Assembly (NCBI GenBank): GCA_016776875.1
Contig: JADHSN010000002.1
Coordinates: forward strand, 1-43,092
Reading direction: 5' to 3'
DNA from: Gammaproteobacteria bacterium
GTDB lineage: Bacteria; Pseudomonadota; Gammaproteobacteria; Arenicellales; UBA868
DNA: 43,092 nucleotides
Shown: in pieces, positions 1-43,092 of the stretch
How the letters are laid out: each line of letters starts with the position of its first letter
Position numbering within the stretch: the stretch's first letter is position 1
Notes under the pieces: model-generated
Seen by the model: the letters and a program-made list of their open reading frames with translations, nothing else
Told to the model about the DNA's origin: nothing
Databases searched by the model: none
Program-made: the position numbers and the translations under genes

Positions 1-303
1 AAACATGGCGGATACCCGTCATTTTATGGCGCCCAAGCCTACGACTCGATTATGCTGATTCAAAGCGCTGTCGAGTCGGTCAATGGCGATTTGTCAGATA
101 AAGATGCGGTTCGAGACGCACTTCGCTTGGCCAATTATGAATCGGTTCGCGGACCTTACACCTATGGGAACAACGGAATGCCGATTCAGAATTTTTACCT
201 TCGCGAGGTCGTTGAAGACGACGAAGGAAGATGGACCACAAAAGTGGTTGAGACGGTTTTTGAAAATCATCAGGACCCGTACGCATCGGACTGCAAGCTC
301 TAG
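1..303 (+). CDS. Liv-type ABC transporter substrate-binding protein, C-terminal part
   Basis: The reading frame is open from base 1, so the 5' part of the gene lies outside the window; about 100 residues remain. The segment starts near a PSFYGAQAYDS-like stretch, which is typical of the C-terminal lobe of Peripla_BP_6 (LivJ/LivK-like) periplasmic proteins, and continues with a helix and a short strand region before the stop. It lies directly before livH-livM-livG-livF homologues on the same strand, so it is most likely the binding protein of that importer. The ligand cannot be read from this fragment: the family binds branched-chain amino acids, amides, urea and other small compounds. Confidence 0.8.
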   Translation, partial: KHGGYPSFYGAQAYDSIMLIQSAVESVNGDLSDKDAVRDALRLANYESVRGPYTYGNNGMPIQNFYLREVVEDDEGRWTTKVVETVFENHQDPYASDCKL

Positions 304-384
304 GCGATTTCCTTGGGGTGACTATCGACTGTGAGTGCAGTCCTTAGGCAAGGTTAGACCGCGCTCGTTATCTAAGGGATCGGT

Positions 385-1311
385 ATGGACTGGAACCTAT
401 TAATATCCCAGTTGGTGAATAGTATTCAACTGGGATTGTTGCTCTTCCTACTCGCCTCTGGGCTCACGCTTATTTTTGGAATCATGGATTTCATTAACCT
501 GTCCCATGGCTCTTTTTATATGATGGGCGCTTATTTTTGTGGATCGATCGTTGCCGCAACGGGCTCTTTTTTCGCAGGGATTATTGTTGGACTCGTTGGC
601 GTCTTTTTTTTAGGCGCGCTTGTGGAGTGGTTGATTGCGCGCCGACTTTACAAAGAAAATCATTTAGATCATGTTCTAGTTACTTTTGGCTTGATTCTTG
701 TATTTGATGCGTTGGTTCATATCATCTGGGGGCCGTCCGGCCTCTCGATACCGCTGCCCGATTTTTTAAATGGGCAAATTCAATTAGGAAGCCTGGTGTT
801 TCCGATTTATCGTCTCGTCATTATTTCTGGCGGACTGGCAGTTGCGGGAATCCTCTATCTACTGATTTCAAGAACGCGTCTTGGAATGCTTATTCGAGCC
901 GGCGCGTCTAATCGCGATATGGTGGAATCATTAGGAATTAATATTAATCGACTGTTCCTGTTTGTGTTTGCGCTAGGAGCTGCGATGGCAGGTTTTGCCG
1001 GAATGCTCATCGCGCCGATTACAGAAGCGACGATCGGCATGGGTAATGACATCATCATTATTGCTTTTGTTGTCGTCATTGTTGGTGGGATAGGATCAAT
1101 CAAGGGTGCATTTTATGTTGCCCTCATGATTGGTTTTATCGATACCATGAGTCGATCTTATCTGGACGATTTTCTTGAGTTGCTGGCGTCCACGGCAGCT
1201 GCAGAGACCGCGGCGCCTGCAATTTCAGCGATGCTGGTTTATGTTTTGATGGCGGCTGTGCTTGCTTTCAAGCCAACTGGCTTATTCCCACCAACAGCAG
1301 GGAATCGCTGA
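385..1311 (+). CDS. Liv-type ABC transporter permease (LivH family)
   Basis: This is a 308-residue polytopic membrane protein with the BPD_transp_2 fold of LivH permeases. The N-terminal stretch around residues 20-45 (ASGLTLIFGIMDFINLSHG) is the family hallmark, and a conserved cytoplasmic loop (RTRLGMLIRAGASNRDMVESLGIN) sits near residues 163-186 and contacts the ATPases. A Shine-Dalgarno-like AAGGGA (374-379) lies five bases before the ATG. The stop overlaps the next ATG by one base, indicating translational coupling to the LivM-type partner. Together they form the membrane channel of the importer whose binding protein ends at 303. Substrate unknown. Confidence 0.9.
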   Translation: MDWNLLISQLVNSIQLGLLLFLLASGLTLIFGIMDFINLSHGSFYMMGAYFCGSIVAATGSFFAGIIVGLVGVFFLGALVEWLIARRLYKENHLDHVLVTFGLILVFDALVHIIWGPSGLSIPLPDFLNGQIQLGSLVFPIYRLVIISGGLAVAGILYLLISRTRLGMLIRAGASNRDMVESLGININRLFLFVFALGAAMAGFAGMLIAPITEATIGMGNDIIIIAFVVVIVGGIGSIKGAFYVALMIGFIDTMSRSYLDDFLELLASTAAAETAAPAISAMLVYVLMAAVLAFKPTGLFPPTAGNR

Positions 1312-2258
1312 TGGCCAAGCCGAGTGGTACGCGTTCGGTAAAAGTTTACCTGGGCATGTTGTTCTTGCTAGGTATTGCGCCACTTCTATTTCAATGGACC
1401 AATCAACCTTTCTTATTAGATCTACTGAGTCGAGGTCTGATTATTGGCATTGCTGCTCTAAGCCTTAATCTTATTTTAGGTTATGGCGGGATGATTAGCC
1501 TCGGCCATGTTGCGTATCTGGGTATTGGTGCTTACTGCGTAGGCATACCTGCTTACTATGATATTTATGATGGATGGATTCACCTAAGTTTGGCTGTTGT
1601 CACTTGCGCTTTATTTGCGCTAATTACGGGCGCCGTGAGTCTCCGGACGAAGGGGGTTTACTTCATCATGATTACGATGGCTTTTAGCCAGATGATCTAC
1701 TTTATATTCCTCAGTCTTGAGGAATATGGAGCGGACGATGGGTTGGTCATTTATGCAAGAAGTGAATTTCCGGTATGGATAAATATGGAAGGTGCCATTT
1801 CAATGTATTACTGGATTTTCGGTCTTTTAATATTGACCTTATTTTTCATTCATCGCCTAGTGAGATCTCGGTTTGGGCGAGTAATCATAGGGTCAAAATA
1901 TAATGATCTGCGCATGCAGTCACTGGGCTTCAATACTTATGGGTATCGCCTAACTTGTTATGTTATTTCAGCTGTTATCTGCGGCTTAGCAGGGGTATTG
2001 CTTGGAAATTTTACGAGTTTTATCAGTCCCGAAATGATGAGCTGGACCCGTTCTGGAGAGTTGATTTTCATGGTGATTATTGGCGGAACAGGGAGTCTAT
2101 TTGGCCCATTATTTGGCGCGCTATCGTTTTTATTTTTGGAAGAGGCTTTGTCATTAATCACGATTTACTGGCATTTAATTTTTGGTGGCCTGCTCATTGC
2201 ATTAGTACTGTTTGGGAAAGGCGGTATAGATGCTTGGCTCAGCAAGTTGGATAAATGA
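1311..2258 (+). CDS. Liv-type ABC transporter permease (LivM family)
   Basis: A 315-residue hydrophobic protein of the LivM permease family. It shows the N-terminal LILGYGGMISLGHVAYLGIGAY segment (near residues 53-75) that pairs with the LivH counterpart, and a conserved SLRTKGVYFIMITMAFSQM stretch (near residues 110-128). The ATG overlaps the preceding stop by one base and the stop overlaps the following ATG by four bases, so the gene sits inside a tightly coupled operon. It should form the heterodimeric membrane domain with the gene before it. Length and topology are normal for the family. Confidence 0.9.
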   Translation: MAKPSGTRSVKVYLGMLFLLGIAPLLFQWTNQPFLLDLLSRGLIIGIAALSLNLILGYGGMISLGHVAYLGIGAYCVGIPAYYDIYDGWIHLSLAVVTCALFALITGAVSLRTKGVYFIMITMAFSQMIYFIFLSLEEYGADDGLVIYARSEFPVWINMEGAISMYYWIFGLLILTLFFIHRLVRSRFGRVIIGSKYNDLRMQSLGFNTYGYRLTCYVISAVICGLAGVLLGNFTSFISPEMMSWTRSGELIFMVIIGGTGSLFGPLFGALSFLFLEEALSLITIYWHLIFGGLLIALVLFGKGGIDAWLSKLDK

Positions 2259-3028
2259 AGCAAAACATGCGGGCTGACAGCGTGCTTTTTATTAGGTCGT
2301 TGTGTAAAAGCTTTGGTGGCATCAAAGCAACTGACGACGTTAGTCTCTCTGTATGCCGCGGCGGTATTCACGCGGTAATTGGCCCCAACGGGGCTGGAAA
2401 AACAACGCTGATCGCCCAGTTATCGGGCCAAATCAGACCTGACTCGGGTGATATTGAATTTGACGGAAGGAGCATCCTGAGGGCGGGCATGGCTCAGCGG
2501 GCGAGGGCGGGCCTTGCCCGCTCGTTTCAAATCACAAGCGTTTTCCGAGAGATGACTATTCTGGAAAATGCGATGCTAGGCGTTCAGGGTGCGCAGGGTC
2601 ACTCGTATCGATTCTGGGCTCCAGTGCATCAGGATCAGGATCTCGCTGACATTGCGATGGATCACTTGATGACGGTCGGGTTGCATCATCGTTCAGGACG
2701 CATTGTGTCTAGCATTTCTCATGGGGAGCAACGCCAACTCGAGGTTGCAATGGCGCTCGCCATGCAGCCGAAAATGTTGTTACTAGATGAGCCCATGGCC
2801 GGAATGGGAAAAGAAGAAACGTTTCGAATGATTGAAATTTTGTCATCGGTTGGAGCTGAAAAAACAATTTTGATGGTGGAACATGATATGGACGCGGTTT
2901 TTTCGCTCGCAGATCAACTTTCGGTCATGGTTAATGGGCGAGTAATCGCAACGGATTCAGTAGCGAAAATTCGCTCGAATCCCGAGGTTCAAAAATCCTA
3001 CTTGGGTGGCAGTTGTGCTAAAGATTGA
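2255..3028 (+). CDS. Liv-type ABC transporter ATP-binding protein (LivG family)
   Basis: A 257-residue ABC ATPase. Walker A is GPNGAGKTT at residues 43-51; the signature motif has the variant form SHGEQ, followed by a Walker B LLLDEPMAGM and a switch histidine in MVEHDMD. The insertion after Walker A and the ARSFQIT Q-loop region are typical of LivG rather than LivF. It overlaps the upstream permease by four bases and the downstream LivF gene by up to 23 bases. It should energise the LivH/LivM pair together with the next gene product. Confidence 0.9.
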   Translation: MKQNMRADSVLFIRSLCKSFGGIKATDDVSLSVCRGGIHAVIGPNGAGKTTLIAQLSGQIRPDSGDIEFDGRSILRAGMAQRARAGLARSFQITSVFREMTILENAMLGVQGAQGHSYRFWAPVHQDQDLADIAMDHLMTVGLHHRSGRIVSSISHGEQRQLEVAMALAMQPKMLLLDEPMAGMGKEETFRMIEILSSVGAEKTILMVEHDMDAVFSLADQLSVMVNGRVIATDSVAKIRSNPEVQKSYLGGSCAKD

Positions 3029-3716
3029 AAACATCAACTCATTTTATGGATCGATCCAGGCGTTATTTGGCATGGGTCTAGAATGTAAGGAAGGAAAGCT
3101 CACAACGTTGCTCGGTCGAAACGGAATGGGCAAAACAACGACCGTGAAGTCCATTATCGGCAAGGTTTCGGTGACGCATGGAGAGATTTCTTTTCGTGGC
3201 GAGTCAATCATAGGCATGCCGACCTATGACATTATTCGGAAAGGAATTGGATTGGTTCCGGAAGGGCGACACATTTTTCCTAACTTGAGCGTAAAAGAAA
3301 ACCTAGTCGCAACTGCTAACAAAAATTCAGGCCTGGCGACTGAATGGACGGTAGATCAAGTTGTCGAGTTTTTCCCCGCGCTTGGCGATCGACTCAATCA
3401 TATGGGAGATCAGTTATCGGGAGGGGAGCAGCAGATGTTAGCTATTGGACGCGCTCTCATGCTTAATCCTCAAATGTTAATACTTGACGAGGCAACTGAA
3501 GGATTAGCACCTCTTGTTCGTCAGGAAATTTGGAATCGCCTTGTGGAAATCAAGCAGTTAGGTATCACGATTCTGCTGATAGACAAGAATATCGACGAGT
3601 TTATCGATATATCGGACTTCCACTACATTATTGAAAAAGGCCGGCAGGTTTGGGCAGGCCCTTCAAGGGAGTTGGTCGATGATTCTGGATTGAAAGCACG
3701 GTACCTTGGCATTTAA
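3006..3716 (+). CDS. Liv-type ABC transporter ATP-binding protein (LivF family)
   Basis: A 236-residue ABC ATPase with Walker A GRNGMGKTT (residues 37-45), a full LSGGEQQ signature and Walker B LILDEATEGL. The phrase YDIIRKGIGLVPEGRHIFPNLSV is characteristic of LivF. The first usable start is GTG at 3006, inside the end of livG; a second GTG at 3015 is also possible. The switch position reads LLIDKNID instead of the usual LLVEQN, so both the conserved glutamine and the histidine-like position are changed, a variant worth noting. This is the last gene of the importer operon. Confidence 0.9.
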   Translation: MAVVLKIENINSFYGSIQALFGMGLECKEGKLTTLLGRNGMGKTTTVKSIIGKVSVTHGEISFRGESIIGMPTYDIIRKGIGLVPEGRHIFPNLSVKENLVATANKNSGLATEWTVDQVVEFFPALGDRLNHMGDQLSGGEQQMLAIGRALMLNPQMLILDEATEGLAPLVRQEIWNRLVEIKQLGITILLIDKNIDEFIDISDFHYIIEKGRQVWAGPSRELVDDSGLKARYLGI

Positions 3717-3756
3717 TTTTTCAAAGACGCGGCTTGGTCCGGCACGTATCTAGAAA

Positions 3757-3811
3757 TTGACCACGATTTTTTTACATACAGATCAAAGTTTCACTTTTGT
3801 TTCGATATAAT
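3757..3811 (+). promoter_or_regulatory. possible sigma70 promoter upstream of the RND operon
   Basis: In the AT-rich spacer after livF there is a perfect TATAAT (3806-3811). No good -35 box sits at 17 bp; a TTGACC at 3757-3762 is too distant to be its partner. The -10 match is seen directly, its activity is inference. Confidence 0.3.
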
Positions 3812-3848
3812 TAAATATAAGCAAGACGACAATCTAATTTTCTGACGC

Positions 3849-3893
3849 GTGACGTTTGCTGAAAAATTCACGTGTAGCGCCTTTAAACGTCAC
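3849..3893 (+). repeat. inverted repeat upstream of the RND adaptor gene
   Basis: GTGACGTTT (3849-3857) and AAACGTCAC (3885-3893) are perfect 9-bp inverted arms around 27 bases, and GCT (3858-3860) can extend the stem against AGC inside the loop. No U-tract follows, so it is not a clear terminator for livF. It lies downstream of the TATAAT at 3806 and about 80 bp before the adaptor start, so it would be in the 5' leader of the efflux transcript or be a regulator site. Confidence 0.45.
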
Positions 3894-3976
3894 CCCACCT
3901 TGGGTAGGAACGCGAAAATCTGCGATTACGCCTCAGTTCAGGGGTCGATTGGCAACCAATTAATGGGAGTATTTTG

Positions 3977-5062
3977 ATGGGCAAGTCTGTATGGATCGCT
4001 CTGGTGCTTTTGCTAGGTGTCTCGGCCTGGATCGGATCAGGGTTTTTGAGTCAATCGGAAGAGTCTATCGCCCCGTCATCAGGCTCGGATTCAGGCGATT
4101 TTTCGCTGCGGGCAGCCGCAAGTATTCCCACCGTTCAGACTCGTCTCGTCAAGGCAGAAGATGTGGATCAGGTTTTAGGTTTAATGGGGGTCACGGTTGC
4201 GAACCGAAGTGTTGAAGTGGACGTGCAGTCAAAAGGCATAATTGCGGGCCTGAATGTCAGAACCGGGGCAAGTGTTAAAAAAAATGAACTTCTTGCCACA
4301 ATTGGTCTCGAAGATCGTGACGTTAAACTTCGAGAGGCGCGTGCTGTCGTTAAGTTGCGTCAATCGGAATTCGATGCAGCGCTAAAATTATCCAAAAAAA
4401 ACCTGCAGTCGGAGACTGAGTTAACGCGCGCAGAGACTAATCTTGATTCCGCGAGAGCTTCACTGAAATCTGCCGAACTAGAGATTGCGCGCACCCAGAT
4501 CCGAGCGCCTTTTGGCGGGGTTATTGAAGAAAAGTTTGTGGAAATCGGGGATTTTGTGGACGTGGGTCACGCGGTATACAAAATCATTGACCTTTCGAAG
4601 ATAAAAATCCAGGGCCAGGTATCGGAGTATGATATTTCAACCGTGAAGGTTGGAATGCCGGCATCCCTAACTTTTTTGGGAGGCGGAAATCTTGAGGGCA
4701 TTGTCACATTTGTGTCGAAGCTCAGCGATAGCGCCACTCGAACGTTCAAGATTGAAGTGACTGCGCCGAATCGGGAGTTAGCGATTGCGAGCGGTAGAAC
4801 GGCAAAGATTGGCTTGAACCTGGGCGTTGCGCGAGCTCATCTACTGAGTCCTGCCGTCCTGACGCTCGATGATCAGGGTCGTATTGGTGTGAAGGTTGTG
4901 GATGCTGAGGATGAGGTTCAGTTTTTGCCGGTCGAATTAATTTCGGACACTCCAGATGGCATGTGGCTTTCAGGCTTGCCCGAGGTCGTCAATTTGATAA
5001 CGATGGGACATGAGTTTGTAGCGGTAGGACAGCGCGTGATCTCGGTTCCCACGAGCCCCTAG
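3977..5062 (+). CDS. RND efflux periplasmic adaptor (membrane fusion protein)
   Basis: A 361-residue HlyD/AcrA-like adaptor. An N-terminal membrane anchor or uncleaved signal (residues 3-24) is followed by a beta-barrel strand, a lipoyl half (SKGIIAGLNVRTGASVKKNE), a short helical hairpin (about residues 115-165) and the second lipoyl half containing RAPFGGVIEEKFVEIGDFV. It should bridge the inner-membrane pump encoded next to an outer-membrane channel; no TolC-like gene is nearby. A TTG at 3974 precedes the ATG in frame, but the ATG is preferred because GGGAG (3965-3969) lies seven bases before it. The gap to the pump gene is only seven bases, indicating one operon. Confidence 0.9.
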   Translation: MGKSVWIALVLLLGVSAWIGSGFLSQSEESIAPSSGSDSGDFSLRAAASIPTVQTRLVKAEDVDQVLGLMGVTVANRSVEVDVQSKGIIAGLNVRTGASVKKNELLATIGLEDRDVKLREARAVVKLRQSEFDAALKLSKKNLQSETELTRAETNLDSARASLKSAELEIARTQIRAPFGGVIEEKFVEIGDFVDVGHAVYKIIDLSKIKIQGQVSEYDISTVKVGMPASLTFLGGGNLEGIVTFVSKLSDSATRTFKIEVTAPNRELAIASGRTAKIGLNLGVARAHLLSPAVLTLDDQGRIGVKVVDAEDEVQFLPVELISDTPDGMWLSGLPEVVNLITMGHEFVAVGQRVISVPTSP

Positions 5063-5069
5063 TAAAACA

Positions 5070-8000
5070 ATGAGTTTGATTCAATCGGCCTTTGGGTATT
5101 CGAGAACCGTAATCCTCATTCTGATTTTTATTCTGTTGTCAGGGTCGATTGCTTATAAAGATATCCCGAAGGAATCAGAGCCTGATATTGATATCCCGAT
5201 CATTTACGTCACGCTTCATCTTGACGGAATTTCACCTGAGGATGCCGAGCGACTTTTAATCAGACCGGTCGAGCAGGAGCTCAAAAGCATTGAAGGAGTC
5301 AAGGAATTACGGTCGACTGGTTATGAGGGTGGCGCAAATGTTCTTCTCGAGTTTGACGCCGGATTCGATGCAGCAGCAGCGTTAACTGATGTACGCGAAG
5401 GTGTTGATTTAGCGAAAGGCAAGCTCCCCGCAGCTGCGGATGACCCTGAGATTCATGAGGTCAATTTCAGTTTATTTCCCGTGATTGTTGTCATTCTCTC
5501 AGGAGACGTTCCGGATCGTGCGTTATATCGCTTAGCGCGAGACCTTAAGGATTCGATTGAGGGGATTGGGGAGGTCTTAGAAGTCAATATCGCTGGAAAT
5601 CGTGATGAAGTTGTGGAGGCAATCGTTGATCCATTGAAGTTGGAAAGCTACGGTCTTGATCCGGCGCTCGCAGCGACTGCAGTGAGTGGTGCAAATTTGT
5701 TGGTTGCGGCGGGTGTTCAGGATACAGGTCAGGGTCGGTTTTCGATTAAGGTCCCAGGCCTTTTTGAAAGCGTGATGGATATTGCCGGGCTTCCAGTATT
5801 GGTCGATGGCGACGCGGTCGTAACGGTTGGCGATATTGCAGATGTCAGGCGAACCTTCCGTGATCCGGAGTCTTTTGCTCGTGTGAACGGGAAAACAGCT
5901 GTTGCGCTCGAAGTTTCAAAACGAACAGGTGAAAATGTAATTGCAACAATTTCCAAAGTTCGCGAAGTGGTTAAAACGCACCAGGTTAATTGGCCCGATA
6001 CGTTGCGTGATTCTGTTGAAGTTAGTTTTACCCAGGATCGATCCGATCAGATTAAAACGATGTTGGGTGATCTGCAAAATAGTGTTCTTAGCGCCGTAAT
6101 TCTTGTTATGGTGGTTGTTGTTGCTGCTCTCGGTGTTCGTAGCGGCCTGTTAGTTGGAATTGCGATCCCTGGTTCTTTTTTAGCTGCATTATTAATGCTT
6201 TACCTTGCAGGTGTTTCCCTCAATATTGTCGTTCTCTTTAGTCTCATTTTATCGGTGGGGATGCTGGTTGACGGTGCCATTGTTGTCACTGAATTCGCCG
6301 ATCGGAAACTCAGTGAGGGGTTGCCTAAGCGGCAGGCCTATTTGGAAGCCTCCCGGCGAATGGCGGCGCCTATTATTGCCTCCACAGCAACGACCTTGGC
6401 GGCATTTTTACCGCTTGTGTTTTGGCCGGGCGTGGTGGGCGAATTCATGAAGTATCTACCCATGACGGTGTTGATCACTTTAGTGGCGTCGTTAGGAATG
6501 GCGCTTGTTTTTGTGCCAATACTAGGTGGATTGATCGGCAGGCGCTCAGTAATCAGCAAGCGCGCCCTTGAAACAATAAAGGCAGGGGATCAGGGTGATC
6601 TCAACGCAACAAAAGGTTTTACACGAGGGTATTTGTCTATCCTTCGTTGGTCGGTGAATCGTCCTAAAACAATTTTAGGTTCAGCGGTCGTGTTATTAAT
6701 CGGTATGTTCATGATTTATGGTCGTCTGGGCCCCGGGGTTGAATTTTTTCCGGACATCGAGCCGGATAACGCCCAGATCCAGGTGCGGGCCCGGGGGAAT
6801 CTTTCTATAGATGAGCAGAATGCGATCATGCGTGAGGTCGAGACTCGCGTATTGAAAGTTAACGGGGTGCAGACTTTTTACACCCGGGTTGGGGCGGATC
6901 AGAATAGCGAGGAAGCGGAGGATATTGTAGGTTCAGTGTCCCTAGAATTTGGAGATTGGCGATTCCGGCCAAAAGTGGCTGAAATATTCGATCTGATGAG
7001 AGAAAGACTAGCTGATATGCCAGGTATTATTTTAGATCTGCGCAAAGAGGAAGGCGGCCCCCCGGTGGGCAAGCCGATTCAGATCCAACTCGCGTCTTAT
7101 GATCCTGATATTCTCGAGGATGCTGCGGCTAGCGTGCGAGCGAAGTTGGACAGCATGACCGGACTAACCAGCATTGAAGACTCCCGGTCTTTGCCTGGGA
7201 TTGATTGGACGCTGCAGGTCGATCGGGTGCAGGCTGCCAAGTTTGGAATTGATATTGGCAGTATCGGCAATATGATTCAGATGACGACTGCGGGCTATAA
7301 GATTGGCAAGTATCGACCTAATGACAGTGAGGACGAGATTGATATTCGGGTGCGGTTTCCAGAGGTGAATCGGACAGTGACCGGTCTCAATCAAGTTCGG
7401 GTAAATACGAGTCTGGGGGCTGTACCGGTCTCAAATTTTGTACAGCGTGAGGCAAAGCCAAAGACCGGTCGACTACGCCGTGTAGATGGTTTCCGGGTGA
7501 TTACGGTGAAGGCCGATGTCGAAGAGGGCGTGCTCGTTGACAGCAAGCTTAAAGCGCTGCGGGATTGGCTAAAAAGTGCGCAACTCGATCCAAAAATTCA
7601 GGTCAGCTTTAAGGGTGAGGATCAAGAGCAAGCAGAAGCTAAAGCTTTTTTGGGGAAAGCGTTTTCGGTTGCCCTGTTTTTGATGGCGTTGATCCTAATT
7701 ACCCAATTCAATAGTTTTTATCAGGCAGGCTTGATCTTGTTTGCGGTCGTGATGTCGACTGTGGGCGTTTTATTGGGACTCATGATCACGGGTGCACCTT
7801 TTGGCATTGTGATGAACGGCATCGGGGTCATCGCGCTGGCCGGCATTGTGGTGAATAACAACATTGTGCTTATTGATACTTATAACCGCTTGAGAACATC
7901 TGTTGCAGATCCTGTTGAAGCTGTTCTTCGCACTGGGGTTCAGCGCTTACGGCCGGTGATGCTTACGACCGCTACGACGGTACTTGGGCTGCTGCCCATG

Positions 8001-8213
8001 ATGCTCGGTATCAATATTGATTTTCTAACGCGGGAAGTCACGCAAGGAGCACCTTCAACCCAGTGGTGGACGCAACTCTCAACTTCGATTGTTTTTGGCC
8101 TAAGTTTCGCTACATTGTTGACGTTGGTCGTGACGCCTAGCGCTTTAGTACTTCAGGCCAATCTAATGAGTTGGCGCTCAAATTTCCGCCTCGCAACACC
8201 CTCCAATCACTAG
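5070..8213 (+). CDS. RND family efflux pump, inner-membrane subunit
   Basis: A 1047-residue proton-driven RND transporter with the usual duplicated architecture: TM1, a large periplasmic porter loop (about residues 35-335), TM2-6, then a second half repeating the same order after a cytoplasmic stretch near residues 500-530. The TM4 motif reads LVDGAIVV (D401, G402), so the second aspartate of the AcrB proton-relay pair (D407/D408) is glycine. The TM10 position matching AcrB Lys940 is Asn929 within VNNNIVLID. The TM11 LRPVMLTT motif is intact. These changes place it in an atypical branch rather than the AcrB drug-efflux core. Substrates are unknown. It ends five bases before the convergent glnS stop. 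Confidence 0.92.
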   Translation: MSLIQSAFGYSRTVILILIFILLSGSIAYKDIPKESEPDIDIPIIYVTLHLDGISPEDAERLLIRPVEQELKSIEGVKELRSTGYEGGANVLLEFDAGFDAAAALTDVREGVDLAKGKLPAAADDPEIHEVNFSLFPVIVVILSGDVPDRALYRLARDLKDSIEGIGEVLEVNIAGNRDEVVEAIVDPLKLESYGLDPALAATAVSGANLLVAAGVQDTGQGRFSIKVPGLFESVMDIAGLPVLVDGDAVVTVGDIADVRRTFRDPESFARVNGKTAVALEVSKRTGENVIATISKVREVVKTHQVNWPDTLRDSVEVSFTQDRSDQIKTMLGDLQNSVLSAVILVMVVVVAALGVRSGLLVGIAIPGSFLAALLMLYLAGVSLNIVVLFSLILSVGMLVDGAIVVTEFADRKLSEGLPKRQAYLEASRRMAAPIIASTATTLAAFLPLVFWPGVVGEFMKYLPMTVLITLVASLGMALVFVPILGGLIGRRSVISKRALETIKAGDQGDLNATKGFTRGYLSILRWSVNRPKTILGSAVVLLIGMFMIYGRLGPGVEFFPDIEPDNAQIQVRARGNLSIDEQNAIMREVETRVLKVNGVQTFYTRVGADQNSEEAEDIVGSVSLEFGDWRFRPKVAEIFDLMRERLADMPGIILDLRKEEGGPPVGKPIQIQLASYDPDILEDAAASVRAKLDSMTGLTSIEDSRSLPGIDWTLQVDRVQAAKFGIDIGSIGNMIQMTTAGYKIGKYRPNDSEDEIDIRVRFPEVNRTVTGLNQVRVNTSLGAVPVSNFVQREAKPKTGRLRRVDGFRVITVKADVEEGVLVDSKLKALRDWLKSAQLDPKIQVSFKGEDQEQAEAKAFLGKAFSVALFLMALILITQFNSFYQAGLILFAVVMSTVGVLLGLMITGAPFGIVMNGIGVIALAGIVVNNNIVLIDTYNRLRTSVADPVEAVLRTGVQRLRPVMLTTATTVLGLLPMMLGINIDFLTREVTQGAPSTQWWTQLSTSIVFGLSFATLLTLVVTPSALVLQANLMSWRSNFRLATPSNH

Positions 8214-8218
8214 GACGC

Positions 8219-9898
8219 TTATTTTGTTTTTACTCGCGCCCAGGTGTCCCTAAGCGAGACTGTACGGTTTAAGACGCTTTCTCGATTTGTGCTTGACGGA
8301 TCCACACAAAAATATCCCAACCGTTCTAGCTGAATTGGGCGACCTATTTCAGCATCACCTAGGCTGGGTTCTAGTTTGCAGTTGTCAATTGTTTCGCACG
8401 AGTTTGGGTTGAGTATCTGCTCTAGTTCAGTATCACTGCCGAACTTGGGGTTAGGGTCTTTAAAAATAGGTTGGTAAAGTCTTACCTGGGCGTTGAGGCT
8501 ATGTTTTGCTGAGACCCAGTGAATAGTTCCTTTTACTTTCCGCCCATCGGGCGTGTTACCCCCCTTCGTTTCCGGGTCATAGGTACACCGGACTTCGGAA
8601 ACATTGCCATTTTCATCATGAATAATTGAGGTACAGGTCACGAGATAGGCATATCGGAGACGAACCTCCCGACCCGGAGCCAACCGGAAGAACTTCCCTG
8701 GAGGATCTTCCATAAAGTCATCTTGTTCGATAAAGATCTCACGGCAAAAAGGAACTTCTCTAACCCCTAACGAGGGATCGTTTGGGTGGTTTTGTGCCTC
8801 GAGAAATTCTTCCTCGTTTTCGGGATAGTTTTCGATCACGACCCGCAAAGGACGCAAAACGCCAAAGGCTCTGGGTGCGGTTGGATTGAGAGCCTCGCGG
8901 ACACAATTCTCAAGCACGCTTATTTCGACATGTTGCTGATTTCGGGTCACGCCGATGCGACTGCAAAAATCAACAATTGCCTCGGGCGGAAAACCCCGGC
9001 GACGCATTCCAGATAATGTTGGCATTCTTGGGTCATCCCATCCAGATACAACTCCTCTTGAGACCAATAGTGTCAGCAGACGCTTGCTGACAACCGTGTA
9101 TTCAAGAGAGAGTCGCGAGAATTCCGTTTGGTAAGGGCGACTCGGTGGGGAAACATGCTCAAGAACCCAATCGTAAAGCGCACGATTGTCTTCAAACTCG
9201 AGAGTGCATAGCGAGTGGGTCACACCTTCAATTGCATCTGACAATGGATGTGTGAAGTCATACATGGGATAAATACACCAAGCATCCCCGGTATTATGAT
9301 GAGTCTGACGCCGTATGCGATAGAGCGTGGGGTCTCTTAAGTGGAGGTTAGGTGACGCCATATCGATCCGCGCGCGTAATACGCGACTGCCATCTTCGTA
9401 TTCGCCAGCGCGCATTTTATTAAAGAGTTCGAGATTCTCCTCAGGACTTCGATCTCTGAAAGGACTGTTGGACCCAGGTGAGGTGAGCGTCCCTCGGGTT
9501 GTCCGAATTTCATCCGCGCTTAAGTCACAAACATAGGCATTCCCACCTTCAATTAGACCAACAGCAAAATCGAAGAGCTGCGGAAAGTAATCCGAGGCAT
9601 GTCTCAGACGGTCTTCCCAGTCAAAGCCGAGCCAACGAACATCCTGCTGGATTGACTCGACAAATTCAGGACTCTCTCGGTCGGGATTGGTATCGTCAAA
9701 GCGGAGAAAACATGCGCCACCAAATTCTTGGGCAACGCCAAAGTTAAGGCAGATTGATTTGGCATGACCAATATGAAGATAGCCATTAGGCTCAGGGGGA
9801 AATCGTGTGGCAATCCCATCTGGATATCGCCCTGCCGCAATATCCTTTGAGATGAGTTGGCGAATAAAATGGGAGGGCGTAACTACGTCTTCAGTCAT
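8219..9898 (-). CDS. glnS: glutaminyl-tRNA synthetase
   Basis: A 559-residue class I aminoacyl-tRNA synthetase that charges tRNA-Gln with glutamine (E. coli GlnRS is 554 residues). The catalytic start reads FPPEPNGYLHIGHAKS with the HIGH box at residues 42-45, and the KMSKS-equivalent loop is VVSKR. The anticodon-binding beta-barrel domains follow in the C-terminal 200 residues. Having GlnRS is typical of Gammaproteobacteria and removes the need for GatCAB on this tRNA. The gene converges on the RND pump with a five-base gap, and no separate terminator fits between them. Confidence 0.97.
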   Translation of the reverse strand: MTEDVVTPSHFIRQLISKDIAAGRYPDGIATRFPPEPNGYLHIGHAKSICLNFGVAQEFGGACFLRFDDTNPDRESPEFVESIQQDVRWLGFDWEDRLRHASDYFPQLFDFAVGLIEGGNAYVCDLSADEIRTTRGTLTSPGSNSPFRDRSPEENLELFNKMRAGEYEDGSRVLRARIDMASPNLHLRDPTLYRIRRQTHHNTGDAWCIYPMYDFTHPLSDAIEGVTHSLCTLEFEDNRALYDWVLEHVSPPSRPYQTEFSRLSLEYTVVSKRLLTLLVSRGVVSGWDDPRMPTLSGMRRRGFPPEAIVDFCSRIGVTRNQQHVEISVLENCVREALNPTAPRAFGVLRPLRVVIENYPENEEEFLEAQNHPNDPSLGVREVPFCREIFIEQDDFMEDPPGKFFRLAPGREVRLRYAYLVTCTSIIHDENGNVSEVRCTYDPETKGGNTPDGRKVKGTIHWVSAKHSLNAQVRLYQPIFKDPNPKFGSDTELEQILNPNSCETIDNCKLEPSLGDAEIGRPIQLERLGYFCVDPSSTNRESVLNRTVSLRDTWARVKTK

Positions 9899-9969
9899 AG
9901 GCTATGACAGGTTGGATTAATCTTTTGAGATACACGTTGGTAACAACAGTTACGGGAGGTCAATCATTT

Positions 9970-9998
9970 AAGGAGCGCGATAATCCATCGCGCTCCTT
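9970..9998 (-). terminator. hairpin between cytochrome c4 and glnS, probable terminator
   Basis: A perfect 11-bp inverted repeat, AAGGAGCGCGA (9970-9980) and TCGCGCTCCTT (9988-9998), encloses a seven-base loop. It lies nine bases past the cytochrome gene stop on the minus strand. The U-tract is weak (the stem ends in TT and is followed by AAAT), so termination may be partial or factor-assisted. It could also insulate glnS. Confidence 0.6.
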
Positions 9999-10007
9999 GT
10001 TATGTTG

Positions 10008-10619
10008 CTACCAGTTGACAGGAGTTGAGAGGGGTGACGCTTGACTCCCAAAGTAAGCGGAAATGTCATCAATGTCTTTATCGCTCAGTGCCGCTGCAAA
10101 ACTTTTCATGATGGCGTTGTTTCTAGTGCCGCTTTTATACGAGCTCAGTGCGTGAGAAAGATAGTCAGGATATTGGCCGGCGAGTATCGGATACATCGGC
10201 GTAATAGGCTTACTTCCACCCTGACCATGACAAGCAAAGCAGGCTTGCGCTTTAGCAGCGCCTGCTTCTGAATCACCTTTACCACGCTCTACCGTTTCCG
10301 ATCCAGCAAGGGTATTAAAGTAAGCCGAGATATTGTTGATTTCGATGTCGGTTAGAGAACTGGCCTGCGCTTGCATCGTGGGATGACTTCGCTCACCGGA
10401 TTGATATGCTTTTAGAGCGACAACAAGATATTGCTCTTGTTGTCCACCCAGTTTGGGCACCCGGAATACGGGATAAGCGTTTCTGATGCCAGGTGCGCCA
10501 TGACAGCCCATGCAGGTGGCAGCGCTGTCTTTTCCGGCTTTAATATCGCCGGCCGCAAAGGCAGTGCTGGTAGACAAGGATAATGCAAATAAAACAGTAA
10601 GGGATGAAAGAAATCTCAT
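10008..10619 (-). CDS. di-heme cytochrome c4-type protein
   Basis: A 203-residue exported cytochrome. The start is taken at the ATG whose product begins MRFLSSLTVLFALS, a clear signal peptide ending in AFA-A; an upstream ATG at 10667 would put 16 charged residues before it. Two homologous halves each hold one CXXCH heme site (CMGCH and CFACH), with distal methionines expected in PTMQAQ and AIMKSF. Such proteins carry electrons in the periplasm, usually from the bc1 complex to a terminal oxidase. It is transcribed away from its upstream neighbour and is followed by a strong hairpin. Confidence 0.92.
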   Translation of the reverse strand: MRFLSSLTVLFALSLSTSTAFAAGDIKAGKDSAATCMGCHGAPGIRNAYPVFRVPKLGGQQEQYLVVALKAYQSGERSHPTMQAQASSLTDIEINNISAYFNTLAGSETVERGKGDSEAGAAKAQACFACHGQGGSKPITPMYPILAGQYPDYLSHALSSYKSGTRNNAIMKSFAAALSDKDIDDISAYFGSQASPLSTPVNW

Positions 10620-10711
10620 CTCGAAGGGTCTCTTAAATGTCTGAAGCCGTAACTCTAGGCAACCCATTCAAAGGTTGCAACATTTTGGACATAGAAATTT
10701 TAGATTTCTAG

Positions 10712-11314
10712 TCAATCTCGACGTTTTAGGGTGATGAAGCGCTCCTGAAGCCCGCTAGGGTGTTCGATGACTTCATTGAGATTGTCTGACCAACTCCATA
10801 ATGCTTCCGGAAATAGGTCTTGAAGAGCGGTCAGTGATACGTGCCAGGGCGGACCGCCGTCCCGATTTGTTTGCATAAACATGCCAACCAATACGCCGCC
10901 GGGGCGCAGCCAGTGATGCAATCTCCTCGCATATTCGGACCATAAGTCAGGGGTTAACGCGCACAGCGCGGTTTGTTCATAAATGACATCAAAAGATTCG
11001 TTCGGCTCCCATACAAACAGATCAGTGTCGACTAGGGTTGCGACTAGATTCCGATGACTGAGACGATGTTTAAGATCGTGAATGGCACTGGGCGCAAAAT
11101 CTACTCCTGTCACGTCGAACCCAAGCGCTGCGAAAGAAACAACTTCATAGCCACGTCCGCAGGCCGGGACCAACACTTTAGATGGCGGTTTAGGTAGCTT
11201 TGAAAGCGTTTTTTCAAGTGCTGGACTCGCTTCTCCTCGATCCCAGGCCGTTTTTTTATCGATGTAGCGTTTTTCCCACTTGGCCTGTTGCCTCTTATCT
11301 GTTTTTTGAGACAT
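10712..11314 (-). CDS. SAM-dependent methyltransferase, thiopurine/thiol methyltransferase family
   Basis: A 200-residue TPMT-like (PF05724) Rossmann methyltransferase. The N-terminal WEKRYIDKKTAWDRGEASP is the family's substrate-cap signature; motif I is VLVPACGRGYEV, followed by GFDVTGVDFAPSAI for the ribose-binding acidic residue. Members methylate small thiols, halides, thiocyanate or selenium/tellurium compounds. In marine bacteria related enzymes make volatile methylated sulfur. The exact substrate cannot be told from sequence. The gene stands alone between cytochrome c4 and the divergent DAHP synthase. Confidence 0.8.
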   Translation of the reverse strand: MSQKTDKRQQAKWEKRYIDKKTAWDRGEASPALEKTLSKLPKPPSKVLVPACGRGYEVVSFAALGFDVTGVDFAPSAIHDLKHRLSHRNLVATLVDTDLFVWEPNESFDVIYEQTALCALTPDLWSEYARRLHHWLRPGGVLVGMFMQTNRDGGPPWHVSLTALQDLFPEALWSWSDNLNEVIEHPSGLQERFITLKRRD

Positions 11315-11469
11315 ATGAGAATACTAAAAGTTGAAGCATTGCGACGATGATACTACGTGTATCTGTCGTTAAGCGAAGGTGTGACCAATAATGCAAATGA
11401 AACAAATCTAAATAAATGCCTAAAATTTAATGTCGATCAGACGATCGGTTGTTTTTCCAAGAGCAGAAG

Positions 11470-11510
11470 GGGGCTCAAGAAAGAGGGAGCGGTGATATAC
11501 TGCGAGCCCC
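11470..11510 (+). promoter_or_regulatory. extended -10 promoter inside an inverted repeat, upstream of DAHP synthase
   Basis: TGATATACT (11493-11501) fits an extended -10 element. It is enclosed by perfect 7-bp inverted arms, GGGGCTC (11470-11476) and GAGCCCC (11504-11510). The arms would sit around the -30 and +1 positions, a layout that suits a repressor operator. It does not match the TyrR or TrpR consensus. Promoter function is inference. Confidence 0.45.
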
Positions 11511-11553
11511 GAAAATTGATGATACGGTTCAAAACTTACGTTTCCAAAAGTAA

Positions 11554-12627
11554 ATGGCTGTGCAAATGAGTAAAACTGACGATCTCAGAATCGCAAATAT
11601 TCAGGCTGTGGCAAACGCTGCCACGATCATGTCTGAGATCCCAATTAGCGATTGGGCCGCACGAGTGGTGGCATCTCATCGTGCCGACATTCATCGCGTG
11701 CTGCAGGGAGAAGATGATCGCTTGGTAGTTGTGACGGGTCCATGCTCTATCCATGATCCCAGTGCAGCAATTGACTATGCGCGGCAGTTAGCCCCGTTGG
11801 TCGAGCGCCATAAAGAAGATTTGATTGTACTGATGCGGGTTTACTTTGAGAAACCTCGTACGACCGTGGGATGGAAAGGCCTGATCAATGATCCGAACCT
11901 GGATGGTTCGTTCGATATCAATAGTGGATTGCGGATCGCGCGCAAGCTGCTTTCCGACATCGCGGAGTTAGGTGTCGCAGCGGGAACTGAATTTCTTGAT
12001 CTATTATCACCTCAATATATCGCTGATCTCGTGAGCTGGGGTGCGATTGGCGCCCGAACGACAGAAAGTCAGCTTCATCGGGAAATTGCCTCCGGGTTAT
12101 CTTGCCCTGTGGGTTTTAAAAATGGCACCGATGGTAATTTAAAAATAGCAGTGGACGCTGTTGGCGCCTCAATTCATCCACATCACTTTCTGTCACTGAC
12201 AAAAGATGGTCGGTCTGCCATATTCTCGACCACAGGGAATGAAGATGGACATGTTATTTTGAGAGGTGGCAAGGAGCCAAATTTTGATGCCCAGGCGGTC
12301 GATAAGGCGGGCTCCCTAATGGTCAAGGCAGGGCTTTCCGCTCGATTGATGGTGGATTGTAGTCACGCGAATAGCGGTAAAGATCCCGAACGCCAGCCCA
12401 GCGTGGTGGAATCGGTGTGTGAACAGCTCGGTGCGGGCGAAGATCGAGTGATGGGCGTGATGATTGAAAGCCACTTAATCGGCGGACGGCAAGATATTGT
12501 CGAGGGTCAGTCGTTAACCTACGGACAAAGTATCACAGATGCTTGTATCGGGTGGGACGCGACTACTCAACTTCTGGAGACCTTGGCTGCGGGCGTGCGA
12601 TCGAGACGGCAGTTCCACGCCGGATAA
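11554..12627 (+). CDS. aroG: 3-deoxy-7-phosphoheptulonate (DAHP) synthase, class I
   Basis: A 357-residue enzyme that condenses phosphoenolpyruvate and erythrose 4-phosphate, the first step of the shikimate pathway. It carries the motifs GPCSIHDPSAA, MRVYFEKPRTTVGWKG, GFKNGTDG and VDCSHANSGKDP, which supply PEP, metal and phosphate ligands of the AroF/G/H family, and its length matches E. coli (350-356). Which feedback class it belongs to cannot be decided here, so the symbol is by family. ATGs at 11554 and 11566 are both possible; the first is used. No other shikimate gene is nearby. Confidence 0.93.
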   Translation: MAVQMSKTDDLRIANIQAVANAATIMSEIPISDWAARVVASHRADIHRVLQGEDDRLVVVTGPCSIHDPSAAIDYARQLAPLVERHKEDLIVLMRVYFEKPRTTVGWKGLINDPNLDGSFDINSGLRIARKLLSDIAELGVAAGTEFLDLLSPQYIADLVSWGAIGARTTESQLHREIASGLSCPVGFKNGTDGNLKIAVDAVGASIHPHHFLSLTKDGRSAIFSTTGNEDGHVILRGGKEPNFDAQAVDKAGSLMVKAGLSARLMVDCSHANSGKDPERQPSVVESVCEQLGAGEDRVMGVMIESHLIGGRQDIVEGQSLTYGQSITDACIGWDATTQLLETLAAGVRSRRQFHAG

Positions 12628-12675
12628 GAGATAACCCCCCCGACGTTGTCCGCGACGCGAATACCGTTTTATGCC

Positions 12676-12753
12676 GTAATTAAAAATACTTGTTTCGCTA
12701 CTTATTCGAAAGGTGCTACTTTTAATTACAGGTTTTTGAAATGTTCGGCTGAA
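12676..12753 (+). ncRNA. structured 5' leader upstream of sat (candidate regulatory RNA)
   Basis: The 176-bp gap before sat can fold into two hairpins. The first has perfect 10-bp outer arms GTAATTAAAA (12676-12685) and TTTTAATTAC (12720-12729), with a nested TTTCG (12693-12697)/CGAAA (12707-12711) stem. The second is CGGCT/AGCCG around GAAAA just downstream. GCTACTT occurs twice (12697 and 12715). I could not match it to a known riboswitch class, and the first hairpin could instead help to end the aroG transcript. Confidence 0.4.
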
Positions 12754-12803
12754 AAAGCCGGTGACCGTCCGAGTCTCGCAAACAAATATATAGAGATAAT
12801 TAA

Positions 12804-13994
12804 ATGATTAAACCCCATGGCTCAGAAGTGCTAACCCCTTTGATAGTCGCTGACTCTGTTCGCCGCGAAAATTTATTAGAAGAGGCGAAGACCCTGCCAC
12901 AGCTGGTTGTAAATTCGGCAGCAGCCGCAAATGCCGTCATGCTCGGCGCGGGTTATTTCACGCCATTGAAAGGGTTCATGAATAAGGCAGATGTCATGAG
13001 CGTGTCGGCTGAGATGCGAATGTCGGATGGTCTCTTTTGGCCTGTTCCGGTTGCGAACATCACGACTTCAGATCATTCGGTTAACGTGGGAGATCGCATT
13101 GCGCTTCGTGATCCGAATGTCGCGGGTGAGCCTGTGATGGCGATTCAAGAGGTTGAATCAGTCGAGACGCTGTCGCCAGACGAGATTGCACAAATTGCCC
13201 TGCATGTTTATGGTACGACCGATTCAGAACACCCCGGGGTTGCAACCTTCAAAGCGTTAGGCGATCAGTTGATTGCAGGCCCGATTGAAGTTTTAAATCT
13301 CAGCTATTTCGAAACAGATTTTCCTGAAACTTTCAGAACGGCAGTTCAGATTCGTGAGGAGATTAGCGAGAGGGGGTGGGAAACAGTAGTCGCTTTTCAG
13401 ACTCGAAATCCAATGCATAGAGCCCATGAGGAACTATGCAAGATGGCTCGTGATGCGGTGAGTGCGGATGGCGTGCTCATCCATATGCTGCTCGGGAAAC
13501 TTAAACCTGGAGATATCCCGGCTGACATCAGGGATGCGGCGATACGTAAGATGGTTGAACTTTATTTTCCACCCAATTCAGTCATGATTACAGGATATGG
13601 ATTTGATATGCTCTACGCCGGACCACGGGAGGCCGTTTTACATGCGGTGTTTCGGCAAAATGCAGGGTGCACGCATTTAATTGTAGGCCGAGATCACGCG
13701 GGTGTCGGAGATTATTATGGCGCTTTTGATGCCCAAACGATATTTGATAATTCGGTTCCAGATGACGCACTTGAGATCGAAATCTTTTGTGCGGACCATA
13801 CCGCTTATTCAAAGAAACTCAATCGTGTTGTGATGATGCGCGACGCGCCGGATCATCAGAAGGAAGACTTTGTTCTGCTCTCAGGGACTCGTGTTCGAGA
13901 GATGCTGGCGGCAGGAGAGGATCTTCCGCCAGAGTTTGCGCGTCCGGAAGTGGCCCGAATACTGATGGCGCATTATGCCGCGGAAGGTGCGTGA
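12804..13994 (+). CDS. sat: ATP sulfurylase (sulfate adenylyltransferase), single-subunit type
   Basis: A 396-residue enzyme interconverting ATP plus sulfate with APS plus pyrophosphate. An N-terminal PUA-like domain (about 1-165) precedes the catalytic domain with QTRNPMHRAHE (199-209) and VGRDHAG (294-300), the nucleotide-binding signatures of the homo-oligomeric Sat family. There is no fused APS kinase. This type differs from the CysDN heterodimer common in enteric bacteria and is used in sulfur oxidisers as well as for assimilation. No apr, dsr, cysC or cysH gene is in view, so the direction cannot be set. It sits alone behind the structured leader. Confidence 0.94.
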   Translation: MIKPHGSEVLTPLIVADSVRRENLLEEAKTLPQLVVNSAAAANAVMLGAGYFTPLKGFMNKADVMSVSAEMRMSDGLFWPVPVANITTSDHSVNVGDRIALRDPNVAGEPVMAIQEVESVETLSPDEIAQIALHVYGTTDSEHPGVATFKALGDQLIAGPIEVLNLSYFETDFPETFRTAVQIREEISERGWETVVAFQTRNPMHRAHEELCKMARDAVSADGVLIHMLLGKLKPGDIPADIRDAAIRKMVELYFPPNSVMITGYGFDMLYAGPREAVLHAVFRQNAGCTHLIVGRDHAGVGDYYGAFDAQTIFDNSVPDDALEIEIFCADHTAYSKKLNRVVMMRDAPDHQKEDFVLLSGTRVREMLAAGEDLPPEFARPEVARILMAHYAAEGA

Positions 13995-14030
13995 ATCTCA
14001 CGCTTATTTATCGTTAATGACGGGATCCGT

Positions 14031-14297
14031 CTAAAGATCTTCAAACTGATCGGCAGAAATACTCTCTGCTTCCAGCATCACAGGAATACCGTCGTCTACT
14101 CGATATATTCTTAAACGGTTTTGGGTAATTAACCCTTCTTCAAGAGGTTGTGTGACAATTTTTTCGTCGGCGTTAGTGATCTGCCCGGCGGCTATTTTCA
14201 GATTGATCGCAGAGAGTTCGTCCGAGGACATGACGACAAGTGACTGTTTGGTGGCGGGGCAGCACAGAATTTCTAGTAATTTTCGATCAATCGGCAT
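14031..14297 (-). CDS. Trm112/YcaR-like small protein
   Basis: An 88-residue protein of the Trm112p-like (UPF0434/YcaR) family: it opens with RKLLEILCCPATKQSL and ends in RIYRVDDGIPVMLEAESI, the two conserved ends of the family. Most members have CPxCK at the first knot; here it is CCPATKQ, so only part of the zinc-type motif remains. A longer than usual insert (about residues 25-60) separates the ends. Eukaryotic Trm112 activates methyltransferases; bacterial roles are less clear. It is a lone minus-strand gene, convergent with sat and divergent from the cation transporter. Confidence 0.8.
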   Translation of the reverse strand: MPIDRKLLEILCCPATKQSLVVMSSDELSAINLKIAAGQITNADEKIVTQPLEEGLITQNRLRIYRVDDGIPVMLEAESISADQFEDL

Positions 14298-14406
14298 GTC
14301 GATTCTAGTGAGGTCTCAAGGATCTGAAGTTTGAACGTTCCTTAGTATACTTGGGCTCACTGGTTCACATAAACATTCGGATCGCTTTCTCGATTTTCTA
14401 AAACCG

Positions 14407-15531
14407 ATGGCTTCAGGCTCCCAACGTGCTGTAATTACGGCAATTGCTGGTAATGGCATTCTGACAGTGCTCAAGTTCGCTGTAGCCGTGCCGACGCATT
14501 CTGCTGCGATGATGAATGAGGCAGTCCATAGCCTCATGGACACGCTTAATCAAATTTTTCTGTTAATTGGCCTGATCCAGGGTAAGCGGGTAGCCGATAA
14601 CCAGTACGCATTTGGCCACGGCCAAAAAAAATATCTATGGAATCTTTGGAGCGCCATCGGTCTTTTTTCGATCGGATGCGGTTTAGGGCTCGCCCACGCT
14701 TGGCATGTCTTTGATCGGGTTGGAGAAAGCCCGACTGAGACGATTCTAAGTATAGGGGGCATCAGTTTTGACGCCATGTGGCTGGGCGGACTCGTGTTAA
14801 TGCTCGCGCTTCTCATTGAAGGCTATGTTCTAGGTGTTGCTTGGCGCGAGTTCAAGCGGCGCGCTTTTAAAGAAAATCTTTCACCATGGCAGAAATTGTT
14901 TCGACCCAGTGATCCAACACTGCTCGCGGTTTTGTTAGAAGACGCTGTTGCGCTAACAGGCGTCATTTTTGCTGCGACTGGTATTTTAATGTCCCGAATC
15001 TCGGGAAACATGATCTGGGATGTCGCTTTCTCCATAGTCATTGCGCTGATGCTTGGAGTGACTGCTGTAATACTGGGGGCGCTAAATATGCGCTTACTTC
15101 TCGCCGTTCGAGATCCTGATGCAGAAGCCGTATTTGAGGCGATTGCTAAGGCCCATCGCGAGATAGAAAGATATCATGACTTGCGCAGCATTGTGTTAGA
15201 TGAGAGTCACACAGTACTGGTAGCAGAAGTCGAGTTCAGGGAAGAGGCTATTCTTTCCGGGCTTAGAAATCGAATTGATCAAAACGAGAGCGATATGCTA
15301 GCGTCCGTATCCGAGGATCGTAAAGCAGACTCGAATTTGCGCGAATACATTATGGATCGTGCAGCTGTACAAGCGACGCTAGAGCGCTCCGAAGAATTAA
15401 TTGATGAGCTCGAGATTCAATTAAAGGATCTTTGTCCCCGTGTTTCACATGTGACGATTGAGATTCAGGGAATGGTTAAAAAATTAGATGACCAGATTTC
15501 TACCGATTTCACTGTAAAAGGAAAAAAATGA
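14407..15531 (+). CDS. cation diffusion facilitator, ZnT9 (SLC30A9)-like
   Basis: A 374-residue CDF metal transporter with about six membrane helices (residues 8-235) and a cytoplasmic C-terminal domain. TM2 holds a HxxxD site (H41, D45) and is followed by a YAFGHGQKKYLWNLWSAIG loop. TM5 reads VLLEDAVALTG with a preceding DPT, as in the ZnT9/SLC30A9 branch, instead of the HxxxD of classic zinc exporters. Zinc or another divalent metal in exchange for protons is the likely cargo. The last ~80 residues are a charged, possibly coiled-coil extension. Its stop overlaps the ATG of the FKBP gene by four bases. Confidence 0.88.
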   Translation: MASGSQRAVITAIAGNGILTVLKFAVAVPTHSAAMMNEAVHSLMDTLNQIFLLIGLIQGKRVADNQYAFGHGQKKYLWNLWSAIGLFSIGCGLGLAHAWHVFDRVGESPTETILSIGGISFDAMWLGGLVLMLALLIEGYVLGVAWREFKRRAFKENLSPWQKLFRPSDPTLLAVLLEDAVALTGVIFAATGILMSRISGNMIWDVAFSIVIALMLGVTAVILGALNMRLLLAVRDPDAEAVFEAIAKAHREIERYHDLRSIVLDESHTVLVAEVEFREEAILSGLRNRIDQNESDMLASVSEDRKADSNLREYIMDRAAVQATLERSEELIDELEIQLKDLCPRVSHVTIEIQGMVKKLDDQISTDFTVKGKK

Positions 15532-16220
15532 AAAATCTTAAAAGTGTTCCAGTGCTTTTAGCCACTTTACTGGTTTCCGTAAACGCGGTTGCAGAGGTGG
15601 GAAAACCACAAACGAACCAAGATCAATTTAGTTATGCAATTGGATATCAGATTGGCAGTCAAATTGCGCAACAGCTTAAATCCGAAGGACTTGATGTGAA
15701 TCCAGCGTTTTTGGCGAAAGCGCTTGAGGATGTTATTGCAGGAAATGAGCCCGCACTGACGATCGACGAAATGAACGCGGCAATATCATCCGCACAACAA
15801 CAAGCCCAGGAGCAAACTATGGTAAATGCGCAGCTTGCAGTAGAAGCCGGCGAGACTTTTCGAAATCAGTATGCTGAGCAGGATGGCGTAATGCGTACCG
15901 ATAGTGGCATGCTGTATCGAATTCTTGATGAGGGCTCGGGCGAGAAACCTGCTGCTAGCGATACGGTTGTTGTGCACTATCGTGGAACGCTGATCAATGG
16001 CGCAGAATTTGATAGTTCGATCAAGCGAAATCAACCCGCCACTTTTGGTTTGAACAGCATTATTCCAGGGTGGCAGGAAATTCTACAGTTGATGCCTGAG
16101 GGATCCCGTTGGGAAGTTGTGATCCCCCCGGCGCTTGCTTACGGCAGTACCGGTGCGGGCGGGATGATTGGTCCGGAGGAAACTCTGATATTCGAAATTG
16201 AGCTAATCGAAATTAAATAA
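15528..16220 (+). CDS. FKBP-type peptidyl-prolyl isomerase, FkpA/Mip-like
   Basis: A 230-residue exported prolyl isomerase. A signal peptide (about residues 1-23, ending in AVA-E) is followed by an N-terminal dimerisation domain (FSYAIGYQIGSQIAQQLKSE and a helical linker) and an FKBP domain from about residue 125 with VVVHYRGTLINGAEFDSS, IPGWQEILQLMPEGSRWEV and IPPALAYG. It acts as a periplasmic folding catalyst or chaperone. The four-base overlap with the cation transporter gene shows they are co-translated, an unusual pairing. Confidence 0.92.
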   Translation: MKNLKSVPVLLATLLVSVNAVAEVGKPQTNQDQFSYAIGYQIGSQIAQQLKSEGLDVNPAFLAKALEDVIAGNEPALTIDEMNAAISSAQQQAQEQTMVNAQLAVEAGETFRNQYAEQDGVMRTDSGMLYRILDEGSGEKPAASDTVVVHYRGTLINGAEFDSSIKRNQPATFGLNSIIPGWQEILQLMPEGSRWEVVIPPALAYGSTGAGGMIGPEETLIFEIELIEIK

Positions 16221-16438
16221 CACCGAGAGGTTATTGGCGTTCAAATTTGTTAAGTTTGCGCCGTTGGGGATCGACAGATTGGATTCGGCAACGCCACGGC
16301 GCAGACGTCAGAAACGTTAAAACGGGCGCCCATTAAGGTTTTTTTCGAATATTTGTGTTCCGGAATTTCTTGTGCAATATTGAGTTAGTTGTAAAAATAA
16401 AAACTCACTGGCTTTCGGTTAGAAATCGAGGGTCAGAT

Positions 16439-16472
16439 GAGTTTAAAACTCAAAAGTTAACCAAGAGGAGGT
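16439..16472 (+). promoter_or_regulatory. translation initiation region of the second Liv importer
   Basis: A near-perfect anti-SD match, AGGAGGT (16466-16472), lies five bases before the ATG. Just upstream is a small palindrome GAGTTT-A-AAACTC (16439-16451). The strong ribosome site agrees with high-level production of a periplasmic binding protein. The rest of the 257-bp gap holds a bulged GGCG/CGCC hairpin at 16236-16262 after the FKBP gene, with no U-tract. Confidence 0.6.
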
Positions 16473-16477
16473 AACCC

Positions 16478-17701
16478 ATGAGAGCTAACCTTTCTGTACT
16501 GGGCCTAGTGGCTGGTGCCACAATGCTGCTTCCTGGAGCGGCGTCTGCTGCGTGTGAATCGATCACACTTGGCGCGGCGATATCACTCACCGGTAAATAT
16601 GCGACCAACGGCATCCATACTCAAAATGGATACGAATTTGCGATTCAAAAAATAAAGGACGCAGGTGGCATAAAGGTAGATGGAAAGTGCTACAACTTTG
16701 ATGTCATCTACTATGATGATGAGTCAAAGGGAGATCGAGCTGCAACACTCGCAGAGCGATTGATTAATCAGGATAAAGTGCAGTACATGCTGGGCCCTTA
16801 CTCGTCGGGCATGACAAAAGCGATCGCCCCGGTTACTGAAAAATACAAAATCCCGATGATCGAAGCTGAGGGCGCTTCTCGGTCATTATTTAACAAGGGA
16901 TATAAATATCTATTTGCGGTCCTGTCGACATCGGAGCAATACCTTGCGTCTGCCATTGCGCTGGCGGCCGAAAAAGCAATTGCGTCTGGCAAAGATCCGT
17001 CTTCAGTCAAAGTTGCTGTTGCGGTTGAGAACGATCCATTTTCATTGGACATCCGGGCCGGTGTGCTCGAAGATGCGAAACGATTTGGAATGAAAGCGGT
17101 CATTGACGAAAAATTGCCCAGGGATCTTGCTGATATGAGTGCAATTTTGACAAAGGTTAAATTGCTTAAACCCGATGTGCTGCTTGTGAGTGGACATTCG
17201 AAGGGTGCCGCAACTGCGGTGCGGCAAATCGATGAACAGAACGTTAAGGTGTCGATGATCGGCATTACGCACTGTGAAGCCGCTGATGTGACGGGTAAGT
17301 TTGGAGCCGCTGCCAATGACATTCTTTGTCCGACGCAGTGGGCAGAAACGCTCACCTACGAGGATCCGATCTTCGGCACAGCAGAAAACTTCAATTCGGA
17401 AGTCAAAGCAAAATATGACGCCTATGCAAATCGGGCTGTTCCATATCAGTTGGCGCAGGCATCAGCGGCGATATACGTTTTTAAAGATGCTTTTGAGAGA
17501 GCCGGATCTTTGGATAAAGAGGCTGTCCGAGACGCCATCGCAGCGACCGATCTGAAAACATTCTACGGTAACGTTAAGTTTTCGGATGCAGGCAATAATA
17601 TTGCTAAACCGATGGTTTTGCGCCAAATCCAGGATGGAAAATACAACGTTGTGGCGCCGTCGGATTTTGCTTCCCATCAGGTAAATTGGCCAAGGGGCTG
17701 A
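16478..17701 (+). CDS. Liv-type ABC transporter substrate-binding protein
   Basis: A 407-residue periplasmic protein with a signal peptide (residues 1-24, ending AASA-A) and the Peripla_BP_6 fold. The mature start ITLGAAISLTGKYATNGIHTQNGYEFAI and the YYDDESKGDRAATLAERLI segment are typical of the LivJ/amide-binding branch. Ligand contacts are expected around YSSGMTKA and the EAEGASRS segment, but the ligand itself cannot be deduced. It heads a complete five-gene importer that lies upstream of serine and one-carbon genes, so an amino acid or methylated nitrogen compound is possible. Two cysteines (in AACES and GKCYN) may form a disulfide. Confidence 0.9.
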   Translation: MRANLSVLGLVAGATMLLPGAASAACESITLGAAISLTGKYATNGIHTQNGYEFAIQKIKDAGGIKVDGKCYNFDVIYYDDESKGDRAATLAERLINQDKVQYMLGPYSSGMTKAIAPVTEKYKIPMIEAEGASRSLFNKGYKYLFAVLSTSEQYLASAIALAAEKAIASGKDPSSVKVAVAVENDPFSLDIRAGVLEDAKRFGMKAVIDEKLPRDLADMSAILTKVKLLKPDVLLVSGHSKGAATAVRQIDEQNVKVSMIGITHCEAADVTGKFGAAANDILCPTQWAETLTYEDPIFGTAENFNSEVKAKYDAYANRAVPYQLAQASAAIYVFKDAFERAGSLDKEAVRDAIAATDLKTFYGNVKFSDAGNNIAKPMVLRQIQDGKYNVVAPSDFASHQVNWPRG

Positions 17702-17735
17702 TTAATCGATCTTAATAAACTGTAGTTGATTTCAG

Positions 17736-17776
17736 CCGATCACGCGGGTAAGGATTTCCCTACTTCGCGTGATCGG
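17736..17776 (+). terminator. hairpin between binding-protein and permease genes
   Basis: Perfect 11-bp arms CCGATCACGCG (17736-17746) and CGCGTGATCGG (17766-17776) enclose 19 bases. No U-tract follows. In ABC operons such intercistronic hairpins often act as partial terminators or 3' stabilisers that keep binding protein in excess over permease. That role is inferred here from position and strength. Confidence 0.6.
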
Positions 17777-17853
17777 AATCTCATCGTCAATTACGAAATT
17801 CACTCTGGTTTTGAATAGAGTGTCAACGATAAAACGCTCGGTTGCGGTTATTC

Positions 17854-18765
17854 ATGGAACAGTTTGTCTCTAACTTTGGTCTTCTTCTAGAGTTTCCGGT
17901 TGTTAATCTCAAGATTGTGCTTGACGGCATAATGATTGGCGCGTTGTTTGCGCTTGCTGCTTATGGGCTTGCGCTTGTGTGGGGTGTTATGAATGTTAAA
18001 AATCTCGCACAGGGGGATTTTGTGATCGGCGGCGGGTATATCTGCTGGTGGCTTACACAGATGGGGGTGCCAGCATTGATCGGAGTGCCAGTTGCTTTTA
18101 TTTTAATGGCAGGCATTGGATGGATAATCTATATCCTGATTATTCGCCCTATATTAGATCGTGATCTGTTCACTACCTTGCTTGCGACGTTTGGCCTTGC
18201 AATTATTATGGCCCAGTTGCTGAATTTATTATTTGGATCAGACACGCAGAGCGTCGATTTGGGATACGACACTTTATATTTTGTGGATGGATTTATTGAT
18301 GTGCCGATCGCCAAGTTGTTGGGGGTTTTAATGGCGGGCGTGCTTGCGCTTGGCGTTATCTTGTTTATGAAATTCAGTCGGATGGGGCAAGCTATTCGAG
18401 CAACGGCCCAAGATGCGCGGGCGGCCCGCGTGCTCGGCATTAATACGGATAAGGTCTACGCTTTCACCTGGTCCTTGAATGCAGCAATTTGTGGTGCCGC
18501 TGGGGCAATCATTGTGATGGTTTGGGTGATTCAGCCATTTTATGGAATCACACACTCTGTCCGAGCGTTTGTCATCGTGACGGCTGCCGGTTTAGGTAAT
18601 CTGCCTGGCGTCATCGCAGCTGGTCTTGGTATTGGCGTGCTTGAGCAGTATGGCGCTCATATTTTTGGCATTGGGTATCAGCAGGCGATCGCGGTGATTC
18701 TGCTATTGCTCGTGCTAATTTATCGTCTCAGTCAGCAGCGGCGAGTTCGTCAGAGCCTGCGTTAG
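17854..18765 (+). CDS. Liv-type ABC transporter permease (LivH family)
   Basis: A 303-residue LivH-type permease. ALAAYGLALVWGVMNVKNLAQGDFVIGGGY near residues 30-60 is the family signature, and the cytoplasmic loop RMGQAIRATAQDARAARVLGIN (near residue 175-196) is the ATPase contact. A TTG at 17842 opens the frame 12 bases earlier, but the ATG at 17854 gives the usual N-terminus; neither has a clear ribosome site. It pairs with the LivM-type permease that follows after a 21-base gap. Confidence 0.9.
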   Translation: MEQFVSNFGLLLEFPVVNLKIVLDGIMIGALFALAAYGLALVWGVMNVKNLAQGDFVIGGGYICWWLTQMGVPALIGVPVAFILMAGIGWIIYILIIRPILDRDLFTTLLATFGLAIIMAQLLNLLFGSDTQSVDLGYDTLYFVDGFIDVPIAKLLGVLMAGVLALGVILFMKFSRMGQAIRATAQDARAARVLGINTDKVYAFTWSLNAAICGAAGAIIVMVWVIQPFYGITHSVRAFVIVTAAGLGNLPGVIAAGLGIGVLEQYGAHIFGIGYQQAIAVILLLLVLIYRLSQQRRVRQSLR

Positions 18766-18786
18766 AAGGGCGAGACCGAAACGAAA

Positions 18787-19827
18787 ATGTCAAAAAAATT
18801 CTATCTTTACAGCGTCCTAATTGCCTTCATCGTTGTTGCGCCGTTCGTATTTCCTGATTTTAAAACTCAGCTTGCAACCGTGTGGTTGATGATCATTGTC
18901 GCCCTGACTTGGGATATGACGGGCGGTCAGATGGGCTATAACTCTTTAGGGAATATCACGTTCTATGGTACTGGGATGTACGTCGCCGCAGTTGTTACGA
19001 TTGCTCTTGTTTACGATGTGGGTGAGTACAACAATGCTTTCGGTGGTGGCATTTATGCCTTTACAAGCCAACAATATTTTTTGGGCTTAATCCTGGGCAC
19101 GGTAGCGGCCGGTTTGTTTTGCTCCTTAATCGCAGTCATTATTGGTTTCATCACTTTTGGATTACGAGGCCCCTATTTTGCAATTGGCACGCTGGGCGTG
19201 GCCATTGCGGCGGGTGAACTGGTGTCCAACTGGGATTGGGTTGGAGGCGGTCAAGGCATTGCCTTGCCAGTCTTTCCGGGCGATTATGACGTTGGCAAAG
19301 TGATGTTTTATTTCCTTTTTGCTGGAACGGGCGTGATTTTATTTGTCTTTGCGAAGTGGCTTTATTCAACCCGCTTTGGGGCTGCGATTAATGCCATTCG
19401 AGATGACGAAGAAAAAGCAGAAGCGATGGGGATTCACACCCTTCAGTATAAGTTGGCGGCCTGGGCGATTGCTGCATTTTTTGTCGGGGTTGCGGGCGCA
19501 ATTTCAGCTTTTCAACTGATTCATTTTGAGCCGCTCGAAACTGCCTACCAGACTATTAATTTAGGTATCTTTATGGTTGTTTGCGTCCTTTTGGGTGGGG
19601 CAGGAACACTATGGGGGCCTGTGGTTGGCGCAATATTGTTTCATGTTTTCAAAGAAGTCACTTGGAACTATTTGTTGGGATGGCAATGGGTCGCATTGGG
19701 CGCGCTGATCGTTGTGACGGTTGTTTATTTTCAGGGAGGTGTTGTGGGGTGGGTAATGGACAAGTATCCGCATTGGTTTGGGTTATCGCGCGTCGCTGAA
19801 GACGTCGCTGAGGATGAGCAGTCGTGA
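18787..19827 (+). CDS. Liv-type ABC transporter permease (LivM family)
   Basis: A 346-residue LivM-type permease with about ten membrane segments. The LTWDMTGGQMGYNSLGNITFYGTGMYVA stretch (residues 40-68) and FGLRGPYFAIGTLGVAIAAGELV (about 122-145) are hallmark regions. The loop STRFGAAINAIRDDEEKAEAMGI contacts the ATPases. It has an extra loop near residues 80-95 and an acidic C-terminal tail (VAEDVAEDEQS). The stop overlaps the following GTG start by four bases. Confidence 0.9.
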   Translation: MSKKFYLYSVLIAFIVVAPFVFPDFKTQLATVWLMIIVALTWDMTGGQMGYNSLGNITFYGTGMYVAAVVTIALVYDVGEYNNAFGGGIYAFTSQQYFLGLILGTVAAGLFCSLIAVIIGFITFGLRGPYFAIGTLGVAIAAGELVSNWDWVGGGQGIALPVFPGDYDVGKVMFYFLFAGTGVILFVFAKWLYSTRFGAAINAIRDDEEKAEAMGIHTLQYKLAAWAIAAFFVGVAGAISAFQLIHFEPLETAYQTINLGIFMVVCVLLGGAGTLWGPVVGAILFHVFKEVTWNYLLGWQWVALGALIVVTVVYFQGGVVGWVMDKYPHWFGLSRVAEDVAEDEQS

Positions 19828-20567
19828 CATCGATCCTAGACGTGACAAATGTCAGTAAATCTTACGGCGGAGTCGCTGCAAACACCGATATTTCTCTTTC
19901 AGTAAAAAAAGGCGCAATTACAGGGTTAATTGGGCCAAACGGATCAGGAAAGACAACTTTATTTAACTCAATTGTTGGCTACCATCCGATCGACTCTGGC
20001 AGTATTCGATTTGAGGGGTTGGAAATCTCAAAAATGCCGGTGCAAAAAATTGCTCGATTGGGTTTACTGCGAACGTTTCAGCAAACCCGGATATATGGGC
20101 AGATGAATGGTATCGATAACATGTTGATATCGTTGCCGCATCGGAAGATGCGCTTTGTAGATGCTTTCAGTAGAAACGGTTCGGAGGAGCATGAACGTGC
20201 CGAATCGTTACTCGAGTTTGTTGGTTTATATGAAAAACGTTTTTTGCGAGCGGGCTCACTCTCTTTTGGGCAGCAGAAATTACTTGAATTCGCGATGGCA
20301 CTGATGAACGAGCCGACGGGACTTCTTTTGGATGAGCCTACCGCCGGTATCAATCCCACCCTAATCAATGGACTGATCGATCGCCTGCGCAGGGCAAACG
20401 AGGAGTTCGGGATTACATTATTTGTCATTGAGCACAATATGAGAGTCATTATGAATATGGCCGAACATATTTACTGCCTGGCACATGGCCAACTTCTTGC
20501 AGAGGGGACGCCATCAGAGATTCAAAACGATCAGCGAGTGATCGATGCCTATCTTGGCGCACACTGA
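19824..20567 (+). CDS. Liv-type ABC transporter ATP-binding protein (LivG family)
   Basis: A 247-residue ABC ATPase with Walker A GPNGSGKTT (residues 37-45), Q-loop TFQQTRIY, signature LSFGQQ (third glycine-type position changed to F) and Walker B LLLDEPTAGINP followed by the switch VIEHNM. It starts with GTG in a four-base GTGA overlap with the permease stop and ends in a one-base overlap with the next ATG. It should dimerise with the LivF partner on the LivH/LivM channel. Confidence 0.9.
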   Translation: MTSILDVTNVSKSYGGVAANTDISLSVKKGAITGLIGPNGSGKTTLFNSIVGYHPIDSGSIRFEGLEISKMPVQKIARLGLLRTFQQTRIYGQMNGIDNMLISLPHRKMRFVDAFSRNGSEEHERAESLLEFVGLYEKRFLRAGSLSFGQQKLLEFAMALMNEPTGLLLDEPTAGINPTLINGLIDRLRRANEEFGITLFVIEHNMRVIMNMAEHIYCLAHGQLLAEGTPSEIQNDQRVIDAYLGAH

Positions 20568-21439
20568 TGACTGAAAAGTCAAAAGAGCGCATAAAAGGCT
20601 ACGGCGCAGGAAATGTTGAAACGGTTATTTCTGTTGACGAAGTCGTTCGTCGAACAGCCGCAATTGCGGAAGAGATTAGTCTCGATCAGTTGGATAACCT
20701 TGCGGACGGTAAGCCCTATGTTTCCCTTGAAAATTTGGAAGCGGGTTACGGGCAAATGCGGATACTCCATGGCATTAACTTGCGGGTTGCGCGTAAGCAG
20801 TCTTTATGCCTCATTGGTCCAAATGGCGCGGGGAAGTCAACCGTACTCCACGCAATCTTCGGTTTTAATAATATTTTCTCCGGCAATATATTGATTGGAG
20901 AGGGCGAATCACAGCTCGACGTCACGTCCCTAACACCAAGCGAGAAGCTCGCGAAGGCCGGTATCGCTTACATTCTCCAAGATAAGTCGATTTTCCCCGG
21001 AATGACGGTAGAGGAAAATTTATGGATGGGCGGGTTTCTAAAGAATCAGGCCGCCGAGTCGAAGGCAGCAGCAGAGAGGGTTTTTGATAAATATCCGCAA
21101 CTGGCTGCTCGTCGACGACATCAGGCGAAGGTGCTTTCGGGAGGCGAACGTCGATTGCTTGAGATATCTCGGGCGTTGGTCATGAATCCGGATGTCTTGC
21201 TGGTCGATGAACCATCGATTGGGCTTGAGCCAAAGTTCATTGATATGGTGTTCGAAATTCTGAATGACCTTCAGCATAATGAAGGCAAAACCATCATTAT
21301 GGTAGAGCAGAATGCCAAAAAAGGTCTTGAGTTCGCCGATATTGGATATGTCATGGTCTCTGGAAAGATCGCCATTGCGGGAAAGGGTAGCGATCTTCTT
21401 GAGAATCCAAAAGTGGGCGAATTGTTTCTCGGCGGGTAA
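20567..21439 (+). CDS. Liv-type ABC transporter ATP-binding protein (LivF family) with N-terminal extension
   Basis: A 290-residue ABC ATPase. The ATPase core starts near residue 51 (YVSLENLEAGYGQMRILHG), with Walker A GPNGAGKS at 84-91, signature LSGGERR and Walker B LLVDEPSIGLEP, and switch MVEQNAKK. LivF proteins usually have Walker A near residue 40, so about 45 extra residues precede the core; this segment is charged with one predicted helix (VDEVVRRTAAIAEEI). No ATG closer to the core was seen, and the one-base overlap with livG supports the long form. The extension's role is unknown. Confidence 0.9.
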   Translation: MTEKSKERIKGYGAGNVETVISVDEVVRRTAAIAEEISLDQLDNLADGKPYVSLENLEAGYGQMRILHGINLRVARKQSLCLIGPNGAGKSTVLHAIFGFNNIFSGNILIGEGESQLDVTSLTPSEKLAKAGIAYILQDKSIFPGMTVEENLWMGGFLKNQAAESKAAAERVFDKYPQLAARRRHQAKVLSGGERRLLEISRALVMNPDVLLVDEPSIGLEPKFIDMVFEILNDLQHNEGKTIIMVEQNAKKGLEFADIGYVMVSGKIAIAGKGSDLLENPKVGELFLGG

Positions 21440-21457
21440 CCTGCTTTTCCAGTCTCT

Positions 21458-21479
21458 ATTAGTGGCAAGTGCCACTAAT
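21458..21479 (+). terminator. hairpin after the second Liv importer
   Basis: ATTAGTGGC (21458-21466) and GCCACTAAT (21471-21479) form a perfect 9-bp stem with a four-base AAGT loop, 18 bases past the LivF stop. It is placed as a terminator would be, but what follows is CGTATATTT, not a U-run. It may act as a weak terminator or a 3' stabiliser. Confidence 0.5.
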
Positions 21480-21529
21480 CGTATATTTGGCAATTTGTAA
21501 CTCAAATTCCCCGTAGTGTTCGAGCGGAC

Positions 21530-21561
21530 CATAAGTAAGAAAATGTGCAATACATAAGTAA
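21530..21561 (+). repeat. direct repeat upstream of serA-like gene
   Basis: CATAAGTAA occurs at 21530-21538 and again at 21553-21561, 23 bp apart (about two helical turns). The spacing would suit a protein binding one DNA face. No match to a known operator is claimed. The rest of the 263-bp gap shows nothing else clear apart from the hairpin at 21458-21479. Confidence 0.35.
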
Positions 21562-21702
21562 ATGCTTCTGACCTCGACGACGAAAAATCGCTGCCGCCAT
21601 TTGTTTTTGAAAAAACTCGCGATTGGTCGAGAGTTTCGAGTGCGATCATCGTAAAATACTGATCGAAAAATTCCAGATTCAAAAAGTCAGACGGGAGGAA
21701 GT

Positions 21703-22671
21703 TTGAAAATTCTTTTTGCAGATAAGTTTCCACAGGATGGTGTAGATCAACTTCATGAGTTGGGCCATGAGTGCGATTTACAGCCTGATCTTGTGGGTGA
21801 GACCCTTCCTGCCGCGATTGGCGAGAGCGAGATTTTGGTTGTTCGAAGTACCAAAGTATCCGCGGATGCGATCCGGTCCGGAGAATCCCTACGGCTAATC
21901 ATTCGGGCCGGTGCAGGCACGAACACGATAGATAAGGCGTTCGCGGCGAGCCGTTCGATTCCTGTCTGTAACGTACCCGGTAAAAATGCTGCCGCGGTTG
22001 CGGAATTAGCAATGGGATTGATGATTTCGATCGATAGACGAATTCATGAAAACGTGATCGATATTCGGGCGGGTCATTGGAAAAAGAAAAAATACGCCGC
22101 CGCAAAGGGGTTGATGGGGCAAAAGCTTGGAATTATCGGGGTCGGTGCGATCGGATTATCACTGGCTGAGCGCGCTCGCGCTTTCGGGATTCAGGTCATG
22201 GTTGTCGATAAACCCTCTCGAAGTGCTGAATCAAAAGCCACTTTGTCAGATCTCGGGATTGAAGCCGTCGGATCTTTGCCCGAGCTACTACGGACGGCAG
22301 ATATTGTCAGTGTTCATGTTCCTAGCGCGCCAGAGACGAAGGGCATGATCAATGCTGAGTTTTTATCGGATATGAAACCGGGCGCTGTATTAATTAATAC
22401 CTCTCGCGGTGATGTGGTTGACGAGTCCGCGTTATTGAGCGCGATGGATGAAAAAGGAATTCGGGCGGGGCTTGATGTTTATGCTGATGAACCTGCAGTC
22501 AGTGAGGGCGAGTTTTTGTCCGCGCTCGCGAGTCATCCCAACACTTGCGGTACTCATCATATTGGGGCCTCAACTGAGCAAGCACAATCTGCAGTGTCAG
22601 AAGGTGTACTACAGATAATTAATTCGTTTAGTGAGGGAAGAATTCTTCACTGTGTGAATGATCAAGCTTAA
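21703..22671 (+). CDS. serA: D-3-phosphoglycerate dehydrogenase-like D-2-hydroxyacid dehydrogenase
   Basis: A 322-residue NAD-dependent dehydrogenase. The Rossmann motif is GVGAIG (146-151) and the catalytic set is R235 (NTSRGD), E263 (ADEP) and H286 (THHIGAST). The AGAGTNTID and IPVCNVPGKNAAAVAELA segments are close to SerA proteins. It lacks the C-terminal ACT domain that senses serine in E. coli SerA (410 residues), so feedback may be absent. The start is TTG at 21703, supported by a strong GGGAGG (21693-21698). The next gene is serC, which makes 3-phosphoglycerate oxidation the best call, although other hydroxyacids are possible. Confidence 0.82.
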   Translation: MKILFADKFPQDGVDQLHELGHECDLQPDLVGETLPAAIGESEILVVRSTKVSADAIRSGESLRLIIRAGAGTNTIDKAFAASRSIPVCNVPGKNAAAVAELAMGLMISIDRRIHENVIDIRAGHWKKKKYAAAKGLMGQKLGIIGVGAIGLSLAERARAFGIQVMVVDKPSRSAESKATLSDLGIEAVGSLPELLRTADIVSVHVPSAPETKGMINAEFLSDMKPGAVLINTSRGDVVDESALLSAMDEKGIRAGLDVYADEPAVSEGEFLSALASHPNTCGTHHIGASTEQAQSAVSEGVLQIINSFSEGRILHCVNDQA

Positions 22672-22689
22672 AAAAAATTGGAGAAGTCA

Positions 22690-23775
22690 ATGAGTCAAAG
22701 AGTGCACAACTTTAGTGCGGGCCCTTGCACCTTACCGCTTTCAGTTCTTGAGGAAGGTCAAGCCGAGTTCGTCAACTACCACGATTCCGGAATGTCCCTG
22801 ATCGAGATGAGCCATCGGGGCAAGCATTTTGTCTCGATTCATGATGAAGCCGTCGATTTGGTTCGATCAGTCTATGGCGTGCCTGATGAATTCGACGTGC
22901 TCTTTTTACAGGGTGGAGCGACATTGCAGTTCGCGATGGTGCCCATGAACCTGTTGGGAGCAGGTAGGAAAGGGGGTTACGTCAATTCAGGAACTTGGGC
23001 GAAAGGTGCGTTGACCGATGCCGGCTTTTACGGCGAGGCATATTCGGCATGGGACGGCTCTGCATGTGGCTTTTCTAGGATGCCCTCTTCAAATGAGATT
23101 GAAATTAAGCCAGATACTCGTTACCTCCATATCACATCAAATGAGACGATCGGCGGGGTTCGATTCGCGGACTGGCCCGAAGTAGATGTGCCGATGATCG
23201 GAGATATGTCTTCTGACTATATGTCGCGGCGAATTCCATGGGAGCGGTTTGATTTGGTGTATGGCGGCGCTCAAAAGAACTTGGGTCCGGCGGGTATGGC
23301 GATGGTCATCATTCGTAAATCCGTTGCGCAGGACTGTAATCAGGACATTGGCCGTTATTTACGATATGACATTCAAGCCGATAAAGGTTCGATGTTCAAT
23401 ACGCCCCCGGTATTTCCAATTTACATGGTTGGCAAGGTCTTGAAATGGATGCGTGACGTCGGAGGCATAGATGTCATTGAGCGCATGGCAAATGAGAAGG
23501 CGGCGGATCTTTATCAGGCCATTGATAGTAGTGAAGGGTTTTATCGCTGCCCTGTGGAGGAAGCCTCTCGCTCAGTGATGAATGTTGTTTTTAGATTGCC
23601 GAGTGAAGATCTGGAAAAAACCTTCATAACTGAAGCGAGCGAAGCCGGTCTTTTAAATTTAAAAGGGCATCGTAGCGTGGGAGGAATTAGGGCGAGTATT
23701 TATAACGCGATGCCTGCAGATGGTGTGAGAGCGCTGACTGACTTCATGGCAGCTTTTAGATCAAGTCATTCTTAG
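22690..23775 (+). CDS. serC: phosphoserine aminotransferase
   Basis: A 361-residue PLP-dependent class V aminotransferase (E. coli SerC is 362) that makes O-phosphoserine from 3-phosphohydroxypyruvate and glutamate; the family also serves vitamin B6 synthesis. HNFSAGPCTLP opens the protein, SHRGKHF and LFLQGGATLQF line the active site, and the PLP lysine is K196 in YGGAQKNLGPAG. The frame opens at a TTG (22678), but GGAG (22680-22683) points to the ATG at 22690. It follows serA by 18 bases and precedes DUF1015 by 18, forming one operon. Confidence 0.96.
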   Translation: MSQRVHNFSAGPCTLPLSVLEEGQAEFVNYHDSGMSLIEMSHRGKHFVSIHDEAVDLVRSVYGVPDEFDVLFLQGGATLQFAMVPMNLLGAGRKGGYVNSGTWAKGALTDAGFYGEAYSAWDGSACGFSRMPSSNEIEIKPDTRYLHITSNETIGGVRFADWPEVDVPMIGDMSSDYMSRRIPWERFDLVYGGAQKNLGPAGMAMVIIRKSVAQDCNQDIGRYLRYDIQADKGSMFNTPPVFPIYMVGKVLKWMRDVGGIDVIERMANEKAADLYQAIDSSEGFYRCPVEEASRSVMNVVFRLPSEDLEKTFITEASEAGLLNLKGHRSVGGIRASIYNAMPADGVRALTDFMAAFRSSHS

Positions 23776-23793
23776 TCGATAGGCATTTAGGAA

Positions 23794-25023
23794 ATGACTG
23801 AAATACATGCGTTCAAACCTTATTTGGTGTCGGCTACGGCCGCCACAACTGTTGTCAGTCCTGCTTATGATTCAATGAGTTCGTCTGAAAGACTGAGCTA
23901 TCGACAGGCCTATCCTCAAAATTATATTAACGTGATGCGGACGACCGATGATTTCCCTGAAGGCGAGCGCCCTTCGGAATCCCGGATTACTGCCGAAAAC
24001 ATCGAGGCACTACAAAAGTTACGCGACAGCGGGGCTTTCACCTTATGTAAAGAAGAAGGCGTGTTTGTCTATCAAGTGGAAATTGACGGCCACAGACAAA
24101 CGGGAATTGTTGCCGAAATTCCGATCCAAGAATATGAGACTGGTGTCGTCAGAAAGCATGAAGAGACTCGCAAAGAGCATGAGTTGCGTCTTGTGAGTTA
24201 CTTGACCGATGTTGGAGCAAGTTCAAGCCCTGTCTGCCTGGCTTATAAAAGCCAAGTCGATATCGATAGCGTGGTGGATAAAGTGTTCTCAGACGAGCCG
24301 TTACTCGATTTTGATTTGCCGGACGGTCTTCGCCAAAAACTTTGGCAGATCACAGATGCTGAAACACTTGCACAACTAAGAGAGGGCTTTGGCAATGTTT
24401 CTGCAACCTATTTGACAGATGGACATCATCGGGCCGCATCAACACTGCGGTATGCAGCAGGCTGTCACGAAAAGGGCAAGGGCAATGGACCGTGGGATTA
24501 TTTACTGGTTGTAATGTTTCCTGCTGAGCAGCTTCGGGTTCTGCCATTTAATCGTTGTGTTCGAGATCTGGGTTCGATTACCGAGGAGCAATTACTAGAT
24601 CAAATCAAAACCCATTTCTTGGTGGAGCCGGTACCCGCAACGGAGTCGTCACTTCCTCAGCGTCGGGGAGAATTCTTGATGCTGGTAGATGACCATGCTT
24701 ATCGTTTAACTCGACAAACTGACCCCAAAAGTTCATCCCCCGTTAAGAATCTGGATGTCAGTTTTCTCCAAGACTATCTCCTGTCACCTATTCTCGGTAT
24801 TCAAGATGCGAGAGGAGATCCCCGGCTTGATTATGTGACGGGCGACTCGGGTCTTGCGGGTTTAATTCAGCGGTCGCGGCAGGGATGGCGCCTTGGCTTT
24901 GCCTGCTATCCAACCTCTATGGAAGAGTTGATGGCCGTTGCCGATGCCGGAGAGGTTATGCCGCCGAAGTCAACCTGCTTTGATCCTAAGCCTCGATCTG
25001 GACTTTTTCTTAAGATGTCCTGA
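23794..25023 (+). CDS. DUF1015 family protein
   Basis: A 409-residue member of DUF1015. It begins with HAFKPYLVSATAATTVVSPAYDSMSSSER, the conserved N-terminal block, then YPQNYINVMR, and a central TYLTDGHHRAAST with a conserved double-histidine motif that looks like an active or metal site. Its biochemical function is not established to my knowledge. DUF1015 genes are often found beside serA and serC, as here, so a role in serine or phosphoserine metabolism is a fair inference; notably no serB phosphatase is seen in this operon. Confidence 0.85.
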   Translation: MTEIHAFKPYLVSATAATTVVSPAYDSMSSSERLSYRQAYPQNYINVMRTTDDFPEGERPSESRITAENIEALQKLRDSGAFTLCKEEGVFVYQVEIDGHRQTGIVAEIPIQEYETGVVRKHEETRKEHELRLVSYLTDVGASSSPVCLAYKSQVDIDSVVDKVFSDEPLLDFDLPDGLRQKLWQITDAETLAQLREGFGNVSATYLTDGHHRAASTLRYAAGCHEKGKGNGPWDYLLVVMFPAEQLRVLPFNRCVRDLGSITEEQLLDQIKTHFLVEPVPATESSLPQRRGEFLMLVDDHAYRLTRQTDPKSSSPVKNLDVSFLQDYLLSPILGIQDARGDPRLDYVTGDSGLAGLIQRSRQGWRLGFACYPTSMEELMAVADAGEVMPPKSTCFDPKPRSGLFLKMS

Positions 25024-25046
25024 TCACTCACTTCCAACTGATAGCG

Positions 25047-25062
25047 AGTCAATTTTTTGACT
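25047..25062 (+). repeat. small hairpin after DUF1015
   Basis: AGTCAA (25047-25052) and TTGACT (25057-25062) pair around TTTT, 24 bases beyond the DUF1015 stop. It is too short to be a confident terminator. The rest of the 250-bp gap before the corrinoid gene shows no B12-riboswitch box and no clear promoter. Confidence 0.3.
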
Positions 25063-25273
25063 TGGCTGTCGGGTGGGTCTTGCGGTTCCACTGCGATTTG
25101 AAGTCAGTTGACGGTCTGTTATGTTTGGTGCGCGGACGCCCGAGACTGCCATTTTTAGGAGACAGATGTCGCCCCTCGATGACGCTGTGTCGCCAGTGAA
25201 ACACTATCTTTCAACTTCAAAATTAGAATTGATGGCTTCGATAATGTTTTTTTAGACATAGGAAACGGCCTCT

Positions 25274-25975
25274 ATGAGTGATGACCAGTCTGACGACCTT
25301 GATCTGAGCACCCTATCTGACGAAGAGCTGGTGGAGCAGATGCATGATGATCTTTATGATGGGTTAAAAGAGGAAATTGTAGAAGGTACTAACATCCTCC
25401 TGGGCCGAGGATGGGGTCCAGATAAGGTGTTATCGGACGCACTTGTTGAAGGTATGCGGATCGTCGGGATTGATTTTCGAGATGGCATTCTTTTCGTACC
25501 TGAAGTACTGATGGCGGCGAATGCAATGAAGGGCGGAATGGCGATTCTTCGGCCGCTGCTAGCCGAGACGGGGGCTGAATCAATCGGAACGGTCGTGCTC
25601 GGCACAGTGAAAGGTGATATTCACGATATTGGTAAAAATCTCGTGGGAATGATGCTTGAGGGCGCTGGATTCGAAGTATTTGATCTGGGCATTAATAACC
25701 CGGTCGAGAATTATCTAGAGGCAATTGAAAAACATAAGCCTGATATCGTTGGTATGTCTGCGCTTCTAACGACGACTATGCCCTATATGAAAGTCGTTAT
25801 CGACACGATGGTTGAGCAAGGCATTAGAGAGGATTTCATCGTGTTGGTCGGAGGCGCGCCCCTCAATGAGGAATTTGGTACCGCAATCGGTGCCGATGCG
25901 TATTGCCGCGATGCTGCGGTGGCGGTCGAGACAGCGAAGCAGTTGGTAGCTGACCGACGGGCTGCGCGCGCGTAG
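25274..25975 (+). CDS. B12-binding corrinoid methyl-carrier protein
   Basis: A 233-residue corrinoid protein of the MttC/MtbC/MtgC type. The N-terminal helical cap (about residues 18-100) contains the EGMRIVGIDFRDGILFVPEVL stretch, and the C-terminal Rossmann domain holds the base-off cobalamin motif DIHDIG (D115, H117, G120) with VLGTVKGDIHDIGKN, and the later MSALLTTTMPYM and VGGAPLNEEF loops. It carries a methyl group on cobalt between a substrate methyltransferase and a pterin-dependent one. An acidic head (residues 1-25) precedes the cap. It leads the one-carbon cluster, but no MttB/MtgB-type partner lies next to it. Confidence 0.95.
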   Translation: MSDDQSDDLDLSTLSDEELVEQMHDDLYDGLKEEIVEGTNILLGRGWGPDKVLSDALVEGMRIVGIDFRDGILFVPEVLMAANAMKGGMAILRPLLAETGAESIGTVVLGTVKGDIHDIGKNLVGMMLEGAGFEVFDLGINNPVENYLEAIEKHKPDIVGMSALLTTTMPYMKVVIDTMVEQGIREDFIVLVGGAPLNEEFGTAIGADAYCRDAAVAVETAKQLVADRRAARA

Positions 25976-26072
25976 GTGTTATTACGCCGGATCGATACGT
26001 TTTTATTGAAAGGGCTTGACTCCCCCGGGATCAAGTTCCTTTCGACCGACTATCACGAATACTAGCGCGTTT

Positions 26073-26693
26073 ATGACCTCGCCAGCGAGTTCAGCATCGA
26101 GCTTGGTGATTGCATGTGGCGCATTGGCTCATGAAATCACTAGCCTTAAGCGAATGAGCGGGTGGGATCATCTCGTCGTGACGTGTCTGCCAGCCAGTCT
26201 TCACAATCGACCCGAGCAAATTGCAATTAAGGTCAAACAAAAAATTGACGAGTCTCGTGATAAGTATCGATCTATATTTGTGGCTTATGCAGATTGCGGG
26301 ACGGGTGGGATGCTGGATAGCGTGCTTGAGAAAGAAGGCATTGAACGACTGCCGGGCGCACATTGCTATGAATTCTTCATGGGCTCTGATCAATTCGCGA
26401 AATGTTCTGACCGAGAACCTGGAACTTTTTATTTAACTGACTTCTTAGCGCAGCATTTCGAACGACTTATCATGGTTGAGTTGGGAATTCGCGATCATCC
26501 TGAGTTGCTTGAAATGTATTTTTCGAATTACACCAAACTGATTTACCTATCTCAATCAGATACGCCACGTTTTCTGGCAATGGCCCGTGCCGCGGCGGAC
26601 ACACTTGGACTTGAGTTTGAGCACGTGGTAACGGGCTACGGTGAGTTAAGAGTGGGGCTGTCGGCGTTTGCGTCCGATTGCGTGGTCAGCTAG
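26073..26693 (+). CDS. DUF1638 family protein
   Basis: A 206-residue DUF1638 protein. Conserved features are IACGALAHEI near the start, VVTCLPASLHNRPEQI, the FVAYADCGTGGMLD block and AHCYEFFMG, giving several cysteines in conserved positions that could bind metal or a cofactor. The frame opens at a TTG (26016) that would add 19 low-complexity residues and has its AGGG too close; the ATG at 26073 begins right before the domain and is used. DUF1638 genes recur next to corrinoid methyltransferase systems, which agrees with this location. Its activity is unknown. Confidence 0.85.
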   Translation: MTSPASSASSLVIACGALAHEITSLKRMSGWDHLVVTCLPASLHNRPEQIAIKVKQKIDESRDKYRSIFVAYADCGTGGMLDSVLEKEGIERLPGAHCYEFFMGSDQFAKCSDREPGTFYLTDFLAQHFERLIMVELGIRDHPELLEMYFSNYTKLIYLSQSDTPRFLAMARAAADTLGLEFEHVVTGYGELRVGLSAFASDCVVS

Positions 26694-26777
26694 ATCTTTA
26701 TTCGACAAAACAAGGGTTAAAAGGTCTCGAAGGATGGAGTCAAGGTCTTTTAAAAATGATGCAAGGGAGATTTAAAA

Positions 26778-27080
26778 GTGGCTAAGTTAATCACTGTTTT
26801 TTGGCGCGATATACCCTCTCAGGTAATGAGCCGCAAGGGACGAGAGACAAGTAAGATTTTATTAAGTGAGCGATTTCAGGACGCGATTGATCGAGCGGCG
26901 ATGCGCGCAGGGAAAGGGTCCTCGGATGCTTATATGAGTGAGTGGCGAAGAGATACAGTGCCGTGTGATGAAGATGATCTTGAAGCGGTGGTGAAGGCTC
27001 GTGCTGACGAACTTGAGGCCGCTTTCTCTGATGAAGATCTCTTGGCGTTAGTTCGCGCTAAAGGCGTCAAAGACGTCTAG
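26778..27080 (+). CDS. PF13769 ('virulence factor') small protein
   Basis: A 100-residue protein with the layout of the PF13769 family: KLITVFWRDIPSQVMSRKGRETSKILLSERFQDAIDRAAMRAG, then an SEWRRD block and an acidic helical tail. The family label is misleading; such genes commonly lie in bacterial corrinoid/folate methyl-transfer clusters. It starts with GTG at 26778, supported by AAGGGAGA seven bases upstream. Position between the DUF1638 and MetV-like genes points to a small subunit or accessory role. No catalytic motif is visible. Confidence 0.75.
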   Translation: MAKLITVFWRDIPSQVMSRKGRETSKILLSERFQDAIDRAAMRAGKGSSDAYMSEWRRDTVPCDEDDLEAVVKARADELEAAFSDEDLLALVRAKGVKDV

Positions 27081-27115
27081 CATTGAGTTAACCGAGATAG
27101 CATAGAAAAAGCACC

Positions 27116-27607
27116 ATGTATCGAATGAGACAATGGTCAGTGCGAAACGCTCGGATGCTCGAGTGGCTTTACAGGCGTGTTGAAGGGGTGTTAACGCTTT
27201 TGCACCCTCTTTGGCTTTGGGCGGGTTATAACCGAATTGAAAAGCCTGTTCGCAGTGTTGAGCGACTTATTAAAAGTGCGATGTTCGATTGTCATATGTG
27301 TGGAAGTTGTGTTTTGAGCGAGACTGGAATGTCTTGCCCAATGAATTGTCCAAAAGAGTTGCGCAACGGTCCTTGTGGCGGCGTCCGCGAGCACGGATAT
27401 TGCGAAGTCAAGCCTGAGATGCGCTGTGTTTGGGTGGATGCCTGGGAGGGGTCTCAAAAGATGCGCGGGGGGGCTAGCATTCAGCATGTCCAGCCGCCGC
27501 TTGCTAACGAGAATCGGGGCCGATCGTCGTGGTTGAGTGAAGTGCGAAAAAAACGTGATGAAAATTTTTTGTTAGGTGTCAAAAACCCGAGTCAAGATGC
27601 TAACTGA
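27116..27607 (+). CDS. MetV-like methylenetetrahydrofolate reductase C-terminal-domain protein
   Basis: A 163-residue protein with the MTHFR_C (PF12225) domain. Cysteines are arranged as CHMCGSC, then MSCPMNCPK, GPCGG, GYC and MRC between about residues 58 and 104. This cluster binds zinc in the MetV subunit of Moorella-type MetVF. A basic, Trp-rich amphipathic N-terminus (residues 1-45) with RRVEGVLTLLHPLWLWAGYNRIEKP could form a membrane-contacting or partner helix. The C-terminus overlaps the start of metF, which supports a MetV-MetF complex acting on methyl-THF. Confidence 0.85.
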   Translation: MYRMRQWSVRNARMLEWLYRRVEGVLTLLHPLWLWAGYNRIEKPVRSVERLIKSAMFDCHMCGSCVLSETGMSCPMNCPKELRNGPCGGVREHGYCEVKPEMRCVWVDAWEGSQKMRGGASIQHVQPPLANENRGRSSWLSEVRKKRDENFLLGVKNPSQDAN

Positions 27608-28598
27608 GCAGATAGGGAGCGAAGGGCAACCGTTACCGATGCTCGAAGGCCATGATTCTCCAGGTCGGCTTGAACGCTTGCTGCGCGCAGGAAAGTTTGC
27701 CGTAACAGCAGAAATCGCCCCACCGGACTCCGCTGCGCCAGAAGAAGTCTATGAGCGAGCTCGTATTTTCGACGGACATGTTGATGCGATAAACGCCACG
27801 GACGGATCGGGTGCGAACTGTCACATGTCGAGCGTAGGCGTGTGTTCATTGTTAACCCGCCAAGGCTATGCGATGGTGATGCAGGTATCTTGTCGAGACA
27901 GAAACCGCATCGCCATTCAGGGAGATGTATTGGGTGCCGCTGCGATGGGTGTGGCGAATATTCTTTGCTTAACGGGTGACGGGGTGCAAGCAGGAGACCA
28001 GCCGAGTGCCAAGCCGGTCTTTGATCTTGACTGTATGAGTCTGCTGGAAATGGTGACTTCAATGCGGGATCAGAGCCAGTTTTTAAGCGGTCGCCGGCTG
28101 AGTAGTCCGCCCAGAGTATTTCTGGGTGCCGCGGCTAATCCTTTCGGCCCACCGCTTGATTATCGACCCCTCCGTCTTCAAAAAAAGATAGCTGCGGGTG
28201 CGCAATTTATTCAAACGCAATACTGTTTTGACATTGATCGCTTTCGGACCTACATGAATCGGGTGAGGGAGATGGGGCTTACAGAACGTTGCTATATTTT
28301 GGTCGGGGTAGGGCCCATGCCTTCTGCTAAAACCGCCGCATGGATTCGGGACAACGTTCCAGGGGTACACATTCCGGATCAAATTATTCGCAGATTATTG
28401 TGCGCCAAAAACCAGAGAGAGGAAGGTGTAAAGATTTGTATTGAGATGATTCAGGCAGTTCGAGAGATTCAAGGCGTTAGCGGGGTGCACATTATGGCCT
28501 ATCGCCAAGAGGAGCGAGTACCTGAAATTGTGACCGAGGCCGGGATACTGGAAGGCAGATCACCCTGGTATCCGGGAATAAAAACAGACCATATTTAA
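27597..28598 (+). CDS. metF: methylenetetrahydrofolate reductase
   Basis: A 333-residue flavin TIM-barrel enzyme of the MetF family that interconverts methylene-THF and methyl-THF. The catalytic acidic residue lies in KFAVTAEIAPPDSA; NILCLTGDGVQAGDQPSA and FIQTQYCFDIDRF are FAD/folate-site blocks. GTG at 27576 would add seven residues; ATG at 27597, overlapping the upstream gene by 11 bases, is used. Beside a corrinoid methyl-transfer system it probably runs oxidatively, turning demethylation-derived methyl-THF into methylene-THF; this direction is inference. Confidence 0.88.
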   Translation: MLTEQIGSEGQPLPMLEGHDSPGRLERLLRAGKFAVTAEIAPPDSAAPEEVYERARIFDGHVDAINATDGSGANCHMSSVGVCSLLTRQGYAMVMQVSCRDRNRIAIQGDVLGAAAMGVANILCLTGDGVQAGDQPSAKPVFDLDCMSLLEMVTSMRDQSQFLSGRRLSSPPRVFLGAAANPFGPPLDYRPLRLQKKIAAGAQFIQTQYCFDIDRFRTYMNRVREMGLTERCYILVGVGPMPSAKTAAWIRDNVPGVHIPDQIIRRLLCAKNQREEGVKICIEMIQAVREIQGVSGVHIMAYRQEERVPEIVTEAGILEGRSPWYPGIKTDHI

Positions 28599-28611
28599 TG
28601 AGGATCAGTGA

Positions 28612-29523
28612 GTGACAGTTACCGTCGTAAGTTCAGCAACTAAAGAGGTTCGAATTGGGTTTGATGAGCCGTTCTGTGTTATCGGTGAGCGAATCAATCC
28701 GACCGGTAGGAAAATCCTGGCGGATGAAATGAAAGCCGGCGATTATAGTCGTGTTCAGGCAGACGCTTTAGCGCAGGTCGCTGCTGGAGCAAATATGCTG
28801 GATGTCAACGCGGGCATTCCACTTGCTGACGAGCCTGCCATTCTGGCGGACTGTGTAAAACTGGTGCAGTCCCTAACAGATGTGCCACTGTCGATCGACT
28901 CTTCAATTGTTGCGGCGCTTGAATCAGGTTTGGAAGTCTATCAAGGAAAAGCGCTCGTTAACTCGGTGACTGGAGAGGAGGAGCGTCTGGAGCAGGTATT
29001 GCCGTTGGTTAAGAAGTATGGCGCTGCCGTAGTCGCGATTTCTAACGATGAAACCGGAATCTCTGAGGATCCTAATGTCAGGTTTGAGGTTGCAAAGCGA
29101 ATTGTGGAAAGAGCCGCAGACCATGGAATTCCCGCCTCTGACATTGTCGTTGATCCTCTAGTGATGCCCATTGGCGCGCTCAATGATGCCGGCAGGCAGG
29201 TGATGCATATCCTGACTCGCCTTCGAGACGAATTAAAAGTAAATAGCACTTGCGGCGCTTCAAATGTGAGCTTTGGCTTGCCAAATCGAAATGGATTGAA
29301 TGCCGCTTTTTTGACAATGGCAATTGGAGCGGGAATGACTTCAGCGATAACCAGTCCATTGCATGTCGAGGTGATGCAGGCAGTGATGGGTGCAGATGTC
29401 ATGATGGGCCATGATCCGGACTGCCTTCGCTGGATTGCGCGTTTTAGGGAGGCCCCCGCTGACGGCCAAGTGAGTGCACGAGACAGCAGTCGTGGGAGTC
29501 GACGTCGGGCTCGGAATGGCTGA
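28612..29523 (+). CDS. pterin-dependent methyltransferase (methyl-THF:corrinoid)
   Basis: A 303-residue dihydropteroate-synthase-like barrel of the AcsE/MtgA type. GERINPTGR (25-33), MLDVNAG (62-68) and PLSIDSS near 92-98 bind the pterin, with NSVTGEEERL and the later DPLVMPIG block. It should move a methyl group between the corrinoid protein and tetrahydrofolate. The C-terminus (SRGSRRRARNG) is arginine-rich beyond the barrel. The start is GTG with AGGAT close by. Its last codons overlap the GFA gene by eight bases. Confidence 0.92.
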   Translation: MTVTVVSSATKEVRIGFDEPFCVIGERINPTGRKILADEMKAGDYSRVQADALAQVAAGANMLDVNAGIPLADEPAILADCVKLVQSLTDVPLSIDSSIVAALESGLEVYQGKALVNSVTGEEERLEQVLPLVKKYGAAVVAISNDETGISEDPNVRFEVAKRIVERAADHGIPASDIVVDPLVMPIGALNDAGRQVMHILTRLRDELKVNSTCGASNVSFGLPNRNGLNAAFLTMAIGAGMTSAITSPLHVEVMQAVMGADVMMGHDPDCLRWIARFREAPADGQVSARDSSRGSRRRARNG

Positions 29524-29932
29524 ACTAGAAACCGTTGGCGCTTGTTTGTGTGGAGCCGTTCGCTTCACGATTCGAGGACCGCTTAGGGATGTTTTAGCTT
29601 GCCATTGTGGCCAATGCCGTAAATCAAGCGGGCATTTTTGGGCGGCCACAGCGGCACCTCGTGACGCGTTCACCTTTCAGTTGGATGACGGTTTGACCTG
29701 GTTCCAGTCCTCCCAAGAGGTTAAGCGGGGTTTTTGTTGTCATTGCGGGTCCAGTCTCTTCTGGAGCCACAGTGGCAAAGATACGCTTTCGGTCTCCGCA
29801 GGGGCTCTTGAGAAGCCCACCAATCTTATTTTTGGGGGGCACATTTTTTGCGATGATGCTTCCGATTATTACCAGGTTGATGTCGGTGAGGGTGTTTTTG
29901 AAACAACATCGGCAGGCCGTGCAGGTTGTTAG
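29516..29932 (+). CDS. GFA (glutathione-dependent formaldehyde-activating) family protein
   Basis: A 138-residue GFA/CENP-V-like zinc protein with the cysteine layout CLCG, CHCGQCRK and CCHCGSSLFW, matching the two-zinc Mss4-like fold. The related Gfa of Paracoccus speeds S-hydroxymethylglutathione formation, but the family is broad, so formaldehyde is only suggested by the setting. The frame is open from a GTG at 29474, yet the ATG at 29516 matches the family start (LETVGACLCGAVRF) and overlaps the previous stop by eight bases. Confidence 0.85.
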   Translation: MAELETVGACLCGAVRFTIRGPLRDVLACHCGQCRKSSGHFWAATAAPRDAFTFQLDDGLTWFQSSQEVKRGFCCHCGSSLFWSHSGKDTLSVSAGALEKPTNLIFGGHIFCDDASDYYQVDVGEGVFETTSAGRAGC

Positions 29933-29946
29933 GGGAATGAAAAAAC

Positions 29947-31950
29947 ATGAAAGATGATGTGATGGTTGTATTTACGCCCTCTGGACGCAGAGGCCGAGTG
30001 CCATCTGGTACTACTGTTCTTCAAGCCGCACGCGATTTGGGTGTCGATCTAGATTCTGTATGTGGTGGAAGAGCGATTTGTGGACGTTGTCAGGTTACCT
30101 TGAGCGAAGGGTCTTTCCCAAAACACGGCATTGAATCCCGATCCGAAAATCTTTCTGATTTTGGCGCAAACGAGGTTTCATTCGATCAGGCTGAGGGTTT
30201 AAAGAAAGGACGAAGGCTGGGGTGCTCGGCTCGCTTGTTGGGTGACGCGGTTATCGACGTGCCACCTGAAAGTCAGGTTCACCGACAGGTTGTCAGAAAA
30301 CGAACTGAAGTACATGATTTGGCAGTCAATCCGCTTGTTCGTTTGTATGTTGTTGAGGTTTCTGAGCCTAGCATGCATGAGCCGGTCTCCGATTTACATC
30401 GACTATTTGAGGAGCTCGAGTTCGAGTGGGGACTGACCGATCTGACATGCGACGGTCATGTACTTAAAGTGTTGCAACCCATCATGCGAAAGGGGAATTG
30501 GCAGGTTACTGTCGCGATCTATCAGGATAAAGAGATCATTGCCGTTTGGCCCGGTCTTCATCAGCGGTTACTTGGACTTGCAGTGGATATTGGATCGACG
30601 ACAATTGCCGCTCATCTTGTTGATCTCACAAGCGGAGAAGCGCTTGCTTCTGCGGGCCGCATGAATCCTCAGATTCGATTTGGGGAAGATCTCATGAGTC
30701 GAGTTTCTTACGTGATGATGCAGCCCGGCAGTGAGGATGAGATGTGCTCGGCAGTTCGCGAAGCGGTTGCTGGACTGGTTGATGAAGTTTGCGAGGAGGC
30801 AAATGAGTTAGCTAACGATATCCTTGATTGCGCGTTCGTTGGAAATCCCATCATGCATCATTTGTTCCTGGGCATTTCTCCCCTTGAATTGGGCGGTGCT
30901 CCTTTTGCACTCGCAACTGATGGCGCGGTCAAAATGACGGCTAAAGAGGTTGGTCTGGAGTTGAACCCGGGCGCCCGCTGCTATGTGTTGCCATGTATTG
31001 CCGGTCATGTGGGTGCAGATTGTGCAGCCGTTGTCTTATCGGAAGCCCCGTATCTTCGAGAGGAGATGTCATTGCTTGTCGATGTAGGCACAAACGCGGA
31101 GATCGTGCTTGGAAACCGAGATCGATTACTCTCAGCCAGTAGTCCGACGGGCCCCGCTTTTGAAGGCGCGCAAATAAGTTCAGGACAACGCGCGGCACCT
31201 GGGGCAATTGAGCGGGTCAGGATTGACCCTGAAACGCTTGAGCCTCGCTTTAAGGTTATTGGTGGAGATCTATGGTCCAATGACCCAAGTTTTGAAAGTC
31301 AGTTGGGCGCTGGCGCGATCACTGGCATATGCGGATCTGGAATTATCGAGGTCTTAGGGGAGATGTATCTTTCTGGCATCATTAACACCGATGGCGTTAT
31401 CGATGGAGAGTTAATTAATCGTTCTGATCGAATTGTTGAGGATGGCCGTACGTTCTCGTATGTTTTGCACGCGGGGGCCGTGACAATCACGATTACTCAA
31501 AATGATGTTCGCGCGATTCAGCTTGCAAAAGCAGCGCTTTATGCCGGTGTTCGACTGCTGATGGACAAGCTTAACGTGGATAAGATTGATCGCATTCGTC
31601 TCGCTGGAGCCTTTGGTTCACATATTGATGTTAAATATGCAATGGTACTGGGTTTGATTCCCGATTGCGCGATTGAGAATGTGACGTCAGCAGGTAATGC
31701 AGCGGGAAGCGGTGCGCATATTGCGTTAGTGGACTCCAATGCTCGGCTCGAGATCGAGAGAGAGGTTCGACGCATTGAAAAAATTGAGACTGCAGTTGAG
31801 AGTCGGTTTCAGGAGCATTTCATCGAGGCAATGGCTATTCCCCACAAAACGGCTAGTTATCCCGAGCTTTCCAAAGTCGTGTCATGGCCGGCTCGGTCCG
31901 AATCAAAGGAGTCGGTGCCGTCAACTGGACGCCGTCGAAGACGCCGTTAA
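29947..31950 (+). CDS. ferredoxin-ASKHA activator of corrinoid proteins (RACE type)
   Basis: A 667-residue protein of the RACE/RamA-like, DUF4445 family. An N-terminal plant-type 2Fe-2S domain has C39, C45, C48 and C93. A linker domain (about 110-205) precedes the ASKHA ATPase core, with phosphate-1 motif LAVDIGSTTIAAHLVDL, CAFVGNPIMHHLFLG, LLVDVGTNAEIVLG and the adenosine loop LAGAFGSHID. It reduces inactive Co(II) to Co(I) on the corrinoid carrier using ATP. The tail is arginine-rich (GRRRRRR). In known RACE proteins the electron donor varies; none is identified here. Confidence 0.92.
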   Translation: MKDDVMVVFTPSGRRGRVPSGTTVLQAARDLGVDLDSVCGGRAICGRCQVTLSEGSFPKHGIESRSENLSDFGANEVSFDQAEGLKKGRRLGCSARLLGDAVIDVPPESQVHRQVVRKRTEVHDLAVNPLVRLYVVEVSEPSMHEPVSDLHRLFEELEFEWGLTDLTCDGHVLKVLQPIMRKGNWQVTVAIYQDKEIIAVWPGLHQRLLGLAVDIGSTTIAAHLVDLTSGEALASAGRMNPQIRFGEDLMSRVSYVMMQPGSEDEMCSAVREAVAGLVDEVCEEANELANDILDCAFVGNPIMHHLFLGISPLELGGAPFALATDGAVKMTAKEVGLELNPGARCYVLPCIAGHVGADCAAVVLSEAPYLREEMSLLVDVGTNAEIVLGNRDRLLSASSPTGPAFEGAQISSGQRAAPGAIERVRIDPETLEPRFKVIGGDLWSNDPSFESQLGAGAITGICGSGIIEVLGEMYLSGIINTDGVIDGELINRSDRIVEDGRTFSYVLHAGAVTITITQNDVRAIQLAKAALYAGVRLLMDKLNVDKIDRIRLAGAFGSHIDVKYAMVLGLIPDCAIENVTSAGNAAGSGAHIALVDSNARLEIEREVRRIEKIETAVESRFQEHFIEAMAIPHKTASYPELSKVVSWPARSESKESVPSTGRRRRRR

Positions 31951-32014
31951 TGAACTCAGTGAGCACTCTAGAATCGATTTGACTGACTACCTCTAATTAG
32001 TAGAGCAGACGCCT

Positions 32015-32674
32015 ATGGACAAGATCGCAGCGTTACGACATGCGCCGATGTTTGCCGCCCTGAGCGACGATAGTATTCAGGCGCTGGCGGAGACAGCACG
32101 GGTTGCTGAGGTTCAACGCGGCGAGATCGTTGTCCAGCAGGACTCAAATAATGATTCGCTTTATGTCATGCTTAGCGGGGAAGTTCGGGTGTTTCGATCC
32201 GAAGCGTCGGGGAAGGAAATGGTGTTGTCTCGCGAAGGACCGGGCGCAATTTTTGGAGAAATCTCGGTAATTGATCTGGATGTGCGCTCAGCTTCCGTAG
32301 TTGCCGTTGAAAAAACAAAGATGCTGGTTATTAATGGCTCGACTTTTCGAAAGTTGCTTGAACAAAATTCAGCTTTTTCAATGTCGATCCTGGTTTCGCT
32401 CGCCCATCGGGTCCGCAAACTGACGGATGCCGCACACGGTCTAGCGCTTCGTAGTGCGTATCGACGGATGTCCGCGAAACTCTATGAAGAGGCCGAATTA
32501 CAGGATGAACATTGGATTGTCAAAAAGCGTATGACGCATCAATTAATGGCGGACATGATTGGATGCTCTAGAGAAATGGTCAGTCGAATGATGAGCGACC
32601 TGTTGAGGGGCGGATATATTCGAGTCGAGGGACGACATTGGATTATCGTAAAAAAATTGCCAGCGGATTATTAG
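32015..32674 (+). CDS. Crp/Fnr-family transcriptional regulator
   Basis: A 219-residue regulator with an N-terminal cyclic-nucleotide domain and a C-terminal winged helix. GEISVIDLDVRSASV matches the phosphate-binding cassette of CRP, keeping the GE and RSA residues, so cAMP or a similar nucleotide is a plausible ligand. FNR-type iron-sulfur cysteines are absent; the only cysteine is in the recognition helix GCSREMVSR, whose SRExxSR pattern suggests CRP-like TGTGA sites. It lies 64 bases after the corrinoid activator gene on the same strand and may control the cluster. Confidence 0.9.
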   Translation: MDKIAALRHAPMFAALSDDSIQALAETARVAEVQRGEIVVQQDSNNDSLYVMLSGEVRVFRSEASGKEMVLSREGPGAIFGEISVIDLDVRSASVVAVEKTKMLVINGSTFRKLLEQNSAFSMSILVSLAHRVRKLTDAAHGLALRSAYRRMSAKLYEEAELQDEHWIVKKRMTHQLMADMIGCSREMVSRMMSDLLRGGYIRVEGRHWIIVKKLPADY

Positions 32675-32749
32675 CATTTGGGGCTGACCCAAAGCAACTA
32701 AAAATATCAGTAACGCGGCACCACTTAAAATATATAAGAAGTTAAAACC

Positions 32750-33574
32750 ATGCCTGTACTAGAGGGTCCAATCCGAAAGATGACGACCGATCTCCTTGAC
32801 CCGGTCAGTTATCAATTACCGGTTGGCGATCAAATGCTTAAGCTCAATCCATTAATCGGCAAAGAAATTGCTTTTTCCTTCGCGGGTGCCATTTCATGCA
32901 TCGCGTGTGGTCGAAAAACCAAGAAGAGCTTTAATCAAGGGCACTGTTATCCCTGCTTCAAGCGCTTGGCCTCCTGTGATCAGTGCATCATCAAGCCCGA
33001 ATTGTGTCATTTCCATGAGGGGACTTGTCGAGAGCCAGAATGGGGTCAGAAAAATTGCTTCGCACCACATATCGTTTATCTTGCAAACTCATCAGGCTTA
33101 AAAGTCGGTATCACTCGAGCCAGTCAGGTGCCTACGAGATGGATCGATCAGGGGGCAATTGAAGCGCTCCCAATGTTCGAGGTCGTCGACCGTCGCACCA
33201 CTGGATTGATCGAACATGCTTTGCGTTCTTTCATTTCTGACCGGACCGACTGGCGAAAAATGCTGAAAGGTGACCCTGATTCTGTTGACCTTGTTTCAAT
33301 CCGCGCGCAACTGATGCGTCAACTTGAAGAAATGGTTGATGCACCCGTCCAAATAAAAGATGAAGCGTTTGCAGTTCCCTCGACGCTGGATACGGTCTGC
33401 CATATTAGATTCCCTGTTCATGAATATCCTGAGAAGGTGAAGTCACATAATTTTGACAAGGACGCCAAGATCGCTGGAAATTTTTTTGGGATCAAAGGTC
33501 AGTATTTGATGATAGATGGAAAAGTATTTAACGTTCGAAAATTTGCGGGGTACGAAATGGAGATAACGTTCTAG
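32750..33574 (+). CDS. DUF2797 family protein
   Basis: A 274-residue protein that belongs to DUF2797. A cysteine-rich N-terminal knot (CIACG, CYPC, CDQC, C.FHEGTC between about residues 48 and 92) precedes HIVYLANSSGLKVGITR, which resembles a GIY-YIG-like core, and a following RWIDQGA block. Function is not established. A TATATAAG stretch (32731-32738) before the start may be part of its promoter. It converges on the MFS gene on the other strand with a 139-bp gap that holds a T-run but no clear hairpin. Confidence 0.8.
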   Translation: MPVLEGPIRKMTTDLLDPVSYQLPVGDQMLKLNPLIGKEIAFSFAGAISCIACGRKTKKSFNQGHCYPCFKRLASCDQCIIKPELCHFHEGTCREPEWGQKNCFAPHIVYLANSSGLKVGITRASQVPTRWIDQGAIEALPMFEVVDRRTTGLIEHALRSFISDRTDWRKMLKGDPDSVDLVSIRAQLMRQLEEMVDAPVQIKDEAFAVPSTLDTVCHIRFPVHEYPEKVKSHNFDKDAKIAGNFFGIKGQYLMIDGKVFNVRKFAGYEMEITF

Positions 33575-33713
33575 ATTGATAGTATGAATAATAGGAATGA
33601 TTGAATTAGGTGTGAACAGCAACCACCGCCTTGTTATCAGTCTTTTTTTTAGAGATCCCTGAACTCACAAAACCCGGCTACTTTCCTAACGCTGACGATG
33701 GGATTGTGATCGT

Positions 33714-34931
33714 TCATGATCTCGATTGCGCGGGCTCGACCAGATCGCCCCAACGTCCAAAATTTACTTCATTCCCGGGCGCCGGCTGCTTGGGGATGTT
33801 TAGCGATAAAAACAAGGATAATCCGGCAAGCCCAGCGCCGACCAGAAAAACTAAAGATGGTGAATTAAGCCACAGCACCCCGAGAATCGCCGGCAGCACA
33901 ACTGCAGCGATGTGATTGATGGTAAACGACACCCCGGCACTTGAGGCAATGTCGGCTGGATCGGCGATTTTTTGGAAGTATGTCTTGATGGCAATTGCCA
34001 ACGCGAAGAAAAAGTGGTCAACAATGTACAACCCTGCAGCAATTTGAGAGTTTTCCACGAAAGCGTACGCGATAAATACACCAATGAGCCCAACATACTC
34101 AAAAATGAGTGCAGTTCTTTCTCCAACAACACTGATTAATCGTCCGATCCGCGCAGCGAAAAGCATATTCAGTGTTGCGTTGATGAGGAAAAGGGTAGAG
34201 ATGGCCGCAACACTGTAGCCAAATTTTTCAACCATTAAAAATCCGGCAAAAACAATAAAGATTTGCCTGCGGGCGCCCGAAAGAAAAATGAGTCCGTAAT
34301 AGAGCCAATACCGCTTACGAAGCACCATGTGTCGAACTTGCTTGACCTTGGTGGGGAAAGTTGGGAAGAAGAGCGAACACATTGTGACGATTCCGAGTGT
34401 TGCACCTCCGGCAATCAGATAAACGATTACAAAATCGAGTTGGGCAAAATCAAAAGCCAGCCAAATGGCGCCGAAAGTCAAAATCGACGTAAAAGCGCCA
34501 ACCGCAATGATTCGTCCAAGCACTTCAGGCGCATTTTTCTTATCCACCCATTGTAGCGATAAAGAAGTTTGAATCGTCTCGTAGTAGTGGTAGCCAACAG
34601 ACATAAAGACCGTCGTCAGATAGAGACCGAGTACGGTAGGAAAAAAGCCGGTGACCGCAGTACCAATACCTAGAAGTGTCAGGGAAACGAGTGCAATGTG
34701 CTGCTCTCTTAAAATATAAAGAAGGAAAACAACGGCAAAGGCAAGGAAACCGGGTACTTCTCTCAAGCTTTGTAGTATTCCAATTTCGGCGCCACTGAAT
34801 GCGGCTCTTTCGATCGCAAAATTGTTTAAAAGGGCTTGCCAGGTCGCAAAACTCAAAGGGACGGCGCCCGCCATCAGAAAAAGTAAAATCTCGGGACGGT
34901 TCCTTAATCTTTTTAACGATTGGCGAATCAA
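33714..34931 (-). CDS. MFS-type transporter
   Basis: A 405-residue membrane protein with about ten to twelve hydrophobic segments in two halves linked by a basic stretch near residues 195-210 (FPTKVKQVRHMVLRKRYW). The loop pattern suits the major facilitator superfamily. The substrate is unknown. The start is TTG at 34931; an upstream in-frame stop and the lack of an earlier ATG leave it as the best choice, with ATG inside TM1 as an unlikely alternative. It lies divergently next to the lactate operon, so a link to a carboxylate substrate is possible. Confidence 0.8.
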   Translation of the reverse strand: MIRQSLKRLRNRPEILLFLMAGAVPLSFATWQALLNNFAIERAAFSGAEIGILQSLREVPGFLAFAVVFLLYILREQHIALVSLTLLGIGTAVTGFFPTVLGLYLTTVFMSVGYHYYETIQTSLSLQWVDKKNAPEVLGRIIAVGAFTSILTFGAIWLAFDFAQLDFVIVYLIAGGATLGIVTMCSLFFPTFPTKVKQVRHMVLRKRYWLYYGLIFLSGARRQIFIVFAGFLMVEKFGYSVAAISTLFLINATLNMLFAARIGRLISVVGERTALIFEYVGLIGVFIAYAFVENSQIAAGLYIVDHFFFALAIAIKTYFQKIADPADIASSAGVSFTINHIAAVVLPAILGVLWLNSPSLVFLVGAGLAGLSLFLSLNIPKQPAPGNEVNFGRWGDLVEPAQSRS

Positions 34932-35058
34932 TTGGTCAGTCCATCAAGGTATTGCAAATTGGGTTTTTAAATCACTAAACCTGTTTGAGCAAAGTGAACT
35001 ATAGTGAATTTGAAGGTCCAATGATACAGTGGGGATCCAGGGCGCTATTTTAATTCCT

Positions 35059-35844
35059 ATGAAAACACATCAAAGTAATTCGCCAATTACTGTCGGACTT
35101 TTTGTGACCTGTCTTGCAGATCTAATGCGTCCCCAGGTTGCTTTTGCGGCCGTCAGTTTGCTTGAACATGCGCAGTGTGAGGTGCGAGTGCCGCGTGGGC
35201 AGAGTTGTTGTGGCCAACCTGCGCTTAATAGTGGGGATCGCGCAAATTCAATAGAGATTGCTAAGCAGGTCATTACCGAATTCTCTGATGTGGACTATGT
35301 GGTTGTGCCTTCAGGATCTTGTGCAGATACGCTGAAAAACAAATACCCGACCTTATTCTCTAAAGATATGCGCTGGGCAAGGCGCGCCCAGAAGCTTGCT
35401 GATAAAACCTGGGAATTGACCAAATTCCTTTTTGAGAAGATTGAATTAAAGGACATTGACGCGACTTTTGATGGGGTGTACACCTATCATGACTCATGTA
35501 CCGGGCTTCGAGAGTTATCGATTTATGAACAGCCTCGTGAACTGTTGAAGCAGGTGAAAGGGCTTAGGCTAAAAGAACTTAAAGATAGCAATGTGTGTTG
35601 CGGCTTTGGAGGCTTATTTAGTTTGAAATACCCGGATATCTCGACTCATTTGGTATCAGATAAATGTGCAGAAATCTGCAATAGTGACGCGGACCTGGTT
35701 CTTGGCGGTGATCTTGGCTGCTTGTTAAATATTGCCGGTCGACTGCGACGTGATAATAAAAAGGCTAGGGTGTTTCATATCGCAGAAATGCTGGCAGGCA
35801 TGACGGATGGTCCGGCGATCGGGGATCCGGAGGAGAGTGAATGA
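35059..35844 (+). CDS. lutA: LutA/YkgE-like iron-sulfur subunit of L-lactate utilisation
   Basis: A 261-residue protein with two CCG domains (SCCGQPALNSGD and the second NVCCGFGGLFS), characteristic of the LutA/GlpC family, and a YHDSCTG cysteine pair. With LutB and LutC it forms the three-part enzyme that oxidises L-lactate to pyruvate at the membrane in place of LldD. GTG at 35029 would give 10 more residues with GAAGG at 35012; ATG at 35059 is used. It overlaps lutB by four bases. Confidence 0.9.
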   Translation: MKTHQSNSPITVGLFVTCLADLMRPQVAFAAVSLLEHAQCEVRVPRGQSCCGQPALNSGDRANSIEIAKQVITEFSDVDYVVVPSGSCADTLKNKYPTLFSKDMRWARRAQKLADKTWELTKFLFEKIELKDIDATFDGVYTYHDSCTGLRELSIYEQPRELLKQVKGLRLKELKDSNVCCGFGGLFSLKYPDISTHLVSDKCAEICNSDADLVLGGDLGCLLNIAGRLRRDNKKARVFHIAEMLAGMTDGPAIGDPEESE

Positions 35845-37277
35845 GCGAGATATCTTCCATCCAACGAGTTGAATTTCAAGACCGTGTTCGGACGGCGCTA
35901 AATGACGTTCATCTTCAACGCGCGATGGCAAAAGCGAAAAGTGGCTTTGTCGACAAAAGGCTTGAAGCAAAAAACGCATTGCCTGAATTTGATCAAATCA
36001 GGGACGCTGCGCGCGATATCAAGGATCATGTGCTTTCCAATCTCGATACTTATTTAGAGTTATATGAAGAAAAAGTTATTGAGAATGGTGGCCATGTGCA
36101 TTGGGCCCGAGATGCTGAGGAGGCTTGCAGTATCATCGCCGAAATTTGCAAAGCGTCAGGTGCTCGTACCGTAACAAAAGGTAAATCGATGGTCTCTGAG
36201 GAGATGTATCTCAATCCAGCTTTGGAAGCGGTTGGGATGGAGGTCGTTGAAACGGATCTTGGTGAGTACATTGTTCAGCTAGCGGGAGAAACCCCCAGTC
36301 ATATTATCGCGCCGGCAGTCCATAAGACGCGTGAGCAAATTACCGATTTGTTTCATGAGCACCATAGCCCCCTTGGTTACACGGACCGAGTGACTCAACG
36401 CGAGGCCTTAGTGAATGAGGCGAGGAGTGTGCTCAGGGAGCGATTTGTGTCTGCGGATGTGGGGATTACGGGCGCGAATTTTTTGGTCGCCGAAACCGGG
36501 GCAAACGTGATTGTGACCAACGAGGGCAATGGAGATCTCACCAGTTCACTACCCAAGGTGCATATTGTCACTGCAGGAATTGAAAAGGTTATTCCTTCTT
36601 TAGAGGATTTATCGGTTTTGCTCCGCGTGCTCGCAAGAAGTGCGACGGGACAGGAGTTTTCAGCTTACACGTCGATTTATTCGGGGCCACGCCGGCCAGA
36701 GGATGGCGAAGGGCCAGAGGCTTATCATGTCGTGCTGCTGGATAACGGTCGTTCCAGTATGCTCGGCAGTGATTATCAATCGATGTTGCGCTGCATCCGA
36801 TGTGGCGCTTGCCTCAATCATTGCCCGGTTTATGGCGCAATTGGTGGGCACGCTTACGGATGGATCTATCCGGGCCCCATGGGCTCTGTGCTTACCCCGC
36901 TTTTGAATGGCTTTGACAGCGCGGTGGATTTGCCAAATGCATGCACGCTGAATGGGCGCTGTAAGGAGGTTTGCCCTGTGCACATTCCATTGTCTGACCT
37001 TCTGCTGAAGCATCGAACCGAGCAACACGACCGAAAGTTAACCTCGGTCACGAGCCGTTGGATATTAACTGCGTGGGCTTGGCTGGTGAGACGTCCTCGC
37101 TTTTATCAGGCGGTCATGGCAATACCCCTTTGGACAATGAATCGAGTGAGTCGTGGTGCCGGTGGGCTGCGCTGGATTCCGTTTGGACGGGGCTGGACGA
37201 ACACCCGTGATTTTCCAGTGCCGGCGAGAAAGTCTTTTCTCCGACAATGGCACTCACAGGAGAAAGGCCGTGAGTGA
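35841..37277 (+). CDS. lutB: LutB-like iron-sulfur subunit of L-lactate utilisation
   Basis: A 478-residue LutB homologue. The N-terminal LUD domain (about 60-285) includes VTKGKSMVSEE and GITGANFLVAETG; two 4Fe-4S clusters follow as RCIRCGACLNHCPVY and CTLNGRCKEVCPVHIP; the C-terminal helical tail holds WILTAWAWL. It should pass electrons from lactate oxidation to the quinone pool with LutA and LutC. The four-base overlap with lutA and the overlap with lutC show a coupled operon. Confidence 0.94.
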   Translation: MSEISSIQRVEFQDRVRTALNDVHLQRAMAKAKSGFVDKRLEAKNALPEFDQIRDAARDIKDHVLSNLDTYLELYEEKVIENGGHVHWARDAEEACSIIAEICKASGARTVTKGKSMVSEEMYLNPALEAVGMEVVETDLGEYIVQLAGETPSHIIAPAVHKTREQITDLFHEHHSPLGYTDRVTQREALVNEARSVLRERFVSADVGITGANFLVAETGANVIVTNEGNGDLTSSLPKVHIVTAGIEKVIPSLEDLSVLLRVLARSATGQEFSAYTSIYSGPRRPEDGEGPEAYHVVLLDNGRSSMLGSDYQSMLRCIRCGACLNHCPVYGAIGGHAYGWIYPGPMGSVLTPLLNGFDSAVDLPNACTLNGRCKEVCPVHIPLSDLLLKHRTEQHDRKLTSVTSRWILTAWAWLVRRPRFYQAVMAIPLWTMNRVSRGAGGLRWIPFGRGWTNTRDFPVPARKSFLRQWHSQEKGRE

Positions 37278-37923
37278 GGCGCGCCTTGAGATCCTGAGCA
37301 ACATTCGCAAGTCATTGACTGCGGGAGAGCCAAAGACGAGCCAGCGAACTTCAGAGTTAAGGGCTCGACTGAAAGGTACGGCTCCGCAAATTCAGCCTAG
37401 GTTCGCTGAAGATAATTTGACTCGATTTTGTGAAAAGCATGTTGCGGTTCATGGCACCTATGAACTTATTAAGTCAGTTGATATTGAGGCAGCAGTAATA
37501 CGTTACCTTCAAGGTCTAGAGATTGATCCTCAGATTCACCTCGGTGCCGGACCCTGTTTGGATCAAGTGGGGTGGTCTGAGGGCGTGTTTACTTATAAAA
37601 AAAGTGCTGACAAGAACACTCGGGTTGCGGTGAGTGAAGCATTCGCCGCCGTTGCAGAGACAGGGACGCTGGTCATGTGCTCTGGAAGTGATTTGTTGCC
37701 ATCCCATAATTTTTTACCAGACGATCATATCGTGATCGCAGACTGTGAACGAATCGTTCGCTACCAGGAAGACGTTTGGCCATTGTTACGTGTAGACGAT
37801 CATTTTCCGCAAAGAGCGGTCAATTTGATTACCGGGCCATCGAAGACCGGAGACATTGAGCAGACGATTCAGTATGGCGCCCATGGCCCCCGTCGTTTAC
37901 ATGTTCTTATCGTGAAAGACTAG
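37270..37923 (+). CDS. lutC: LutC-like subunit of L-lactate utilisation
   Basis: A 217-residue LUD-domain (DUF162/YkgG) protein. It includes VAVSEAFAAVAETGTLVMCSGSD and LPDDHIVIADCERIV, with a C-terminal GPSKTGDIEQTIQYGAHGPRR block, the family signature. The frame is open from further upstream, but the GTG at 37270 gives the standard N-terminus (SEARLEILSNIRKSL) with GGAGAAAGG just before it, overlapping lutB by eight bases. Confidence 0.92.
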   Translation: MSEARLEILSNIRKSLTAGEPKTSQRTSELRARLKGTAPQIQPRFAEDNLTRFCEKHVAVHGTYELIKSVDIEAAVIRYLQGLEIDPQIHLGAGPCLDQVGWSEGVFTYKKSADKNTRVAVSEAFAAVAETGTLVMCSGSDLLPSHNFLPDDHIVIADCERIVRYQEDVWPLLRVDDHFPQRAVNLITGPSKTGDIEQTIQYGAHGPRRLHVLIVKD

Positions 37924-37933
37924 AGATTAACGG

Positions 37934-38001
37934 TTGGGCGATCAGATATTTCTCGACTCGTTATAATCTGTTGACGGTGATAATTGAATAACACGTTATA
38001 C
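37934..38001 (+). promoter_or_regulatory. candidate promoter of fabAB
   Basis: The 107-bp gap before fabA contains TATAAT (37962-37967) and, further on, TTGACG (37971-37976) with TTATAC (37996-38001) at 19-bp spacing. Either could drive fabAB; the TATAAT lacks a -35 at normal spacing. No FabR-like operator was recognised. Confidence 0.35.
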
Positions 38002-38030
38002 GGTAACCCAGCGGGATTATAGATAAGGCA

Positions 38031-38549
38031 ATGCAAGATAGTTTTTCTCAGGAACAGTTGTTGGAGTGCGGGCACGGTCGAATGTTTGGGGCCGGTAATG
38101 CCCAGTTACCGCTTCCGCCGATGCTGATGTTTGACAGAATTACACATATTTCTGATGAAGGTGGTGAATATGGCAAGGGTGAGATCATCGCCGAACTTGA
38201 TATTCACCCCGATCTCTGGTTCTTTAAATGCCATTTTGAGAATGACCCGGTCATGCCAGGATGTTTGGGAGTTGATGCACTTTGGCAATTGATTGGATTT
38301 TTTCTGGGATGGCGAGGGGGTCTAGGTCATGGCAGAGCGTTGGGGTCGGGCGAGATTCGGTTTACAGGTCAAGTGCAGCCAGAGAGTAGGCGGGTTCGAT
38401 ACAAAGTGTCCTTGAAGCGTGTCGTGATGCGTCGACTTTATATGGGCATAGCAGATGGATCTGTCGAAGTTGACGATCAACTAATTTATACGGGTAAAGA
38501 TTTGCGAGTCGGGTTGTTTACTTCAGATAATCAGGAGGCGGATAAATGA
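38031..38549 (+). CDS. fabA: 3-hydroxydecanoyl-ACP dehydratase/isomerase
   Basis: A 172-residue hotdog enzyme, the same length as E. coli FabA. It dehydrates 3-hydroxydecanoyl-ACP and isomerises the trans-2 double bond to cis-3, the branch point for unsaturated fatty acids. The active-site histidine lies in [22 protein letters not shown], which also holds the catalytic aspartate. It overlaps fabB by four bases, as expected for a pair that must work together. Confidence 0.96.
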
Positions 38550-39763
38550 AACGCGTTGTTGTAACCGGTATGGGGATAGTGAGTAGTATTGGCAACGACG
38601 TCACCTCAGTCGAGTCGTCTCTGCGTGCGGGACAGTCTGGCATCGAGTTTTCAGAAGAGTATGAGAAATTGGGGTTTCGCTCCCAGGTAATGGGCAGCAT
38701 CGAGATCGATTTAGGCGCGCTTATTGATCGCAAGCTGAAGCGATTTATGGGTGACTCGGCAGCTTATAACTACATTGCAATGCGTGAAGCACTCGAAAGC
38801 TGCGGACTTAACGAAGGTCAGATCTCTAACCCTCGTACCGGAATTGTTGTCGGAACTGGCGGTGGGTCGCCCCAGAATATTGTTGCCGCGGCTGATTTAT
38901 TAAGAGAGAAGGGCGTTAAAAGGGTGGGGCCATATATGGTGACCCGAACGATGTCGAGCACAAATTCAGCCTGCTTAAGCACCGCGTTCTCAATTAAAGG
39001 CGTATCTTATTCTATTAGCTCCGCATGTTCGACCAGTGCGCATTGCATTGGGCACGGTATGGAGCTTATTCAAATGGGAAAACAGGATATTGTCTTTGCA
39101 GGCGGGGGAGAGGAGTTGCACTGGTCGACCTCGGTTTTGTTTGACGCAATGGGGGCAATGTCCGCACGTTATAACGATAATCCTCAATCTGCATCTCGGA
39201 CCTACGATGCGAATAGGGATGGCTTTGTCATCTCAGGAGGTGGTGGGTTATTGGTGTTGGAAGAGTTAGAGCATGCGAAAAAGCGTGGTGCCAATATTAT
39301 TGCAGAGCTGGTGGGTTATGGTGCAAGCAGTGACGGACTTGATATGGTTCAGCCGTCTGGCGAGGGCGCCATTCGATGCATGAATCTGGCGTTGACTGAC
39401 GTGAAGGAATCGGTCGATTACATTAATACTCACGGCACCAGCACGCCAGTTGGAGATATTCAGGAGCTGGATTCGATAAGGTCAGTTTTTGGTGATTCGC
39501 TACCTCGAATAAGTGCAACAAAATCACTTACGGGTCATGCGCTCGGTGCTGCCGGCGTGAACGAGGCGATCTATTCGCTGATCATGATGAGTGGCGGTTT
39601 TATTGCGCCATCGATTAATATCGAAAACCTGGATCCAAAGGCTTTGGGATTTCCGATCGTTCAGGTTCCAACTGAATCTGCCGAACTGAATACCGTCATG
39701 TCGAATAGCTTTGGTTTTGGCGGTACAAATGCGTCTTTAGTCTTTCAACGGTACGTTGACTGA
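38546..39763 (+). CDS. fabB: 3-oxoacyl-ACP synthase I
   Basis: A 405-residue ketosynthase (E. coli FabB is 406) that elongates cis-3-decenoyl-ACP made by FabA. The catalytic cysteine is in [17 protein letters not shown], and the two histidines are in [11 protein letters not shown] and [11 protein letters not shown]; the C-terminal [15 protein letters not shown] glycine-rich block is intact. The ATG overlaps the fabA stop. A small CGTCTA/TAGACG hairpin (39785-39801) around T5 follows. Confidence 0.96.
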
Positions 39764-39784
39764 ATTCGTACCGAGAGGAAGAGG

Positions 39785-39801
39785 CGTCTATTTTTTAGAC
39801 G
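39785..39801. terminator. weak hairpin between fabB and ispG
   Basis: CGTCTA (39785-39790) and TAGACG (39796-39801) pair around five T. It lies in the 62-bp gap between convergent genes, where a bidirectional terminator would be expected, but no U-run follows on either strand. Confidence 0.35.
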
Positions 39802-39825
39802 TGAGACCGTTGGTGTATGACCGTA

Positions 39826-41034
39826 TTAGCCAAAACGTCTCTGGACATATTTCTCGACGATGTCGATGAACTGTGTCGAAATATTCTCTCCACGTAGGGT
39901 GCAAAACTTCTTACCGTCCTGGAATACAGGCGCGACGGGATTTTCGCCTGTGCCGGGCAAGCTGATACCAATATCAGCCTGTTTACTTTCGCCCGGACCG
40001 TTGACCACGCAACCCATGACCGCTACAGACAGTGTTTCTGCGCCAGGAAATTCACTCTTCCATGAATTCATCTTTTCCCGCAGGTGGGTCTGAACATCAG
40101 CGGCAAGGTGTTGAAAGTAGTCGCTGGTGGTGCGCCCGCATCCCGGGCACGCGGTGACCTGTGGAGCAAAACTTCGTAAACCCAATGACTGCAAGACTTC
40201 TTGGGCGATTTTAACTTCGCGGGTGCGAGTTTCTCCCGGACGCGGCGTTAAAGAGACCCGAATCGTGTCCCCGATACCTTGGTGTAATAAAAGCGCGAGC
40301 CCCGCGGTTGATGACACAACGCCTTTGTCTCCCATTCCCGCCTCTGTCAATCCCAAATGCAGTGGCAGGGTTGATCGTGATGCCAACATCTCATAAACAC
40401 CGACGAGTTCAGGAACAGCGCTGACTTTCGCTGAGAGAATGATCTGATTGGGTTTGAGCCCTTCCCGCTGTGCCAGCTTCGCGCTATTAATAGCAGAGTC
40501 GACCAGAGCTTCCCGTGTGACAAGAGACAATGGCTGTGGATGACTTGACGCGGCATTCTCATCGAGTTTTGCAGCAAGCAGTTGCTGATCCAGGGATCCC
40601 CAGTTCACGCCAATTCGGATTGGCTTTTGTCTTATGCAGGCCTGTTCGACCATTTCACAAAATCGCGCATCACGCTTGTCGCCTTGACCCACGTTTCCTG
40701 GATTAATCCGGTACTTATCTAACGCTGCTGCGCAATCATCGAATTCCTTCAGGAGCGAGTGGCCGTTATAGTGAAAATCACCAACGAGCGGGACTTGATA
40801 TCCCTGCGCCTGCAACCGTCCGTGGATCACGGGCACGGCTCGAGCGGCAAGTTCATTGTTTACGGTAATTCTGACAATTTCTGAGCCGGCATCTGCCAAT
40901 TCCATAATCTGGCGTGTCGTGGCTTCGACGTTAGCGGTATCCGTGTTTGTCATGGATTGGACCACAATGGGCGAATCCCCACCGATCTCGATATGACCTA
41001 CTTGCACCTGGAGAGTTTTTTTCCGTGTCGTCAT
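39826..41034 (-). CDS. ispG: 4-hydroxy-3-methylbut-2-enyl diphosphate synthase
   Basis: A 402-residue 4Fe-4S enzyme (GcpE) of the MEP isoprenoid pathway, converting MEcPP to HMBPP. The N-terminal TIM barrel starts with [22 protein letters not shown] and includes [14 protein letters not shown]; the C-terminal cluster domain has [12 protein letters not shown] and [16 protein letters not shown] with its three ligand cysteines. E. coli IspG is 372 residues, so this is slightly longer, mainly in the middle. It is convergent with fabB. Confidence 0.96.
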
Positions 41035-41081
41035 AACAGTAAATTTAAAAATTTCTTGAGTAAAAAGCTATACATACGTTG

Positions 41082-42689
41082 CTACATTCTAAAAACGCCA
41101 AACTCACTCTTAGTGACCGGCGCATTACTGACCGTAGATAATGCGATCGACAGTACTTTGCGAGTATCAGTCGGCTCAATAATGCCATCATCCCAAAGCC
41201 TCGCACTTGAATAGATCGGGTGCCCCTGTTCTTCATACTGCTTTAGAATTTTTGATCTCAACTTTTGCGCGTCATTTTTTGACGCTTGACCCTTGGGGTC
41301 TTTCCCGTTGTTGGCTCCAACTTGGGCCAACACCTGTGCCGCCGTCTCGCCACCCATGACCGAAATTCTGGCGTTGGGCCACATCCACAAAAAGCGAGGG
41401 TCATAGGCCCGACCACACATGCCGTAGTTTCCGGCGCCAAAGCTGCCTCCTACGATCACAGTTAACTTGGGCACTCTTGCACAGGCCACTGCGTTAACAA
41501 GTTTAGCGCCATCTCGCGCAATCCCGCCATGCTCATACCGACTGCCCACCATAAATCCGGTAATGTTCTGGAGAAAAAGAATAGGGATACCGCGTTGGGC
41601 GCACAATTCAATAAAGTGAGCGCCTTTTAGCGCTGACTCAGAAAACAAAATACCATTATTCGCGATGATCCCGACAGCATAGCCATCTATTTTTGCAAAC
41701 ACGCATACAAGCGTTTTTCCATAACGCGCTTTAAATTCTAGAAAGTCGCTGTCGTCAACAAGTCGACAGATCACTTCTCGAATATCAAAGGGCAACCTTG
41801 AATCTGCTGGCACAACGCCAGATAGCTCCTCTACCGGATAACGGGGTACTACAGGATTGGCGGCTGGCTGAACCGCGACCGCCGGGCGATTAAGGTCCTT
41901 AATAACCTGTCGAGTGAGTTGAAGTGCATGATGGTCATTATCTGCTAGGTAGTCGGCAACACCTGAGATTCGAGTATGGATATCGGCGCCTCCAAGCGCC
42001 TCTGCGGTCACCTCTTCCCCGGTTGCTGCTTTGACTAGCGGCGGCCCTCCGAGAAAAATAGTTCCTTGTCGTCGAACGATAATGGCTTGATCTGACATTG
42101 CTGGAACATACGCGCCGCCGGCTGTGCACGAACCCATCACCACAGCAATTTGAGGAATACCTTGTGCTGACATGTTAGCTTGGTTGAAAAAGATTCGACC
42201 AAAATGCTCACGATCCGGAAACACTTCATCCTGGCGAGGAAGATAAGCGCCGCCTGAGTCAACGAGATAAATACAGGGTAAATTATTTTCTGCAGCGATT
42301 GCTTGTGCGCGAAGGTGTTTTTTGACGGTAATAGGGTAGTAGGTACCACCCTTAACCGTTGCGTCATTTGCAACGATGACGCAGGGTCGTTGATCGATCT
42401 GCCCGATGCCGGTAACGATTCCGCCGGATGGAATATCGTCTTCGTAAAGGCCCCAACCGGCGAGTTCAGAGAGTTCCAGAAAAAAACTACCTGGATCGAC
42501 AAGCGCTTGAATACGATCCCGCGGTAGTAACTTACCTCTTGATACGTGTCGCTGACGGGCTTTTTCGCTGCCGCCAAGTCTTGATTTTTTTATTGCCTTT
42601 GCGACGACATTTGACTTTTTGAGCATCAAATCGCGGTTATTTAAAAATTCCGCGCTTTTAGGATCAAGACGGCTCTTGAAATAACTCAT
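41082..42689 (-). CDS. mccB: methylcrotonyl-CoA carboxylase carboxyltransferase (beta) subunit
   Basis: A 535-residue carboxyltransferase, the length of LiuB/Mcc[29 protein letters not shown] opens the domain, then [37 protein letters not shown] and the second oxyanion region [24 protein letters not shown] with [20 protein letters not shown]. It carboxylates 3-methylcrotonyl-CoA in leucine catabolism, with a biotinylated alpha subunit not in the window. A thiolase lies 27 bases upstream on the same strand. Confidence 0.93.
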
Positions 42690-42716
42690 AAATCGGACTT
42701 CGGAAGATAGTAAATT

Positions 42717-43091
42717 TTAGACGATTCGCTCGAACGCCATTGCTGTGGCTTCCCCGCCACCAATGCAGAGTGCGGCAATACCACGCCGCAAGCCGTTTCG
42801 TTCAAGTGCGTGCAGTAATGTGACAATAATCCGAGCACCGGAGGCGCCAACAGGATGGCCCAACGCGCAAGCGCCTCCATGAATATTCAGCTTTTCGTGG
42901 GGAATATGCAGGTCATGCATGGCAGCCATGGCAACAACCGCAAATGCTTCGTTAATCTCGAATAAGTCAACGGTAGAGGTATCCCAGCCAAGCCGGTCGA
43001 GTAATTTTTGGATTGCAAAAATGGGCGCTGTGGTAAAAAGCCCAGGCTCTTGCGCAAAGCTTGAGTGTCCCCAGACTCGAGCGAGCGGCAC
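42717..43091 (-). CDS. acetyl-CoA acetyltransferase (thiolase), C-terminal part
   Basis: The frame runs to the window edge, so about 125 C-terminal residues are seen. NEAFAVVAMAAM, NIHGGACALGHPVGASGARI (catalytic histidine) and LCIGGGEATAMAFERI (catalytic cysteine) identify a degradative or biosynthetic thiolase. Placed before mccB it probably acts on acetoacetyl-CoA from leucine breakdown. The 5' part lies outside the window. Confidence 0.92.
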   Translation of the reverse strand: MPLARVWGHSSFAQEPGLFTTAPIFAIQKLLDRLGWDTSTVDLFEINEAFAVVAMAAMHDLHIPHEKLNIHGGACALGHPVGASGARIIVTLLHALERNGLRRGIAALCIGGGEATAMAFERIV

Positions 43092-43092
43092 A

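Follow-up and report, generated by a model that had tools for sequence, protein, structure and literature searches.

The phosphoserine phosphatase SerB (a HAD protein, TIGR00338) has several described non-orthologous replacements, among them the histidine phosphatase SerB2 and the proteins SerB3 and SerB4 of gut bacteria, which have mostly been assigned from genome context (PMC9026213). According to the same source, 450 of 2856 gut genomes encode SerA and SerC together with none of the four SerB types. Dehalobacter, which lacks SerB, is described as needing no serine for growth (PMC4751268), and accounts of Desulfovibrio present its serine synthesis as unsettled (PMC5764234, PMC7311316). Two further proteins act on free serine: the ADP-dependent free serine kinase SerK, with structures from Thermococcus kodakarensis (TK0378, PDB 5x0b-5x0k) and P. 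furiosus (1vk1), and SbnI, a free serine kinase that is reported to make phosphoserine for the siderophore staphyloferrin B (PMC12704722). No DUF1015 protein has a known activity, and a search of the open PMC literature, in which two papers mention DUF1015 by name and one mentions COG4198, returned no function for DUF1015, COG4198 or PF06245. A 2025 paper includes 'DU1015' among the ParB-fold proteins selected for NTP-binding tests, and the section concerned does not list it among the binders (PMC12704722).

The window analyzed here is a stretch of 43,092 nucleotides from a gammaproteobacterium of the order Arenicellales (GCA_016776875.1, contig JADHSN010000002.1), and all the genes discussed lie on its forward strand. 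The first of these, serA (21703..22671, 322 aa, PF00389 and PF02826), starts with a TTG codon preceded by GGAGG. Pfam recognizes in it both 2-hydroxyacid dehydrogenase domains, along with general NAD-binding models, and no ACT domain, in agreement with the preliminary description, which suggested that the enzyme may escape serine feedback. The best equivalog match, the 3-phosphoglycerate dehydrogenase model TIGR01327, scores 249 bits, which is under its cut-off, and covers residues 2-313 only. After 18 bases follows serC (22690..23775, 361 aa), a phosphoserine aminotransferase matching NF003764 (470 bits, cut-off 253) and TIGR01364 (450 bits, also above cut-off); its ATG at 22690 is preceded by GGAG, and the reading frame has an alternative TTG start at 22678. 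Another 18 bases separate serC from the gene for a 409-residue DUF1015 protein (23794..25023; PF06245, 239 bits, cut-off 25.8), to which NCBIfam assigned no family and which we propose to be a SerK-fold enzyme acting on phosphoserine or serine.

ORF and profile assignments thus bear out the serA-serC-DUF1015 operon without serB that had been described. No serB was found in the window, and nothing in its genome (75.5% complete) exceeded the TIGR00338 cut-off, the best matches (16.4 and 13.5 bits) both being phosphoglycolate-phosphatase-like HAD proteins. Among 30 DUF1015 loci from this genome and close relatives, 27 have serC and serA directly upstream, an arrangement that exceeds chance. No riboswitch or T-box reached the gathering score in Rfam searches of eight sources, in which the sole match was a tRNA. 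The ATG of a corrinoid protein gene lies at 25274, 250 bases beyond the end of DUF1015, and the gene set of the cluster it opens fits a split methionine synthase as well as methyl-group oxidation. The suggested link between the operon and this one-carbon cluster recurs within the family to which the organism belongs and in family f7, but most other families of the order did not show it.

The distribution of DUF1015 across the order is opposite to that of serB. In 85 genomes, DUF1015 is present in 60 and serB in 23, with 4 encoding both, 56 only DUF1015, 19 only serB and 6 neither (Fisher 2.5e-10). This exclusion persists under a looser serB threshold (E<=1e-10), which counts HAD matches below the cut-off (E 1e-10 to 1e-25) as serB (17, 43, 22 and 3 genomes, respectively; p 5e-7). 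The corresponding classes in 299 Pseudomonadota hold 9, 33, 236 and 21 genomes (Fisher 1.2e-21), although these genome-level statistics are not phylogenetically independent. In this larger set serB is absent from 33 of 42 DUF1015 genomes, 28 of which retain serC; the five in which NF003764 detected no serC include two of 0.9 Mb. Incompleteness of the window's genome was set aside as an explanation for its missing serB, since 55 other genomes of the order at least 85% complete carry DUF1015 without a serB above cut-off. Both genes coexist in seven genomes of family f48 and in the control genomes of Bacteroides ihuae and Methanosarcina acetivorans. Matches to the histidine phosphatase model PF00300 occurred in all ten genomes searched and are too general to discriminate.

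The two genes also stand in for one another within the operon. In three relatives (G030, G031 and G370) serB occupies the position of DUF1015 behind serC and DUF1015 is missing, while G355, a different species of the same genus as G030, presents the order serC-DUF1015-serB, and G012 carries serA-serC-DUF1015-serB. The exchange at this slot occurs within family f8 and within genus g12. In addition, Listeria, Enterococcus, Bacteroides and Parabacteroides present the order serC-serA-DUF1015, so that serine operons with DUF1015 were observed in three phyla and two gene orders. Other phyla were sampled narrowly, through misfiled or plasmid records and 14 control genomes, because the genome-wide scan used a single DUF1015 sequence as query and yielded only three loci. 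Outside the order, 30 DUF1015 loci were examined with flanks of up to 1.5 kb, and neither serA nor serC was detected beside any of them.

DUF1015 is predicted to adopt the fold of free serine kinases. A Foldseek search of the PDB with its AlphaFold2 model (pLDDT 95) returned nine matches at E<=0.001, all of them SerK (5x0b, 5x0e, 5x0g, 5x0j, 5x0k and 1vk1) or SbnI. The model superimposes on SerK 5x0k with a VIA Z of 13.4 (rmsd 5.7), aligning 224 residues to a chain of 240, and the match spans nearly the whole of SerK, including the C-terminal region beyond the ParB core. The next family after SerK and SbnI reaches a Z of 6.2. A standalone DUF1015 protein of another lineage retrieved the same nine structures, with a Z of 13.2 over 217 residues of 5x0k and a Z of 2.1 for the next row other than SerK. 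Srx, Noc and ParB (Z 5-6) were set aside as sharing only the core, and a ParB-type DNA clamp was rejected on the same scores (ParB 5.3, Noc 5.8) and because HTH and C-terminal dimerisation domains are not common to the members. Apart from DUF1015 itself, no Pfam family recurs in all 51 members. Neither HAD models, among Pfam matches to E 10, nor PF00300 appeared in any of them, and the protein corresponds to no known kind of phosphatase. The predicted SerK-type fold and the motifs make the phosphatase activity raised in the preliminary description one among several possible reactions. Sequence searches of the PDB (phmmer and profiles) retrieved no SerK, and an amidase match at E 0.031 was taken as chance. 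Given that direct comparison of DUF1015 with SerK by hhalign is weak (E 0.003, probability about 10%), the case for homology rests on the predicted fold together with the motifs.

Three motifs bear on this relationship. The box D209-G-H-H-R213 (codons 24418..24432), identical in 51 of 51 members, is aligned by unedited hhalign to D69-GHH-R73 of SerK, and the GHHR sequence singled out in the preliminary description is accordingly the counterpart of the nucleotide box GxxR in the ParB/SerK fold. P390-P-K392-S-T394 (codons 24961..24975) aligns in hhalign to S219-P-K221-T-T223 of SerK; P390, K392 and T394 are identical in all 51 sequences and position 393 is serine in 50, and with a different DUF1015 set this C-terminal box alone aligns. 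The third, H122-E123-E124-T125 (codons 24157..24168), has H122, E123 and T125 invariant in the 51 members, and E123 may match E30 of SerK, for which we infer a role from the E30A and E30Q mutants in PDB titles. The pairing with SerK H29-E30 appears only when the DUF1015 insert is removed; unedited hhalign stops short of this region, and the segment alone finds no match in SerK (E 0.3). All three motifs are invariant in 16 DUF1015 sequences from four phyla with identities down to 25%.

We propose, with a probability of roughly 0.6, that DUF1015 (PF06245) is related to SerK and SbnI but enlarged, and that it substitutes for SerB in the final step of serine synthesis. The opposite distribution, the shared operon slot in relatives and the same operon in other phyla all speak for such a substitution, which the missing serB had first suggested. 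That the protein acts on serine or phosphoserine is likely, and that it works towards serine is moderately so. SerA would generate 3-phosphohydroxypyruvate and SerC O-phosphoserine, from which DUF1015 would remove the phosphate at an active site of the SerK type, where phosphate or nucleotide would be held by DGHHR and the C-terminal Pro-x-Lys-x-Thr box and E123 might serve as general acid/base. Energetic grounds would favour water over a nucleotide as the phosphate acceptor, and a kinase fold replacing a phosphatase is unusual in energetic terms if no hydrolysis takes place. A serine kinase running in reverse in many bacteria of several phyla, with AMP, ADP or a cytidine nucleotide receiving the phosphate, appears improbable; if true, the last step would conserve the phosphate that SerB wastes.

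The nearest solved structures are kinases, and DUF1015 could instead run in the SerK direction, converting serine and a nucleotide to phosphoserine, with SerC and SerA reversed to yield 3-phosphoglycerate; glycine and one-carbon units would then be assimilated after entering the route as serine. Under this scheme serB would be absent because SerB would create a futile cycle, and the scheme would fit the operon's proximity, in families f1 and f7, to genes of folate one-carbon metabolism. We take COG4198 to be the same family as DUF1015. COG4198 is reported downstream of glycine riboswitches in metagenome fragments (PMC2211319), whereas no such element reached the gathering score here. Furthermore, serK adjoins serA and aminotransferase genes in Desulfurococcales, for which a serine-to-3-phosphoglycerate route has been proposed (PMC5120207). 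Against this, L. monocytogenes has no serB over cut-off in the one chromosome record searched (best 33 bits), yet strain EGDe, grown in minimal medium, is reported to carry label from 13C-glucose into Ser (PMC4217532). The serC-DUF1015-serB operons of G355 and G012 would moreover combine opposed enzymes, and the loss of one or the other gene from an operon of this kind is easier to explain by redundancy. We regard the kinase direction as unlikely.

A regulatory or scaffolding role, in which DUF1015 is a ParB-like switch sensing nucleotide or phosphoserine and an unrelated phosphatase dephosphorylates phosphoserine, seems more doubtful still. The ParB fold often acts as a switch (PMC12704722), and serB is also absent from some serC-bearing genomes without DUF1015 (11 of the 13 listed ones checked), which implies that other unknown phosphatases exist. 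Genome G000 indeed encodes a 198-residue histidine phosphatase distantly like phosphoserine phosphatase 1 (59 bits to 4ij5), but its best assignment is alpha-ribazole phosphatase (116 bits, against 75 for PspA, both below cut-off). A regulator would not be expected chiefly where serB is missing, nor does this role sit well with a model that covers SerK almost end to end. Many DUF1015 genomes come from few clades, and at genus level the association reaches only p 0.033 (29 genera), which leaves room for a few lineages carrying DUF1015 and lacking serB by coincidence. Such coincidence is very improbable, given that in 15 of the 18 families with DUF1015 no genome carrying it has serB, and given the slot exchange and multi-phylum operons described above.

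As a stand-in for SerB, DUF1015 could account for the SerB gap recorded in many bacterial genomes. If so, a named family would close part of the gap in the last step of serine synthesis, one DUF would gain a function, many auxotrophy predictions would change, and the SerK fold would be seen to serve bacterial central metabolism.

Among known systems, SerB2, SerB3 and SerB4 are comparable as replacements but are described with other folds (PMC9026213). SbnI, which ranks second among the fold matches (Z 11.6 over 213 residues), showed no link with serA-serC in the literature examined. SerB shares with DUF1015 the proposed reaction and the operon slot behind serC, but belongs to an unrelated family. 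SerK resembles it in predicted fold, in the DGHHR and Pro-x-Lys-x-Thr boxes, putatively in the His-Glu box, and in the genomic association reported for Desulfurococcales (PMC5120207), with an identity of 15-16% in the structural alignment. At 409 residues against 242, DUF1015 is extended by about 90 residues at its N-terminus and by an insert at about 153-202 and, unlike SerK, is bacterial and found in serA-serC operons, mainly where serB is absent.

The three genes lie on the forward strand of the window with 18-base gaps at both junctions: serA (21703-22671), encoding a 322-aa SerA without an ACT domain, an ordinary serC (22690-23775) and a gene for a full-length DUF1015 protein (23794-25023), in agreement with the preliminary description. 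The absence of serB that it reported for this operon extends to the whole window, and the search elsewhere that it proposed returned nothing at the TIGR00338 cut-off across the genome of origin (75.5% complete, 148 contigs). Two weak matches in that genome correspond to phosphoglycolate-phosphatase-like HADs. The DUF1015 protein of the nearest named contig, from a MAG deposited under the name Candidatus Thioglobus MED-G172, is 93% identical; another relative is an Arenicellales bacterium.

DUF1015 was found in 35 of 41 genomes (the genome of origin and its relatives), and at 27 of the 30 DUF1015 loci read in this set serC and serA are located directly upstream on the same strand, including one locus (L035) with serC broken across two frames. 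One locus (L028) presents only serA upstream, and a divergent pair (L011, L012) neither gene. Two loci carry an additional, shorter paralogue of DUF1015 (371-375 aa, 23-26% identity): L006:7237-8349, where it stands in tandem behind the operonic copy, and L056:3340-4464. This paralogue lacks the N-terminal PxYD region and keeps the H-E, DGHHR and PxKxT boxes. At locus L054 (3026-5585), a 306-aa HAD scoring 76 bits against serB, under the cut-off, precedes a second SerA of 528 aa; its source genome also carries the serA-serC-DUF1015 operon.

The one-carbon cluster does start 250 bases past DUF1015, as had been claimed, with a corrinoid-protein gene that also follows DUF1015, within 1.5 kb flanks, at 19 of the 30 loci, all from the window's own family. 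In a second family (f7), the serine genes are separated from a one-carbon cluster matching that of the window by a gene for formate-tetrahydrofolate ligase (identified in L058, with similar ORFs in L049 and L145). The window's cluster (25274-31950) encodes a B12-binding protein, DUF1638, PF13769, an MTHFR C-terminal domain, MTHFR, a pterin-binding methyltransferase, GFA and RACo. This set overlaps that of Phaeobacter, where split methionine synthase and B12 reactivation have been tied to DUF1638 and RamA-like DUF4445 (PMC5764234). Given this overlap and two stand-alone PF02574 proteins encoded in the genome, the cluster, initially described as methyl-oxidizing, may serve methionine synthesis instead of, or besides, methyl oxidation.

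The distribution of both genes was analyzed in all 85 genomes available for the order at an 85% completeness setting, the genome of origin being counted among them despite its 75.5%. DUF1015 was present in 60 and serB over cut-off in 23, with 56 genomes carrying only the former, 19 only the latter, four both (G355, G029, G032, G021) and six neither (Fisher's test, p = 2.5e-10). Taking any HAD match at E<=1e-10 as serB, 17 genomes carry both, 43 only DUF1015, 22 only serB and three neither (p = 5e-7); when each of the 29 genera is scored by its majority, the corresponding counts are 4, 19, 4 and 2, with a p-value (0.033) indicating that the genome-level values overstate independence. Among 299 Pseudomonadota, 42 carry DUF1015 over cut-off, nine with serB at E<=1e-10 (seven in family f48, one in f16 and a weak one in f39) and 33 without it, spanning 15 of the 18 DUF1015-bearing families; serB is present in 236 of the 257 genomes without DUF1015 (p = 1.2e-21). 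The two genes tend toward mutual exclusion. serC (NF003764) is retained in 36 of the 42 genomes with DUF1015, 28 of them among the 33 that lack serB, so the missing element is serB and not the serine pathway. Where neither gene is present, 11 of the 13 genomes listed also have serC, so DUF1015 is not the answer to every serB gap. Five genomes of family f19 (G071, G130, G134, G270, G288) have serC and neither serB (E<=1e-10) nor DUF1015, pointing to another last step in serine synthesis. Two 0.9 Mb genomes (G221, locus L067, and G202) keep DUF1015, with serB and NF003764 serC not found; the G221 copy clusters with Bacteroidota.

Exchange was also observed in the operon slot itself. A genome without DUF1015 (G030) presents serC followed by serB (414 aa, ACT + HAD), and its congener G355 presents serC-DUF1015-serB, with a similar response-regulator-like gene upstream and a similar ligase gene downstream. 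In family f8, serC-serB occurs in two genomes (G031, G370) and serA-serC-DUF1015 in other genera (L038/L050, L148). Another genome (G012) carries serA-serC-DUF1015-serB, and G032 has serC-serB at one site and serA-DUF1015 at another. The identity of serB was confirmed with NCBIfam in L058, L040, L145 and L146. This pattern resembles an initial redundancy from which one or the other gene was later lost.

Outside the order, serA and serC were absent from the flanks (up to 1.5 kb) of all 30 Pseudomonadota DUF1015 loci, three of which have serB there. In other phyla, with records drawn from a plasmid collection including misfiled chromosomes, the arrangement serC-serA-DUF1015, which differs from the gammaproteobacterial serA-serC-DUF1015, was identified in Listeria monocytogenes, Enterococcus raffinosus and E. 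gilvus (megaplasmids), Bacteroides finegoldii and Parabacteroides distasonis, and serC-ORF-serA-DUF1015 in Prevotella. In a 62-protein DUF1015 tree the order's main group (22) is monophyletic (support 1.0) and separate from the Bacillota and Bacteroidota copies. In Monoglobus (L103, 3107-8702), a divergent DUF1015 is followed by genes for homoserine dehydrogenase, homoserine kinase and aspartate kinase, an arrangement that hints at a variant related to phosphohomoserine or threonine. No serB over cut-off is present in a complete chromosome record of L. monocytogenes (best match, 33 bits). In L. monocytogenes EGDe on minimal medium, 13C-glucose label is reported to reach serine, with Ser and Gly classed as derived from lower-glycolysis intermediates (PMC4217532), and serC is among the genes required for multiplication in cells (PMC3091722). 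The genome record and the labelled and tested strains differ, and the link between serB absence and serine synthesis is hence one that we infer.

At E<=0.001, a Foldseek search of the PDB with an AlphaFold2 model of the window's DUF1015, built from 51 sequences (pLDDT 95), returned nine matches, every one a free serine kinase: Thermococcus kodakarensis SerK (with AMP, ADP, or phosphoserine and AMP), Pyrococcus furiosus 1vk1 and SbnI. With VIA-align, 224 residues of the model could be aligned to the 240 of chain 5x0k (Z 13.4, rmsd 5.7); for the next family, Srx, 92 residues were aligned with Z 6.2. The same nine matches were returned for a model of a standalone DUF1015 from another lineage (Z 13.2, 217 aligned; others <=2.1). 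The hhalign match to SerK is weak (E 0.0033, probability 9.6%) and places DGHHR on DGHHR and GEVMPPKST on GEVYSPKTT. An exploratory global alignment without the DUF1015 insert (153-202) reaches 78% and also pairs H122-E123 with H29-E30 of SerK, E30 being the residue altered in the E30A and E30Q entries of the PDB. With the H-E segment alone no match to SerK was obtained (E 0.3), and for another set of DUF1015 sequences the alignment was confined to the C-terminal box. All 51 members share unchanged H-E, DGHHR and P-x-K-x-T boxes, as do 16 of 16 sequences representing four phyla, some of them at 25% identity. In the ParB-fold proteins tested, the GxxR arginine was required for nucleotide binding (PMC12704722).

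Genomic context and predicted fold together make it likely that DUF1015 acts on serine or phosphoserine. Energetically, releasing the phosphate of phosphoserine by hydrolysis is easier than transferring it to a nucleotide; the full conservation of the nucleotide-type boxes suggests that nucleotide binding may be retained. A real rival is a kinase working in the forward direction, by which serine would be channelled to 3-phosphoglycerate. Such a route has been proposed for archaeal SerK (PMC5120207), and under this alternative serB loss would also be expected, as a futile cycle would be avoided. The redundancy pattern and Listeria favour instead a DUF1015 working toward serine, to which we assign an overall probability of roughly 0.6.

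No function for DUF1015 (COG4198, PF06245) was found in the literature searched, which locates COG4198 behind glycine riboswitches (PMC2211319), presents serC-oxidoreductase-DUF1015 as neighbours in Porphyromonas (PMC11316588) and lists "DU1015" among ParB-fold proteins chosen for binding tests (PMC12704722). The serB gap is well documented (PMC9026213, PMC4751268, PMC5764234, PMC7311316). The enzyme type is therefore already known; what is new, as far as these searches reach, is the role proposed for it in the serine synthesis of bacteria.
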